This document shows, piece after piece, positions 1-55,385 of a stretch of 55,385 nt of DNA. The notes under the pieces are model-generated. The model made no database searches. It was not told where the DNA came from and was given only the letters and a program-made list of their open reading frames with translations. Origin of the DNA: Acidimicrobiaceae bacterium (GTDB lineage: Bacteria > Actinomycetota > Acidimicrobiia > Acidimicrobiales > JAUTXP01); contig JAUTXP010000028.1 of assembly GCA_030837965.1 (NCBI GenBank), positions 1 to 55,385 on the forward strand. Direction: 5' to 3'. Position 1 is the first letter of the stretch, and each line of letters starts with the position of its first letter. Position numbers and translations under genes: made by a program.

Positions 1-22
1 CGACAACGACGCGCTCGCTCAC
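1..22 (-). CDS. Start of a probable PIN-domain (VapC-like) toxin, cut by the window edge
   Basis: Only the first seven codons are visible: GTG then S-E-R-V-V-V. The GTG overlaps the antitoxin stop codon as GTGA, the usual coupling in toxin-antitoxin pairs. PIN toxins typically begin with a short hydrophobic strand of this type followed by the first catalytic Asp. The family call is therefore inferred from position and from seven residues. The rest lies outside the window on the left. Confidence 0.4.
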
Positions 23-240
23 CACCCGAGATCCGACCGCGCCGCGTCGACGGCGTCCACCGCGTCGGTGTGGTCCACGAAGGTCCGCGGGAGAGCCGTC
101 ACACGGTCGAGCCAGTCCTCCGAACGATGGAGTCTGAGCTCCTGCCGAAGCGCCCGTTGGGCAACGCTCGAAACATTGAGGCCGGCAGCACGCGCTTCCT
201 CGATGAGCTCGTCCGGGAGGTACACGTTGACGCGTGCCAT
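19..240 (-). CDS. Ribbon-helix-helix antitoxin (CcdA/VapB-like)
   Basis: A 73-residue protein. The N-terminus MARVNVYLPDELIEEAR is a ribbon-helix-helix strand (RVNVYLP) followed by a helix, as in CcdA-type antitoxins. The acidic C-terminal tail is the part expected to wrap the toxin. The start at 240 is preferred over the ATG at 246 because a TATGAT hexamer (247-252, minus strand) ends 6 nt upstream, giving a leaderless start, and no Shine-Dalgarno is present. The stop overlaps the start of the next gene, a probable PIN toxin. The pair would autoregulate through the RHH domain, which is family knowledge. It could instead be an orphan RHH regulator. Confidence 0.75.
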   Translation of the reverse strand: MARVNVYLPDELIEEARAAGLNVSSVAQRALRQELRLHRSEDWLDRVTALPRTFVDHTDAVDAVDAARSDLGW

Positions 241-246
241 GCGCAT

Positions 247-252
247 ATCATA
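247..252 (-). promoter_or_regulatory. -10 hexamer of the antitoxin gene
   Basis: TATGAT on the minus strand, 6 nt before the ATG at 240. It fits the TAnnnT leaderless pattern seen across this window. Confidence 0.45.
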
Positions 253-305
253 CACACCGTCGCGGCGCTTCCGATGGCAGAAGCGAACGACCACCGTGTG
301 ATTCG

Positions 306-379
306 TGGGCGCAGAGGGACTCGAACCCCCGGCCCCTTCCTTGTAAGGGAAGTGCTCTAGCCAACTGAGCTATGCGCCC
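306..379 (-). tRNA. tRNA-Val (anticodon UAC)
   Basis: Minus-strand cloverleaf. The acceptor stem is GGGCGCA paired with TGCGCCC, the D-arm is GCTC...GAGC, the anticodon loop is CTTACAA between CTTCC and GGAAG, and the T-loop is TTCGAGT. U33 is followed by UAC, so it reads valine GUA. The discriminator A is at 306 and CCA is not encoded. The 5' end (T8-A9-G10) supplies the stop codon of the upstream DUF523 gene, so the tRNA is probably cut out of a shared transcript or has a promoter inside that gene. Confidence 0.93.
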
Positions 380-912
380 GAGGGAGGCTCCATGGTAGGC
401 GGGGCCCCGGGCGATTCTGAAGAACGCGACCGAGCGAGCTCGTCCTCCTCGTCAGCGACCTCCAGGCCCGCCGCCATCAGGGCCGCCGCTGTCACGCCGG
501 GACCGGCACGGCGAGCGCTCCGAAACGTTCCGTCGTACACTTCGTGGCTGCCGCAGGACGGCGAACGGGCCTTGAGGATGGCTCGATCGGCGCCCACGGC
601 AGCGGCCAGCGCGACTGCAGCGGCGGCCCCGCGGACGTAGAACTCGGTGACATCGTGGCCCTCCACCGTGACCACTCGACCGTCCCGTCGTAGCTCTGCG
701 GCCGGGCGAGGTGTGGGCAGCCCGCCCATGACCTCTGGGCACACGGGCACGAGACGGTGACGGGCGCCGAGGGCAAGCACGGAAGGCGACGCGTTGGCCC
801 GACCGAGATGGTTGCACGGGACGCCGAGCAAACACGCGGATACCAGCATCGCGGGCTTGCCAAGGGCGCCGACTGCGAACCCGTCGGAGTCGTCGGAGCC
901 GTCGGCGGTCAT
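370..912 (-). CDS. DUF523 family protein (YbbK-like)
   Basis: About 180 residues. The core begins MLVSACLLGVPCNHLGR and continues with VPVCPEVMGGLPTPR and ILKARSPSCGS, the cysteine-rich signature of DUF523. Members of this family have been linked to thiouracil desulfuration, but the role here is not established. The start at 912 is chosen because a TACCGT -10 hexamer (922-927) and a GGAGG lie just upstream; an internal ATG at 849 starts exactly at the conserved core. The last roughly 20 residues are a Ser/Pro-rich tail, and the TAG stop is formed by tRNA-Val bases 8-10. Confidence 0.85.
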   Translation of the reverse strand: MTADGSDDSDGFAVGALGKPAMLVSACLLGVPCNHLGRANASPSVLALGARHRLVPVCPEVMGGLPTPRPAAELRRDGRVVTVEGHDVTEFYVRGAAAAVALAAAVGADRAILKARSPSCGSHEVYDGTFRSARRAGPGVTAAALMAAGLEVADEEDELARSRSSESPGAPPTMEPPSGA

Positions 913-921
913 CGCCTCCGA

Positions 922-927
922 ACGGTA
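922..927 (-). promoter_or_regulatory. -10 hexamer of the DUF523 gene
   Basis: TACCGT on the minus strand, 9 nt before the ATG at 912. The same hexamer precedes four other genes in the window. Confidence 0.45.
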
Positions 928-1085
928 GCGGGTGCCCTTGAAGCCGCCGCTTCCGCGTTGATCCAGGGCCAGCACAAGCCATCGCCCGATGAACGTGTCC
1001 TCATCGCCTCGTCGCCGTCGCCCCACCGCCGGGACACTGCGGGCGTCCGCCCGATCGGACGCCCGCACCTGTGGATCGACCGCCA

Positions 1086-1394
1086 CTATGCAGTCAACTG
1101 GGCCGCCGGGTTCTTCGGGGGGCGACCCCGCTTTCGCTTGAACGGCAGAACCTTCCCGTTGAAGAACAACTGGCCGCCCCAGACACCCCAGGGCTCACGC
1201 CGCTCTAGGGCGCCATCGAGGCACGGCTCGATGAGCGCACATCCGGCGCAGATCTGCTTGGCCGCGGCGATGTCGCCGAGCTCCTCGGAGAAGAAGATCC
1301 CCAACAGGCCGCCGGTGTTGTCCCGGCAGCTTGCCTGATTCCAGTCGACCGCCGACTCGGTTTCGTAGAACTCCTCTGCGTAACTGGCGAACAT
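1086..1394 (-). CDS. WhiB family iron-sulfur transcriptional regulator
   Basis: 102 residues with Cys23, Cys49, Cys52 and Cys58 (C-x25-C-x2-C-x5-C), the ligand pattern for the WhiB [4Fe-4S] cluster. The GVWGG turn is at 70-74, and a basic tail KRKRGRPPK (86-94) contains an AT-hook-like RGRP. WhiB proteins act with the primary sigma factor and respond to redox or NO. The start is set by a good Shine-Dalgarno (GAGGGGAG, 8 nt spacing). It is transcribed after a terminator-like hairpin (1456-1485), so it should have its own promoter at about 1395-1450. Which WhiB subclass it belongs to cannot be decided by eye. Confidence 0.92.
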   Translation of the reverse strand: MFASYAEEFYETESAVDWNQASCRDNTGGLLGIFFSEELGDIAAAKQICAGCALIEPCLDGALERREPWGVWGGQLFFNGKVLPFKRKRGRPPKNPAAQLTA

Positions 1395-1445
1395 CTCGCC
1401 AACTCCCCTCAGTCGTGACCCGGAAGTGCTGTGCGTACTGCGTTT

Positions 1446-1485
1446 CGAGAAAGCAAGAGGCCGCCGGGATGTCCCGGCGGCCTCT
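1446..1485 (-). terminator. Rho-independent-type terminator upstream of whiB
   Basis: A perfect 14-bp inverted repeat, AGAGGCCGCCGGGA (1456-1469) and TCCCGGCGGCCTCT (1472-1485), with a 2-nt loop. On the minus strand it is followed by a T-rich run TTGCTTTCTC. It lies 28 nt after the stop of the small gene at 1514, so it likely ends the inositol-phosphatase transcript. Confidence 0.7.
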
Positions 1486-1513
1486 GGGCCTTGCTCTGCG
1501 GTGTGGACTGGGG

Positions 1514-1756
1514 CTACCCAGTCGCACCTCCCGCGAGGCCCAGTGGCCGCACCTTGGCAGCATTGGCGGCGTACTTGGAAAGCCCCCACTGCATGCCGAA
1601 GGACGTCGCGAACGGCATGGTCGACCCTGCGTACGGGCGCGCGCCGTGCACGTGGCGGCGGATTTCCGTTTCCACGCACAGACGCTGCTTCAACGCGGGC
1701 TCCTCGCTCGGTTGGACCCAAAGAACTTCTCCGGGCCTCGATATCGGATCACGCAA
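1514..1756 (-). CDS. Small hypothetical protein in the inositol-phosphatase operon
   Basis: An 80-residue reading frame with a TTG start, 12 nt after the stop of the phosphatase-like gene and 28 nt before a terminator hairpin. Codon third positions are mostly G/C. The C-terminal half (PFATSFGMQWGLSKYAANAAK) looks like a real helical protein. I recognise no family. Support comes only from position and codon use; it could be a chance frame. Confidence 0.42.
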   Translation of the reverse strand: MRDPISRPGEVLWVQPSEEPALKQRLCVETEIRRHVHGARPYAGSTMPFATSFGMQWGLSKYAANAAKVRPLGLAGGATG

Positions 1757-1768
1757 GGCCGAGGCCAG

Positions 1769-2422
1769 TCAACTCATTTTTCGACGGGCCACCAGCAGCT
1801 CTTCGAGCAACGCCGGCGTGGCTGCCGCGACAGGCGTGCGGCGGTCGTGGTGAAGCCGACATACCAACGACCGTCCCATCGCATCCACCACATGTGCGCC
1901 CGCTTCCTCGCAGATCAGCATCCCGCCCAAGTAGTCCCACGGCCCGAGGGCGTCGACCATGCAATCGACGTAGGCGTCGATCAGGCCAGCGGCTACCGCG
2001 CAGAGGTCCAAGGCCGCGGCCCCGAAGGCGCGGAACTGGCGCCAACCGAGGTGCACGCTGGGATAGCCGGACAGGGCGACGACTGCGTCGGCCAGCGACG
2101 ATTGTGAGGACGGGCCGACGATGACGCCGTCGCAGCGCGCCCCTCCTCCTCTGACCGCCTCGAACCGCGTGCCTGTCGCCTGGTTCACCACGACCGCAGC
2201 GCGCGCGCCGTCTCGGTCGAGCGCGCACAAGGAGGTTGCGAACCATGGGATTCCGCGTGAGGCATTCGTGGAGCCATCTACGGGGTCGACCACGACGAGG
2301 ATGTCCCGCTCGGCATGGTGCAGGCCGGACTCCTCGCTGAGCACGCCGAGCCCTGCGCCCAAGAGCACGTCGACCACAGCAGCGTCGGCCGCCTGGTCGC
2401 TGACGTACTGGCCCGGGTGCAC
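1769..2422 (-). CDS. Inositol monophosphatase family protein
   Basis: The family motifs are present: SEESG (first metal ligand Glu), then VVVDPVDGSTNASRGIPWFATSL (the D-x-D-G-S/T metal site), and GPWDYLGGMLICEEAGAHV near the C-terminus (WD-x-x-G motif). The family dephosphorylates inositol-1-phosphate, histidinol phosphate or similar sugar phosphates with Mg2+; the substrate here is unknown. Histidinol-phosphatase activity would be worth considering, as the his operon in this window lacks one. The GTG at 2422 is the first conventional start, but the same frame stays open and looks family-like for about 33 further residues, up to an ATC at 2521 placed 6 nt after a TAGCGT hexamer. The true N-terminus is probably longer. 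Confidence 0.85.
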   Translation of the reverse strand: MHPGQYVSDQAADAAVVDVLLGAGLGVLSEESGLHHAERDILVVVDPVDGSTNASRGIPWFATSLCALDRDGARAAVVVNQATGTRFEAVRGGGARCDGVIVGPSSQSSLADAVVALSGYPSVHLGWRQFRAFGAAALDLCAVAAGLIDAYVDCMVDALGPWDYLGGMLICEEAGAHVVDAMGRSLVCRLHHDRRTPVAAATPALLEELLVARRKMS

Positions 2423-2527
2423 CGCGTCTGGTGCCGGGCCCCAGTCGCCGAGAGCATCGAGGGCCCGGCGTACGGCATGGGTCGCGTCGTGCAGGACGGA
2501 TAGCAGTGTCGAATCGTCGATGGTCGG

Positions 2528-2537
2528 ACGCTACCGT
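2528..2537. promoter_or_regulatory. Overlapping divergent -10 hexamers (IMPase / GNAT)
   Basis: Plus strand TACCGT (2532-2537) is 8 nt before the GNAT ATG at 2546. Minus strand TAGCGT (2528-2533) is 6 nt before position 2521 of the phosphatase frame. The two hexamers share 2 bp, so one DNA segment may fire in both directions. Confidence 0.5.
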
Positions 2538-2545
2538 CCCGGCCC

Positions 2546-2989
2546 ATGCCCATCCGCGCGGCCACCGCAGACGACGCGGACGAGATCGGGTCGCTCATCC
2601 GCGAGCTGGCCGGCTACGAACAACTCGAACACAAAGCCGTCGCCACCGCCGATGACATTCGGCTTCACCTCTTCGGTCCCACTCCAGCGGCGTCGGCCTT
2701 GATCGCGGAGACGGACAACGGCGACATCGTCGGATTCGCCTTGTACTACACGACGTTCTCCACCTTCCTCGGACGCCCGGGCATCTGGCTGGAAGACCTG
2801 TTCGTGCGCCCTCAGTATCGGGACCAAGGACACGGGCTCGCACTGTTGCAGCGCCTGCGCGCGCAGACCGACGGACGGGTCGAATGGGCGGTCCTCGACT
2901 GGAACCAACCGTCCATCGACTTCTACCGACAGTTGGGCGCCGAGCCGGTCGAGGGCTGGACCCGGTATCGGTGGCGACACCTATCCTGA
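2546..2989 (+). CDS. GNAT family N-acetyltransferase (diamine acetyltransferase-like)
   Basis: 147 residues with a complete GNAT fold. PIRAATADDADEI is strand 1/helix 1, and YYTTFSTFLGRPGIWLEDLFVRPQYRDQGHG holds strand 4 and the acetyl-CoA pyrophosphate loop (R-D-Q-G-H-G). WAVLDWNQPSIDFYRQLGA is the C-terminal strand-helix. The FSTFLGRPGIWLEDLFV block is typical of spermidine/diamine acetyltransferases, so a polyamine or similar amine is the likely acceptor (inference). The start is fixed by a TACCGT -10 just 8 nt upstream and the absence of a ribosome binding site. Confidence 0.88.
   Translation: MPIRAATADDADEIGSLIRELAGYEQLEHKAVATADDIRLHLFGPTPAASALIAETDNGDIVGFALYYTTFSTFLGRPGIWLEDLFVRPQYRDQGHGLALLQRLRAQTDGRVEWAVLDWNQPSIDFYRQLGAEPVEGWTRYRWRHLS
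2982..2987 (+). promoter_or_regulatory. -10 hexamer of the gene at 2996
   Basis: TATCCT, 8 nt before the GTG at 2996, inside the last codons of the GNAT gene. It gives a leaderless start. Confidence 0.5.
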
Positions 2990-2995
2990 CCGGCC

Positions 2996-3559
2996 GTGGC
3001 AGTCATCGATGTGGCCGGCTATGTGGCAGACCTGAAGGCGCACGCCGTCGACCATGGTTTCCATGTGCACGATGAACGGCATCTGGTAGAGACGTACTCG
3101 CTCCGCCAGATGTGGGAGGTGGACGTCCATCCCGAGGAGGGCTGCGGCGGGCCGCTGGACGTGCACTTGGCCTTGGAGGTCGACCCCCGCGTGCTGCTCG
3201 CCTTTGAAGACGTCGTGGTCGACTTGCCGGAAGACGTCGAGCCGCCCGACGAGTTCCACTTCCCCATCACCTTCTCGTGGGCCCTTCCGCCGTTGCCAGT
3301 GGCTCCTGACCTCTTGCAGCTTCACCTCGAGCTTGCGGGCATCGGCGGCGTCGACCTGCCGCTCGAAGTGTCGGCCATCGACTCGTTCCCGTCGGCCACC
3401 GACGCGCCCGAGCGGCGGATCACGATTCTGGCCAAGCAGCCGGTGTCGCTGGCCCGCATCCTGGCCGGCGAAGAGACGCTTTTGTGCGACGTGCTCGAAC
3501 GGTGCATGGACGTGAGCCAGTATCTGTTGGAGCGAGCCCCCGCCTGGTTGGGCGACTAG
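2996..3559 (+). CDS. Conserved-looking hypothetical protein
   Basis: 187 residues, acidic, with no signal peptide, membrane segment or motif I can name. It alternates strand-rich stretches (WEVDVHP, LDVHLALEVDPRVLLAFEDVVVDLPEDV, FHFPITFSWALP), so a beta-rich soluble fold is likely. It starts at a GTG 6 nt after the GNAT stop, with its own TATCCT -10 hexamer. It is convergent with the YbjN-like gene. No function is assigned. Confidence 0.7.
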   Translation: MAVIDVAGYVADLKAHAVDHGFHVHDERHLVETYSLRQMWEVDVHPEEGCGGPLDVHLALEVDPRVLLAFEDVVVDLPEDVEPPDEFHFPITFSWALPPLPVAPDLLQLHLELAGIGGVDLPLEVSAIDSFPSATDAPERRITILAKQPVSLARILAGEETLLCDVLERCMDVSQYLLERAPAWLGD

Positions 3560-3584
3560 CGCACTGTTGCGCGGGTCGCCGCCG

Positions 3585-4073
3585 CTACAGGTAGCCCGCG
3601 TTGGGCTTGGGCTCGTCGGTGTTCGACCCCGCCGTCCCGTCGACCGGCTGGTCGGGCCCGTCCTCGAACAGGACGTGGCCGCCAAACTGCGCCTGCAACT
3701 CGGGCCCGATCTTGTCAGCGATGCGGCCGATGATCGTGCACGCGTTGCCCAGCTCCTCGGCATCGAGCGTGTCGGCCACCAGCTCCGTGGCCACGACGAC
3801 CTGTCGATCAACGACGTAGGCGCGGGCATAGGCAATGTGGGCGTTGATGTCGTTGACCGCGGTGAAAAGCTTGGCTGAGCGCTTGGCGTCGCGCAGGGCG
3901 ACGGAGAAGACCTGGACGGTGGGCGACAGCTCGTTCATGAGGCGCACGTAATACCCAGCACTGCGGTAGCGGAGCGGGTAGTCGCCCTCGGGGTCGGGCG
4001 CCAGGTCGGGAATGTTGAAGCCCTCCCGGAGCAGCTTCTCCAGGTACGGGCGGATGCGGTCGAGTCGTCCCAC
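3585..4073 (-). CDS. YbjN-like / CesT-like chaperone-fold protein
   Basis: 162 residues. YYVRLMNELSPTVQVFSVALRDAKRSAKLFTAVNDINAHIAYARAYVVDRQVVVATELVADTLDAEELGNACTII shows the alternating strand-helix pattern of the YbjN/T3SS-chaperone-like fold common in actinobacteria. These proteins are thought to bind peptides; the partner is unknown. The GTG start at 4073 is supported by a TACCTT hexamer 6 nt upstream. A Pro/Asp-rich disordered tail ends the protein. Confidence 0.72.
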   Translation of the reverse strand: MGRLDRIRPYLEKLLREGFNIPDLAPDPEGDYPLRYRSAGYYVRLMNELSPTVQVFSVALRDAKRSAKLFTAVNDINAHIAYARAYVVDRQVVVATELVADTLDAEELGNACTIIGRIADKIGPELQAQFGGHVLFEDGPDQPVDGTAGSNTDEPKPNAGYL

Positions 4074-4079
4074 GAGACA

Positions 4080-4085
4080 AAGGTA
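4080..4085 (-). promoter_or_regulatory. -10 hexamer of the YbjN-like gene
   Basis: TACCTT on the minus strand, 6 nt before the GTG at 4073. Confidence 0.45.
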
Positions 4086-4104
4086 ACCGGGTCTGCCGCG
4101 GGGG

Positions 4105-4215
4105 ACCCGGTGGTCCTCTGGTGCGGTGGTCCGTCGTGCGGTGTCGGGTGGTGGCGAGGTGGGTGGCGGGCTGGTTGCGCTGGCTGGTGGCGGGCTGGTG
4201 CGAGTCGCTGCGGGG
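4105..4215. repeat. G/T-rich spacer with a 24-nt-period tandem duplication
   Basis: The spacer upstream of the tRNA genes is strongly G/T-biased on the plus strand. GGTGGCGGGCTGGT occurs at 4162-4175 and again at 4186-4199. No gene is seen here. Confidence 0.5.
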
Positions 4216-4241
4216 CCGTCTGAAGCGCCGACCCCCGCTGC

Positions 4242-4247
4242 TATCGT
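4242..4247 (+). promoter_or_regulatory. -10 hexamer of the tRNA-Asn / tRNA-CAU pair
   Basis: TATCGT, 13 nt before the mature 5' end of tRNA-Asn, a spacing consistent with a short trimmed leader. Confidence 0.45.
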
Positions 4248-4260
4248 GCTCCGGACGCTT

Positions 4261-4333
4261 TCCGGGGTAGCTCAATCGGCAGAGCAGCGGACTGTTAATC
4301 CGTTGGTTGAGAGTTCGAGTCTCTCCCCCGGAG
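4261..4333 (+). tRNA. tRNA-Asn (anticodon GUU)
   Basis: The acceptor TCCGGGG pairs with CCCCGGA (4326-4332). The D-arm is GCTC...GAGC, the anticodon loop CTGTTAA lies between GCGGA and TCCGT, and the T-loop is TTCGAGT. The anticodon GUU reads AAC/AAU. CCA is not encoded. The next tRNA follows 15 nt later, so they are probably cotranscribed. Confidence 0.94.
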
Positions 4334-4348
4334 CTGCGCACCGCCTTC

Positions 4349-4424
4349 GGGGCCGTAGCTCAGTGGTTAGAGCAGGGGACTCATAATCCTTGGGTCGGAG
4401 GTTCGATCCCTCCCGGCCCCACCA
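4349..4424 (+). tRNA. tRNA with CAU anticodon, probably tRNA-Ile2 (lysidine type)
   Basis: The acceptor GGGGCCG pairs with CGGCCCC, the anticodon loop is CTCATAA, the T-loop is TTCGATC, and CCA is encoded at 4422-4424. CAU is shared by Met and Ile2 tRNAs. The D-loop CAGTGGTTAGAG and the anticodon arm closely resemble bacterial ileX (Ile2), where TilS converts C34 to lysidine. Elongator Met is the alternative. It is the only one of the three tRNAs here with an encoded CCA. Confidence 0.88.
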
Positions 4425-4566
4425 TCACCTGTGTTGGTCGCCTCGACCCACGTCTCGAAATGGTCGTCGTCTGACCCAACGGACTCAAGGATCGGCGACC
4501 ATGGCGCTGCGAGACGTGCAGCGCGTTCGTTGACGAACCCTGGCGCCCCTAGGAGTACGAACCCGG

Positions 4567-5100
4567 CTACGGGTCCCGTAGGTCGCTGGATCGGACGACG
4601 CTTACGACTCCAAGGTCGCGGCGTACCGAATCGGTGGTGTCGTCGACCAACACCGAGACTCCAACGAGCGATCCGCCCAGACGATGCACCAACCTTGACA
4701 CGGTCCGGGCCTGGCTACCGGTCTGGATCCAGTCGTCCACCAGCAACAGCCTGTCGCCCGGTCGAATGGCAGTACGGCTGATGCGGACGTCGATCAGGCG
4801 GCCGCGCCAGTCTGGCTCAGTGCCGAGTTCCGTATCCGCGCCTGGGTGCATCGATCCCGGCTTGCGGGCCAGCACCAGACCCAGCCCAAGTTCCCGGGCC
4901 GCCAGGGCACCAAGCACGAACCCTCGGGCCTCAAGGGCGACGACTGCAGTGACGGCCGCATCCCGAAAGGGGGCGGCGAGTGCTGGACCGAGCGCGGCGA
5001 GCACGTCCGGGTCCAGGAACACCGGCGCGAAGTCGGCGTGACCACCGTTCCACCGAAACGACCGTAACAGCAGACGACGGGCGCCCTCGTCCGCCGTCAT
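4567..5100 (-). CDS. Phosphoribosyltransferase (adenine phosphoribosyltransferase-like)
   Basis: 177 residues. VVALEARGFVLGALAARELGLGLVLARKPG matches the N-terminal APRT block. LLLVDDWIQTGSQARTV is the PRPP-binding loop (hydrophobic strand, D-D, then T-G). The enzyme class transfers the phosphoribosyl group of PRPP to a purine base; adenine is likely but the loop DDWIQTGSQ deviates from the common DDLLATGGT, so substrate is uncertain. The start ATG overlaps the stop of a 49-residue frame (ATGA). Confidence 0.8.
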   Translation of the reverse strand: MTADEGARRLLLRSFRWNGGHADFAPVFLDPDVLAALGPALAAPFRDAAVTAVVALEARGFVLGALAARELGLGLVLARKPGSMHPGADTELGTEPDWRGRLIDVRISRTAIRPGDRLLLVDDWIQTGSQARTVSRLVHRLGGSLVGVSVLVDDTTDSVRRDLGVVSVVRSSDLRDP

Positions 5101-5246
5101 GATGGCCGGCCGGCGCTGGTGGGCAGCCAGGTCCGCAGCTTCGTGGCCAGGCTGTCACGGTCCAACGCGACGACGTCGGCGGTATCCAGATCGACGACGA
5201 CCTGCGCGTGCGGCGGGTCGACGACGAGGGACGGCATGGCGATCAT
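5097..5246 (-). CDS. Small hypothetical protein coupled to the phosphoribosyltransferase
   Basis: 49 residues (MIAMPSLVVDPPHAQVVVDL and onward, ending SLATKLRTWLPTSAGRPS). Its TGA overlaps the ATG of the phosphoribosyltransferase, the layout of a coupled operon leader gene. The start may be 5246 or 5237; neither has a strong ribosome binding site. The sequence looks like a strand-turn-helix mini-domain. I recognise no family, and it may be only a leader frame. Confidence 0.4.
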   Translation of the reverse strand: MIAMPSLVVDPPHAQVVVDLDTADVVALDRDSLATKLRTWLPTSAGRPS

Positions 5247-5292
5247 CTTTGCCCCGCCACCCTGCCTCCCACCGACCCTGGGCGGCCGGTGT

Positions 5293-5335
5293 CTGGAGGA
5301 CATGGCCTGCGGATTCGACGGGCTATGTCCTCCAG
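5293..5335. repeat. Palindromic repeat family A, copy 1
   Basis: 43 nt. CTGGAGGACATGGC (5293-5306) is inverted as GCTATGTCCTCCAG (5322-5335). The same 43-nt element occurs at 40431-40473 and 53476-53518. This copy sits in the spacer between the divergent 49-residue gene and the GAF-ANTAR gene. Confidence 0.85.
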
Positions 5336-5476
5336 CCGGCGAAAAAGGGTGACCGCGGGGCGGTTGAGGGCGGTTGGTGGCCCGGCCGGGTCTATGCCTT
5401 CGGATACCCTGCGCAAGCGGCGTTGTGCGTTGAGACCCCAGCGAGAGTGCGCCCTGCGAACCAAAGGCCTCGATGC

Positions 5477-6220
5477 ATGGACAACCTCGGCGGCGCTGAC
5501 GGGCCCTCGGTCAGCCACTCCTTCGCCGCCATCGCCCAACACCTCTATGTCTCAGAGGACGTTGACGAAACCCTCGAAGCCGTGGCCGCGGGTGCCAGCC
5601 GGGCCATCCCCGGCTGCGACGTGGCCAGCATCACCCTGTTGGAGGACGGCAGGCTCCGCACCCCGGCCGCCACCGACCCCCGGGCCGTGGCCGCCGACGA
5701 GTTGCAGTACTCCCTCCAGCAAGGCCCCTGCTACACGGCCGTCACCTCCGAAATGGCCGTCTACACGCCCGACCTCTCGACGGACGAGCGCTGGCCGCAG
5801 TTCTCGCGCCGGGCTGCGGAACTGGGCTTCGGCAGCCTCCTCTCCTATCGCCTGATGGCCAGGGGCGAGTCGACTCTGGGCTCCATCAACCTCTACGGCC
5901 TCCGCCCCCAGTCCTTCTCCGAGCAGTCCCGGCACTTTGGCGCCATGTTCGCGGCCTTCACCGGAGCCATGGCCCACGCCGCTCGACGCCACACCGGCCT
6001 GCTCGACGCCATCCAGTCGCGCGACGTCATCGGCCAGGCCAAGGGCATCTTGATGGAGCGTCATCGGGTGACGGCCGAGGAGGCCTTCGACACCCTGCGC
6101 ATCGAGTCGCAACGACTCAACGTCAAGCTGCGCGACCTGGCCGCGCACCTGTCGGCCACTGGCGAACTGCCGGGTTCCGGCCAAACGCCGAGGGCATTGC
6201 GCCTCGACTCGTCCTCCTAG
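5477..6220 (+). CDS. GAF and ANTAR domain RNA-binding regulator
   Basis: 247 residues. Residues about 10-165 form a GAF domain (SITLLEDGRLRTPAATDPRA, DELQYSLQQGPCYTAV, LSYRLMARGESTLGSINLYG). Residues about 175-235 form an ANTAR domain (LLDAIQSRDVIGQAKGILMERHRVTAEEAFDTLRIESQRLNVKLRDLAAHL). ANTAR proteins act as antiterminators by binding paired hexaloop RNA stem-loops, and a GAF domain would sense a small ligand or signal. Proteins of this form are frequent in actinobacteria. The start at 5477 is set by an AAAGG about 9 nt upstream and by the start of the GAF fold. The target RNA is not known. Confidence 0.9.
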   Translation: MDNLGGADGPSVSHSFAAIAQHLYVSEDVDETLEAVAAGASRAIPGCDVASITLLEDGRLRTPAATDPRAVAADELQYSLQQGPCYTAVTSEMAVYTPDLSTDERWPQFSRRAAELGFGSLLSYRLMARGESTLGSINLYGLRPQSFSEQSRHFGAMFAAFTGAMAHAARRHTGLLDAIQSRDVIGQAKGILMERHRVTAEEAFDTLRIESQRLNVKLRDLAAHLSATGELPGSGQTPRALRLDSSS

Positions 6221-6304
6221 CAGTCCTCGCCCACGCTGTCGGCGCGGGTCCGCCAGTCCCCGGCGCCTGTCGCCGGCGCCGGCGCCGATGCAATGCTGAG
6301 GGGC

Positions 6305-6745
6305 ATGGAGACCAACACGCAGACCAACGCCCCAACCGTCTGGCCCGCGCTTCGCTATGCCGACGCCAAGGCGGCCATCCGGTTCCTGGTCGACGCCTTC
6401 GGATTCCAAGAGACCCTCGTCGTGCCCGGGGAAGGCGAAGGCGAGCCCGGCGCCGAGGGCAAGGGCGCCCGGGACGTGGTCCACGCCGAGCTGCGCTGGC
6501 CCGAGGGGGGAGGCGTCATGCTCGGGTCCACCGAGTTCACCGAGGGCGTGCACGCGGAACTCCCTGCGGGCTCGGCGTCCGTCTACGTGGTGACCGACCA
6601 GCCCGACGCCCTCTTCGAACGGGCCACGGCCGCGGGCGCGGCCGTCGTGCAGGGCCTGCGGGACGAGGACTACGGCTCGCGCGGCTTCACCGTGCGCGAC
6701 CCCGAGGGCAACTACTGGAGCTTCGGCACCTACCGGGGCGTCTAG
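6305..6745 (+). CDS. VOC/glyoxalase superfamily protein (PhnB-like)
   Basis: 146 residues. Paired beta-alpha-beta modules are visible: WPALRYADAKAAIRFLVDAFGFQE at the N-terminus, VHAELRWPEGGGVMLGS in the middle and VRDPEGNYWSFGTY at the end, the classic VOC ending. The superfamily includes glyoxalases, dioxygenases and antibiotic-binding proteins; nothing here fixes the substrate. The ATG at 6305 directly follows a GAGGGG; an alternative ATG lies at 6293. The following gene starts 4 nt after the stop, so they form an operon. Confidence 0.85.
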   Translation: METNTQTNAPTVWPALRYADAKAAIRFLVDAFGFQETLVVPGEGEGEPGAEGKGARDVVHAELRWPEGGGVMLGSTEFTEGVHAELPAGSASVYVVTDQPDALFERATAAGAAVVQGLRDEDYGSRGFTVRDPEGNYWSFGTYRGV

Positions 6746-6749
6746 GGCC

Positions 6750-7397
6750 TTGGCCGCATCGAAGAAGCCGGTCGCCGTCTACCTCGAAGTCGGGGCCAAG
6801 AAGACCTTCGCCTGCACCCTGGACTGGCCGGGCTGGTGCCGGGCGGGCAAGGGCGAAGACGACGCCCTCGAAGCGTTGGCCGCCTACGCCGAGCGCTATC
6901 GAGGCGTGGCCAAGACCGCGGGCCTGGACTTCGCGTACCAGCCGGACACCGTCCAGTTCGATGTGGTCGAGCGGGTGCCGGGCTCGGCCACCACCGACTT
7001 CGGCGCGCCGGGCGAGGTGCCCAAGGCCGACGCGGCCCGCCTCACCCCGACCCAAGCCACGCGCCTGGCCTCCTTGGTCGACGCAGCCTGGAAGACGCTC
7101 GACCGGGTGGCCAAGACCGCGCCCGCCGAGTTGCGCAAAGGGCCCAGGGGCGGCGGGCGGGACAGGGACAAGATGCTCGACCACGTGAACGATGCCGAGG
7201 TCGCCTACGCCCGCAAGCTCGGCATCAAGAACGTGGCCCATCCCACACTCCGAAAGGAGATCGCCAAGGTGCTGGCTGCGGCCCGAGCCGCGGAGCCCGA
7301 ATCCGAGAAGGGATGGCCGCCCCGCTATGCGGCTCGGCGCATCGCCTGGCACGTCCTCGACCACGCGTGGGAGATGCAGGACCGCTCCACGCCCTGA
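6750..7397 (+). CDS. Hypothetical protein with a DinB-like C-terminal helical domain
   Basis: 215 residues. The N-terminal part (VAVYLEVGAKKTFACTLDWPGWCRAGK) looks like a small beta domain. The C-terminal part (KMLDHVNDAEVAYARKLGI and RIAWHVLDHAWEMQDR) has the spaced His residues of a DinB/YfiT-like four-helix bundle that could bind a metal. Proteins of this shape are common in actinobacteria without a known function. It uses a TTG start 4 nt after the VOC gene stop, consistent with translational coupling. Confidence 0.7.
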   Translation: MAASKKPVAVYLEVGAKKTFACTLDWPGWCRAGKGEDDALEALAAYAERYRGVAKTAGLDFAYQPDTVQFDVVERVPGSATTDFGAPGEVPKADAARLTPTQATRLASLVDAAWKTLDRVAKTAPAELRKGPRGGGRDRDKMLDHVNDAEVAYARKLGIKNVAHPTLRKEIAKVLAAARAAEPESEKGWPPRYAARRIAWHVLDHAWEMQDRSTP

Positions 7398-7450
7398 TCG
7401 GGTCGCGGGCCGGCAACTTCAACAGCCGATACAGCGCGAGCGAGAAGCGC

Positions 7451-8218
7451 TCAGCAGGCCTCGGCCGAGTCGTCCACGTCGTCGGCCCATTCCCGCAAGC
7501 GGGTCAAGCTGCGCGACAGCAGCCGCGACACCTGCATCTGACTGATCCCAACGCGGGTTGCGATCTCCGACTGGCTCATCTCGCAGCCGAAGCGCAGCCA
7601 CACGATGCGCTGCTCGCGCTCAGGCAGTCGGCGCAACATGCGGTGCACGACGTCGCGGTCGTCGGCCTGGCCCACCTCACCCATCTCGACGGGCACGTCG
7701 AGCGAAGGCCCGTCCTCGCGGGTGGGCGCGTCGATGGACGAGACCCTGCGGGCGTGCTGCAGCTCGATGGCCTCGGCCACCTCGTCGATGGTGATCCCCG
7801 CGGCCGCGGCCACCTCGTGCAGCGTGGGTGACCGGTGCAACTCGTTGGACAGATCGTCCAGCACGCGGGACACCTCGAGGTAGCGCTCTTGGAGATGGCG
7901 AGGCACCCGCATGCCCCACGTGCTGTCCCTGAAGTAGCGCTTCAACTCGCCGCTGATGGTGGCCCACGCGTAGGTCGTGAAGGCCACGCCACGGTCGGGC
8001 TCGAAGCGCTCCAACGCCTTCAGCAATCCGATCATGGCCGTCTGCTGGAGGTCCTCCGGGTCACCCGCCCGATCGGAGAGTCGAGCCACCATGCTGTACG
8101 GGAGCCGCTCGTAACGGCGGACCAATTCGTCCCGCAAGGCAGGCTCGCGGGTCTGGAAGTAGCGCTCGTGCAGGTCGGGCAACTGCGCCTCCACCGTCGG
8201 CGTCAAGGTGGGCGCCAC
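7451..8218 (-). CDS. RNA polymerase sigma factor, SigB/SigF family
   Basis: 255 residues. The order is sigma region 2 (DPEDLQQTAMIGLLKALERFEPDRGVAFTTYAWATISGELKRYFRD), region 3 (RVPRHLQERYLEVSRVLDDLSNELHRSPTLHEVAAAAGI) and region 4 (LPEREQRIVWLRFGCEMSQSEIATRVGISQMQVSRLLSRSLTRL). This is the arrangement of the SigB/SigF/SigG general-stress and sporulation sigma family. The GTG start directly follows the TGA of the anti-anti-sigma gene, so the two are cotranscribed. The matching RsbW-type anti-sigma kinase is not adjacent. Confidence 0.93.
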   Translation of the reverse strand: MAPTLTPTVEAQLPDLHERYFQTREPALRDELVRRYERLPYSMVARLSDRAGDPEDLQQTAMIGLLKALERFEPDRGVAFTTYAWATISGELKRYFRDSTWGMRVPRHLQERYLEVSRVLDDLSNELHRSPTLHEVAAAAGITIDEVAEAIELQHARRVSSIDAPTREDGPSLDVPVEMGEVGQADDRDVVHRMLRRLPEREQRIVWLRFGCEMSQSEIATRVGISQMQVSRLLSRSLTRLREWADDVDDSAEAC

Positions 8219-8551
8219 TCAGACGCGGTCCGGTTGGATGGCGATGACGTAGTCCATGCCCGTGATCTCGAGCACCTTGCGGATGGATGGCGAGGGATGG
8301 TCGAGCACGACGTCCACCTGCATGAGGCGGGCGCGCTTCGACGCACCGACGATGACGCCCAGCGCGGTGCTGTCGATGAAGGTCACGCCCGAGAGGTCGA
8401 CGATCACGCAGTCGGGTTCCTGGTTGACCGCGTCCATCAGCATCTGGCGGAAGGCGGGGGCGGTGGCCACGTCCAGCTCGCCTGTGGGGCGCACGACGGC
8501 AGCCTGCTGATGGTGGTGGCGAAGGCTCGGGGCGCGAAGTGCGTCTGACAT
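8219..8551 (-). CDS. STAS-domain anti-sigma factor antagonist
   Basis: 110 residues, a single STAS domain. VVRPTGELDVATAPAFRQML is the N-terminal block, and CVIVDLSGVTFIDSTALGVIVGA carries the phospho-acceptor Ser61. Such proteins bind an RsbW-like kinase when unphosphorylated and so free the sigma factor. It lies immediately upstream of the SigF-type sigma gene. The start at 8551 is fixed by AGAGAGG with 7 nt spacing. Confidence 0.92.
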   Translation of the reverse strand: MSDALRAPSLRHHHQQAAVVRPTGELDVATAPAFRQMLMDAVNQEPDCVIVDLSGVTFIDSTALGVIVGASKRARLMQVDVVLDHPSPSIRKVLEITGMDYVIAIQPDRV

Positions 8552-8754
8552 GAGCCATCCTCTCTCTGGCGACAAAGGCACCCGGAGCCAGAGGTGAGCG
8601 GGGAAAGGGAACGTCCGCCAGCCGCATCCTCAGTCGCCGAGATGCGGGCTGCGTGCTCAACCCGAAACACAGCCTACCCGCGATCCTCATTTCGAGAACC
8701 CGTTCGAAAGCGATTTGTGCGCACCAAGGCTGGTGTCCGGCCTGCCTGCCGGGG

Positions 8755-8760
8755 TAAGAA
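8755..8760 (+). promoter_or_regulatory. Possible -10 hexamer of the YtxH-like gene
   Basis: TAAGAA, 7 nt before the ATG at 8768. The last base differs from the TAnnnT pattern. Confidence 0.3.
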
Positions 8761-8767
8761 CGGGCCC

Positions 8768-9046
8768 ATGAGATTCCGAGTGGGACTGGTGGCGGGATTC
8801 GGTGCGGGGTACTACCTGGGCACGATGGCGGGCCGGGAGCGCTACGAGCAGATCAACCGCATGGTCAAAAAGGTCAAGCGCAGCGAGGCCTACGACACGG
8901 CCAGCGACAAGGCCAAGGCCGTCGTCGACCTGGGCGTCGAGCGGGCCCGCGATCTGGTCGAGTCCAAGATCGGCAACGGGAATGGGAACGGCGAGTCGCC
9001 CGATGTCGGCGCCGACCCGTACCTGCGCACCACGCCCGACCACTAA
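8768..9046 (+). CDS. YtxH-like small membrane-associated protein
   Basis: 92 residues. The N-terminus MRFRVGLVAGFGAGYYLGTMAG is a glycine-zipper hydrophobic segment. It is followed by a basic amphipathic helix (RYEQINRMVKKVKRSEAYDTASDKAKAVVDLGVERARDLVESK), the general form of YtxH proteins, which are often stress-induced. A short polar tail follows. The function is not known. Confidence 0.75.
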   Translation: MRFRVGLVAGFGAGYYLGTMAGRERYEQINRMVKKVKRSEAYDTASDKAKAVVDLGVERARDLVESKIGNGNGNGESPDVGADPYLRTTPDH

Positions 9047-9109
9047 GCGCCGCGGTCCGCGCTCAGCGCGCCGGCACAGCGACACGGCCCAAGCCGACAG
9101 CGCCGCTTG

Positions 9110-10425
<1,316 letters not shown>

Positions 10426-10429
<4 letters not shown>

Positions 10430-12189
10430 GCAACCCCCTGACTGTTCTCGACAAGCCAGGCTACCAACCCCTTCGAAGCCTCGACTCGCGTGAGGGGCTC
10501 GCGCGTCTGCTCGATGGTGAGCTTCAGCCATCCGGTGATGGGCGACAGCTCGGGCGACAGCTCGGGCGCGGCGCGGGCGTCGGCCTCCAACTGGCGCAGC
10601 ACGCGCTGGGCCGCGGCCGACACCAGCAGGGCGACCACGTCGTCGGCCTCGGCGTCGGTGTCCTCGACAGCCAGTCGGTGAAGCAGTTCTGCCGCGGCCG
10701 CGTCGGCCCGCTCAATGGCCTCGGCCAAGGTGGACGACGAGGCCAAGGCCACGAACGCGCTGCGGTGAAGGTCGTCCTCGAACAACAACTCGACGAGCAC
10801 ATCGGCCACCGCCTCGGGCCGGTGGATGGCCAGTCGCAGGGCCTCGATCTCGGGCGTGTCGCTGCGACGAGGCCGAGGTGTCGACGGGCCCGAGGGCGCG
10901 GGTCGGGCCCGCTTGCGCGTCGGGTCGAGGAACTCCCGGAGGCGGTCCGGGTCGATGCGGCAGCGATCGGCCACCTGCATGAGGTACTGGTCGCGCACGA
11001 GCTCGTTCGGGTGCTCGGCCACCACGGCCATGGCCGCTTCTGCGGCACGGGCCCGGCCCTCGGGTGCGCCCAGCGCGGCCTTGCCCAGCACCCGCTCGAC
11101 CCGGAAGGCAAGGAAGGGCTTGGCCTCGGCCACCGCCTTCTGCAAGGCGGGCGGGTCGGTGCGGGCCACGTCGCCGGGGTCCTGCCCGGGAGGCAGCGCG
11201 GCCACGGCCACGTCCACCTCGTATCGCCGCTCCCACTCGTAGAAGCGCTCGGCCGCGGCCTGCCCGGCCGCGTCCGCGTCGTAGGCCAGCACGATGCGGC
11301 GGGCGAAGTTCTTCAACGTGCGGAAGTGCTCCTCGGCCAACGCCGTGCCGCACGTGGCCACCGCCCTCGGCACGTCGGCTCCGAAGAAGCCGATGACGTC
11401 CGTGTAGCCCTCGCACACCACGACCTCGCCTGCCCGCACCACGTCGTCCTTGGCCCAGTTGAGGGCGTAAAGCGTGCGGCTCTTGGAGTAGATCGGCGTC
11501 TCCGGCGAGTTCTTGTACTTGGGCCCGTCGGCGCCGGGCAGGATGCGCCCGCCGAAGGCGACCGGCTTGCCCGAGGGGTCGAAGATCGGGAACATGATGC
11601 GGGCCCGGAACGAGTCCTGCTGCCTGCCCCTGCGGTTCATGAAGCCCAGGCCCGTGTCCTTGAGCACATCCTCGGGCAGGTGCAGGGCCTTGCACAGCGC
11701 GTCCCAGTCGTCGGGCGCCCATCCGATCTTGAACCGGCGCACCACATCGCCGTCGTAGCCGCGCGAGCGGAGATAGCCCCGCGCCGCGGCCGCGTCGGCC
11801 GACGACAGCAGACGGTCGTGGTACCAGTCGACGGCCTTCTCCATGGCCTCGATGAGCCGCGTCCTGCGGGTGCGGTCCTTGCCCTCGGCCGCGTCGTCGT
11901 AGCGGAGCTGGATGCCCGCCCTGGCCGCCAGCCGCTCCACCGCCTCCACGAAGTCGAGGTGGTCCACCTCGCGGACGAACTTGATGATGTCGCCCGAGGC
12001 CTGGCAGCCGAAGCAGTAGTACAGCCCCTCCTCGGCGTTGATGGAGAACGACGGCGTCTTCTCGGCGTGGAACGGGCACAGCCCCTGCCAGCGCCGGCCC
12101 GACTTGCGCAGGGCGATGTGCTCGGACGCGATCTGGACGAAGTCGGTGGCGGCCTTCACCTTGGCCACGTCTTCGTCCACGATCCCCAC
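10426..12189 (-). CDS. dnaG: DNA primase
   Basis: 587 residues. The order is the zinc-binding domain ([18 protein letters not shown] then YYCFGC, C-x2-H-x16-C-x2-C), the RNA-polymerase core with TOPRIM motifs ([13 protein letters not shown] and [17 protein letters not shown]), and a variable C-terminal helicase-binding domain rich in acidic helices. It makes RNA primers for replication. The start is the GTG at 12189, which is 8 nt after a TAGCGT hexamer; the frame is open further upstream but loses primase similarity. It is operonic with sigA and divergent from the HTH-cobalamin regulator. Confidence 0.95.
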
Positions 12190-12197
12190 GGGGGGCG

Positions 12198-12203
12198 ACG
12201 CTA
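12198..12203 (-). promoter_or_regulatory. -10 hexamer of dnaG-sigA
   Basis: TAGCGT on the minus strand, 8 nt before the GTG at 12189. Confidence 0.5.
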
Positions 12204-12294
12204 GCGCCGGGCCGGGTGGACCGAGACAGGGACCGGGACCGACGCGTTGGTGACGCGACGGGGTTGGGGGCGACGCCGTCGGCCGCTGCGAAAA

Positions 12295-12310
12295 CCCCCC
12301 GATCGGGGGG
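12295..12310. promoter_or_regulatory. Perfect 16-bp palindrome in the dnaG / HTH-B12 divergent spacer
   Basis: CCCCCCGATCGGGGGG is followed at 12312-12323 by GCGAAATTCGCG, an almost perfect second dyad. Both lie just upstream of the TTGAAT hexamer of the regulator, where an autoregulatory operator would sit. The binding protein is inferred, not shown. Confidence 0.45.
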
Positions 12311-12333
12311 TGCGAAATTCGCGACAAATCGCA

Positions 12334-12339
12334 TTGAAT
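12334..12339 (+). promoter_or_regulatory. -10 hexamer of the HTH-cobalamin regulator
   Basis: TTGAAT, 6 nt before the GTG at 12346. It deviates at the second base from TAnnnT. Confidence 0.35.
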
Positions 12340-12345
12340 GGGCCG

Positions 12346-13110
12346 GTGGACTTGAAGACGGCGGCGGCCAGACTGGGCGTGCACTACCAGACCGCCTATC
12401 GCTGGGTCCGGGAGGGGAGCCTGTCGGCCATGAAGATCGGGCCGACCTACGAGGTCGACCCGTACGAGATCGAGCGCCTGCTGCGTCAGCGCTCAGTCCC
12501 GGTGCCGCCCCCCATGCGCAGCCGCGTTCGCAGTTGGGACATGCACCTGTTGCGCCTCTACGACGCCTTGATCTCCGGGGACGAGCGCATGGCCCGACAG
12601 GTGGTCGAGCGGTTGCGTGATGGAGGGCAGGAGACGGTGGAGATCTGCGAGCGGCTCGTCACTCCCGCGCTGCGGCGGATCGGCGACGCGTGGGCCGAAG
12701 GGCACGTGAGCCTGGTCGAGGAGCACCGGGCGTCGGCCATGTGCACCCGGCTGTTGGCGGGCATCTCGGTGCACCCGCGGGGCAGGCCCCGCGGCGTGGC
12801 CGTGGTGACGACCGTGCCTGGGGAGGCGCACGAGCTGCCCGGGATGATGGCGTCCATGGCGCTGCGGGCCGACCGCTGGCAGGTCCACCACCTCGGCACG
12901 CAAGTGCCGTACGACCAGTTGGCCGCGCTGGTGCGGCGCGAGCGGGCCACCCTGGTGGTGCTGTCGGTGACGCACACGCGCGTGCAGCGCGACGCGCTCC
13001 ACTGCGCCGACCGGGTGCGGCGCGAGTTGGGTGTGCGGGCTCTGACGGGCAGGCCGGGCGCCACCCTCACCGACCTGATCCATGGGGCCAAGCAAGCCGC
13101 CGCCGCCTGA
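12346..13110 (+). CDS. Excisionase/BldC-like HTH plus cobalamin-binding (CarH-like) photoreceptor regulator
   Basis: 254 residues. Residues 1-50 (DLKTAAARLGVHYQTAYRWVREG, then KIGPTYEVDPYEIERLLRQ) form a BldC/excisionase-type winged HTH. Residues about 65-140 form the helical cap of a B12 domain containing W-x9-EH (the Trp in GDAW, then EH in VEEH), the signature around the upper face of adenosylcobalamin in CarH light sensors. Residues about 145-240 form the Rossmann-like B12 domain (GEAHELPGMM, with His as candidate lower ligand, and LVVLSVTH). CarH-type proteins are dark repressors that come apart in light. Its target and light response here are inference. It is divergent from dnaG. Confidence 0.85.
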   Translation: MDLKTAAARLGVHYQTAYRWVREGSLSAMKIGPTYEVDPYEIERLLRQRSVPVPPPMRSRVRSWDMHLLRLYDALISGDERMARQVVERLRDGGQETVEICERLVTPALRRIGDAWAEGHVSLVEEHRASAMCTRLLAGISVHPRGRPRGVAVVTTVPGEAHELPGMMASMALRADRWQVHHLGTQVPYDQLAALVRRERATLVVLSVTHTRVQRDALHCADRVRRELGVRALTGRPGATLTDLIHGAKQAAAA

Positions 13111-13140
13111 CCCCGCCTGCCCCTGCGGCCCACCCCCGCG

Positions 13141-13173
13141 ACTTTTCCACAGCAGCAGGTGCTGTGGAAAAGT
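13141..13173. repeat. Palindromic repeat family B, copy 1
   Basis: ACTTTTCCACAGCA (13141-13154), loop GCAGG, TGCTGTGGAAAAGT (13160-13173). The arms extend outward imperfectly as a C-run on the left and a G-run on the right. This copy is between two convergent genes and could terminate both. Other copies are at 24754, 27571 and 30975. Confidence 0.88.
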
Positions 13174-13183
13174 TCGAGGGGGG

Positions 13184-15174
13184 TTACGAGAGGTGGCGGG
13201 CGAAGAAGTCGAGCAAGATCTCGAAGCGCTCGATGCGATGGCGCGGCGCGCCGGCCCGGGTCAGTTCGTGGCTCTCGCCTGGGAACCGCACGTACTCCAC
13301 CGGCTTGCCGAGCAGGCGCAACGCGATGAACAGCTCCTCGGACTGCTCGATGGGGCAGCGCAGGTCGTCCTCGGAGTGCAGGATCAGCACCGGCGTCTCG
13401 ATCTCGCGCACATACGTCATTGGCGACTGCCGCCGGTACTCGTCCGGGTCGTCGATGTGGCGCGACCCGACGTAGTCCTCGAAGACAGTGGCGATGTCCG
13501 ACGTGTGCTCCATGGTGAGCAGGTTGTTCACGGCCCGCTCCGAGCAGGCGGCTTTGAACCGCTTGGTATGCCCCAGCATCCACGTCGTCATGTAGCCGCC
13601 GTAGGAACCGCCCAGCACGCCGACGCGGTCTGCATCGATGAAGTCGAATGCGGCGGCCGCGTCGTCCACCACGGCCATGAGGTCTTCGTAGTCGACGCCG
13701 CCCCACCCTGAGCCGGGGTCGACCTTGGCCTTCGGGCCGCGGATGGCCCGGCCCCAAGCCTGCGAGTATCCGGACGAGCCGCGGGGGTTGGCGTACAGCA
13801 CGACGTAGCCCGCGCCCGCCTGCACCTGGAACTCGTCGAACAGCCTGTTGCCGTACTGCGTGAACGGCCCGCCGTGGATGTTCAACAGGGTCGGGTACCG
13901 CTTGCCCTCCTCGAAGCCCGCGGGCCTGATGACCCACGCCTCCACCTCGGTGCCGTCGGCCGACGTGGCCGTGAACCGCTCCGGCGCCTGGATGGCGCGT
14001 GACGCGCTGAACGGCGCGCCGATGTCGGTGATCCTGCGGTCGGTCCCGTCGGCGTCGATCACGAACAGCTCGGGCAGGGCTGTGGCCGTCCCCGCCGTGA
14101 AGGCCACCACGCCGGCGCGCACGTCCCACCCGGTGATGGTCCGGTCCCCGCCCGCCAACTGCTCGGGCTTGCCAGAGCCGTCCGCGCCGACCCGGTACAG
14201 GTGGGTGTTGCCCGAGTCCTCGATGCCGAAGACCACGTCGTCGCCGTCCCAGATGGGCTCGCGCGCCCCGCCCACGTACGGCCCGCAGTTGCGGTCGAGG
14301 CTGGCCGTCAACACGGCCCCGTCTCCCCCCTCGGACCCCATCACGCCGACTTGCGTGTGGGTCGGGTTCACCGACGGATGGCCCTGGAGAAAGGCGATCC
14401 TGCTGCCGTCGGGGGACCATGACGGGCGGTCGTACTCCAACTCCGTCGGGGTCAGGCGCTCGGGGTCGGAGCCGGGCTGGTCGACGGCAACGCGGAACAG
14501 GTCGACGGCCCGGTCGATGTCCCAGTCCTCATGGCGCGGGGATGCGAAGGCGATGAAGCGTCCATCCGGCGACCAGCCCAGTCCGCTGTCGTCCTGCTCG
14601 CCGAAGGTGAGCTGCACGGGCTGGGCGTCGCGCTCGACGTCGCACACGAACAGGTGGCGGGGCCGGTCGATGGTCCAGCCCACCGAGTCGAGCCGAAAGA
14701 AGAAGCGCTCGATGCGACGGGGCGGCTGATCCTTGGCCTTCTTCTCCTCGTAGCGCGGGTGGCGGACGCGTGCCGTATAGGCCAGGCGGGTGCCGTCGGG
14801 CGACCAGGCGATGTCCTCGAAGTCCTCCTTGGACGCGGCGACGGCGCGCACCTCGCCGCCGATCCCGAAGGGGATGACCATGAGCTGATAGCCGTCGTCG
14901 CCCCGCTTGGAGGAAAAGGCGAGGAAGCGGCCGTCCGGCGACCACCGGGCCCGTTGGTCTCGGCCCTCGCCCTGGGTGAAGGGCCGAGGCCTGGTCGACC
15001 CGTCCGTGTCGGCCAGCCATATTCGGCTGCGGTAGTCGTTGGCCTCGATGTCGACGGTGGTGACGGTGAAGGCGATGGTGCGGCCATCGGGCGAGATGCG
15101 GGGGTCGCCCACGTCGATCAGCGAGGCCACATCCGCAGGCTGCATCGGCCGCACGTCCCCCACGCCGTCCCCCA

Positions 15175-15175
<1 letters not shown>
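13184..15175 (-). CDS. S9 family peptidase (prolyl oligopeptidase / acylaminoacyl-peptidase type)
   Basis: 663 residues. The N-terminal two-thirds is a beta-propeller with repeated blades containing SPDG and WSPDG (ISPDGRTIAFT, WSPDGRFLAFSS, WSPDGSRIAFL). The C-terminal alpha/beta-hydrolase domain has the nucleophile Ser near residue 526 in GGSYGGYMTTW, Asp in HSEDDLRCP and His in GESHEL. It cleaves short peptides or removes acylated N-terminal residues. No signal peptide is seen, so it is cytosolic. Its ATG overlaps the ppdK stop (TAATG), so the two form an operon. Confidence 0.95.
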
Positions 15176-17826
<2,651 letters not shown>

Positions 17827-17834
17827 GGGCGGGC

Positions 17835-17840
17835 AGCCTA
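17835..17840 (-). promoter_or_regulatory. -10 hexamer of ppdK
   Basis: TAGGCT on the minus strand, 8 nt before the ATG at 17826. The same hexamer precedes the acyl-CoA dehydrogenase gene. Confidence 0.5.
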
Positions 17841-17925
17841 CCTATCCGTCAAAACCCCCCTCACGCCCACGATCACTCCCCTGCGCACCGACCCCCGCGC
17901 ACCCCCCGCGCCCAGCCCTCTGCGC

Positions 17926-17972
17926 TTCTGGGCACCAAAACTTGCCCATAGGACAAGAAAAGGTGCCCAGAA
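17926..17972. repeat. Palindromic repeat family C, copy 1
   Basis: 47 nt. The outer arms are TTCTGGGCACC (17926-17936) and GGTGCCCAGAA (17962-17972), with A4 blocks next to them and an inner CTTG/CAAG stem. Copy 2 at 41426-41472 is the same length in the opposite orientation. It sits between glyS and ppdK. Confidence 0.85.
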
Positions 17973-18019
17973 CGGATAAGGCAGCGCGGAACAGAGGGGG
18001 GGGGCGGGTGGGGCGGGGG

Positions 18020-19333
<1,314 letters not shown>

Positions 19334-19341
19334 GACGGCGC

Positions 19342-19347
19342 AGGTTA
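19342..19347 (-). promoter_or_regulatory. -10 hexamer of glyS
   Basis: TAACCT on the minus strand, 8 nt before the ATG at 19333. Confidence 0.5.
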
Positions 19348-19444
19348 GCGGGGGGCCGCAAGGCGCCGCCCTCTCCTTTGCACCGCCGACTAGTCGGACC
19401 GGGCAGTTCCGAAATTAGTCATTCACAGCACCACCCGATCGCCC

Positions 19445-19450
19445 CAGACT
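19445..19450 (+). promoter_or_regulatory. -10 hexamer of the histidine kinase gene
   Basis: CAGACT, 7 nt before the GTG at 19458. The identical hexamer and spacing precede the membrane protein at 40521. Confidence 0.35.
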
Positions 19451-19457
19451 CGTCAAG

Positions 19458-20276
19458 GTGAAGGCGTGCGACGCGGGTGGGGACGCGTCAGGAGGTCATG
19501 CGGTGGGTGCTCGAGGGGATGACGAGGGCTCCGGCACGGTGCCCCAGGCCACCCTCAGCGAACTCCTCGCCATGGAGCGGCGCAGGGCCGACTCGGCCGA
19601 GCAGCGCCTTCGCAGTCAGACCATGTTGTTCGCCGAGGCCGAGCACAAGATGAAAACGACGCTGGCCGTCATCACCGGTTGGGCCACCACGCTGGACGAG
19701 AGCTGGGACAAACTGCCCGACGAGTTGCGCCGACAAGGCGTGACCGCCATCCGCCGCAACGCGCAGGACTTGGCCGAGCAGGCGGGCAGGCTGCTCGACG
19801 ACGCCCGAGCCGAGATCACCGCCCTCGACCTGGACCCGGTCCGCCTCGATCTGGCCGAGATGCTCGAAGGCGTGACCACGCTGTTCGGCGGCGTGTCGCG
19901 GGCCCATGAGGTCCGCTTCGAGCGCGAGAACGGCGAGACGTGGGCATGGGTCGACCCGGCCGCGCTGCAACAGGTACTCGGCCACTTGATCGAGAACGCG
20001 GTGAAGTACTCCCCCGACGGGGGCTGCATCACGTTGCGGGTCCGCCCCGACGACGACCACGCCGTGCTCAGCGTGACCGACGAAGGCGTGGGCATCCCGG
20101 CCGAAGTCGACCTGTTCGCCGCCTTCCAGCGGGGCGAGGACGAGTCGACCCAAGGCGCGGGCCTCGGCCTCTACATCGTGCGCAACCTGGTGCAGAACAT
20201 GGGCGGCCGGGTCGCGGCCCATCGCAACGAGGACGGGCCCGGCTCCACGTTTGTCATCACACTGCCTGGCGCGTAG
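19458..20276 (+). CDS. Soluble sensor histidine kinase
   Basis: 272 residues. A coiled segment (ATLSELLAMERRRADSAEQRLRSQ) leads into the H-box AEAEHKMKTTLAVITGWATTL with phospho-acceptor His63. The N-box (HLIENAVKYSPDGG), G1 (DEGVGIPAE) and G2 (GAGLGLYIVRNLV) complete the ATPase domain. There are no membrane segments and no recognised sensor domain, so input is probably through a partner. No response regulator is adjacent, so it is an orphan kinase. The start is the GTG with a CAGACT hexamer; a start at the internal ATG of MERRRAD would lose only a disordered tail. Confidence 0.92.
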   Translation: MKACDAGGDASGGHAVGARGDDEGSGTVPQATLSELLAMERRRADSAEQRLRSQTMLFAEAEHKMKTTLAVITGWATTLDESWDKLPDELRRQGVTAIRRNAQDLAEQAGRLLDDARAEITALDLDPVRLDLAEMLEGVTTLFGGVSRAHEVRFERENGETWAWVDPAALQQVLGHLIENAVKYSPDGGCITLRVRPDDDHAVLSVTDEGVGIPAEVDLFAAFQRGEDESTQGAGLGLYIVRNLVQNMGGRVAAHRNEDGPGSTFVITLPGA

Positions 20277-20286
20277 CGCGAACGCC

Positions 20287-21024
20287 TCAGGAGCGGTCGA
20301 GCACGTGCAGCGAGCGCAGCCTGCGCTCCAAGTGCTGTTCCAGCGAGTGGGCGGCCAAGTGCTCGACCTCGTGCGTGGCCGGACCGGCGGGCAGCGTGAG
20401 CACCGCGGCCAGCCCGCCGCCCAGGATGGCGCGGATGACGTTCAGCGCGTCCGACGAGATGGGTATGCCTCGACGGCAGTCGCGGCACAGCGCCCCGCCC
20501 TCGCCCAAGTCGAAGGCCTCCAACGGCCCGTCCGACCCGCACGCCGCGCAGACGTCAAGCACGGGGTGGGCGCCTTCGAGCGAGAGCAGCTTCCAGAAGA
20601 ACGCGGCCACCATCATCGGGCTGTCCCCCGCGGCCAGCGCCCGCAGCGCGCCCACGAGCATCTGGTAGAGGCGAACGTTGGCCTCGCCCTCTTGGGCCAC
20701 CTGGTCGACTGCCTCCAACAGCGACGTGGCCTTGGCCACCCGGTCCAAGTCCTCGCGCACGGCCCGGAAGTGGTCCAAGGTCTCGGCTTGCGTGACGACG
20801 TCCAGCTCGCGGCCCTCGTACAGCAGGAGGCTCACATGGGTCATGGGCTCGAGCCGTCCGCCGAAGCGGCTCTTGGTCTTGCGCACGCCCTTGGCCACGG
20901 CCCTGACCTTGCCCCGGCCCTGGGTCACGAAGGTGACGATGCGGTCGGCCTCGCCCAGCTTGATGGTGCGCAACACGACGCCTTGGTCGCGGTAGAGGGG
21001 CGACCCCGTCCGGACCGAGCGCAC
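20287..21024 (-). CDS. recO: DNA repair protein RecO
   Basis: 245 residues. The N-terminal OB-fold block is YRDQGVVLRTIKLGEADRIVTFVTQGRGKVRAVAKGVRK. The C-terminal helical domain contains a zinc-finger pair (CAACG and CRDC). RecO loads RecA onto gaps with RecF/RecR and anneals SSB-coated strands. The GTG start lies 2 nt after the uppS stop. The uppS-recO pairing is common in actinobacteria. Confidence 0.94.
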   Translation of the reverse strand: MRSVRTGSPLYRDQGVVLRTIKLGEADRIVTFVTQGRGKVRAVAKGVRKTKSRFGGRLEPMTHVSLLLYEGRELDVVTQAETLDHFRAVREDLDRVAKATSLLEAVDQVAQEGEANVRLYQMLVGALRALAAGDSPMMVAAFFWKLLSLEGAHPVLDVCAACGSDGPLEAFDLGEGGALCRDCRRGIPISSDALNVIRAILGGGLAAVLTLPAGPATHEVEHLAAHSLEQHLERRLRSLHVLDRS

Positions 21025-21026
21025 CG

Positions 21027-21746
21027 CTAGTTCTCCAGCCCGCCGAAGCGACGGTCCCTGCGCTGGAACTCGCGGATGGCCTCAAGCAGATGGCCGCGTC
21101 GGAAGTCGGGCCACAGCACGTCGGTGAAGACCAACTCGCTGTAGGCCAACTCCCACAAGAGGAAGTTGGAGATGCGGAACTCGCCCGACGTGCGGATCAC
21201 CAGGTCGGGGTCGGGCATGTCCGGGTGGTACAGGTGGGCCCTGATGGCCTTCTCGTCCACCTTGGCCGCGGGCGTGCCCGCCTCCATCAAGGCCCGCACC
21301 GCGTCCACGATCTCGGCTCTGCCCCCGTAGTTGAAGGCGATGGTCAACGTCATGCGCCGGTTGTGGGCCGTGCGGGCCACCGAGTCGTCCATGCGCTTCA
21401 GCAGCCGCTTGGGCACGCGCCAGTCGCGCCGGCCAGAAAAGCGCACGCGCACGCCCATGGCGTCGAGCTCGTCGACCCGCCGCACGAGAAGGGACTCGTT
21501 GAAGTTCATGAGGAAGCGGACCTCGTCCACCGGCCGCCGCCAGTTCTCGGTGGAGAAGGCGTAGACGGTGAGCCACTTCACGCCCACGTCGACCGCGCCC
21601 TCCACTGCGTCGAACAAGGCCTCCTCGCCCGCGGCGTGGCCGTCGGTTCTGCGCAGGCCGCGCTTTTGGGCCCAGCGCCCGTTGCCGTCCATCACACAGG
21701 CGATGTGGACGGGCAGGCGCGTGGTGTCGATCCCGTCCAAGTCCAC
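21027..21746 (-). CDS. uppS: Isoprenyl (undecaprenyl) diphosphate synthase
   Basis: 239 residues. The cis-prenyltransferase regions are intact: HIACVMDGNGRWAQKRGL with the Mg-binding Asp, VYAFSTENWRRP, FNYGGRAEI, and DLVIRTSGEFRISNFLLWELAYSEL. It makes the polyprenyl carrier lipid for cell-wall synthesis at the membrane surface. The start is the GTG at 21746 with TACCGT 6 nt upstream, in the spacer after the LLM gene, so it has its own promoter and drives recO. Confidence 0.96.
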   Translation of the reverse strand: MDLDGIDTTRLPVHIACVMDGNGRWAQKRGLRRTDGHAAGEEALFDAVEGAVDVGVKWLTVYAFSTENWRRPVDEVRFLMNFNESLLVRRVDELDAMGVRVRFSGRRDWRVPKRLLKRMDDSVARTAHNRRMTLTIAFNYGGRAEIVDAVRALMEAGTPAAKVDEKAIRAHLYHPDMPDPDLVIRTSGEFRISNFLLWELAYSELVFTDVLWPDFRRGHLLEAIREFQRRDRRFGGLEN

Positions 21747-21752
21747 GGCCCG

Positions 21753-21758
21753 ACGGTA
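21753..21758 (-). promoter_or_regulatory. -10 hexamer of uppS-recO
   Basis: TACCGT on the minus strand, 6 nt before the GTG at 21746. Confidence 0.5.
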
Positions 21759-21765
21759 CTTGCTG

Positions 21766-22680
21766 CTAGGCGACGAGCGGCGCCACCTCGGCGCCGATCA
21801 GGGCGATGTGATCCAGGTCGGCCAGGTCGAGCACCTGGACGTACGCGCGCGACGCGCCTGCGTCCTGAAACCCTTGCAGCGCTTGGGCGATCTGCTCGGG
21901 CCTGCCCGCCAGGTCGATGCGTTCGACCGGCCTGCCGATGGCCTCGGCCCGGCGGGCGATCTCGGCCTCGTCGCGCCCGCAGCACACGGTGAGGGCGGCT
22001 GACAAGGTCATGGTCGACGGGTCCCTGTCGGCCGACTCGCATGCGGCCCGCACCCGGTCGAACTGGGCCTTGGCCGCGTCGAGCGAGTGGAACGGCGTGT
22101 TGAACTCGTCGGCGAAACGGGCGGCCAGCCGCGGCGTCTTCTCCTTGCCCGCCCCGCCCAGGATGACGGGCGGACGGGGCTGTTGCACGGGCTTGGGCAG
22201 ACCCGGGCTGTCGGCCAGCGAGTAATGCTTGCCGGTGAAGCTGAAGCCGTCGTGCGACCACAGCCCGGTGATGATCTCGAGCTGCTCCTCCAGCTTCTCG
22301 AAGCGCTCGGCAAACGTGCCGAAGGGGATGCCGTACGCGCTGTGCTCGGTCTCGAACCAACCCGTACCGATGCCCAGCTCGACCCGCCCGCCGCTCATGG
22401 CATCGACCTGGGCCACGGAGATGGCCAGCGGCCCAGGCAGACGGAAGGTGATGGACGTGACCATGGTGCCCAGGCGGATGCGGCTCGTCTCCCTGGCCAG
22501 GCCCGCCAGCGTGATCCACGAGTCGGTGGGCCCTGGCCGTCCGTCGCCCGGCCCCATGCGCAGGTAGTGGTCGGAACGGAAGAAGGCGTCGAAGCCCGCG
22601 TCCTCGGTCGCCTTGGCCGCGGCGAGGAGCTGGTCGTAGCTCGCGCCTTGCTGGGGCTCGGTGAAGATCCGCAGTTGCAT
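21766..22680 (-). CDS. LLM-class F420-dependent oxidoreductase
   Basis: 304 residues, a luciferase-like TIM barrel. Blocks include DAFFRSDHYLRMGPGDGRPGPTDSWITLAGLARETSRIRLGTMVTS, ISVAQVDAMSGGRVELGIGTGWFETEH and PPVILGGAGKEKTPRLAARFADEFN. The N-terminus and the GxGTGW..EH block match actinobacterial F420-dependent members; flavin use cannot be ruled out. The substrate is unknown. A GGAAGG 9 nt upstream supports the ATG at 22680. It is divergent from the SRPBCC gene. Confidence 0.9.
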   Translation of the reverse strand: MQLRIFTEPQQGASYDQLLAAAKATEDAGFDAFFRSDHYLRMGPGDGRPGPTDSWITLAGLARETSRIRLGTMVTSITFRLPGPLAISVAQVDAMSGGRVELGIGTGWFETEHSAYGIPFGTFAERFEKLEEQLEIITGLWSHDGFSFTGKHYSLADSPGLPKPVQQPRPPVILGGAGKEKTPRLAARFADEFNTPFHSLDAAKAQFDRVRAACESADRDPSTMTLSAALTVCCGRDEAEIARRAEAIGRPVERIDLAGRPEQIAQALQGFQDAGASRAYVQVLDLADLDHIALIGAEVAPLVA

Positions 22681-22715
22681 GGGTGAGAGCCTTCCAGGCC
22701 GGGTACGCGCTGCGC

Positions 22716-23198
22716 ATGGCGACCAACTGTCTGACGATCCACGTCCCGCCCGATGTGGTCTTCGCCGTCCTGGCCGATGGCCGCTCGTACGAGCACTGGC
22801 TGGTGGGCTGCAAGCGCATCCGCGGTGTGGACGAGGGCTGGCCGAAGACCGGCACCAGGATTCATCACCGGGTGGGCGCGGGCCCGTTCACATTGGACGA
22901 CACGACCAAGGTGGTCGAGTCGGAGCGCCCGGCCAGACTCGTGTTGGAGGCGAGGGCCCGGCCCATTGGGGTGGCCAGGGTCGACTTCACGCTGGAGGCC
23001 GAGGGCGAGCAGCACTGTCTCATCACCATGCAGGAGCATCCGGTGCGAGGGCCGGCCAAGTCGCTCCACAACCCGCTGTTCGAGGCCATGATCTCGGCCC
23101 GCAACCAGAAGTCGTTGAAGCAGTTGCGGGACTACGCCGAGTCGAGCGCGGTCAGCGCAGCCGGTCGGCCACAGCCCGCCACGGGCGACCCTGGCTGA
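22716..23198 (+). CDS. SRPBCC (START-like) family protein
   Basis: 160 residues. NCLTIHVPPDVVFAVLADGRSYEHWLVGCKRIRGVDEGWPKTGTRIHHRVG is the standard opening of the SRPBCC/polyketide-cyclase-like fold, with later strands LVLEARARPIGVARVDFTLEAEGEQHCLITMQEHPVRGP and a long C-terminal helix over the cavity. It probably binds a hydrophobic ligand; which one is unknown. A GTG at 22683 would add 11 residues without similarity. Its 3' end overlaps the opposing FAD oxidoreductase gene by 47 nt. Confidence 0.85.
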   Translation: MATNCLTIHVPPDVVFAVLADGRSYEHWLVGCKRIRGVDEGWPKTGTRIHHRVGAGPFTLDDTTKVVESERPARLVLEARARPIGVARVDFTLEAEGEQHCLITMQEHPVRGPAKSLHNPLFEAMISARNQKSLKQLRDYAESSAVSAAGRPQPATGDPG

Positions 23199-24726
23199 GT
23201 GCGGCCCGGGCCGCGTTGGCCCCGCAAGCCCCGTGCACGCCGCCGCCCGGATGGGCCGAGGCCGAGGCCAGGTAGAGCCCGTCGACCGGCGTGCGGGCCG
23301 TGCCCAGTCCGGGCGTGGGCCGGAAGACGAGTTGCTGGTACAGGTTGGCGGTACCGCCGTTGAGGGCCCCGCCGACCAGGTTGGCGTTGCGCGACTCCAG
23401 GTCGGCCGGCCCCATCACATGGCCCGCCAGCACCCGGTCTCGAAAGCCGGGCGCGTAGCGCTCCATCACGTCCTCCATGGCGTCGGCGAAGGCGTCCAAC
23501 TGTCCCGGCTCGAAGCGGGTCCCGAAGGGCACGTGGGTGTAGGCCCACGCCGTCCCCGTGCCCGCAGGCGAGCGGGTTGGGTCGGCCACGTGCATCTGGC
23601 CGACCAACAGGAACGGGTTGGCTGGCACCTGCTTCTTGGCCAGGGCCGCGGCCGCATCGGTGAGGTGGTCGAGGCTGTCGGCCAGGTGCACGGTGCCCGC
23701 CCGACGGGCCGGCTCCGCCGTCCACGGGATGTCGCCGTCCAATGCCCAGTCGACCTTCACCGTGCCGTTGTCGTATTCGAAGCGGCGCAGGTCGTCGCGC
23801 GTCCTGGCCGGCACCGCGTCGTGGGGCAGCAGGTGCTCGAACAGCACGGGCGCGCCCACATCGGCCAACACGGCCCGTCGGGCCCTGACCGTGTCGCCCG
23901 CGGCCGTCTGCACGGCCACGGCTCGTCCACCCACGACGGAGATGCCGACGACGGGCGTGTCGCACTGGACCTGTCCGCCCTTCGACACCAGCCTTCGCAC
24001 CAGGGCGTCGGTCAGGCTGCCCGCCCCGCCTTCGGGGACGGGGAACCCGTGCTGTTGGCCCAGGCACGCGAGGAGCCAGCCGAAGATGCCGCTGCCGGGC
24101 GACTCCGGGGACAGGTCGGCGTGCAACGCGTTGCCGCCGAGCAGCAGGCCGCCGCCTTCGCCCTTGAACCACTCGGCTGCCAGCCTGCGCACGGGAAGCA
24201 GCCCGAGGCGGGCGACGGGCAAGACCTCTGAAGGACGGAGCCTGCCCAGCAGTCGGGCCGTGCCGCCCACCGGCGGGAAGGGGCTCAGCAGCGAGTCGAC
24301 CATGGCGTCGCCGATGCGCTCCCATAGTCCGTAGAGGGCTCGCCATGCGTCGCCGTCGCCGGAGCCGGGCGAGAAGGCGTCGAGAGATGCGGCCGTCTCG
24401 TCCAGATCGGTGGACAAGGCCACACATCGGCCGTCCGGCGCGGGGTGGGCCAGCACCAGGGGCGACCGGCGCCACGTGAGGCCGAAGTCCTCCAGGCCCA
24501 GTCCGGCCAAGGTGGGCGAGGCCGCGGCCAGGGGATAGAAGGCGGAGAACAGGTCGTGGGTGAAGCCGGGCTTGGTCAGCGTGTCGCTGCTGCGCACGGC
24601 GCCGCCTGGTTCGGGCTGGGCCTCGAGGACCAGGACGTCCCATCCCGCGTCGGCCAGCAGGTTTGCCGCGACCAAGCCGTTGGGCCCGGCCCCGATGACG
24701 ACGGCATCGGGCTCACTCAACCCCAT
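23152..24726 (-). CDS. FAD-dependent oxidoreductase of the phytoene-desaturase-like family
   Basis: 524 residues. The N-terminal dinucleotide-binding motif is VVIGAGPNGLVAANLLADAGWDVLVLEAQPEPGG. The C-terminal FAD block is GLYLASASAHPGGGVHGACGANAARAA. The overall plan is that of CrtI/PYROXD2-like amine or carotenoid oxidoreductases. There are no carotenoid synthesis genes beside it, so substrate is open. The ATG at 24726 has an AAAGG about 10 nt upstream. Confidence 0.88.
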   Translation of the reverse strand: MGLSEPDAVVIGAGPNGLVAANLLADAGWDVLVLEAQPEPGGAVRSSDTLTKPGFTHDLFSAFYPLAAASPTLAGLGLEDFGLTWRRSPLVLAHPAPDGRCVALSTDLDETAASLDAFSPGSGDGDAWRALYGLWERIGDAMVDSLLSPFPPVGGTARLLGRLRPSEVLPVARLGLLPVRRLAAEWFKGEGGGLLLGGNALHADLSPESPGSGIFGWLLACLGQQHGFPVPEGGAGSLTDALVRRLVSKGGQVQCDTPVVGISVVGGRAVAVQTAAGDTVRARRAVLADVGAPVLFEHLLPHDAVPARTRDDLRRFEYDNGTVKVDWALDGDIPWTAEPARRAGTVHLADSLDHLTDAAAALAKKQVPANPFLLVGQMHVADPTRSPAGTGTAWAYTHVPFGTRFEPGQLDAFADAMEDVMERYAPGFRDRVLAGHVMGPADLESRNANLVGGALNGGTANLYQQLVFRPTPGLGTARTPVDGLYLASASAHPGGGVHGACGANAARAALSQGRPWRAVADRLR

Positions 24727-24753
24727 AGACCCGCCTTTCTACCCACCCCCCCG

Positions 24754-24785
24754 ACTTTTCCACAGCAGCAGGGGCTGTGGAAAAG
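24754..24785. repeat. Palindromic repeat family B, copy 2
   Basis: CTTTTCCACAGC(A) with loop and GCTGTGGAAAAG; the loop-side base differs from copy 1 (GGGG in place of GGTG). The copy lies between the divergent starts of the FAD oxidoreductase and dinG, so it cannot be a simple terminator here. Confidence 0.85.
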
Positions 24786-24817
24786 ATGAAAGGCGGGGGC
24801 GGGAGGGGCGTGGGGTC

Positions 24818-24823
24818 TACCCT
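24818..24823 (+). promoter_or_regulatory. -10 hexamer of dinG
   Basis: TACCCT, 6 nt before the ATG at 24830. The same hexamer precedes mshD and rlmN. Confidence 0.5.
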
Positions 24824-24829
24824 CGGCCC

Positions 24830-26707
24830 ATGCCCGGCACCGAGGTGGAGACCGCCCTTCGGCGCGTCACCGCGGCCCTGCCCGGCGGAGGCGAGGCCAG
24901 GGACGGACAGGCCCGGATGGCCGACGCCGTGGCCGCGGCCATCGAGGGCGGACGCCACCTCGTCGTGCAGGCCGGGACGGGCACGGGCAAGTCGCTGGCC
25001 TATCTGGTGCCCGCCATCCTGAGCGGCCGTCGCATCGTGGTGGCCACCGCGACCAAGGCCTTGCAGGACCAGTTGGCCGACAAGGACCTCCCCTTCCTCC
25101 AAGCCCAACTCGGGGCCGAGCACGCCTTCGAGTTCGCCGTCCTCAAAGGCCGGTCGAACTACTTGTGCCGCCAGCGCATGCGGGAGGTGGCGGGGGGCGA
25201 CGACCAGCTCGAACTGGACGACGACGTAGGCCCGCTCGGGCGCGAGATCGCCCGGCTCATCGAGTTCGGCGCCGACTGCGTGTCCGGCGATCGGGCCGAG
25301 TTGAGCTTCGAGCCCCGGCCCAAGGCGTGGTCGAGCGTGAGCGTGAGCGCCATGGAGTGCCCGGGCGCGGCCAAGTGCCCGAGCGGGGCCGAGTGCTTTG
25401 CCGAGGCGGCCAGGCAGAAGGCGGCGGTGGCCGACGTCATCGTGGTCAACACCCACCTGTACGCCACCCACCTGGCCAGCGGCGGCTTCGTCCTGCCCGA
25501 CCACGACGTGGTCGTGTTCGACGAGGCCCACCAGTTGGAGGACGTCGCCGCGTCGGGGCTGGGCATCGAGTTGACCGCAGGGAGGCTGCGGACGTTGGCC
25601 CGGCTGGCCAGGCCGTTGTTGGGAAAGGACCCGACCGCGGCCGACGAGTTGGAGGGCGCGGCGGCGTTGCTCGAAGCGGCGTTGGAGCCGTGGCGGGGCA
25701 AGCGCCTGCCCGCGGACTTGGGTGAGCATGTGGGCGCGGTCGCAGCCCTGACCGCGGAGCGGTCCCGGCGGCTGGTGTCGGCCGTGCGCACGGCCGACGG
25801 CGACGAGGCCCGCAAGGCCAGGGTCATGCAGGCGGGCGGCCATCTGGTGGGCGACCTGGCCATGGTCGCCGAGATCAGCGACGGCGACGTGGCCTGGGTC
25901 GAGGGGCAGGCCCACGCGCCGGCCTTGAAGGTGGCGCCGGTGGACGTGAGCGCGGTGCTGGCCGCCCGGCTCTGGGGCGAGCGCACCGCCATCCTCACCA
26001 GCGCCACCATCCCGCCCAACTTGATCGCCCGCTTGGGCCTGCCACCCGACGAGACCGACCAGCTCGACGTGGGCAGCCCGTTCCCCTATGCCGACCACGG
26101 CGTCCTCTATTGCGCGGCCCACCTGCCCGACCCGCGCTCGCCAGCCTACGAGGCCGCCATGCACGACGAGTTGGAGGCGTTGGTGCAGGCCGCGGGCGGG
26201 CGCACCCTGGCCCTGTTCACCAGTTGGCGGGCCATGAACGCGGCGGCTGACGCCTTGCGCCCGCGGCTGCCCTTCGACCTGCTGACCCAGTCCGACCTGC
26301 CCAAGCCCGCCTTGCTGCGGGCCTTCATCGACGACGAGCGGGCGTGCCTGTTCGCCACCATGGGCTTTTGGCAGGGGGTCGACGTGCCCGGGCGGTCGCT
26401 GTCGCTGGTGGTGCTGGACCGGCTGCCCTTCCCGCGCCCCGACGAGCCGCTGATGCAGGCCCGTCGGGACAAGGCGGGGGCGGCCGCCTTCCGACTCATC
26501 GACCTGCCCAGGGCCGCCACCCTGCTGGCCCAGGGCGCGGGCAGGCTCATCCGCTCGGCCACCGACCGGGGCGTCGTCGCCGTGCTCGACCCGAGGCTGG
26601 CGTCCAAGTCCTACCGGTGGGACTTGGTGCGGGCCCTGCCGCCCATGCGCAGGACGCGGCACCGGGCCGAGGTGGAGGCCTTCCTAGCCGACGTGCTCAC
26701 CGTTTGA
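24830..26707 (+). CDS. dinG: DinG/XPD-type ATP-dependent DNA helicase
   Basis: 625 residues. Walker A is VVQAGTGTGKSLAYLVPA and the Walker B DEAH box is VVVFDEAHQLED. Four cysteines (NYLCRQRM, MECPGAAKCPSGAECF) form the XPD/DinG [4Fe-4S] cluster site, and the C-terminal helicase motifs include LTSATIPPNL, MGFWQGVDVPG and QGAGRLIRSATDRGVVAVLDPR. It is a 5'-3' superfamily-2 helicase for repair and removal of DNA-RNA hybrids. The start is set by TACCCT 6 nt upstream. It overlaps the opposing lipoprotein gene by 11 nt. Confidence 0.95.
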   Translation: MPGTEVETALRRVTAALPGGGEARDGQARMADAVAAAIEGGRHLVVQAGTGTGKSLAYLVPAILSGRRIVVATATKALQDQLADKDLPFLQAQLGAEHAFEFAVLKGRSNYLCRQRMREVAGGDDQLELDDDVGPLGREIARLIEFGADCVSGDRAELSFEPRPKAWSSVSVSAMECPGAAKCPSGAECFAEAARQKAAVADVIVVNTHLYATHLASGGFVLPDHDVVVFDEAHQLEDVAASGLGIELTAGRLRTLARLARPLLGKDPTAADELEGAAALLEAALEPWRGKRLPADLGEHVGAVAALTAERSRRLVSAVRTADGDEARKARVMQAGGHLVGDLAMVAEISDGDVAWVEGQAHAPALKVAPVDVSAVLAARLWGERTAILTSATIPPNLIARLGLPPDETDQLDVGSPFPYADHGVLYCAAHLPDPRSPAYEAAMHDELEALVQAAGGRTLALFTSWRAMNAAADALRPRLPFDLLTQSDLPKPALLRAFIDDERACLFATMGFWQGVDVPGRSLSLVVLDRLPFPRPDEPLMQARRDKAGAAAFRLIDLPRAATLLAQGAGRLIRSATDRGVVAVLDPRLASKSYRWDLVRALPPMRRTRHRAEVEAFLADVLTV

Positions 26708-27554
26708 CGGTCGACGACGTGCTGCTGCTCGACGACGAGTCGGGTGGCGCAGACGTCGGCGTGGTGGTCGGCTCCTCGGGCGGGGGCTCGACGCAGGGCG
26801 CGATGTCGAGCGGGAACTGCTGGTTGTCGCCCACCACCGCGGCCAGTTGCTGACGGCCGGCCGAACGACAGGTCAACTGCCAGCGGGCCCGGCCCTGCCC
26901 GTCGGTGAGGGCCGGGTTGGGGGACGTGACCCGCCAGTCGCCGCCGCCGAAGAGCTCGACCCTGGCCGTCGAGACGGGCGTGCCCCGCACGATGCCTTGC
27001 CCGTCCACCGACTGCTGCACGACCTGCACCACCAGGTTGGCGGGCTCGTCCACCACCGGCGGGTTGGCGGCGATGGCCGACGTCACGGCCAGACCCGTGT
27101 ACCTGCTCAGTTGGAGTTGGAGCTGCTTGGTGTCGCCGTCGTTCAAGAAGAAGACCTCGGGCTTGGTGAGGGCCAAGTCGCTCGGGCGCCAGGACCGGAT
27201 GCGGAACCGCCCGCCCAACACGTTGGCCACCGCCCACGTCCCGTCGGCCGCAGTCGCCACTTGCAAGGCGCCCGAGCCTTCGCCCACCAGCCGCTCGACC
27301 AGCACCGTGGCCCCGGCCACCGGCCCGTCCGGGCCGACCACCATGCCTTTGAGGGCGGCCCGCCCCGGTCCGACGAGGACCGTGGTCGTGGTCTTGCCCG
27401 TGACCGGCTTGAGGTCGACGCCGCTGTAGTCCACGACCGTGGTGGTGGGAGGCCGGGGCTGGGTGGTGGGCGGCGGCGGCAGCGTGTCGATCCCCTTCGA
27501 CGTGCACGCCGCGCTCAACCCGACGACCGCGCCGAGCAGGACCAGCGCGGCCAT
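26697..27554 (-). CDS. Lipoprotein with a carboxypeptidase-regulatory-like domain
   Basis: 285 residues. The signal peptide MAALVLLGAVVGLSAAC ends in a lipobox (SAAC, Cys17), so it should be lipid-anchored outside the membrane. A Thr/Pro-rich linker follows, then GPGRAALKGMVVGPDGPVAGATVLVER...TAADGTWAVANVLGGRFRIR, a CarboxypepD_reg-type beta-sandwich. A second beta domain has WQLTCRSAG and IAPCVEP, likely joined by a disulfide, then a Ser/Thr tail. The start has GGAGGGGG at a good distance. It may be a cell-surface or peptidoglycan-proximal protein; the function is unknown. Confidence 0.85.
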   Translation of the reverse strand: MAALVLLGAVVGLSAACTSKGIDTLPPPPTTQPRPPTTTVVDYSGVDLKPVTGKTTTTVLVGPGRAALKGMVVGPDGPVAGATVLVERLVGEGSGALQVATAADGTWAVANVLGGRFRIRSWRPSDLALTKPEVFFLNDGDTKQLQLQLSRYTGLAVTSAIAANPPVVDEPANLVVQVVQQSVDGQGIVRGTPVSTARVELFGGGDWRVTSPNPALTDGQGRARWQLTCRSAGRQQLAAVVGDNQQFPLDIAPCVEPPPEEPTTTPTSAPPDSSSSSSTSSTVKR

Positions 27555-27570
27555 CACGCCCCCCCTCCGA

Positions 27571-27601
27571 CTTTTCCACAGCACCTGCTGCTGTGGAAAA
27601 G
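27571..27601. repeat. Palindromic repeat family B, copy 3
   Basis: CTTTTCCACAGCA, loop CCTGC, TGCTGTGGAAAAG; its loop is in reverse orientation compared with copies 1 and 4. It sits between ygfZ and the lipoprotein gene, both on the minus strand. Confidence 0.87.
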
Positions 27602-27613
27602 ATGAGAGGGGGG

Positions 27614-28294
27614 TCACGGGAGGATGCGGGCGGGCGACTGGCCGCCCTCCCAGCGCACCGTTGCGTCAGCGGGCGGGGCCACGTCGCGATGGACGTAGGC
27701 CAACGCGGTCGATCCGTTGACACTGGTCAGCCTGCCGCGCTCCTTGCCGCCCACCTCGACCGACGCGCCCTCGGGCGCGTCGACCCCCGCGGGCAGGTCC
27801 AGTTCGACATGGCGCAAGTGGCGGGCCACGTTGCCGCCTCGCGAGTCGATGCGGGCCACCAGCTCCTGACCGGTGAAGCAGCCCTTGGTGAAGCTGACCG
27901 CCCGCTCCACCAAACCGGTCTCGGCCGGGATCGTCTTTTCGTCCAGCTCCTTGCCCATGGCGGGCCAAGCCGCGTCGATGCGGTCGGCGCCCTCGCCCCA
28001 CGGCTCGGGCATCGGCCTGCTGCCGGCCAACGTGACCTCGCACTTGACCCGGATCTTGAAGCGGTTGAGCCGGTCGGCCACGGCCTGTCCGAAGCCGGAG
28101 TCCACGTCCAGTTCGAAGGCGTCCTCGGCCAGGCGCGTGACGCGGACCAGCGCATCGACCTTGCCCTGGGGTTGGAGGATGAAGGCCAGGGCATCGGCGC
28201 CCACGGCCAGCTCGGCCACGTCCTGCGACACCTGCCCTTGTAGGAAGGACAGCGCGTCCGGCCCTTCGACGCGCACCACGTCGCGCTCGATCAC
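27614..28294 (-). CDS. ygfZ: YgfZ/GcvT-like folate-binding protein
   Basis: 226 residues. The signature K-G-C-[FY]-x-G-Q-E is present as KGCFTGQELVARIDSRGGNVARHLRHV. The N-terminal VEGPDALSFLQGQVSQDV is the conserved GcvT-like opening. YgfZ proteins use tetrahydrofolate to help repair or mature a subset of Fe-S enzymes. The GTG start is 4 nt after the trpE stop, so it is cotranscribed with hisI-trpE. At 226 residues it is short for the family, but both signatures are intact. Confidence 0.92.
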   Translation of the reverse strand: MIERDVVRVEGPDALSFLQGQVSQDVAELAVGADALAFILQPQGKVDALVRVTRLAEDAFELDVDSGFGQAVADRLNRFKIRVKCEVTLAGSRPMPEPWGEGADRIDAAWPAMGKELDEKTIPAETGLVERAVSFTKGCFTGQELVARIDSRGGNVARHLRHVELDLPAGVDAPEGASVEVGGKERGRLTSVNGSTALAYVHRDVAPPADATVRWEGGQSPARILP

Positions 28295-28298
28295 CCCG

Positions 28299-29808
<1,510 letters not shown>

Positions 29809-29825
<17 letters not shown>

Positions 29826-30174
29826 CGAAGGAACGGTAGAAGCAGGAGACCTCGCCTGTGTGGCAGGCCCCTTTGCCCTCCTGCTCCACCACGAACAACA
29901 AGGTGTCGCCGTCGCAGTCGTAGTAGGCCTCGCGCACCCATTGGCGATCCCCCGAGGTGTCGCCCTTGGCCCACTCCTCGTTGCGGCTGCGGCTCCAAAA
30001 GACGGTGCGGCCGGTGGCCAGGGTCTTGCGCAGGGTCGCCTCCGTCATCCACGCCATCATCAAGACCTGGTGGGTCGAGCCGTCCTGCACGATGGCCGGG
30101 ACCAGGCCGTCGGCGTTGTAGGTCACCTTGGCCAGGTCGTCGGCTCGCGCCGCGATGGGCGTCCCGGTCGGCAT
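29809..30174 (-). CDS. hisI: Phosphoribosyl-AMP cyclohydrolase
   Basis: 121 residues. [40 protein letters not shown] and [32 protein letters not shown] carry the zinc-site cysteines. It opens the purine ring of PR-AMP in step 3 of histidine synthesis. There is no fused HisE domain. The ATG at 30174 is preferred over the GTG at 30180 because TACGAT ends 6 nt before it. It is placed apart from the main his operon, together with trpE and ygfZ. Confidence 0.95.
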
Positions 30175-30180
30175 GGGCAC

Positions 30181-30186
30181 ATCGTA
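30181..30186 (-). promoter_or_regulatory. -10 hexamer of hisI-trpE-ygfZ
   Basis: TACGAT on the minus strand, 6 nt before the ATG at 30174. Confidence 0.5.
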
Positions 30187-30228
30187 TTGACGCCGGCCGG
30201 GACGCTTCTCGCAGTTCGCCGCTGGGCG

Positions 30229-30654
30229 CTACCGCAGGCGCAGGCGGCGGGCGCAGGATGGCCAGGGGCTCCAGCCTTGCTGGGCCTGGAGCCGGGTGGC
30301 GGCCTCGTCCTGTAGGGCCGCCACGGCCTGACTGGGCAGGCCGACGTAGCCGAGGGACCGCCACGTGCGGGCGCTGAACTGGTAGGCGCCGTAGTAGCCG
30401 TTGCCGGTGTTGGCCGCGTAGTTGTCGCCCGACTCGCACGCCCGCAGCCGCTGCAGGTTCTCAGCGGTGACAGGGGCCTGCGGGCGACGTACTCGCCGGG
30501 CCCGCCGGGCTCGGTGTCGGGTGCTGGTCGTACTGGTCGTACTGGTCGTGCTGGCGGCGGCCGGTTGGGCCGTGGCCATGACGTCGGCGGCGATCATGCC
30601 GCTCGACAGGAGAAAGGCTGCGAGGGCCGCAGCGATCCGGGGTTGCTTGCGCAT
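30229..30654 (-). CDS. Secreted resuscitation-promoting-factor-like transglycosylase
   Basis: 141 residues. A signal peptide (MRKQPRIAAALAAFLLSSG, with a likely cleavage after TAQPAAA) is followed by an STT-repeat and an Arg-rich linker. The Rpf-type lysozyme-like domain is LQRLRACESGDNYAANTGNGYYGAYQFSARTWRSLGYVGLPSQA, with catalytic Glu in CESG, and it ends QQGWSPWPSCARRL. Rpf enzymes cut peptidoglycan and promote exit from dormancy. AAGGAGG with 6-nt spacing sets the start. An unusually long leader precedes it. Confidence 0.92.
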   Translation of the reverse strand: MRKQPRIAAALAAFLLSSGMIAADVMATAQPAAASTTSTTSTTSTRHRARRARRVRRPQAPVTAENLQRLRACESGDNYAANTGNGYYGAYQFSARTWRSLGYVGLPSQAVAALQDEAATRLQAQQGWSPWPSCARRLRLR

Positions 30655-30974
30655 TTTGCGCCTCCTTGGAGTTGCCGGCCTCGGTGGGCACGGGCTTCAG
30701 GTGTGGCCTGGAATGCGGGCAAACCGTCCTTTCGCATTCGGCTCGACGGACACGCGCTGGCGGCGCGGTCCTGGACGTCGACTTCGGTCCTAACGAGGTG
30801 CAGACGGAAAACCCTGTGTTGGGCGCGTGAGTGGACCTCCTTGGTCGGGGTCGGCTCCGGGGGCCTGCCCGCCGCTGCGCTCGCTGTTCGACGCGTGCGG
30901 CCGCAAGGCCCGATCTATCGGTGCTAACTCAAGCTAGCAGCTTATGGGCGTTCAGTCCCAATTCATCCCCCGCG
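30655..30974 (-). promoter_or_regulatory. Long untranslated leader / promoter region of the rpf-like gene
   Basis: About 320 nt without a gene. It contains an inverted pair GAATGCG (30711-30717) and CGCATTC (30733-30739), a second Shine-Dalgarno-like AAGGAGG on the minus strand at about 30836-30842 with no start codon after it, and a short dyad AAGCTAGCAGCTT (30931-30943). In other actinobacteria rpf genes often follow c-di-AMP riboswitches, but I cannot find the conserved elements of that class here. Confidence 0.4.
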
Positions 30975-31005
30975 CTTTTCCACAGCAGCAGGTGCTGTGG
31001 AAAAG
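30975..31005. repeat. Palindromic repeat family B, copy 4
   Basis: CTTTTCCACAGCA, loop GCAGG, TGCTGTGGAAAAG, extended by CATCCCCCGCG on the left and TCGCGGGGATG on the right, so the arms reach about 24 bp. The right arm runs into the start codon of the hydrolase at 31014, so the hairpin would hide that start in RNA. Confidence 0.88.
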
Positions 31006-31013
31006 TCGCGGGG

Positions 31014-31655
31014 ATGGAGACGGAGGCGATCGAGCTGCGGACGGCCGACGGGCTGACCCTCGAGGCCGAGCTGCGCGCCCCCGCCCACGACGCGTGGGCC
31101 GCGGCCGTCATCGCCCACCCCCACCCCCAGCACGGCGGCAACATGCGCTCGATCGTGCCCGGCGCCCTGTTCGACGCGCTGCCGCCGCAAGGCGTGGCCT
31201 CCCTGCGCTTCAACTTCCGCGGCGTGGGCGGGTCGGACGGCGTCTTCGGCGAGGGGTCCGCCGAGCGGGCCGACGTGCGCGCCGCGGTCGACATGCTCGC
31301 GGAACTGACCGAGGGCCTCCCGCTCCTGCTGGCGGGCTGGTCCTTCGGCGCCGACACGTCCCTCGCCGTCGTCGACGAGCGCATCGACGGCTGGTGTTGC
31401 GTGGCCCCGCCCCTGCGCTTCGGCAAGATCGAGGAGATGGCGGCCCGCTTCGACCCCCGCCCCAAGCTGCTCGTCATCCCTCAGAACGACCAGTACCGCA
31501 ACCCCGACTCGGCCCGCGAGGTCACGCACGACTGGGTGAACACCCGCATCGAGGTCGTCCCTGGCTCGGACCACTTCTTCGTGGGCCGCATCGAGCGGGT
31601 CCCGCCCCTCGCCCTCGCCTTCCTGCAAACCCTGGCGACGACTACGCGGGCCTGA
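31014..31655 (+). CDS. Alpha/beta hydrolase (CocE/dienelactone-hydrolase-like small family)
   Basis: 213 residues. [48 protein letters not shown] is typical of the small HPHP-type alpha/beta hydrolases. The nucleophile elbow is [12 protein letters not shown], and the candidate acid/base are Asp in IPQNDQY and His in GSDHFFVGR. No signal peptide is seen. The substrate is unknown. The ATG directly follows the right arm of repeat B4. Its 3' end overlaps hisF by 14 nt in the antisense direction. Confidence 0.85.
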
Positions 31656-32397
31656 CCGTCAGGCCCGCGGCGGCCAAGTGCTCCTTGGCCTGACGCACCG
31701 TGTACTCGCCGAAGTGGAAGATCGACGCGGCCAACACCGCGTCGGCGCCGTGCCGGGCGCCCTCCACCAGATGGTCGAGCGACCCCACCCCGCCCGACGC
31801 GATGACCGGGAGGTTGCACGCGGCCGCGACCCTGCCCGTCAGCTCCACCTCGAAGCCGTCACGCGTGCCGTCGCGGTCCATCGACGTGAGCAGGATCTCC
31901 CCCGCGCCCAAGCGCTCGACCTCAACCGCCCACGACACCGCATCCAGCCCGGTCGGCTTGCGGCCCCCATGGGTGAAGACCTCGTACCCGCCCTGCGACC
32001 GGCGGGCGTCGATGGCCACCACCACGCACTGGGCGCCGAACTCGCGCGACAGCTCGGAGACCAACTCGGGGCGCGAGACGGCCGACGTGTTGACGCTCAC
32101 CTTGTCGGCGCCTGCTCGCAGCAACGCACGGGCGTCGTCGACCGACCGCACGCCACCACCCACGGTCAAGGGGATGAACACCTGCTCGGCCGTGCGCCGC
32201 ACCACGTCGACCATGGTGTCTCGGGCGTCCGACGACGCGGTTATGTCGAGGAACACGATCTCGTCCGCGCCCTCCACGTCGTAGCGCAACGCCAACTCCA
32301 CCGGGTCGCCCGCGTCCCGCAGGTCCACGAAGTTCACGCCCTTGACCACGCGCCCCTCGGTCACGTCGAGGCAGGGGATGACCCGCACAGTGCGCAT
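31642..32397 (-). CDS. hisF: Imidazole glycerol phosphate synthase subunit HisF
   Basis: 251 residues, an intact TIM barrel. [30 protein letters not shown] holds the catalytic Asp11 equivalent, with [41 protein letters not shown] and the second Asp in [11 protein letters not shown]. With HisH it makes IGP and AICAR. It is the last gene of hisDCBHAF. A 14-nt duplication between hisA and hisF creates a four-codon frame ending 1 nt before its ATG. Confidence 0.97.
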
Positions 32398-32430
32398 GTC
32401 AGGCCAACGCCATCACGTCAGGCCAACGCC
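32398..32430. repeat. 14-nt direct duplication at the hisA-hisF junction
   Basis: GTCAGGCCAACGCC occurs at 32398-32411 and 32417-32430. The duplication repeats the last codons and stop of hisA, and yields ATG-GCG-TTG-GCC-TGA (32413 to 32399, minus strand) immediately before the hisF start. Confidence 0.7.
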
Positions 32431-33146
32431 TTCAAGGCCTCGGACACGGTGAACACGCCTTCGTAGATGGCCTTGCCCACGATCACGCCCGCCAGCCGTC
32501 GCCCGCTGACCTCCAACGCGGCCAGGGCCCGCAGGTCGTCCAGCGAACCCACGCCACCGCTGGCGACCACCTCGGCGCGCGTCGCTCCCAACACGCCTGC
32601 CAACCCCTCCACATCGGGGCCGGTGAGCATCCCGTCGCGGGCGATGTCGGTGACGATGAAGGCGGCCACGCCCGCATCGTCGAACCAGGCGATGGCCTCC
32701 AAGACGGTGACGCCCGACCCTTCCGTCCACCCCCGCACCGCGGCCTCCCCGTGCCGGGCGTCGAGGCCGACGGCGATGCGGCCGGGATGGCGCGAGGCCA
32801 GCCTGCGCACCAGCCGCGGCTGCTCGACGGCCGCAGTGCCGATCACGATGCGGGCGATGCCGCGCTCCAACAAGGCCTCGGCCGAGAACTCGTCGCGGAT
32901 GCCGCCCCCGCTCTGCACCGGCACGCCCACCCCGCCCGCTATCTCGGCCACCACGTCCCTGTTCTCCGGCCTGCCCGTGCGGGCCGCGTCCAAGTCGACA
33001 ACATGAATCCAGCGGGCCCCGTCCTCCTCGAACTCCTGGGCCATGGCGACGGGGTCGCCGCCGTACACCGTCTCTTGCGAATAGTCGCCCTGCTTCAAGC
33101 GCACGCACTTGCCGTCGCGCAGGTCGATGGCCGGGAACAGCTCCAT
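32418..33146 (-). CDS. hisA: Phosphoribosylformimino-AICAR-phosphate isomerase
   Basis: 242 residues. MELFPAIDLRDGKCVRLKQGDY holds the first catalytic Asp. WIHVVDLDAARTGRPENRDVV, SGGGIRDEFSAEALLERGIARIVIGTAA and TDIARDGMLTGPD (second Asp) follow. Many actinobacteria use a bifunctional PriA here that also does the TrpF step. The segment AVRGWTEGSG looks more like ordinary HisA, but this is not decisive. Its start overlaps the hisH stop by one base (TGATG). Confidence 0.96.
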   Translation of the reverse strand: MELFPAIDLRDGKCVRLKQGDYSQETVYGGDPVAMAQEFEEDGARWIHVVDLDAARTGRPENRDVVAEIAGGVGVPVQSGGGIRDEFSAEALLERGIARIVIGTAAVEQPRLVRRLASRHPGRIAVGLDARHGEAAVRGWTEGSGVTVLEAIAWFDDAGVAAFIVTDIARDGMLTGPDVEGLAGVLGATRAEVVASGGVGSLDDLRALAALEVSGRRLAGVIVGKAIYEGVFTVSEALKALA

Positions 33147-33757
33147 CAGCCCACCTGACAACGGCGCACGAAGTTGCCGAGCAGCGCGAGCCCGGCAGGC
33201 CCGGACTTCTCGGGGTGGAACTGCGTGGCCCACACGTTGTCCCGCTCCACCGCGGCCACGACCGACGTGCCGTAGTCGCACGTGGCCACCACGTCCTCCG
33301 TCGGCTCGGCCGAGTAGGAGTGCACGAAGTAGACCCACGTGGGCGAGGGCAGTCCGTCCAAAAGGGGCGACGGCCTGACCTGGTCGAGCACGTTCCACTG
33401 CATCTGCGGCCGCTTCACGCCATCGGGAAGCAGCCGCACCTTGCTCCCGAAGACGCCCAGCCCGCTCACCTCCGGGTTCTCGTCCGAGCCCGCGTACAGC
33501 ATCTGCATGCCGATGCAGATGCCGAGGAAGGGTGTGCCCGCCTCGATGGCGTCCAACGCGACCCGGTCGAGGCCCGACCCACGCAGCGCCTCCATGCACC
33601 GCCCGAAGGCGCCCACACCAGGAAGCACAACGCCCGCCGCCCCCGAAGCCTGGGCTGCCGACGTGACCAGCCGGGCCTCGGCGCCCGCCTTCTGCAAGGC
33701 CTTTTCGGCCGACCGCAGGTTGCCGATGCCGTAGTCGAGCACGGCGATCAGCCCCAC
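33146..33757 (-). CDS. hisH: Imidazole glycerol phosphate synthase subunit HisH (glutamine amidotransferase)
   Basis: 203 residues. AVLDYGIGNLRSAEKALQKAGA opens the class I amidotransferase. The nucleophile Cys is in GTPFLGICIGMQMLYAGSDE, and the His-Glu pair is in QFHPEKSG. It supplies ammonia from glutamine to HisF. The GTG start directly follows the hisB TAG. Confidence 0.97.
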   Translation of the reverse strand: MGLIAVLDYGIGNLRSAEKALQKAGAEARLVTSAAQASGAAGVVLPGVGAFGRCMEALRGSGLDRVALDAIEAGTPFLGICIGMQMLYAGSDENPEVSGLGVFGSKVRLLPDGVKRPQMQWNVLDQVRPSPLLDGLPSPTWVYFVHSYSAEPTEDVVATCDYGTSVVAAVERDNVWATQFHPEKSGPAGLALLGNFVRRCQVG

Positions 33758-34354
33758 CTACAAGGCCCCCTTGGTGGACGGGACGCCGCCGCCCTCGACG
33801 CGCACCGCGTCGCGCAGGCACCGGGCCACGGCCTTGAACGAGGCCTCCACGATGTGGTGGGTGTTGCGGCCTCGGCGCAACTCGATGTGCAGCGTCATGC
33901 CCGCGGCGGTGGCGAACGACTGCCAGAAGTGCTCGGCCATCTGCGGGTCGAACGGCGGCGTGCCGAGCGACGCGGGCGAGTCGACGGGCAGGGCCACGTC
34001 GTAGAACACGAAGGGCCTGCCACTGAGGTCGAGAGCCACGTCGACCAAGGCCTCGTCCAGCGGCAGCGCGATCGACGCGAAGCGGCGGATGCCCGCCTTG
34101 TCGCCCAACGCCTCGCGCAGCACCTCGCCCAACAAGATGCCGACGTCCTCCACCGTGTGATGGGTGTCGACGTGTAGGTCGCCCTTGGCCCGCACGGTGA
34201 GGTCGAAGCCACCATGGCGGCCGATCTGGGTGAGCATGTGGTCGAAGAACGGCAGCCCGGTGTCGGCCTCGGCCTCGCCGGACCCGTCCAGGTCGAGACG
34301 CACGTCGATGCTCGTCTCCTTGGTGGCGCGCGACCGCTCGACCATCCGGCTCAT
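33758..34354 (-). CDS. hisB: Imidazoleglycerol-phosphate dehydratase
   Basis: 198 residues, the monofunctional form without a phosphatase domain. The duplicated metal motifs are DTHHTVEDVGI and NTHHIVEASFKA, with FFDHMLTQIGRHGGFD and RRFASIALPLDEALV. It converts IGP to imidazole acetol phosphate. Its ATG overlaps the hisC stop (ATGA). Confidence 0.97.
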   Translation of the reverse strand: MSRMVERSRATKETSIDVRLDLDGSGEAEADTGLPFFDHMLTQIGRHGGFDLTVRAKGDLHVDTHHTVEDVGILLGEVLREALGDKAGIRRFASIALPLDEALVDVALDLSGRPFVFYDVALPVDSPASLGTPPFDPQMAEHFWQSFATAAGMTLHIELRRGRNTHHIVEASFKAVARCLRDAVRVEGGGVPSTKGAL

Positions 34355-35415
34355 TGCAGGACCTCCCGAAGGGCGGCGAGGAACCGGTCGTTCTCCGCGG
34401 GCGTGCCGATGGTGACGCGCAGACAGCCGCTCAGCCGGGGCCACGACGCGCAGTTGCGGACCAGCACCGACCGTTCGAGCAGCGCCTGCCACACGTTGTT
34501 GCCGTCACGGTGGACGGGCCGGAACAGCACGAAGTTGGCGTCGCTCGGCCACGTGTCGACGGGCAGGTCGGCGAAGGCGGCGGCGATGCGGCCCCGTTCT
34601 TCGTTGATGCCCGCGATGCGCGCCTGCATCTCGCTCTTGAAACGCAAGGCCAACGTGCCCGCGGCCTGTTTCATGGCGTCGACGTGGTACGGCAGCACGA
34701 CCTGCTCCAAGGCGGCCACCACGGACGAGGGGGCCACGCAGTAGCCGAGACGGGCTGCGGCCATCGACCACGTCTTGGAGAAGGTGCGCACCACGACGAG
34801 GGGCGTGGTCTCGTCGACCAGTTCGAGGGCCGACCACCGCGAGAACTGGCCGTAGGCCTCGTCCACCACCACCAACCCGGGCGCCTGCTCCAACACGGCG
34901 CGCACCACCTCGGGCGGCTCGATGCGGCCGGTCGGGTTGTTGGGCGAGCACAAGAACGTGACTGCGGGCTCGGCGTCCTTCATTACCCGCGCCACGTCGT
35001 CCATGTCCAAGGTGAAGTCGTGGTTGCGCTCTCCCACGGCCACCTTCGTGCCCGTGACGGTGGCGATGTGCGAGTGCAGCGCGTACGTGGGCTCGAACAC
35101 GGCCGCGGTGCGGGCAGGCCCGCCATAGGCGAGCAGCAGCGTCTGCAAGACCTCGTTGGAGCCGTTGGCCACGAAGACCTGCTCGGGGCGCACGCCCTCC
35201 AATTCGGCCAGGCCGGCGCGCAGCGCGGTGAAGCGCCGGTCCGGATAGCGGTGGAAGGGCAGCGCGGCGATGGCGTCGTGCAGCGCGTCGAGCCAGCCCG
35301 CGGGCGGGGGGTAGGGGGACTCGTTGGTGTTGAGGCGCACGTCGACGTCGACCTGTGGCGAGTGGTATCCCTCGAACAGCCCCAGGTCTTCGCGGACCGG
35401 GATCAGGGCGCCCAT
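34351..35415 (-). CDS. hisC: Histidinol-phosphate aminotransferase
   Basis: 354 residues, a fold-type I PLP enzyme. VRLNTNESPYPPPAG is the N-terminal arm, FVANGSNEVLQTLLLAYGGPA binds the cofactor phosphate, FLCSPNNPTGRIEP follows, and the Schiff-base Lys is in VRTFSKTWSMAAARLGY. It transaminates imidazole acetol phosphate with glutamate. The ATG overlaps the end of hisD by 13 nt. Confidence 0.97.
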   Translation of the reverse strand: MGALIPVREDLGLFEGYHSPQVDVDVRLNTNESPYPPPAGWLDALHDAIAALPFHRYPDRRFTALRAGLAELEGVRPEQVFVANGSNEVLQTLLLAYGGPARTAAVFEPTYALHSHIATVTGTKVAVGERNHDFTLDMDDVARVMKDAEPAVTFLCSPNNPTGRIEPPEVVRAVLEQAPGLVVVDEAYGQFSRWSALELVDETTPLVVVRTFSKTWSMAAARLGYCVAPSSVVAALEQVVLPYHVDAMKQAAGTLALRFKSEMQARIAGINEERGRIAAAFADLPVDTWPSDANFVLFRPVHRDGNNVWQALLERSVLVRNCASWPRLSGCLRVTIGTPAENDRFLAALREVLQ

Positions 35416-36704
35416 CGAAGGCGCACCGACTCGGCGTGGGCGGCCAGCCCCTCGGCATCGGCGATGGCGGCCACGTGCGGTGCCACCCGGCCCAACGCGG
35501 CCTGGTCGAGTGAAATCACGTGCACGAGTTTTTGGAAGTCGTCCACCCGCAACGCGCTCCCGAAGCGGGCCGAGCCGTAGGTGGGCAGCACGTGACTCGG
35601 GCCCGCGAGATAGTCGCCCACCGATGCGGGCGCGTAGAGGCCGGTGAACACCGCGCCCGCATGACGCACCAGCGCGACGAGCGACTCGGGGTCGGCCGAC
35701 AGCAGCTCCAAGTGCTCAGGCGCGATGGCGTTGGCCACGGCCATGGCGTCCTCGGGCGTGTCGACCAGCACCGCGTAGCCGCCGTCGGAGAGGGTGGCCT
35801 CGATCTCGAGTCTGCGGGGCGACGCGGCCACCATGTGGGCCACTGTCTCGGTGATGGCGTCGGCCGCCTCGGGCGACCACGTGACCAGCCAGGCCAGGCC
35901 GTCAGGACCGTGCTCGGCCTGCACGATCACGTCGATGGCGGCGTAGTCGACAGGGGTCGTCTCGTCGGCGATGACCACGACCTCGCTCGGCCCCGCGAAC
36001 GCGCTGGGCACGCCGACCAGGCCTTCGTTGGCCACCTCGCGCTTGGCCAACGAGACGTAGATGTTGCCGGGGCCGACGATGACGTCGACGGGCCGGATGG
36101 ACTCAGTCCCATAGGCCATGGCGCCGATGGCCTGGGCCCCGCCGATGCGGTACACCTCGTCCACGCCCGCCAGCGCGGCCGCGGCCAGCGTGGAGTCAGG
36201 GACCCGGCCTGTGGTGCTGTCCGGCGGCACGCACAACACGACCTCGGGTACGCCCGCCACGCGCGCCGGGATGGCCGTCATCAAGACGGTGGACGGGTAC
36301 TGGGCCCGGCCTCCCGGGACGTACAGCCCGGCCCGCTCCACCGGCCGGCGAAGCTCGCGCACGACGATGCCGTCGCGCTCGTAGGTGCCGTCCTCGTGGA
36401 CCTGCTCTCTGTGAAAGGCGAGGATGTTGCCGCGGGCCGCCTCCAGCGCCTCGCGCAGCAGCGGCGGGATGGCCGCCAGCGCCGCGTCCAACTCGGCCGC
36501 GGGCACGCGCAGGTCGTCGATCTCGACGCCATCGAAGCGGGCCGTGGCCTCGCGCACGGCGGCGTCGCCTCGGCTGCGGACGTCGGCCAGGATGGCCTGG
36601 ACGGCAGCGACCGGCGGCTCCTTGGCCGCCTCAGGACGGGGGAGGATGGTGCGGAGGTCGACGGTGTCGTCGATGGCGCCACGCAGGTCGAGTCGCTGCA
36701 ACAT
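35403..36704 (-). CDS. hisD: Histidinol dehydrogenase
   Basis: 433 residues. VPGGRAQYPSTVLMTAIPARVAGVPEVVLCVPP, VDVIVGPGNIYVSLAKREV and the metal/catalytic block AEHGPDGLAWLVT identify the family, as do IAPEHLELLSADPE and FTGLYAPASVGDYLAGPSHVLPT. It performs the last two oxidations to histidine with NAD and zinc. It is first in the operon hisDCBHAF. The ATG at 36704 has TACCAT 10 nt upstream; the longer frame upstream lacks family similarity. Confidence 0.97.
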   Translation of the reverse strand: MLQRLDLRGAIDDTVDLRTILPRPEAAKEPPVAAVQAILADVRSRGDAAVREATARFDGVEIDDLRVPAAELDAALAAIPPLLREALEAARGNILAFHREQVHEDGTYERDGIVVRELRRPVERAGLYVPGGRAQYPSTVLMTAIPARVAGVPEVVLCVPPDSTTGRVPDSTLAAAALAGVDEVYRIGGAQAIGAMAYGTESIRPVDVIVGPGNIYVSLAKREVANEGLVGVPSAFAGPSEVVVIADETTPVDYAAIDVIVQAEHGPDGLAWLVTWSPEAADAITETVAHMVAASPRRLEIEATLSDGGYAVLVDTPEDAMAVANAIAPEHLELLSADPESLVALVRHAGAVFTGLYAPASVGDYLAGPSHVLPTYGSARFGSALRVDDFQKLVHVISLDQAALGRVAPHVAAIADAEGLAAHAESVRLRWAP

Positions 36705-36714
36705 TGAGTTATCG

Positions 36715-36720
36715 ATGGTA
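36715..36720 (-). promoter_or_regulatory. -10 hexamer of the his operon
   Basis: TACCAT on the minus strand, 10 nt before the hisD ATG, implying a leader of only about 3 nt. That leaves no room for a transcribed attenuator. Confidence 0.45.
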
Positions 36721-36730
36721 CTCGGCAGGT

Positions 36731-36736
36731 CAGAAT
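36731..36736 (+). promoter_or_regulatory. -10 hexamer of the 63-residue protein gene
   Basis: CAGAAT, 7 nt before the GTG at 36744, matching the CAGACT variant seen at 19445 and 40508. Confidence 0.35.
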
Positions 36737-36743
36737 GACCGTC

Positions 36744-36935
36744 GTGAGTAACGCCGAGCTGTCGTCGCTGGCCACCGCCCTGGAGGACCTGACCCGCAGG
36801 GTCACGACCCTGGCCGACGGCTTGGCCGCCCAACAGCAGGACCTGGCCACCGAGCTGTACGAGGTGGAGCGCTCGCTGAACGGAGCCCAGCGCAGGCTGC
36901 GCAAGGTGGTGGAGGGCGCGTCGGCCACCCCCTGA
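36744..36935 (+). CDS. Small coiled-coil hypothetical protein
   Basis: 63 residues, or 66 if the ATG at 36735 is used. It is almost entirely one heptad-patterned helix (SSLATALEDLTRRVTTLADG, then QQDLATELYEVERSLNGAQRRLRKVV). The GTG start is preferred because of the CAGAAT hexamer 7 nt upstream. It is divergent from hisD and convergent with nth. No function is known; an oligomerising adaptor is possible. Confidence 0.7.
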   Translation: MSNAELSSLATALEDLTRRVTTLADGLAAQQQDLATELYEVERSLNGAQRRLRKVVEGASATP

Positions 36936-36947
36936 GCACGGGGGCGC

Positions 36948-37607
36948 TTACCGGGTCGGCACCCGCGACGACGGACAGAAGTCGTTGAGCACGCACACCT
37001 CGCACTTGGGCGTGCGGGCCAGGCACACCCGGCGACCGTGCAGGATCAAGCGCAGGCTGAACCCGCCCCGCTCGGCGGGCGGGACCAGTGCGTTCAACGC
37101 CATCTCGGCCTTTACGGGGTCCTCCTCCTCGGTGAGGCCGAGCCGGCGCGACAGCCGGCCCACGTGGGTGTCCACGGGCAGGCCCGGCTCGCCGAAGCCC
37201 ACGCTTCGAACCACGTTGGCCGTCTTGCGGCCCACGCCCGGCAGGGTGACCAAGTCCTCCATGCGTCGGGGCACGTCGTTGCCGAACCGGTCCTCCAGGG
37301 CCGCGGCCATGCCCATGATGCTCTTGGCCTTGGACCGGAAGAACCCGGTGGGGAAGATGAGTCGCTCCACCTCGGCCGGGTCGGCCGCGGCCAGGTCGCC
37401 CGGAGTGGGATAGCGCGCGAACAGCTCGGGGGTCACCGAGTTCACCCGCTCGTCGGTGGTCTGGGCCGACAGGATGGTCGCGGTCAGCAGTTGGTACGGG
37501 TTGTCGTGGCGCAGCGCGCACAGCTCGGTGGCGGTGCCGGGATACTCCGCGGACAGTCGCACCAAGGCCTCGCGGGCCCGGCCTTTCGGGGAACGGGGCT
37601 TCGGCAT
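36948..37607 (-). CDS. nth: Endonuclease III
   Basis: 219 residues. The helix-hairpin-helix is LPGVGRKTANVV with catalytic Lys128, and the catalytic Asp is Asp146 in PVDTHVGRLSRRLG. The C-terminal [4Fe-4S] cysteines are Cys195, 202, 205 and 211 (C-x6-C-x2-C-x5-C). It excises oxidised pyrimidines and cleaves AP sites. It is divergent from mshD with 21 bp between the start codons. Confidence 0.97.
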   Translation of the reverse strand: MPKPRSPKGRAREALVRLSAEYPGTATELCALRHDNPYQLLTATILSAQTTDERVNSVTPELFARYPTPGDLAAADPAEVERLIFPTGFFRSKAKSIMGMAAALEDRFGNDVPRRMEDLVTLPGVGRKTANVVRSVGFGEPGLPVDTHVGRLSRRLGLTEEEDPVKAEMALNALVPPAERGGFSLRLILHGRRVCLARTPKCEVCVLNDFCPSSRVPTR

Positions 37608-37615
37608 GTCACCAC

Positions 37616-37621
37616 TACCCT
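37616..37621 (+). promoter_or_regulatory. -10 hexamer of mshD
   Basis: TACCCT, 7 nt before the GTG at 37629. Confidence 0.5.
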
Positions 37622-37628
37622 GCCATCC

Positions 37629-38606
37629 GTGCACCACCTCGAAGTCAAGCGGCAGATGGGCAAGGGTGACATCGCCGCCGTGCACGAGCTGCTCGAGGTG
37701 GCCGAGGCGGCCGACGGGCACCAGCCCTTGGGCGAGCACCAGTGGCTCGACCTGGTGCACGGCGGGCGCGAGGGGTTCGCGGGCCTGGTGGCGTGGGAGC
37801 CCGGCCATCCGCACCCCGTCGGCTACGCGCAGGTGACTCGGGGCGACGGGCCCGAGCCCACGTGGGCCTTGGAGTTCGTGGTCGACCCGCATCACCGTGA
37901 CGACGGCTGCCCCATCGGCCACGACCTGGTCCGGTCGGCGTTGGGTGTCGTTGCGTCAGAGGGCGGCGGCCACGTCCATCTATGGGTGAGCAAGCCCGCG
38001 CCGGACGACGATGCCATCGCCCAGGCCAACGGGCTGCGCCGCGGGCGTGACCTGTTGCAGATGCGCCGGCCCCTTCCGGTCGAGGGGGCCGCGGTCGAGC
38101 TGGACACGCGGCCGTTCGTGGTCGGACAGGACGAGGACGACTGGCTCGTGGTCAACAACCGCGCGTTCGCGTGGCACCCCGAACAGGGCGGGTGGAGTCG
38201 CGAGACGTTGGCCCGGCGTCAGGCCGAGCCCTGGTTCGACCCAGCCGGGTTCCTCCTCTTCGAGGTGGGCGGCCGACTGGCCGGGTACTGCTGGACGAAG
38301 GTCCACGCCGACCACGACCCGCCCCTCGGCGAGATCTACGTGATCGCCACCGACCCCGACTTCCAAGGGCAGGGCCTGGGCCGAAAGTTGGTGCTCGCGG
38401 GGCTGGCCCACTTGGCGGCCAAGGGCGTGGCCGTCGGGATGCTGTACGTCGACGCGTCCAATACCGCCGCCGTTGGGCTGTACGAGAGCCTCGGCTTCAC
38501 GGTGGACCACGTGGACCGGGCCTACACGATCGACGTGACTCCCCTGGCCCCCGTGGCCGCGGTGGCCGCTGAGGTCCCCGCCCCCACGGCCCGTCCGATC
38601 AGATAG
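37629..38606 (+). CDS. mshD: Mycothiol synthase (tandem GNAT)
   Basis: 325 residues with two GNAT domains. The N-terminal one is degenerate (WALEFVVDPHHRDDGCPIGHDLVR). The C-terminal one is complete (EIYVIATDPDFQGQGLGRKLVLAGLAHLAAKGVAVGMLYVDASNTAAVGLYESLGF). WFDPAGFLLFEVGGRLAGYCWTKVH is characteristic of MshD. It acetylates the cysteine of Cys-GlcN-Ins, the last step to mycothiol, the actinobacterial thiol. The start is set by TACCCT 7 nt upstream of a GTG. The last roughly 28 codons overlap the opposing transporter gene by 85 nt. Confidence 0.92.
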   Translation: MHHLEVKRQMGKGDIAAVHELLEVAEAADGHQPLGEHQWLDLVHGGREGFAGLVAWEPGHPHPVGYAQVTRGDGPEPTWALEFVVDPHHRDDGCPIGHDLVRSALGVVASEGGGHVHLWVSKPAPDDDAIAQANGLRRGRDLLQMRRPLPVEGAAVELDTRPFVVGQDEDDWLVVNNRAFAWHPEQGGWSRETLARRQAEPWFDPAGFLLFEVGGRLAGYCWTKVHADHDPPLGEIYVIATDPDFQGQGLGRKLVLAGLAHLAAKGVAVGMLYVDASNTAAVGLYESLGFTVDHVDRAYTIDVTPLAPVAAVAAEVPAPTARPIR

Positions 38607-39367
38607 GGCACGCCCGCGGCGAAGACGCCCACCACCAGTTGACGGGCCGCGGTGCGCAACCACGACCTTCCGGTGAAGGCGGATAGGCCCACGCCCACGG
38701 CCAGTGAGGCCACCAGTCCCAGGGCCACCGACAGCCAGATGGCGGTCGTGCCCTGGGCGAAGAACCACGGCATCAGCGGGATCACGGCGCCGATGGCGAA
38801 GGTGATGAACGAGGCCAGCGCGGCCGAACCGGGCGAGCCCAATTCGGCGGGGTCGATGCCCAGCTCCTCGCGGGCATGCGTCTCCAAGGCCAAGTCCGGG
38901 TCGCGGTGCATCTCCGTGGCCAGTTCCTCGGCCAGCTCTTTGTCGACACCGCGGCTGCGGTAGATCTGCACCAGCTCCCGCCGCTCGTTCTCCGGCCTGC
39001 GGTGCAACTCCTTGCGCTCGATCTCCAGCTCGCGCTCGAGCAGCTCGCGCTGGGCCTGCATGGAGTTGAACTCGCCCGCGGCCATGGAGAAGGCCCCGCC
39101 CAACAGCCCGACCACTCCGGCCAGTCGCACCACTGAAGCGGCGGGATGGGCGCCCGCCACGCCGATCACCAAGGCCACGTTGGAGACGAGCCCGTCGCTG
39201 ATCCCGAACACCGCGGCACGCGCCGTGCCGCCTTGGATGTTGCGGTGGTGGTGCTCGTGGGTGCCGTCGTGCGGGGTGGGCGACTGCGAGGCGGTGGGCT
39301 GTGGGGTCGTCGACTGTGCCGGCGTTGGTTGCGCGGCCGCTTGGGCGGGCGTTCCTTTGGTCACCAT
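38522..39367 (-). CDS. VIT1/CCC1-family iron/manganese transporter
   Basis: 281 residues. A disordered His/Thr/Pro-rich head (HDGTHEHHHRN) precedes membrane helices (AAVFGISDGLVSNVALVIGVAGA, VVRLAGVVGLLGGAFSMAAGEF). A Glu-rich cytosolic helical insert (RELLERELEIERKELHRRPENERRELVQIY) is the metal-binding domain of VIT1-type proteins. Three more membrane helices end at VVGVFAAGVPYLIGRAVGAG. It likely moves Fe2+ or Mn2+ out of the cytosol. The Ala/Thr-rich C-terminal tail is encoded opposite the mshD end. Confidence 0.9.
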   Translation of the reverse strand: MVTKGTPAQAAAQPTPAQSTTPQPTASQSPTPHDGTHEHHHRNIQGGTARAAVFGISDGLVSNVALVIGVAGAHPAASVVRLAGVVGLLGGAFSMAAGEFNSMQAQRELLERELEIERKELHRRPENERRELVQIYRSRGVDKELAEELATEMHRDPDLALETHAREELGIDPAELGSPGSAALASFITFAIGAVIPLMPWFFAQGTTAIWLSVALGLVASLAVGVGLSAFTGRSWLRTAARQLVVGVFAAGVPYLIGRAVGAGTSAATAATGARGVTSIV

Positions 39368-39375
39368 GGCCCTCC

Positions 39376-39382
39376 TACCCTA
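39376..39382. promoter_or_regulatory. Symmetric bidirectional -10 element (VIT1-like / rlmN)
   Basis: TACCCTA gives TACCCT on the plus strand, 5-8 nt before the rlmN GTG codons, and TAGGGT on the minus strand, 9 nt before the transporter ATG at 39367. The 19 bp between the start codons contain no other candidate. Confidence 0.55.
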
Positions 39383-39386
39383 TGGG

Positions 39387-40460
39387 GTGGTGTCCCGTTA
39401 CGACCTCTCCCGCGACGATGTGGCGCGCCTGCTCGCAGGCCAGCCCTCGTATCGGGTCACGCAGGTCTGGGATGCGCTGTACCAGCGGGGCGACGAGCCC
39501 GAGGAGATGACGGCCCTGCCCAAAGGCGTGCGGGCCGAGCTTGCGTCGGCCGAGGAGTTCGGGGCCGCGCTCACGCCCGTCGTGGAGTCGGTGTCGGACA
39601 ACGGCTCAACCGTGAAGTGGCTGTGGTCGCTGGCCGACGGGGCGCGGGTCGAGACCGTGCTCATGCACTACCCGCAGCGCACGACCGTGTGCGTGTCGAC
39701 CCAAGCGGGATGCGCCATGGCGTGCGGGTTCTGCGCCACGGGCCAGGCCGGGTTCGAGCGCAACTTGTCGGTGGGCGAGATCGTGGAACAGGTCGTGCGG
39801 GCCGGGCGGTTGGCCCGGGCGGGCGGGCGGCGACTGTCCAACGTGGTGTTCATGGGCATGGGCGAGCCCTTGGCCAACTACGACCGGACGTGGGGCGCAG
39901 TGCAGCGGCTGCACGACGACGTCGGCCTGTCGGCCCGGCACATCACGGTTTCGACGGTGGGCGTCGTGCCCGGCATCCGCAGGCTGGCCGGGGAGGCGCT
40001 GCCGGTGAACCTGGCCGTGTCGCTGCACGCGGCCAACGACTCGCTGCGCGACTCGCTGGTGCCCTTGAATCGGCGGTACCCGCTCGCTGTCCTGTTGGAG
40101 GCGTGCCGGGTGTACCTGACGGCCAAGGGCAGGCGGCTGTCGTTCGAGTGGGCGTTGATCGACGGCGTGAACGACCGGCCGTCGGACGCGGACGAGTTGG
40201 CCGAGTTGGCCCGGCCACTGGGCGCGCACGTGAACCTGATCCCGCTCAATCCGACGCCGGGGTTCTTGACTCGGGGCACGCCGGCCGCGGGCGTGCGGGC
40301 GTTCAGGGACCGGCTGGTGGCCCTGCGGGTCAACGCCACAGTGCGACGCAACCGCGGCGCCGAGATCGACGCCGCCTGCGGCCAACTGGCCGCGCCTTCC
40401 GTTTCGGCGACAGTCCGCCCTCCCTCTCGTCTGGAGGACATAGGTACCCGCAGGGTGTAG
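39387..40460 (+). CDS. rlmN: 23S rRNA (adenine-2503-C2)-methyltransferase RlmN
   Basis: 357 residues. The radical-SAM motif is CAMACGFCATGQAGFERNLSVGEIVEQV. It also has VVFMGMGEPLANYD, ITVSTVGVVPGIRRLAGEALPVNLAVSLHAANDSLRDSLVPLNRRYP, EWALIDGVNDRP and NLIPLNPTPG. It methylates A2503 of 23S rRNA and some tRNAs using an Fe-S cluster and a methylated Cys. Two adjacent GTG codons (39387, 39390) follow the TACCCT hexamer. The last ten codons (LEDIGTRRV and stop) are inside palindromic repeat A2. Confidence 0.95.
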   Translation: MVSRYDLSRDDVARLLAGQPSYRVTQVWDALYQRGDEPEEMTALPKGVRAELASAEEFGAALTPVVESVSDNGSTVKWLWSLADGARVETVLMHYPQRTTVCVSTQAGCAMACGFCATGQAGFERNLSVGEIVEQVVRAGRLARAGGRRLSNVVFMGMGEPLANYDRTWGAVQRLHDDVGLSARHITVSTVGVVPGIRRLAGEALPVNLAVSLHAANDSLRDSLVPLNRRYPLAVLLEACRVYLTAKGRRLSFEWALIDGVNDRPSDADELAELARPLGAHVNLIPLNPTPGFLTRGTPAAGVRAFRDRLVALRVNATVRRNRGAEIDAACGQLAAPSVSATVRPPSRLEDIGTRRV

Positions 40461-40473
40461 CCATGTCCTCCAG
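40431..40473. repeat. Palindromic repeat family A, copy 2
   Basis: 43 nt. CTGGAGGACATAGG is opposed by GCCATGTCCTCCAG, with an inner CCC-GCA-GGG mini-stem. It covers the last codons of rlmN (L-E-D-I-...), and the TAG stop is at repeat positions 28-30, exactly as in copy 3 at the end of menE. Confidence 0.88.
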
Positions 40474-40507
40474 ACCGGTGAAACCGGGCGGACGGGCGCG
40501 GGGCTGA

Positions 40508-40513
40508 CAGACT
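40508..40513 (+). promoter_or_regulatory. -10 hexamer of the membrane protein gene
   Basis: CAGACT, 7 nt before the ATG at 40521, the same hexamer and spacing as at the histidine kinase gene. Confidence 0.35.
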
Positions 40514-40520
40514 GCGGCCG

Positions 40521-40913
40521 ATGCCCGAGGCCCGTTGGACCAACCCGTCGCAGCCCCAGACGCTCCAGATCGCGGTGTTCCTGTTGTACGCGACGGCGTT
40601 CTTCTTCGTGCTCGACACGCTGCGCTCGGGCGGCATCCGCGTGTACTTCGACGTGTTGCCGTGGGGGCCGCTGCTGATTGCGTCGGCGGTCGCCGCCGTG
40701 TTCGCGGGCCGGGGCATCTCCAGCGAGACCAAGATCGGCTACTACCTCGGCCTGGCCGTGGCCATCTTCCCGTTCGCGTTCCGCGTGCTCTACACCGGCT
40801 CGATCAACGCGCTGTTGAACACCGACCTCGTCGGCCTCATGTTCGAGATCGCCTTGGTCGCCCTGCTGCTGCACCCGCAGACACGCGACTACGAGCGCAT
40901 CTGGTTCAAGTAG
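40521..40913 (+). CDS. Small integral membrane protein of unknown function
   Basis: 130 residues with about four hydrophobic helices: LQIAVFLLYATAFFFVLDTL, WGPLLIASAVAAVFAGRGI, YYLGLAVAIFPFAFRVLYTG and LVGLMFEIALVALLLHP. The soluble ends are short (MPEARWTNPSQPQ, QTRDYERIWFK). I recognise no family. The start has a CAGACT hexamer 7 nt upstream. It ends 2 bp before the stop of the opposing MaoC gene. Confidence 0.75.
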   Translation: MPEARWTNPSQPQTLQIAVFLLYATAFFFVLDTLRSGGIRVYFDVLPWGPLLIASAVAAVFAGRGISSETKIGYYLGLAVAIFPFAFRVLYTGSINALLNTDLVGLMFEIALVALLLHPQTRDYERIWFK

Positions 40914-41372
40914 TCAGGCGTAGTAGCGGTAGACGACCTGGGCCACGCAGGCGGGCTTGTCCTGGCCGTCCACCTCGAAGGTGATGTCCATGGTGACCTG
41001 GGCCCCGCCCGGGATCTCCTCCACGCTCGACAGGGTGGCCCCGGCCCGCAGCTTGGACCCGACCGGCACCGGCGCGGGGAAGCGCAGCTTGTTGATCCCG
41101 TAGTTGACGCCCATGGAGATGCCCCGCACCTGCACCACCTGGGGCAGCAGCAACGGGGCCAGCGAGATGGTGAGGTACCCGTGGGCGATGGGCCCGCCGA
41201 ACGGGCTCTCCTTCTTGGCCCGCTCCGGGTCGACATGGATCCACTGGTGGTCGCCGGTGGCGTCGGCGAACAGGTTGACCTGGTCCTGCGTGACCTCGTG
41301 CCAGTCGCTGTAGCCCAGGTGCTGGCCGACCTTTTCGTCCAGGCCCGCGATGCCCTCGATGATCGTCGTCAT
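40914..41372 (-). CDS. MaoC-like (R)-specific enoyl-CoA hydratase / dehydratase
   Basis: 152 residues, a single hot-dog fold. The hydratase motif is FADATGDHQWIHVDPERAKKESPFGGPIAHGYLTISL, with catalytic Asp41 and His46. The C-terminal strands are KLRFPAPVPVGSKLRAGATLSSVEEIPGGAQVTMDI. It hydrates 2-enoyl-CoA in fatty-acid or sterol breakdown. The ATG at 41372 has TAGTGT 6 nt upstream. An acyl-CoA dehydrogenase gene lies two genes away on the same strand. Confidence 0.93.
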   Translation of the reverse strand: MTTIIEGIAGLDEKVGQHLGYSDWHEVTQDQVNLFADATGDHQWIHVDPERAKKESPFGGPIAHGYLTISLAPLLLPQVVQVRGISMGVNYGINKLRFPAPVPVGSKLRAGATLSSVEEIPGGAQVTMDITFEVDGQDKPACVAQVVYRYYA

Positions 41373-41378
41373 GGCCGG

Positions 41379-41384
41379 ACACTA
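41379..41384 (-). promoter_or_regulatory. -10 hexamer of the maoC-like gene
   Basis: TAGTGT on the minus strand, 6 nt before the ATG at 41372. Confidence 0.5.
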
Positions 41385-41425
41385 CGGCGCACCCGAACAC
41401 CCCGGCCAGTCCCCAGCCTTTGCCG

Positions 41426-41472
41426 TTCTGGGCACCTTTTCTTCGCCCTGCGACAAGATTTGGTGCCCAGAA
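41426..41472. repeat. Palindromic repeat family C, copy 2
   Basis: 47 nt. The outer arms TTCTGGGCACC (41426-41436) and GGTGCCCAGAA (41462-41472) are identical to copy 1. The inner part matches copy 1 read in the reverse orientation. It lies between the MaoC gene and the DUF3152 gene. Confidence 0.85.
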
Positions 41473-41490
41473 CGGGGAGGGAAGTACGCG

Positions 41491-42198
41491 TCAGCGTGAG
41501 AAGGGCGGGGCCAAGGGCTGGTCGTGGCGCGCCGCCCGCGCCACCTCGTCGGGCAAGGGCCAGGGGTTGGGCAGACAGCCCCGCAGCTCGGTCGACTGCT
41601 GGGCCATGACCTCGGCCGGCCTGCCCGCCCGCGGGCACTGCATCTTCGGATGGTGCATGCCCAGCAGGTGCCCGACCTCGTGGTTCACGAGCATCTGCCG
41701 GTAGGTCGCCAGGTCGCCCGTCCACTCGGGTGTGGCCTGTCGCCACCGCGGCGCGTTCAAGGCCACCACCGGACCGTTCTGGCAGGAGTACTTGCCGAAC
41801 ACGTCGTACGGCCTGCACAGCTCCTGCACCTCGGCCGCCTCGCCCAAGACAATGCGGTAGGGCGCGCTCTCGTCGTCTGCACGGACGAACCGAAAGCCCG
41901 CCCGCATCCACCCCCGCTGATCGTGCAGCGTGGCGTCCACCACCTCCTCGAAGCCTGCGTCGGGAGTGTGTCGCTCCACCCGGTAGACGATGTCGACCGT
42001 CCCCGGGGCCGTGGTCGCGGTCGATGACGACGCGGACGATGTCGCCGTCGTCGATGAAGACGATGACGATGACGCCGTCGTCGAACCCGCCGTCGTCGGA
42101 GCCGTCCTCGGCGGCCCGCTCGACCGGCAGCCCGCCACCGACGCCACCACCGACACCGCGGCCACAACCAAGGCCGCGGCCACGCGTCGACGACTCAG
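41491..42198 (-). CDS. DUF3152-type putative zinc metalloprotease lipoprotein
   Basis: 235 residues if translated from the CTG at 42198. That start gives MSRRRVAAALVVAAVSVVAS followed by VAGC, a textbook lipoprotein signal with lipobox Cys24. The first conventional start (GTG, 42183) removes the basic n-region. A Ser/Thr linker follows, then the DUF3152 domain: RRGWMRAGFRFVR, LCRPYDVFGKYSCQNG, VVALNAPRWRQ, and HEVGHLLGMHH (first His near residue 173, the HExxHxxGxxH zinc motif), ending with the GCLPNPWPLP block. The CTG overlaps the upstream TGA as CTGA. It is probably an extracytoplasmic protease or pseudoprotease. Confidence 0.85.
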   Translation of the reverse strand: MSRRRVAAALVVAAVSVVASVAGCRSSGPPRTAPTTAGSTTASSSSSSSTTATSSASSSTATTAPGTVDIVYRVERHTPDAGFEEVVDATLHDQRGWMRAGFRFVRADDESAPYRIVLGEAAEVQELCRPYDVFGKYSCQNGPVVALNAPRWRQATPEWTGDLATYRQMLVNHEVGHLLGMHHPKMQCPRAGRPAEVMAQQSTELRGCLPNPWPLPDEVARAARHDQPLAPPFSR

Positions 42199-43421
42199 AG
42201 CGGGAGCGATCCCGTCGCCGCCTTCACGCTGCCATGGTCCTTCCAGTCGGCGATGGCGTTGCGGGCGATCGTCATCTGATGGACCTCGTCGGCCCCGTCC
42301 GCGAAGCGGGCCCAGCGGGCCTGTTTGAGCATGTCGGCCAAGGGCGTGTCGGTCGAGTACCCGAGGGCGCCGTGGACCTGGATGGCCCGGTCGATGATGC
42401 GCCACAGCGAGTTGGCCACGAAGTGCTTGGCCATCGAGACCTCCGTCTTGAACGGCAGGTCGTTCTCGATGCGAAAGGCGGCGTGCAGCACCATCAGCTT
42501 GCACTGGTACAGCTCCATGGTGGAGTCGGCGATCATCCACTGGATGCCCTGCTTCTCGGCCAGATACGACCCGTGGGCATAGCGGTTCAAGGCCCGGTCG
42601 ATCATCATCTCCAAGGCTGTCTCGGCCTGGCCGATCCAGCGCATGCAGTGGGCCAGGCGGGCAGGCCCCAAGCGGGCCTGGCCGAGAAGATGGCCCTGCC
42701 CCCTGCCGCCGAGCATCTGGTCCTTGTGCACCCGCATGTCGGTGATGCGGATCTCGCAGTGGTTGTGACCGCCGGACATGGTCTCCACGTCCCGCACGAT
42801 CTCCCAGCCCGGCGTATCCGTCTCCACGATGAAGGCCGAGTTGCCCGCCTGCGGGATGTCGGGGTCGTCCTCGGTGCGGCAGATGAGGATGGCGAAGGCC
42901 GCGCCCCGCGCCCCGCTGATGAACCACTTGTGGCCGTTGACCACCCACTCGTCGCCGTCTTGATACGCACGGGTCTGGATCAGCGTCGGGTCGGACCCGG
43001 CCACCTCCGGCTCGGTCATGGCGAAGCAGCTCCGCTGCGTGCCCTCGCACAGGGGCCTGAGGTACCTCTCCTTCTGCTCGTCCGTGGCCCAGTGCAACAG
43101 CGTGTGCATGTTGCCCTCGTCCGGTGCCTGGCAGTTCAACACGAAGGGGCCGATGCCGTGCTTGCCCGCCTCGGCCGACACCGCGGCCATCCCCACCGGG
43201 CCCAACCCCATGCCGCCCCATTCGGTGGGCATGTGGGGCAGCCACAGGTTCCAGTCCTTGGCCTTGGTCCGCAGGTCGACAATGGCCTCGATCCACGCCT
43301 TGCGGTCCCCGCCGTTGGCCCGCACCTTTTCCTGGGCCGGGTCGACCTCGGACTCCATGAACTCCTTGACGCGGGCTCGGATGTCCTCGATCTCGGGCGG
43401 AAAGCTGAAGTCGATGGCCAT
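42195..43421 (-). CDS. Acyl-CoA dehydrogenase
   Basis: 408 residues. The N-terminal helical domain is DFSFPPEIEDIRARVKEFMESEV. The FAD/substrate blocks are CFAMTEPEVAGSDPTLIQTRA and DEWVVNGHKWFISGARGAAFAILICRT, and the C-terminal block is ALGYSTDTPLADMLKQARWARFADGADEVHQMTIAR. In VHGALGYSTDTPL the active-site Glu of short-chain members is not obvious, as in long-chain ACAD10/11-like members (ACAD11-like class is my best guess). The ATG at 43421 has TAGGCT 6 nt upstream. It is coupled to the DUF3152 gene. Confidence 0.93.
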   Translation of the reverse strand: MAIDFSFPPEIEDIRARVKEFMESEVDPAQEKVRANGGDRKAWIEAIVDLRTKAKDWNLWLPHMPTEWGGMGLGPVGMAAVSAEAGKHGIGPFVLNCQAPDEGNMHTLLHWATDEQKERYLRPLCEGTQRSCFAMTEPEVAGSDPTLIQTRAYQDGDEWVVNGHKWFISGARGAAFAILICRTEDDPDIPQAGNSAFIVETDTPGWEIVRDVETMSGGHNHCEIRITDMRVHKDQMLGGRGQGHLLGQARLGPARLAHCMRWIGQAETALEMMIDRALNRYAHGSYLAEKQGIQWMIADSTMELYQCKLMVLHAAFRIENDLPFKTEVSMAKHFVANSLWRIIDRAIQVHGALGYSTDTPLADMLKQARWARFADGADEVHQMTIARNAIADWKDHGSVKAATGSLPL

Positions 43422-43427
43422 GCGACG

Positions 43428-43433
43428 AGCCTA
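43428..43433 (-). promoter_or_regulatory. -10 hexamer of the acyl-CoA dehydrogenase gene
   Basis: TAGGCT on the minus strand, 6 nt before the ATG at 43421. Confidence 0.5.
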
Positions 43434-43473
43434 GGCCCGCCCACGGCGCTGGCCGCCTGCGTCAACCCCGGTG

Positions 43474-44118
43474 TTAGGCCGGGGCCAAGGCGGCCTCGGA
43501 CACGGCCTTCCACGCCGGCGTCTGACGAAGTTCGGCGGCCACGGTCAAGGCGAAGGCGTTGGGCCTGCCCAGCCCGCCCCGCACGATGGCTGCGGGCGTG
43601 GCCGACTGCCAGTCGAAGGCCAGGGCCTCGTCGCGCTGCACCAGCACCTGGGCGACGGGCCGAGGCTCGTCCTCCGGCGCGTCCGCCGCGGTCGGCTCCA
43701 GGCAGACATCGAACGAGAGCAGCGACGCGTAGCGCGTGAACAGATCGGGCAGGAACAGCTTGGGCACGCTGGCCAAACCGGCCACGTAGTCGGCGGGGGT
43801 GGGCGTGCCCGTGGGTCGCAGGTACAGCGACAGGTGGCGATCGCCGGTCGGGAAGTCGGGCGGGGTGTCGCGATGCTCGACCTCGCTGCGCTGCACCCGC
43901 CAACCCAACGGCCGCAAGGCATCGTCGTAGGCTTGGGCCATGGCCGCGGTGCCGTCCGGCGGCAGTGCTCCCGGCGCGGCGGTGGTGGCCGACGTGGCCG
44001 ACTTCGCCCGCCCGCTGCCGTCGTCACTCGATGACCTGCTGCACCCGGCCGGCACCAGCGCGCCAACCGCGACCAGGAGCACGACCACCAAGACGTCGAC
44101 GACTCGTCGTATGGGCAT
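43474..44118 (-). CDS. Hypothetical lipoprotein
   Basis: 214 residues. The signal peptide MPIRRVVDVLVVVLLVAVGA, then LVPAGC, ends in a lipobox (PAGC). A Ser/Ala/Thr linker is followed by a soluble domain (AMAQAYDDALRPLGWRVQRSEVEHRD, RHLSLYLRPTGTPTPADYVAGLASVPKLFLPDLFTRY, AFALTVAAELRQTPAWKAVSEAA). I recognise no family. A TACGTG hexamer 6 nt before the ATG overlaps the promoter of the divergent hydrolase. Confidence 0.78.
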   Translation of the reverse strand: MPIRRVVDVLVVVLLVAVGALVPAGCSRSSSDDGSGRAKSATSATTAAPGALPPDGTAAMAQAYDDALRPLGWRVQRSEVEHRDTPPDFPTGDRHLSLYLRPTGTPTPADYVAGLASVPKLFLPDLFTRYASLLSFDVCLEPTAADAPEDEPRPVAQVLVQRDEALAFDWQSATPAAIVRGGLGRPNAFALTVAAELRQTPAWKAVSEAALAPA

Positions 44119-44124
44119 GACGAG

Positions 44125-44134
44125 CACGTAGCCT
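44125..44134. promoter_or_regulatory. Overlapping -10 hexamers (lipoprotein / epoxide hydrolase-like)
   Basis: TAGCCT on the plus strand (44129-44134), 9 nt before the ATG at 44144. TACGTG on the minus strand (44125-44130), 6 nt before the ATG at 44118; its last base is off-consensus. Confidence 0.4.
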
Positions 44135-44143
44135 GCCGGCCAC

Positions 44144-45007
44144 ATGAAGGAGCGCTACGTCGTCACCAACCGCGTCCGCTTGTTCTGCGTCGAGGCGGGG
44201 CGGGGCCCGCTGGTCGTGCTCGTCCACGGCTGGCCGGAGTTCTGCTGGTCGTGGCGCCATCAGATCCCCGTGCTGGCCGCCGCTGGCTACCGGGTCGTGG
44301 CCGTCGACCTTCCTGGCTACGGGCGCAGCGACAAGCCCCCCGTGACCTACGACGAGCACTGGGTCAATCAATGCCTGGCCGGGCTCGTCCACGGGCTGGG
44401 TGCGGACCGGGCCGTCATGGTCGGACACGACTGGGGCGGGCTCTTGGTGTGGCCCTTCGCCCGGCGCTATCCCGAGCTGACCGCGGGCGTGGTCGGCGTC
44501 AATACGCCCGACCTTCCTCGCCTCCCCATGCCGCCCGTCCAGTTCATGCGCATGGCCCCGCGGCCCAACTACATCGTGCAGTTCCAAGACCGGGGCCCGG
44601 CCGAGTGGTTTCTCACCGCCGACGTTCGAGCCTGGTTGTCATCGGTCTTCCTCGGCCCGGCCACGCATCGCAAGGACGTGTTCCCCGAGGACGTGATCGA
44701 CCGGTACGTGGAGCAGTTCCTGCCCGTCGGCGCCGTCACCCCGCCGCTCGAGTACTACCGGAACTTCGACCGCAACTGGGAGTTGGCCGCCGACCTGCCA
44801 GAGCAGGTCACGGCGCCGGCCCTGATGGTGATGGCCGAGCACGACCCCGTCCTGTCCCCCCGCCTGGCCGACGGCATGGAGGCGCGGGTGCCGAACCTGC
44901 GCAAGGTGCTGATCGAGGACTGCGGCCACTGGACCCAGCAGGAGCAGCCCGAGCGGCTCAACGAGGCCTTGGTCGACTGGCTCGACGGCCTGCCCCGCTG
45001 GGCCTGA
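44144..45007 (+). CDS. Alpha/beta hydrolase, epoxide-hydrolase-like
   Basis: 287 residues. The oxyanion block is VVLVHGWPEFCWSWRHQIPVLAAAGYRVVAVDLPGYGRSDKP. The nucleophile is Asp96 in MVGHDWGGLLVWPFARRYP (an Asp nucleophile, as in epoxide hydrolases and haloalkane dehalogenases), with the acid Asp in MAEHDPVLSP and His in IEDCGHWTQQEQP. Both enzyme classes share this triad; HGWPEF-W-x-WRHQ favours epoxide hydrolase. The TAGCCT hexamer is 9 nt before the start. Confidence 0.9.
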   Translation: MKERYVVTNRVRLFCVEAGRGPLVVLVHGWPEFCWSWRHQIPVLAAAGYRVVAVDLPGYGRSDKPPVTYDEHWVNQCLAGLVHGLGADRAVMVGHDWGGLLVWPFARRYPELTAGVVGVNTPDLPRLPMPPVQFMRMAPRPNYIVQFQDRGPAEWFLTADVRAWLSSVFLGPATHRKDVFPEDVIDRYVEQFLPVGAVTPPLEYYRNFDRNWELAADLPEQVTAPALMVMAEHDPVLSPRLADGMEARVPNLRKVLIEDCGHWTQQEQPERLNEALVDWLDGLPRWA

Positions 45008-45037
45008 CCCGCTGGACCTGACCCGCACCCGGCAGGT

Positions 45038-45427
45038 TCAGGTCAGCAGGTCCCACACGCGGGGGACGAACACGATGCCCGCGATGACCACCGACCCGGC
45101 CGACGCCACCAGCACCGCCCCGGCGGCCAAGTCCTTGACCACGCCCACCCGGTCGTGGTGCTCAGGCTGGACGATGTCGAGCACGGCCTCGATGGCCGTG
45201 TTCAGGGTCTCGCCCAGCAGCACCAAGGTGATGGCAAAGACCAAGGCCGACCACTCGGTGAGCGGGAGCCGAAGGGCGGCCGCAGCCAACAGCACGCCGG
45301 TGGCGGCCACCAGGTGGAACCGCATGTTGGGCTCGCGCCTGACCATGTAGCGCACGCCCCGGAAGGCGTAGCGGAACGAGAGCAGTCGAAGTCCCTTCGA
45401 GTCCTTCACCGCCGGCACCACCAGCAC
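45038..45427 (-). CDS. dgkA: Diacylglycerol kinase family protein (DgkA / undecaprenol kinase type)
   Basis: 129 residues. A cytoplasmic N-terminus (FRYAFRGVRYMVRREPNMRFHLVAA) precedes three membrane helices. The family signature is VLLGETLNTAIEAVLDIVQPEHHDRVGVVKDLAAGAVLVAS, with the catalytic Glu and the metal-binding acidic residues. It phosphorylates diacylglycerol or undecaprenol for lipid recycling. It starts at a GTG in the spacer shared with merR. The GAGTGATC operator lies 26 nt upstream. Confidence 0.92.
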   Translation of the reverse strand: MLVVPAVKDSKGLRLLSFRYAFRGVRYMVRREPNMRFHLVAATGVLLAAAALRLPLTEWSALVFAITLVLLGETLNTAIEAVLDIVQPEHHDRVGVVKDLAAGAVLVASAGSVVIAGIVFVPRVWDLLT

Positions 45428-45452
45428 TCTGAGAGCAACGACTCCAACTGTG

Positions 45453-45466
45453 TGAGTGATCGCTCA
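45453..45466. promoter_or_regulatory. MerR-type operator O1, TGAGTGATCGCTCA
   Basis: A 14-bp near-perfect dyad centred on GATC, directly abutting the TACAAT -10 of merR. MerR regulators bind dyads between -35 and -10, so this is the natural autoregulatory site. Related dyads occur at 48295-48306, 48315-48328 and 52399-52410. Confidence 0.7.
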
Positions 45467-45472
45467 TACAAT
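45467..45472 (+). promoter_or_regulatory. -10 hexamer of merR-menG-menF
   Basis: TACAAT, a near-consensus -10, 6 nt before the merR GTG at 45479. Confidence 0.65.
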
Positions 45473-45478
45473 GCGGGT

Positions 45479-46225
45479 GTGGAGCACCGAGTGGTGGAGT
45501 ACCGAGTGGAGGAGTTGGCGACGGCGGCAGGCGTGTCGGTCGACACCATCCGTTTCTACCAGTCCAGAGGCCTGCTGCCCCGCCCTCGGCGGTCGGGCCG
45601 GATCGGGCTGTACGACGAGGAGCACAAGGCCCGCATCGAGCGCATCCGCGAGCTCCAGGCCAAGGGGTTCACCTTGGCCACCATCCGGCGGCTCGTCTCG
45701 GGCGAGCTGGACGCGGCTGACGAGGCCCTCGTGGCCGCCCTCACCGACGAGCGCAAGCCCGCCGAGGACGAGGTCTTCGGCCTGGACGAGCTGGCCCAGC
45801 GCAGCGGCATCCCCGTCGCCCTCCTGCAACTGGCAGTGGACGAAGGCCTGCTGGCCGTCGAGTGGGGCGGGTTCACCAACGACGACGTCGAGGCGGCCAA
45901 GGCCGGGCTGTCGCTGCTCGAAGCGGGCGTGCCCCTGCCCGACCTCTTGGCCCTGGCCCGCACCTACACCCACGCGGCCAACGCCGCGGCCGAGCAGGCC
46001 GTCAGCCTGTTCGACGACCACGTTCGCCGGCCTCTTCGGGACTCCGGCCTGCCGGACGAAGAGGCCGCCACCCGGCTGGTGGCCGCCTTCCAGCGCATGC
46101 TCCCGGCCACCACCACGCTGGTGTCGCACCACTTCACCCGCACCCTGCTGGCCGTGGCCCTGGCCCACATCGAGAAGGTGGGCGACGACGCCGAGCTGCG
46201 GGCCGTGCGCCAGGCGGGCGGGTGA
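45479..46225 (+). CDS. MerR family regulator heading the menaquinone operon
   Basis: 248 residues. The N-terminal winged HTH is YRVEELATAAGVSVDTIRFYQSRGLLPRPRRSGRIGLYDEEHKARIERIRELQAKGFTLATIRRLVSG. A second HTH-like stretch (FGLDELAQRSGIPVALLQLAVDEGLLAVEWGGFTNDDVEAAKAG) and a helical region form the C-terminal part. There is no Cys-based metal site and no known drug-binding domain, so the effector is unknown. The GTG start has TACAAT 6 nt upstream. The stop overlaps the menG start (GTGA). Its place and shared operators suggest control of menaquinone synthesis (inference). Confidence 0.9.
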   Translation: MEHRVVEYRVEELATAAGVSVDTIRFYQSRGLLPRPRRSGRIGLYDEEHKARIERIRELQAKGFTLATIRRLVSGELDAADEALVAALTDERKPAEDEVFGLDELAQRSGIPVALLQLAVDEGLLAVEWGGFTNDDVEAAKAGLSLLEAGVPLPDLLALARTYTHAANAAAEQAVSLFDDHVRRPLRDSGLPDEEAATRLVAAFQRMLPATTTLVSHHFTRTLLAVALAHIEKVGDDAELRAVRQAGG

Positions 46226-46911
46226 CGGCGACCCTTCCGCAAGGGGACGAGAAGGTCCGGGCCGTCCGGGCCATGTTCGACGCCATCGCCCCCCGCTACG
46301 ACCTGGTCAACCGGCTCATGACCTTCGGGCTCGACGTCCGCTGGCGGCGCCGGGCCGTGCGCGCCCTCGACCTGCCCGCGGGCTCCCTCGTCCTCGACCT
46401 GGCCGCGGGCACCGGCGACCTGTGCAGGGACGTGGCCAGGGCAGGGCTGCGGCCCGTGGGTGTCGACCTGTCCTTCGGGATGTTGGCCCACGCCCGCACC
46501 GACGCCCCGCTCCTGCAAGCCGACGCCCTGCGTCTTCCGTTCCCCGACGCCACCGCCGACGGCGTGGTCTCCGGCTTCGCCCTGCGCAACTTCGTCGACC
46601 TCGGCGCCTTCTTGCACGAAGCGGCGCGGGTCGTGCGCCCGGGCGGCCGAGTCGCCCTCCTCGACGTGGCCCAGCCCAGCAACCCCATCCTCCGAGCGGG
46701 CCACGCCCTGTACTTCGGCAAGGTGGTGCCGCGCATCGGCGGCCTGCTGTCCGACGCGGCCGCCTACCGCTACCTGCCGCAGTCGGTGGCCTATCTGCCC
46801 GGCCGCGACGGCATACTCGCCTTGGTGCGGGACGCGGGCTTCGTCGACGTCGAGCACCGGCTTCTGACCGGTGGGATCACCCAACTCATCGTCGGGACCC
46901 GACGGCCGTGA
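46222..46911 (+). CDS. menG: Demethylmenaquinone methyltransferase (UbiE/MenG)
   Basis: 229 residues, class I SAM methyltransferase. VRAMFDAIAPRYDLVNRLMTFGLDVRWRRRAVRAL is the UbiE N-terminal signature. LVLDLAAGTGDLCRDVARAG binds SAM, and DGVVSGFALRNFVDLGAFLHEAARVVRPGGRVALLDVAQPSN is the UbiE family block. It methylates demethylmenaquinone, the last step to menaquinone. The starts and stops of merR, menG and menF overlap as GTGA at both junctions. Confidence 0.95.
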   Translation: MTATLPQGDEKVRAVRAMFDAIAPRYDLVNRLMTFGLDVRWRRRAVRALDLPAGSLVLDLAAGTGDLCRDVARAGLRPVGVDLSFGMLAHARTDAPLLQADALRLPFPDATADGVVSGFALRNFVDLGAFLHEAARVVRPGGRVALLDVAQPSNPILRAGHALYFGKVVPRIGGLLSDAAAYRYLPQSVAYLPGRDGILALVRDAGFVDVEHRLLTGGITQLIVGTRRP

Positions 46912-48206
46912 CCGCCATCGCGCCCATCCCCTCCCCCCGTCCGGCCGACCAGGCCGCGGCCCGGTCGCTGGTGGCCAGGACCGTCCCCCTCGACCTGCCC
47001 CAGCGACCCGACCTGGTCTCGCTCGCAGGCGATGACGGCCTCCTGTTCGCGGGCCCGGACGGCGGGCTGGCGGGGCGGGGCGCGGCCCTCGTCATCGACC
47101 TGCCTGGTGGGCTGGGCGACCTGGGCGCGGCCGACACCGTCGCCGACGCCTTGGCCGCCATCGCCACCGACGACGAACTCCGGCTGCCCGGCTGCGGGCC
47201 GGTCGCCATCGGCGCACTGCCCTTCGAGCGCGACCGCCCGTCCCGCCTCGTCGTGCCCCGCGTCCTCGTCGGCGTGGACGCCACCGGGCAGGCCTGGCTC
47301 ACCACGGTGGGCGAAGGCGAGGCGCCCCGTCTCGGCCTCGACGCCCTATCGCCTCCGGCCCCCCGTCCGTCCCCGGACTCCTTCACGTTGCGCAGCGGGC
47401 AGTCGCACGCCGAGTGGTGCGAGATGGTCGCCGCCGCGGTCGACGCCGTGCAGGGCGGTCCGGCCAGTGGCATGGACAAGGTGGTGCTGGCCCGCGAGGT
47501 GGTCGTGGAGGCCAACCGGCCCATCCACCCCAGCACCGTTCTGGCCCGGCTGCGGTCCCTTTATCCGAGCTGCATGCTGTTCTGCGTCGACGGCTACCTG
47601 GGCGCCAGCCCGGAGCTGCTCGTCTCCCGCATGGGCCACGCCGTGCGCTCGCATCCCTTGGCCGGAACCATCGCCCACAGTGGCGACCCGGCCGTGGACC
47701 AGGCCATGGCCGCCGGGCTGCTGGCCTCGGCCAAGGAGCGCCACGAGCACCGGGTCGTGGTCGAGGCCGTGGCCGCGGCGCTGGCCCCGCTGTGTGAAGA
47801 CCTCGCAGTGCCTGACAGTCCAACGATCGTGACGCTGCGCAACGTGAGCCACCTGGGCACCCTTGTGACCGGCACGCTGCACGGCGAGCCGCCCCCGGAC
47901 GCGCTGTCCCTCCTGGCCCGACTTCATCCCACGCCCGCGGTCGGCGGCGTCCCGTCGGCCGACGCCCTGGCCTACATCCGGGCCGTCGAGCCTTTCGACC
48001 GGGGCCCGTACGCAGGGCCGGTGGGCTGGATGGACGCCAGAGGTGACGGCGTGTGGGCCGTGGGTATCCGCTCAGCATCCGTGTCCGGCTCGACGGCCCG
48101 ACTGGTGGCGGGCGTGGGCATCGTGGCCGACTCGGTGCCCGAGGCCGAGCTGGCCGAGACCCAGCTCAAGCTCCAAGCCCTGCTGGCCGCCGTCGTCAGA
48201 CCCTGA
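46908..48206 (+). CDS. menF: Menaquinone-specific isochorismate synthase
   Basis: 432 residues. The chorismate-binding C-terminal domain shows GMDKVVLAREVVVEA, LYPSCMLFCVDGYLGASPELLVSRMGHAVRSHPLAGTIAHSGDPAVDQAMAAGLLASAKERHEHRVVVEAV, LHPTPAVGGVPSADALAYIRAVEPFDRGPYAGPVGWMDARGDG and VAGVGIVADSVPEAELAETQLKLQAL. Converting chorismate to isochorismate commits it to menaquinone. It could be read as a salicylate/siderophore isochorismate synthase, but the menD, menH, menB and menE neighbours decide for MenF. Confidence 0.93.
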   Translation: MTAIAPIPSPRPADQAAARSLVARTVPLDLPQRPDLVSLAGDDGLLFAGPDGGLAGRGAALVIDLPGGLGDLGAADTVADALAAIATDDELRLPGCGPVAIGALPFERDRPSRLVVPRVLVGVDATGQAWLTTVGEGEAPRLGLDALSPPAPRPSPDSFTLRSGQSHAEWCEMVAAAVDAVQGGPASGMDKVVLAREVVVEANRPIHPSTVLARLRSLYPSCMLFCVDGYLGASPELLVSRMGHAVRSHPLAGTIAHSGDPAVDQAMAAGLLASAKERHEHRVVVEAVAAALAPLCEDLAVPDSPTIVTLRNVSHLGTLVTGTLHGEPPPDALSLLARLHPTPAVGGVPSADALAYIRAVEPFDRGPYAGPVGWMDARGDGVWAVGIRSASVSGSTARLVAGVGIVADSVPEAELAETQLKLQALLAAVVRP

Positions 48207-48272
48207 GCACCGCCAGGCCGTAAGCACAGCGCGCCAGCCCCGTGGGCACAGCCGTCAGGACGTGAGCACAGC
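48204..48272. repeat. Imperfect direct repeats between menF and menD
   Basis: Four related words, TGAGCACCGC (48204), TAAGCACAGC (48221), TGGGCACAGC (48243) and TGAGCACAGC (48263), are spaced 17, 22 and 20 nt apart across the convergent menF/menD spacer and the last menD codons. Two-turn phasing would suit a protein-binding array; chance duplication is the alternative. Confidence 0.4.
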
Positions 48273-49820
48273 GGCCACCGCGGCGTGAATGCGCGAGTGG
48301 TCGCTCACATTGTCTGAGCGATCACTCTTGAGCACTTGCACGTTTGGAGTGCCGAAGGCGTGAGCGATCGCTTCGATGTTCAGAGTGTGGGGTGTGCCGA
48401 ACAGCGCCTCGAAGGTGGCGGGCGGGAGCGACGTGGCCTGGGGCAGGAACGAGAAGATGCCGCCACCGCCGTTGTCCACCACCAGAAAGGTGCAGTCGAC
48501 GTCGGGCCGTCGGGCCGCCAGAGCCAGAGCGCCCACGTCGTGAAGGAAGGCCAGGTCGCCCACCAAGGCGACCGTCTTGGTCTCCGGGCTGCCCGCGGCG
48601 ATGCCCAAGGCGGTGGACAGCACGCCGTCGATGCCGTTGGCCCCCCGATTGGCGAACACGCGCACGCCGTCTCGCGGCTCGGCATACCACTCGATGTCGC
48701 GGATGGGCATGGACGAAGAGACGACCAGGTTCGAGCCCGCGGGCAGGTCGCGCATGAGGCTGCGGGCGATGGCGGGCTCGCCCACGGCCGTGTCCTCGAT
48801 GGCCTGCTGGGCCAGAGCCTCGGCGTCGGCCCATTCCTCCAGCCAGTCCGCAGGCGCGGGGACGTCGGACGGGCCGGGCAGGCACGGAAGCAGCCGGTGC
48901 ACCACCCGCTCGGGGTCGCGCCATTGGCCATGCTCGTCCACCAGCCACTGCTCGGCGTCGAGCCCGGCGAGCCACTCGTTGAGCACCTTGGACGCCCACG
49001 GCGCCCCCACCCGCAGCACGAAGTCGGGCCGATACGGGCGGGCTCTGAGAATGGCGTCGGCCGCGGCGACCGTGGTGGGCCGAGGCAGCCTGCAGCCCGA
49101 GCGAGGGTCGGCCAGCACGGGCCAGCCCATGGCCTGGGCCAAGCCGTGGACCGCGCTCGGGTCGCCCGCGCCCGCGCCCGCCACGATCACCCCCCGAGCC
49201 CCTTCGGGCACGGCAACGGCAACCGAGGTGGAGGCCGCCGGCGAGACCTGGTGCCACGGCCGGCCGCCGGACCGGCCCGGCGGCAGGTCTCCGGGCTCAC
49301 CCACGAGCGGGTCGCGAAAAGCCAGGTTGAGATGGACGGGGCCGGGGCGCACGGTTGCCTCGGCGTGGGCCCGTGACGCCAGGGACCGCCACGTGTGCGC
49401 CGCGGCCTGGTCGGGCACGCCGGGCTCCACGGCCCAACGCGCCGCGCCGATGAACAAGAGCCGCTGCTCGACCGTCTGGGCCGCGCCCACGTGATGCAGC
49501 TCGGGCGGCCGGTCGGCGGTGCACACGAGCATGGGGACGCAGGCCAGGTCGGCCTCCACCACGGCGGGATGGAGCTCGACCGCGGCCGTGCCGCTGGTAG
49601 TGACGACCACGGCAGGCCGCCCGGTGGCCAGGCCCAGGCCCAAGGCGAAAAAGCCGGCGCTGCGCTCGTCGAGGACCACGTGCACGACCACGCCCGGGTG
49701 GGCGGCCACGGCCAGAGCGAGAGGAGTGGAACGAGAGCCGGGCGAGACGACGGCGTCGGTCACACCGGACCGGACCCACTCGTCCACCAAGGTGGCTGCG
49801 AACGTGGCCTGTACCGTCAT
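48255..49820 (-). CDS. menD: SEPHCHC synthase (MenD)
   Basis: 521 residues, a ThDP enzyme. The N-terminal domain is VDEWVRSGVTDAVVSPGSRSTPLALAVAAHPGVVVHVVLDERSAGFFALGLGLATGRPAVVVTTSGTAAVELHPAVVEA, followed by GPVHLNLAFRDPL. The ThDP/Mg site is ALVGDLAFLHDVGALALAARRPDVDCTFLVVDNGGGGIFSFLPQA. It condenses isochorismate with 2-oxoglutarate. Its ATG is only 5 bp from the divergent menH ATG, so its promoter must lie inside menH. The tail codes through two GAGTGATC-type dyads. Confidence 0.96.
   Translation of the reverse strand: MTVQATFAATLVDEWVRSGVTDAVVSPGSRSTPLALAVAAHPGVVVHVVLDERSAGFFALGLGLATGRPAVVVTTSGTAAVELHPAVVEADLACVPMLVCTADRPPELHHVGAAQTVEQRLLFIGAARWAVEPGVPDQAAAHTWRSLASRAHAEATVRPGPVHLNLAFRDPLVGEPGDLPPGRSGGRPWHQVSPAASTSVAVAVPEGARGVIVAGAGAGDPSAVHGLAQAMGWPVLADPRSGCRLPRPTTVAAADAILRARPYRPDFVLRVGAPWASKVLNEWLAGLDAEQWLVDEHGQWRDPERVVHRLLPCLPGPSDVPAPADWLEEWADAEALAQQAIEDTAVGEPAIARSLMRDLPAGSNLVVSSSMPIRDIEWYAEPRDGVRVFANRGANGIDGVLSTALGIAAGSPETKTVALVGDLAFLHDVGALALAARRPDVDCTFLVVDNGGGGIFSFLPQATSLPPATFEALFGTPHTLNIEAIAHAFGTPNVQVLKSDRSDNVSDHSRIHAAVAAVLTS
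48295..48328. promoter_or_regulatory. Two MerR-operator-like dyads inside the menD 3' end
   Basis: GAGTGGTCGCTC (48295-48306) and TGAGCGATCACTCT (48315-48328). On the minus strand the second dyad is followed by GACAATGTG, so GAGTGATCGCTCA-N-ACAATG matches the merR operator plus -10 almost base for base. A third partial dyad, TGAGCGATCGCTTC, is at 48361-48374. Confidence 0.5.
49812..49817 (+). promoter_or_regulatory. -10 hexamer of menH
   Basis: TACCGT, 8 nt before the ATG at 49826, located within the first codons of the divergent menD. Confidence 0.45.
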
Positions 49821-49825
49821 GGCTG

Positions 49826-50638
49826 ATGCCCTTGCCTTCCCCTTCGCCCTCGACCGCGCTGTACGTCGACATCGTGGGCAAGGGCACCAGGCTGGTGTTG
49901 GTGCACGGGTTCACCCAGACCGGTCGGTCGTGGGACGCGGTGGCCGAGCGTCTGGCCCCGCGTCACGAGGTGGTGCTGGTGGACGGGCCCGGCCACGGCC
50001 GGTCGGCCCACGTGGCCGCCGACTTGGGCGAGGGCGCGGCGCTCATCGGCCAGGTCGGTGGGCGGGCGTCGTATGTCGGCTACTCGATGGGCGGGCGCTT
50101 CTGCCTGCACCTGGCGTTGGCCTCGCCCCAGTTGGTGGACGCCTTGGTGCTCGTCGGGGCCACCGCCGGCATCGACGACGCGGGCGAACGAGAGCAGCGC
50201 CGAGCCGACGACCGACGACTGGCCGAGCGCCTCACCGCCCAAGGGGTGCCCGCCTTCGTGGACGAGTGGCTGGCCGGACCGTTGTTCGCCCGGCTGGGCC
50301 CGGCCGCCGCGGGCCGGGCGGCCCGGTTGGAGAACACGGTCGAGGGCCTGTCGTCCAGCCTCCGCCTGGCGGGCACCGGAGAGCAGACGCCGCTGTGGGA
50401 CCGGCTGGTCGAGCTGCGCATGCCCGTGCTGTTGGTGGCGGGGGCGGAGGACGCCAAGTTCTTGGCGCTGGCCCGGCGCATGCAGGCGTGCATCGGCGGC
50501 AACGCCGAGCTGGCCGTGATCGAGGGCGCGGGGCACGCCGTGCACTTGGAACGGCCGGACCAGTTTGCCGATGTGATCGAGGCCTTCCTCGCCCGCCACC
50601 CTCACACCAGTCGAGACCACATCGAGGGCCGCGGCTAG
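49826..50638 (+). CDS. menH: SHCHC synthase (MenH), alpha/beta hydrolase
   Basis: 270 residues. VDIVGKGTRLVLVHGFTQTGRSWDAVAERLAPRHEVVLVDGPGHGRS is the oxyanion region, GRASYVGYSMGGRFCLHLALASPQLVDALVLVGATAGI has the nucleophile Ser, and the His is in EGAGHAVHLERPDQF. The SMGGR elbow and the GATAGI block are usual in MenH. It eliminates pyruvate from SEPHCHC. Assignment rests on the fold plus pairing with menD; a general hydrolase is the alternative. It overlaps menA by 4 nt tail to tail. Confidence 0.88.
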   Translation: MPLPSPSPSTALYVDIVGKGTRLVLVHGFTQTGRSWDAVAERLAPRHEVVLVDGPGHGRSAHVAADLGEGAALIGQVGGRASYVGYSMGGRFCLHLALASPQLVDALVLVGATAGIDDAGEREQRRADDRRLAERLTAQGVPAFVDEWLAGPLFARLGPAAAGRAARLENTVEGLSSSLRLAGTGEQTPLWDRLVELRMPVLLVAGAEDAKFLALARRMQACIGGNAELAVIEGAGHAVHLERPDQFADVIEAFLARHPHTSRDHIEGRG

Positions 50639-51519
50639 CCCGCGGCCAGGCCGACGGCCAACAGCACGGCGAAGACCAGTTGCACCTGGCCGGTGCGCAC
50701 GAGCACCGGTATGAGCAATGGCCCCGAGGCTCGGGACGACACGGCCCGCAGCGGGCGAAGGGTCAGTGGCAGCGCGGCCAAAGCCAGCAGGGCCCACGGC
50801 CGGGCCACGGCCAGGCCGACGACGGCAGCGAAGGGGGCGAGCAGCAAAGCGCTGTAGAGGGCGCGGGTGGCGTCGTCGCCCAGACGGACGGCCAGCGTGC
50901 GCTTGCCCGCGACCAGGTCGGTGGGGATGTCGCGCAGGTTGTTGACGACCAGCAGCGCGGTGGCCAGCAGGCCGACAGGCACGGCCGCGAGGACGGCGAG
51001 AAGGGTGATGCGCTCGAGGTGCACATAGGCCGACCCGACCACCGCGACCAAGCCGAAGAAGACGAACACCGAGACCTCGCCCCAGCCGTGATAGCCGTAG
51101 GGCTTCGGGCCGCCGGTGTAGAGCCAGCCCGCGGCCAGGCAGGCGGCGCCGACGGCCAGCAGCCAGGGCGACGTGGCCGCGGCCAAGGCCAGTCCGGCCA
51201 CGCCTGCCACCCCGAACGACGCCAGGGCCGCGGCCTTCACCTGCTGCGGACGGGCCAGGCCCGAGGCGACCAGTCGCAGCGGGCCGACGCGCCCGTCGTC
51301 CGTCCCGCGGACGCCGTCGCTGTAGTCGTTGGCGTAGTTGGTGCCGACCTGCACGGCGAGGGCCACGACCAAGGCGGCCGCGGCCCGCCAGACCACGACA
51401 TGGCCCTGCGATGCGGCCACCGCCGTCCCCACGAGGACAGGCGCCACCGACGCGGGCAGGGTGCGGAGCCGGGCACCGAGCACCCACTTGTTGGCGCCCG
51501 CGGCAGCGGGCGCGCTCAC
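50635..51519 (-). CDS. menA: 1,4-dihydroxy-2-naphthoate polyprenyltransferase
   Basis: 294 residues, an integral membrane UbiA-fold enzyme. The first Asp-rich motif is [25 protein letters not shown], and the second is [32 protein letters not shown]. Between them are hydrophobic helices. It attaches the polyprenyl chain to DHNA at the membrane. The GTG start overlaps the menB stop as GTGA. The frame extends upstream but only as antisense-style sequence. Confidence 0.95.
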
Positions 51520-52412
51520 GGCCGGCGTGGGAACTTGGCGAACTCGGGCGGCCGCTTCTCGACGTACGCGTTGCGCCCTTCCTGCGCCTCTTCCGACATG
51601 TAGAAGAGAAGGGTGGCGTCGCCCGCGAGCTGTTGGATGCCGGCCAGCCCGTCGTCCGCCGCGTTCATCGAGGCCTTGAGCAGGCGCAGGGCCATGGGCG
51701 AAAGGGCCAGCATCTCCCTGCACCACTGCACCGTCTCGACCTCCAACTCGGCGAGAGGGACGACGGTGTTGACCAGGCCCATGTCCAACGCCTGTCGGGC
51801 ATCGTACTGCCGACACAGGAACCAGATCTCGCGGGCCTTCTTCTGACCCACGTTGCGGGCCAGCAGCCCCGACCCGTACCCGCCGTCGAAGGAGCCGACC
51901 CGCGGCCCGGTCTGGCCGAACCGGGCGTTGTCGGCCGCGATGGTGAGGTCGCAGACCACATGCAGGACGTGGCCGCCGCCGACCGCGTAGCCCGCCACCA
52001 TGGCCACCACCGGCTTGGGGCAGCGTCGGATCTGGATCTGGAGGTCGAGCACGTTGAGACGGCCGATCCCCTGTTGGGCCACGGCGTCGTCGCCGATGTA
52101 GCCGTCCTCGCCCCGGATGCGCTGGTCCCCGCCCGAGCAGAACGCCAGCGGGCCCTCGCCGGTGAGGACGATGACGCCGACCTCGGGGTCGTCCTGGGCC
52201 CGTCGGAAGGCGTCGGCCAACTCGAACAGGGTCTGGGGCCGGAAGGCGTTTCGGACCTCGGGCCGGTTGATGGTGACCTTGGCCACCAGGCCCTGGCCCG
52301 GGTCAGGCTCGGCCGTCTCGTACCTGATGTCGCGGTATTCGCCGCCCGCTGACCGCCACTCGGCGCCGGGCCGGATGGGGTTGGAGTCGGCACTCTGAGA
52401 GTGATCACTCAT
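51516..52412 (-). CDS. menB: 1,4-dihydroxy-2-naphthoyl-CoA synthase
   Basis: 298 residues, crotonase fold. [59 protein letters not shown] is the N-terminal block. [64 protein letters not shown] is strongly MenB-like. It cyclises o-succinylbenzoyl-CoA. The ATG at 52412 lies inside the GAGTGATCACTC operator, so a bound regulator would cover the transcription start. Confidence 0.96.
52399..52410. promoter_or_regulatory. MerR-type operator O2, GAGTGATCACTC
   Basis: A perfect 12-bp dyad overlapping the menB start codon and 11 bp upstream of the menE -10. It shares the core of O1 in front of merR. Confidence 0.65.
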
Positions 52413-52421
52413 ACGGTTCGC

Positions 52422-52428
52422 TACCGTA
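52422..52428. promoter_or_regulatory. Symmetric bidirectional -10 element (menB / menE)
   Basis: TACCGTA reads TACCGT on the plus strand, 7 nt before the menE GTG at 52435, and TACGGT on the minus strand, 10 nt before the menB ATG at 52412. Confidence 0.5.
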
Positions 52429-52434
52429 CCTCGG

Positions 52435-53505
52435 GTGCGCCGACTGGTCCCAATGACGGCCGTGCTCGGCCCGCACACGGTCGAGGCCATGCAGCGGACG
52501 TGGGCCGATGGCCACGCCGTCTTGCCGGTGGACGACCGGCTGCCGCCGGCCGCGAGAGACGCCTTGCTCGACGCGCTGGGCGCGGGTCGCGAGGTCGGGG
52601 ACGACGACGCGCTCGTGCTGGCCACGTCGGGGACCACGGGCGCGCCCCGCGGCGTGGTGCTCACGTTCGAGGCCTTGGCCGCAGCGGCCATGGCCACCAG
52701 CGCACGGCTCGACGTCGATCCGGACCGGGACCGCTGGCTGGCCGTGCTCCCGCTGGCCCATGTGGGCGGGCTGTCGGTGATCACACGGAGCCTGGCCACG
52801 GGCACGCCGTTCACCTTCGAGCGCGATGACCGCTCGGCCACGCTGGTGTCGGTGGTGCCCACCCAGTTGCACCGGGGCGACGTCGACCCCGGCCGCTTCC
52901 GCAAGGTGGTGGTCGGCGGCTCGGTGGACTGGCGGCCCGCGCCCCCCAACGCGGTCCACACCTACGGCATGACGGAGACGGCGGGCGGGGTGGTGTACGA
53001 CGGCGTGCCGGTGGACGGTGTCGAGGTGCGCGTCGACCGGACCGACGGCCAAGTCCTGCTGCGGGGGCCGATGCTGTTGCGCTGCTATCGGGACGGCACC
53101 GACCCCAAGACGGCGGACGGCTGGCTGCCCACCGGCGATGCTGGGCGGCTCGACGACGACGGTCGGCTGGTAGTGCTGGGCCGCATGGACGACGTCATCG
53201 TCACCGGCGGCGAGAAGGTGTGGCCCGACGCAGTCGAGCGGGTGCTGCGGTCGTGCCCGGGCGTGGCGGAGGTGGCGGTGGCCGGTCGGGCCGACGACGA
53301 GTGGGGGGCGCGGGTGGCCGCCTTCGTGGTGCCCGTCGACTGGTCGGCGCCGCCCACCCTCGACGGCTTGCGGGACGCGGTGAAGGCGGTCATGCCCGCC
53401 TACGCCGCGCCCAAGGAACTGGTCCTGCTGGCGACGCTCCCCCGCACCGCCCTGGGCAAGGTCCGCCGACGCGAACTGGAGGACATAGACCCACCCAACG
53501 GGTAG
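52435..53505 (+). CDS. menE: o-Succinylbenzoate-CoA ligase
   Basis: 356 residues, a short ANL adenylate-forming enzyme as usual for actinobacterial MenE. The P-loop is [19 protein letters not shown], then [37 protein letters not shown], the hinge block [38 protein letters not shown] and the catalytic Lys near the end in [14 protein letters not shown]. It activates OSB with ATP and CoA. The GTG start follows a TACCGT hexamer. The last ten codons (LEDIDPPNG and stop) lie in repeat A3. Confidence 0.95.
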
Positions 53506-53518
53506 CTATGTCCTCCAG
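53476..53518. repeat. Palindromic repeat family A, copy 3
   Basis: 43 nt. CTGGAGGACATAGA is opposed by GCTATGTCCTCCAG, with an inner CCC-AAC-GGG mini-stem. It covers the menE stop with TAG at repeat positions 28-30, identical to the placement in rlmN. It is located between the convergent menE and nrdJ genes. Confidence 0.88.
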
Positions 53519-53552
53519 TCGTGGGAAGGCGGTGCGGCGAAAAGCGGTGCGG

Positions 53553-55385
53553 TTACGAGCAGCCGCTGGTGGAGCCGCAGCTCCCGCACACGTAGCACGA
53601 CCCGGCCCGCTGCATGGTGTTGCCGCACGAGTAGCAGAGCGGGGCGTTGTCGTTCTCGGCCGCAGGCCGCACGTCGGACAGCGCGGCCTGCTGGGCGGCC
53701 GACACCGGCGCGTCCACGAACCGCTCGGCGGGCGTGACCGCCTCCTCCACGCCAGGCAGGGTGGGCTGCGTCCGCTCGCTGGTCGTCTGGATGCCCAGCT
53801 CCACTCGCTCGTCGTAGGCCATGTAGTCGACGGCCAGGCGGCGGAAGATGTAGTCGACCAGCGAGGAGGCGATGCGCAGGTCCGGGTCGTCCGTCATGCC
53901 CGCGGGCTCGAAGCGCATGTTGGTGTACTTCTGCACGAACGTGCGCAGCGGCACGCCGTGCTGGAGGCCCAACGAGACGGAGATGGAGAAGGCGTCCATG
54001 ATCCCGGCCAGGGTCGAGCCCTGCTTGGAGACCTTCATGAACACCTCGCCCGGCCTGCCGTCCTCGTACTCGCCCACCGTGCAGTAGCCCTCGCAGTCGG
54101 CCACTCGGAACGAGAACGTGTTGGACCGGCGCCGCTTGGGCAGCCGCTCACGGATGGGCTGCTTGACCACGACGGTGGTCTGGTTGGCCAAGGCCTGCTC
54201 CAACAGCGCGACCTTGGACGCCAGCTCCGCGTCGTGGGCCTCGGCGGGCGACGAAGACACCGTCTTCTTCACGGTGGACAGCGGCTGGGCCACCTTGCAG
54301 TTGTCGCGGTAGACCGCCACCGCCTTGAGGCCCATGCGCCAGGCGTCGATGTGGAGCTGCTCCACGTCCTCGACGGTGACGTCCTCCGGCATGTTGATGG
54401 TCTTGGAGATGGCGCCCGAGATGTAGGGCTGCACCGCGGCCATCATCTTCACGTGCCCGAGGTAGTGGATGGTGTTGTCGCCCATCGAGCAGGCGAAGAC
54501 GGGCACGTGCTCGGCCCGCAGGGCGGGCGCCCCGAGGATGGACTTGTGCTCGTCGATGTAGGCGACGATGTCGGCCACCTGCTGGTCGTCATAGCCCAGC
54601 TTGCGCAGCGCCCGCGGCACCGTCTGGTTGACGATCGACATGTTGCCCCCGCCGACCAGCTTCTTCATCTTGGCCAGGCCGAGGTCGGGCTCGATGCCGG
54701 TGGTGTCGCAGTCCATCAACAGGCCGATGGTGCCCGTGGGTGCGAGCACCGACGCCTGGCTGTTGCGCACGCCGTGCACCTCGCCGAGGTTGCACGCCTC
54801 GTCCCACACCGAACGGGCCGCGTCGAGGATCTCGACGGGCACCAGCTCTTCGTTGATCGTGTTCACCGCGTCGCGGTGCATGCCGAGCACCTTGAGCATG
54901 TGCACCCGGTTCTCCTGGTAGCCGGCGAACGGGCCCATGCGGGCCGCGGTGCGCGCCGACGTTGCGTAGGACTGACCGGTGAGGAGCGCGGTGATCGCGC
55001 CGGCCCACGCCCGTCCGCCGTCGGAGTCATAGGCCAGGCCCTGGGCCATGAGCAGCGCGCCGAGGTTGGCGTAGCCGATGCCGAGCTGGCGGAAGCGGCG
55101 GCTCGTCTTGGCGATCTTCGCCGTCGGATAGTCCGCGTTGCCGACGAGGATCTCTTGCGCGGTGAACACGGTGGCCGTGGCGGCCGTGAAGCCTTCGACG
55201 TCGAACGTGTCGTCGACGTCGAGGAACGTCATCAGGTTCAGCGACGCCAGGTTGCAGGCGCTGTTGTCGAGGTGCATGTACTCCGAGCACGGGTTCGAGC
55301 CGTTGATGCGACCGGTGGTGGCTGCGGTGTGCCACTTGTTGATCGTGGTGTCGAACTGCATGCCGGGGTCGGCGCACTCCCACGC
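53553..55385 (-). CDS. nrdJ: Vitamin B12-dependent ribonucleotide reductase (class II), C-terminal part
   Basis: The last 610 residues are visible; the gene continues past the right edge. AWECADPGMQFDTTINKWHT, GRINGSNPCSEYMHLDNSACNLASLNLMTF (NPCSE active-site Cys/Glu block) and APTGTIGLLMDCDTTGIEPD identify the NrdJ barrel. The C-terminus carries FSFRVADCEGYCTVGEYEDGRPGEVFMKVSKQGS and a terminal zinc-ribbon (CYSCGNTM, CYVCGSCG, SGCS) typical of the large actinobacterial class II enzymes. It makes deoxyribonucleotides with adenosylcobalamin. Confidence 0.96.
   Translation of the reverse strand, partial: AWECADPGMQFDTTINKWHTAATTGRINGSNPCSEYMHLDNSACNLASLNLMTFLDVDDTFDVEGFTAATATVFTAQEILVGNADYPTAKIAKTSRRFRQLGIGYANLGALLMAQGLAYDSDGGRAWAGAITALLTGQSYATSARTAARMGPFAGYQENRVHMLKVLGMHRDAVNTINEELVPVEILDAARSVWDEACNLGEVHGVRNSQASVLAPTGTIGLLMDCDTTGIEPDLGLAKMKKLVGGGNMSIVNQTVPRALRKLGYDDQQVADIVAYIDEHKSILGAPALRAEHVPVFACSMGDNTIHYLGHVKMMAAVQPYISGAISKTINMPEDVTVEDVEQLHIDAWRMGLKAVAVYRDNCKVAQPLSTVKKTVSSSPAEAHDAELASKVALLEQALANQTTVVVKQPIRERLPKRRRSNTFSFRVADCEGYCTVGEYEDGRPGEVFMKVSKQGSTLAGIMDAFSISVSLGLQHGVPLRTFVQKYTNMRFEPAGMTDDPDLRIASSLVDYIFRRLAVDYMAYDERVELGIQTTSERTQPTLPGVEEAVTPAERFVDAPVSAAQQAALSDVRPAAENDNAPLCYSCGNTMQRAGSCYVCGSCGSTSGCS

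Follow-up and report, generated by a model that had tools for sequence, protein, structure and literature searches.

A dispersed, REP-like palindrome of 43 nucleotides near gene 3' ends in Acidimicrobiales

REPs are dispersed palindromes that lie near the 3' ends of genes and often supply TAG stop codons; some of their families have no known transposase (PMC3733652). Among the latter are the CGTC REPs, for which no dedicated transposase is known and whose families have stems of 8-9 bp (PMC3733652). REPINs, which go together with RAYT transposases, are non-autonomous palindromic repeats forming lineage-specific populations in each genome (PMC3116915, PMC2817692). Here, we compare a 43-nt palindrome from an Acidimicrobiales genome with these systems.

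The window, i.e. the whole stretch of 55,385 nt that was analysed, contains three such palindromes (Table 1). All are exact and have the invariant arms CTGGAGGACAT/ATGTCCTCCAG, which confirms the original prediction of three identical-armed copies with respect to coordinates, length and arm identity; in 100 dinucleotide shuffles the expected number of copies was 0. The palindrome at the end of menE lies convergent with a ribonucleotide reductase gene.

Table 1. Copies of the 43-nt palindrome in the window and the two genes that end inside a copy.
Feature	Position	Strand	Context	Basis
Palindrome copy 1, 43 nt	5293..5335	+	intergenic, 141 nt before GAF-ANTAR gene	exact match, context
Palindrome copy 2, 43 nt	40431..40473	+	overlaps rlmN 3' end (LEDIGTRRV-TAG)	exact match, flank-alignment orientation, translation
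Palindrome copy 3, 43 nt	53476..53518	-	overlaps menE 3' end	exact match, flank-alignment orientation, translation
rlmN	39357..40460	+	last 9 codons and stop in copy 2	TIGR00048, matched residues 13-351 of 367
menE (o-succinylbenzoate-CoA ligase)	52435..53505	+	last 9 codons and stop in copy 3	TIGR01923

Other palindromes were seen in the window as well. A second, very uniform family of 31 nt (CTTTTCCACAGC-7-GCTGTGGAAAAG) occupies positions 13142-13172, 24755-24785, 27571-27601, and 30975-31005; four more copies occur in the stretches L028, L038, L074, and L089 of the same genome, and the family lies mostly between C-rich and G-rich flanks. A third family of 47 nt (TTCTGGGCACC-25-GGTGCCCAGAA) is found at 17926-17972 and 41426-41472, and in none of the other stretches retrieved from this genome.

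The original prediction had proposed a search of the genome and its relatives and had regarded a lack of further copies as contrary evidence. Genome-wide (3.55 Mb, 88 contigs), the 43-nt palindrome occurs in 89 copies with exact arms; as a control, the same arm pattern read backwards and not complemented gave no match in the whole genome. With up to three mismatches over the 22 arm positions and the length fixed at 43 nt, 99 copies were found. Context and anatomy were assessed for the 83 distinct copies with fetched surroundings that remained after removal of repeats; 77 of these placed copies have a length of exactly 43 nt. The arms are invariant by search and near-invariant when mismatches are allowed, whereas hardly any two of the 21-nt interiors are alike (on average, 9.4 of the 21 positions differ). 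In the stretches fetched around the copies, the covariance model R2 found 84 exact copies and one mutated one (in L070); the variants that it found in stretches fetched for them are a palindrome with the other arm type CTCGAGTACAT (L255) and one with a single arm mismatch (L256). A pool of decayed copies was found by covariance model neither in the fetched stretches nor in the window, where three exact copies stand beside no decayed one. Neutral mobile elements rarely lack decayed copies, which argues for selection for a function. In L070, the copies at 2008-2050 and about 3434-3476 are 1.4 kb apart; their interiors are the same, their right flanks are similar, and one of them has a mutated arm (CTGGAGAACAT). 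This pair is probably a local duplication.

DNA uptake sequences, as known from Neisseria and Pasteurellaceae, are short repeats that are mostly single and partly form inverted pairs at gene 3' ends. The 43-nt palindrome resembles them as a short repeat with inverted pairs at gene 3' ends, but its arm is hardly ever single: in the stretches of its own genome, 170 single arms compare with 84 pairs, which account for nearly all of them. An uptake-sequence-like single motif was rejected, because the arms come in pairs. At a distance of at most 90 nt from some full copies, part-arms (GTCCTCCAG or CTGGAGGAC) are located, namely at L003, L015, L031, L035, L038, L053, L059, and L074; possibly, these are the remains of second copies. 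Leaving aside such part-arms, or a single tandem half, that accompany a few of them, the exact copies of this genome are mostly single, the nearest pair having starts 773 nt apart. An alignment of the flanks gives the palindrome an orientation, and does so better than shuffled flank pairs: C-N-C-G-W precedes and W-C-C-G follows the element. The left flank is pyrimidine-rich and the right flank purine-rich (0.72 and 0.72, versus 0.51-0.54 in element-free gaps). Four pairs of copies have an identical interior; on visual inspection the flanks of such copies disagree, and consequently these pairs do not reveal the copied unit.

Genes were called by means of our own periodic Markov model, which was trained on the window and leaves individual start sites uncertain. 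According to these calls, the neighbouring genes of the 83 placed copies are convergent in 29, tandem in 38, and divergent in 12 cases; two copies are at contig edges, and two were called wholly inside a gene, i.e. the palindrome is extragenic in most cases. The copies often lie 15-60 nt beyond a stop codon; for tandem pairs, the median distance to the stop upstream is 35 nt, and for convergent pairs the median is 28 nt. Convergent gaps are rather short in the window, where they leave room for a 43-mer at 74 of 4,366 places; in the element-free gaps of the other stretches of this genome, the figure is higher (1,777 of 11,331). Both shares are below the observed 29 of 79, which indicates that convergent gaps are favoured.

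The product of rlmN ends with LEDIGTRRV and that of menE with LEDIDPPNG, and in both genes TAG occupies positions 28-30 of the element; translation thus bears out that the two ends share a frame, the pattern LEDI-x5 and the position of the stop. The rlmN product reaches 352.6 bits with the RlmN model TIGR00048 (cut-off 290); for the menE product, the best matches are o-succinylbenzoate-CoA ligase models, yet these scores are below the curated cut-offs. A stop codon is located inside the palindrome in 8 of the 83 placed copies. The proposed count of ends in the LEDI frame (L-E-D-I-x5, TAG at 28-30) confirmed such ends for three genes, which are rlmN, menE, and one gene in L080; the five others stop in a DWRT frame (D-W-R-T, TAG at positions 11-13). 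Because two stop-bearing frames are in use, the frame common to rlmN and menE is little more than chance.

The original prediction had also suggested a comparison of C-termini, in which LEDI-type ends of ancestral origin would speak against a contribution of the repeat. The RlmN tails readable in 16 relatives are variable, and LEDI occurs in none of the 16. The TIGR01923 profile ends at MenE residue 348 of 356, which is the first residue encoded by the element, and in relatives the similarity to MenE mostly ends where the element begins. Judged from these comparisons, the C-termini of RlmN and MenE are derived. In several relatives, including G013 and G008, the same next gene (encoding QPQTLQ) directly follows rlmN; in G013 and G008, both of which have their own palindromes elsewhere, no palindrome was found after rlmN. 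Given the non-LEDI tails and the palindrome-free rlmN sites of these two carriers, the copy at rlmN was apparently gained; this is the simplest interpretation, the alternative being a loss in all relatives. The palindrome also illustrates how a dispersed repeat rewrites the C-termini of housekeeping proteins (RlmN, MenE), apparently without breaking them.

For a survey of relatives, the covariance model R1 was built from the copies of the genome described so far (G000), and 397 genomes of the order were scanned with stricter filters, at most 12 candidates being scored per genome. Related palindromes were found in 14 of the 397 Acidimicrobiales genomes, G000 included, and these genomes represent about ten families of the order; among these 14, the match in G065 is weak and G010 has a single weak match. 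An independent scan pointed to two carriers, MAG Acidimicrobiales YX2bin35 (G161) and MAG Actinobacteria YU_71_112 (G134), and the latter, with 103 matches when both strands are counted, contains roughly 50 copies. In a phylum-wide sample, a broader model found G000 and G013 only, plus two weak single matches: G435 shows a related-looking palindrome, G468 does not. The single weak matches in G010 and G468 are probably due to chance. The palindrome in G435, a genome of the same phylum and another order, is located at about 1510-1560 of L239 and has the form TTCTGGGGAAGATCGC...GCTATCTTCCCCAGAA; its build is similar to that of the 43-nt family. Matches in Micromonospora and Aquisalimonas (L019, L021), which are single and exact and lack the flank pattern, were treated as chance.

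The arms are specific for the lineage: they read CTGGAGTACATGGC in G134, TCCCGAGTACATAGC in G067 and G013, GTTGGAGGAAATAGC in G005, and TTCTGGAGGCAATAGG in G001, and the lineage-specific changes are matched on the opposite arm. In a set of 56 sequences, 17 of the 20 main-stem pairs show changes on both sides. When the whole structure was tested on this set, 207 doubly changed cells were counted, compared with 75.5 in shuffles; a shift of the partner by one column lowered the pairing from 88% to about 40%. Paired change alone is compatible with an RNA hairpin as well as with a two-fold symmetric DNA site and does not separate them. The congeneric genomes G067 and G013 share one copy at an orthologous site, in a region of about 85% identity; the arms of this copy are the same in both, while in its interior four pairs carry changes in both partners, and all of them still pair. 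This persistence between congeneric species signals that movement is slow or old. A thiolase gene is followed by a copy in G013; the copy is absent in the best match of G067, which has an identity of only 70% and is possibly a paralogue. At L177 (about 560-1690) of G013, about 1.1 kb separate the upstream gene from the palindrome, whereas both adjoin in L182 of G067; the 1.1-kb stretch of G013 starts with an antitoxin-like gene.

With respect to a mobiliser, a search of 12 carriers found no member of the RAYT/Y1 family PF01797 in G000 nor in 9 of the 11 others; the genomes are complete to about 98% in the case of G000 and to a lesser extent for some other carriers. At the palindromes we found no target-site duplication, the conserved CG that adjoins the arms being the only direct repeat, and for this reason rejected an IS or MITE derivative. 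A recurrent neighbour gene acting as mobiliser was rejected as well: the genes near the palindromes have no family in common, and the gene clusters shared by several loci are few and small, none of them recurring at the majority of loci.

The original prediction had ascribed a hairpin to the gene ends. A transcribed RNA hairpin, which would act as a bidirectional terminator or as a stabiliser of mRNA 3' ends, as proposed for some REPs, would suit a position just beyond stop codons and between convergent genes, the long possible stem and the paired changes across genomes. However, the stem is not followed by a T-tract (T amounts to at most 19% at the tabulated positions beyond the first adjacent base) and the 3' flank is purine-rich, which led us to reject an intrinsic terminator. 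Selection on an RNA hairpin transcribed together with the upstream gene would be expected to leave more G-U pairs than A-C mismatches on the sense strand. For the sense strand of tandem copies, we counted 12 G-U versus 18 A-C in G000 and 8 versus 13 in the other genomes, which gives 20 versus 31 together; a 2:1 ratio of G-U to A-C is rejected (P = 5e-5). A comparison of the interior pairing in G000 with swapped halves gave a slight excess in one sub-type and none in the other. Moreover, a hairpin does not need sequence-invariant arms, and for the palindrome no Rfam family scores above its gathering threshold. We thus regard an RNA hairpin as quite unlikely, and the predicted hairpin role was not supported; the missing G-U excess favours a palindrome that would act, and be recognised, as DNA and not as RNA. 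The same prediction had placed the element at gene termini, where it would supply last codons, stop and hairpin together. What stands is that the element is dispersed, lies mainly on the 3' sides of genes and can give the last codons and the stop. As a dedicated terminus cassette it is highly improbable: rlmN, menE, and the L080 gene do have their LEDI-frame ends within a copy, but the genome-wide count largely refutes this idea, as only 8 of 83 copies contain a stop codon, DWRT is the commoner frame, and most copies lie beyond the stop.

A chromosomal protein-binding site is a further explanation. A putative host protein related to the nucleoid, segregation or replication would bind, at some 100 sites, two arms of 11 bp whose centres are 32 bp, or about three helical turns, apart, and the 3' flanks of genes would be where such sites do least harm. 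Invariant arms at a spacing fixed in 77 of 83 copies, free interiors, the lack of decayed copies and mismatches without strand preference agree with such a site. It is difficult to reconcile with a core host site, however, that the palindromes are patchy (present in 14 of the 397 genomes) and that the arm sequences differ between lineages across many sites; in addition, most genomes have interiors that are palindromic as well, which is needless for a pure two-arm site. Altogether, this explanation seems rather unlikely to us. In view of the dispersal, the fixed length, the arm invariance, the lineage-matched arms, the 3' context, the derived rlmN C-terminus and the palindrome-free rlmN sites of two relatives, we assign a probability of about 60% to a REP-like dispersed DNA palindrome of Acidimicrobiales, which has spread by a route that is not an obvious RAYT one and whose arms are kept by recognition.

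For a REP-like palindrome of this kind, the following course of events is conceivable. The palindrome would spread, or would have spread, by a route other than an obvious RAYT/Y1 transposase, and new copies would settle mostly just downstream of genes. Some putative protein would recognise the arms, most likely as DNA, and the arms would thereby be kept intact. Where a copy came to lie across a gene end, the open reading frame would run into it and stop at the in-frame TAG at positions 11-13 or 28-30. The coding overlap is then best read as a by-product of where the palindromes land, namely next to stop codons, a situation also described for REPs. More tentatively, a putative non-RAYT protein might recognise arms of 11-14 bp at fixed spacing and move or maintain as many as some 100 copies in a genome, its arm specificity and the sites shifting together between lineages.

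A comparison with known systems shows similarities and differences. As in the GTAG and CGTC superfamilies of REPs (PMC3733652), the elements are short, dispersed, high-copy imperfect palindromes with lineage-specific sequence types; and, like REPs, the mostly extragenic copies lie mainly between convergent or unidirectional genes, close to 3' ends. In contrast to the CGTC REPs with their stems of 8-9 bp, the 43-nt element is longer and its stem comprises up to 20 bp; in contrast to both superfamilies (PMC3733652), it is not dimeric as a rule, and its arms are invariant and its interiors variable. The combination of unpaired tag, stem of 8-9 bp (in the CGTC families) and terminal tail that marks these superfamilies was not found. 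One end is CGTC-like, often reading CGT-CTGG, and the other is WCCG; the last base of the tag is located within the stem. The family forms lineage-specific palindromic repeat populations in a genome as REPINs do (PMC3116915, PMC2817692); unlike REPINs, it has no paired arrangement as a rule, and PF01797 was not found in 10 of 12 carriers. Elements in opposite orientation paired at short distance, which characterize REPINs and BIMEs, and the association with RAYT were likewise not the rule. As stem length and RAYT differ and the tag agrees in part, we name the family REP-like and not REP. The words Actinobacteria, Streptomyces and Mycobacterium are absent from the main text of the REP survey PMC3733652, and the literature searched, with most subscription papers outside it, contained no description of the 43-nt family in Acidimicrobiales; apparently, this is an undescribed, new lineage-specific REP-like family without RAYT. 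In contrast to the superfamilies of PMC3733652, it belongs to an actinobacterial order; it extends REP-like palindromes to an order whose carriers mostly lack the known REP mobiliser, and its arms, which are invariant at about 100 sites yet lineage-matched, provide a clean test case for the upkeep of RAYT-less palindromes.
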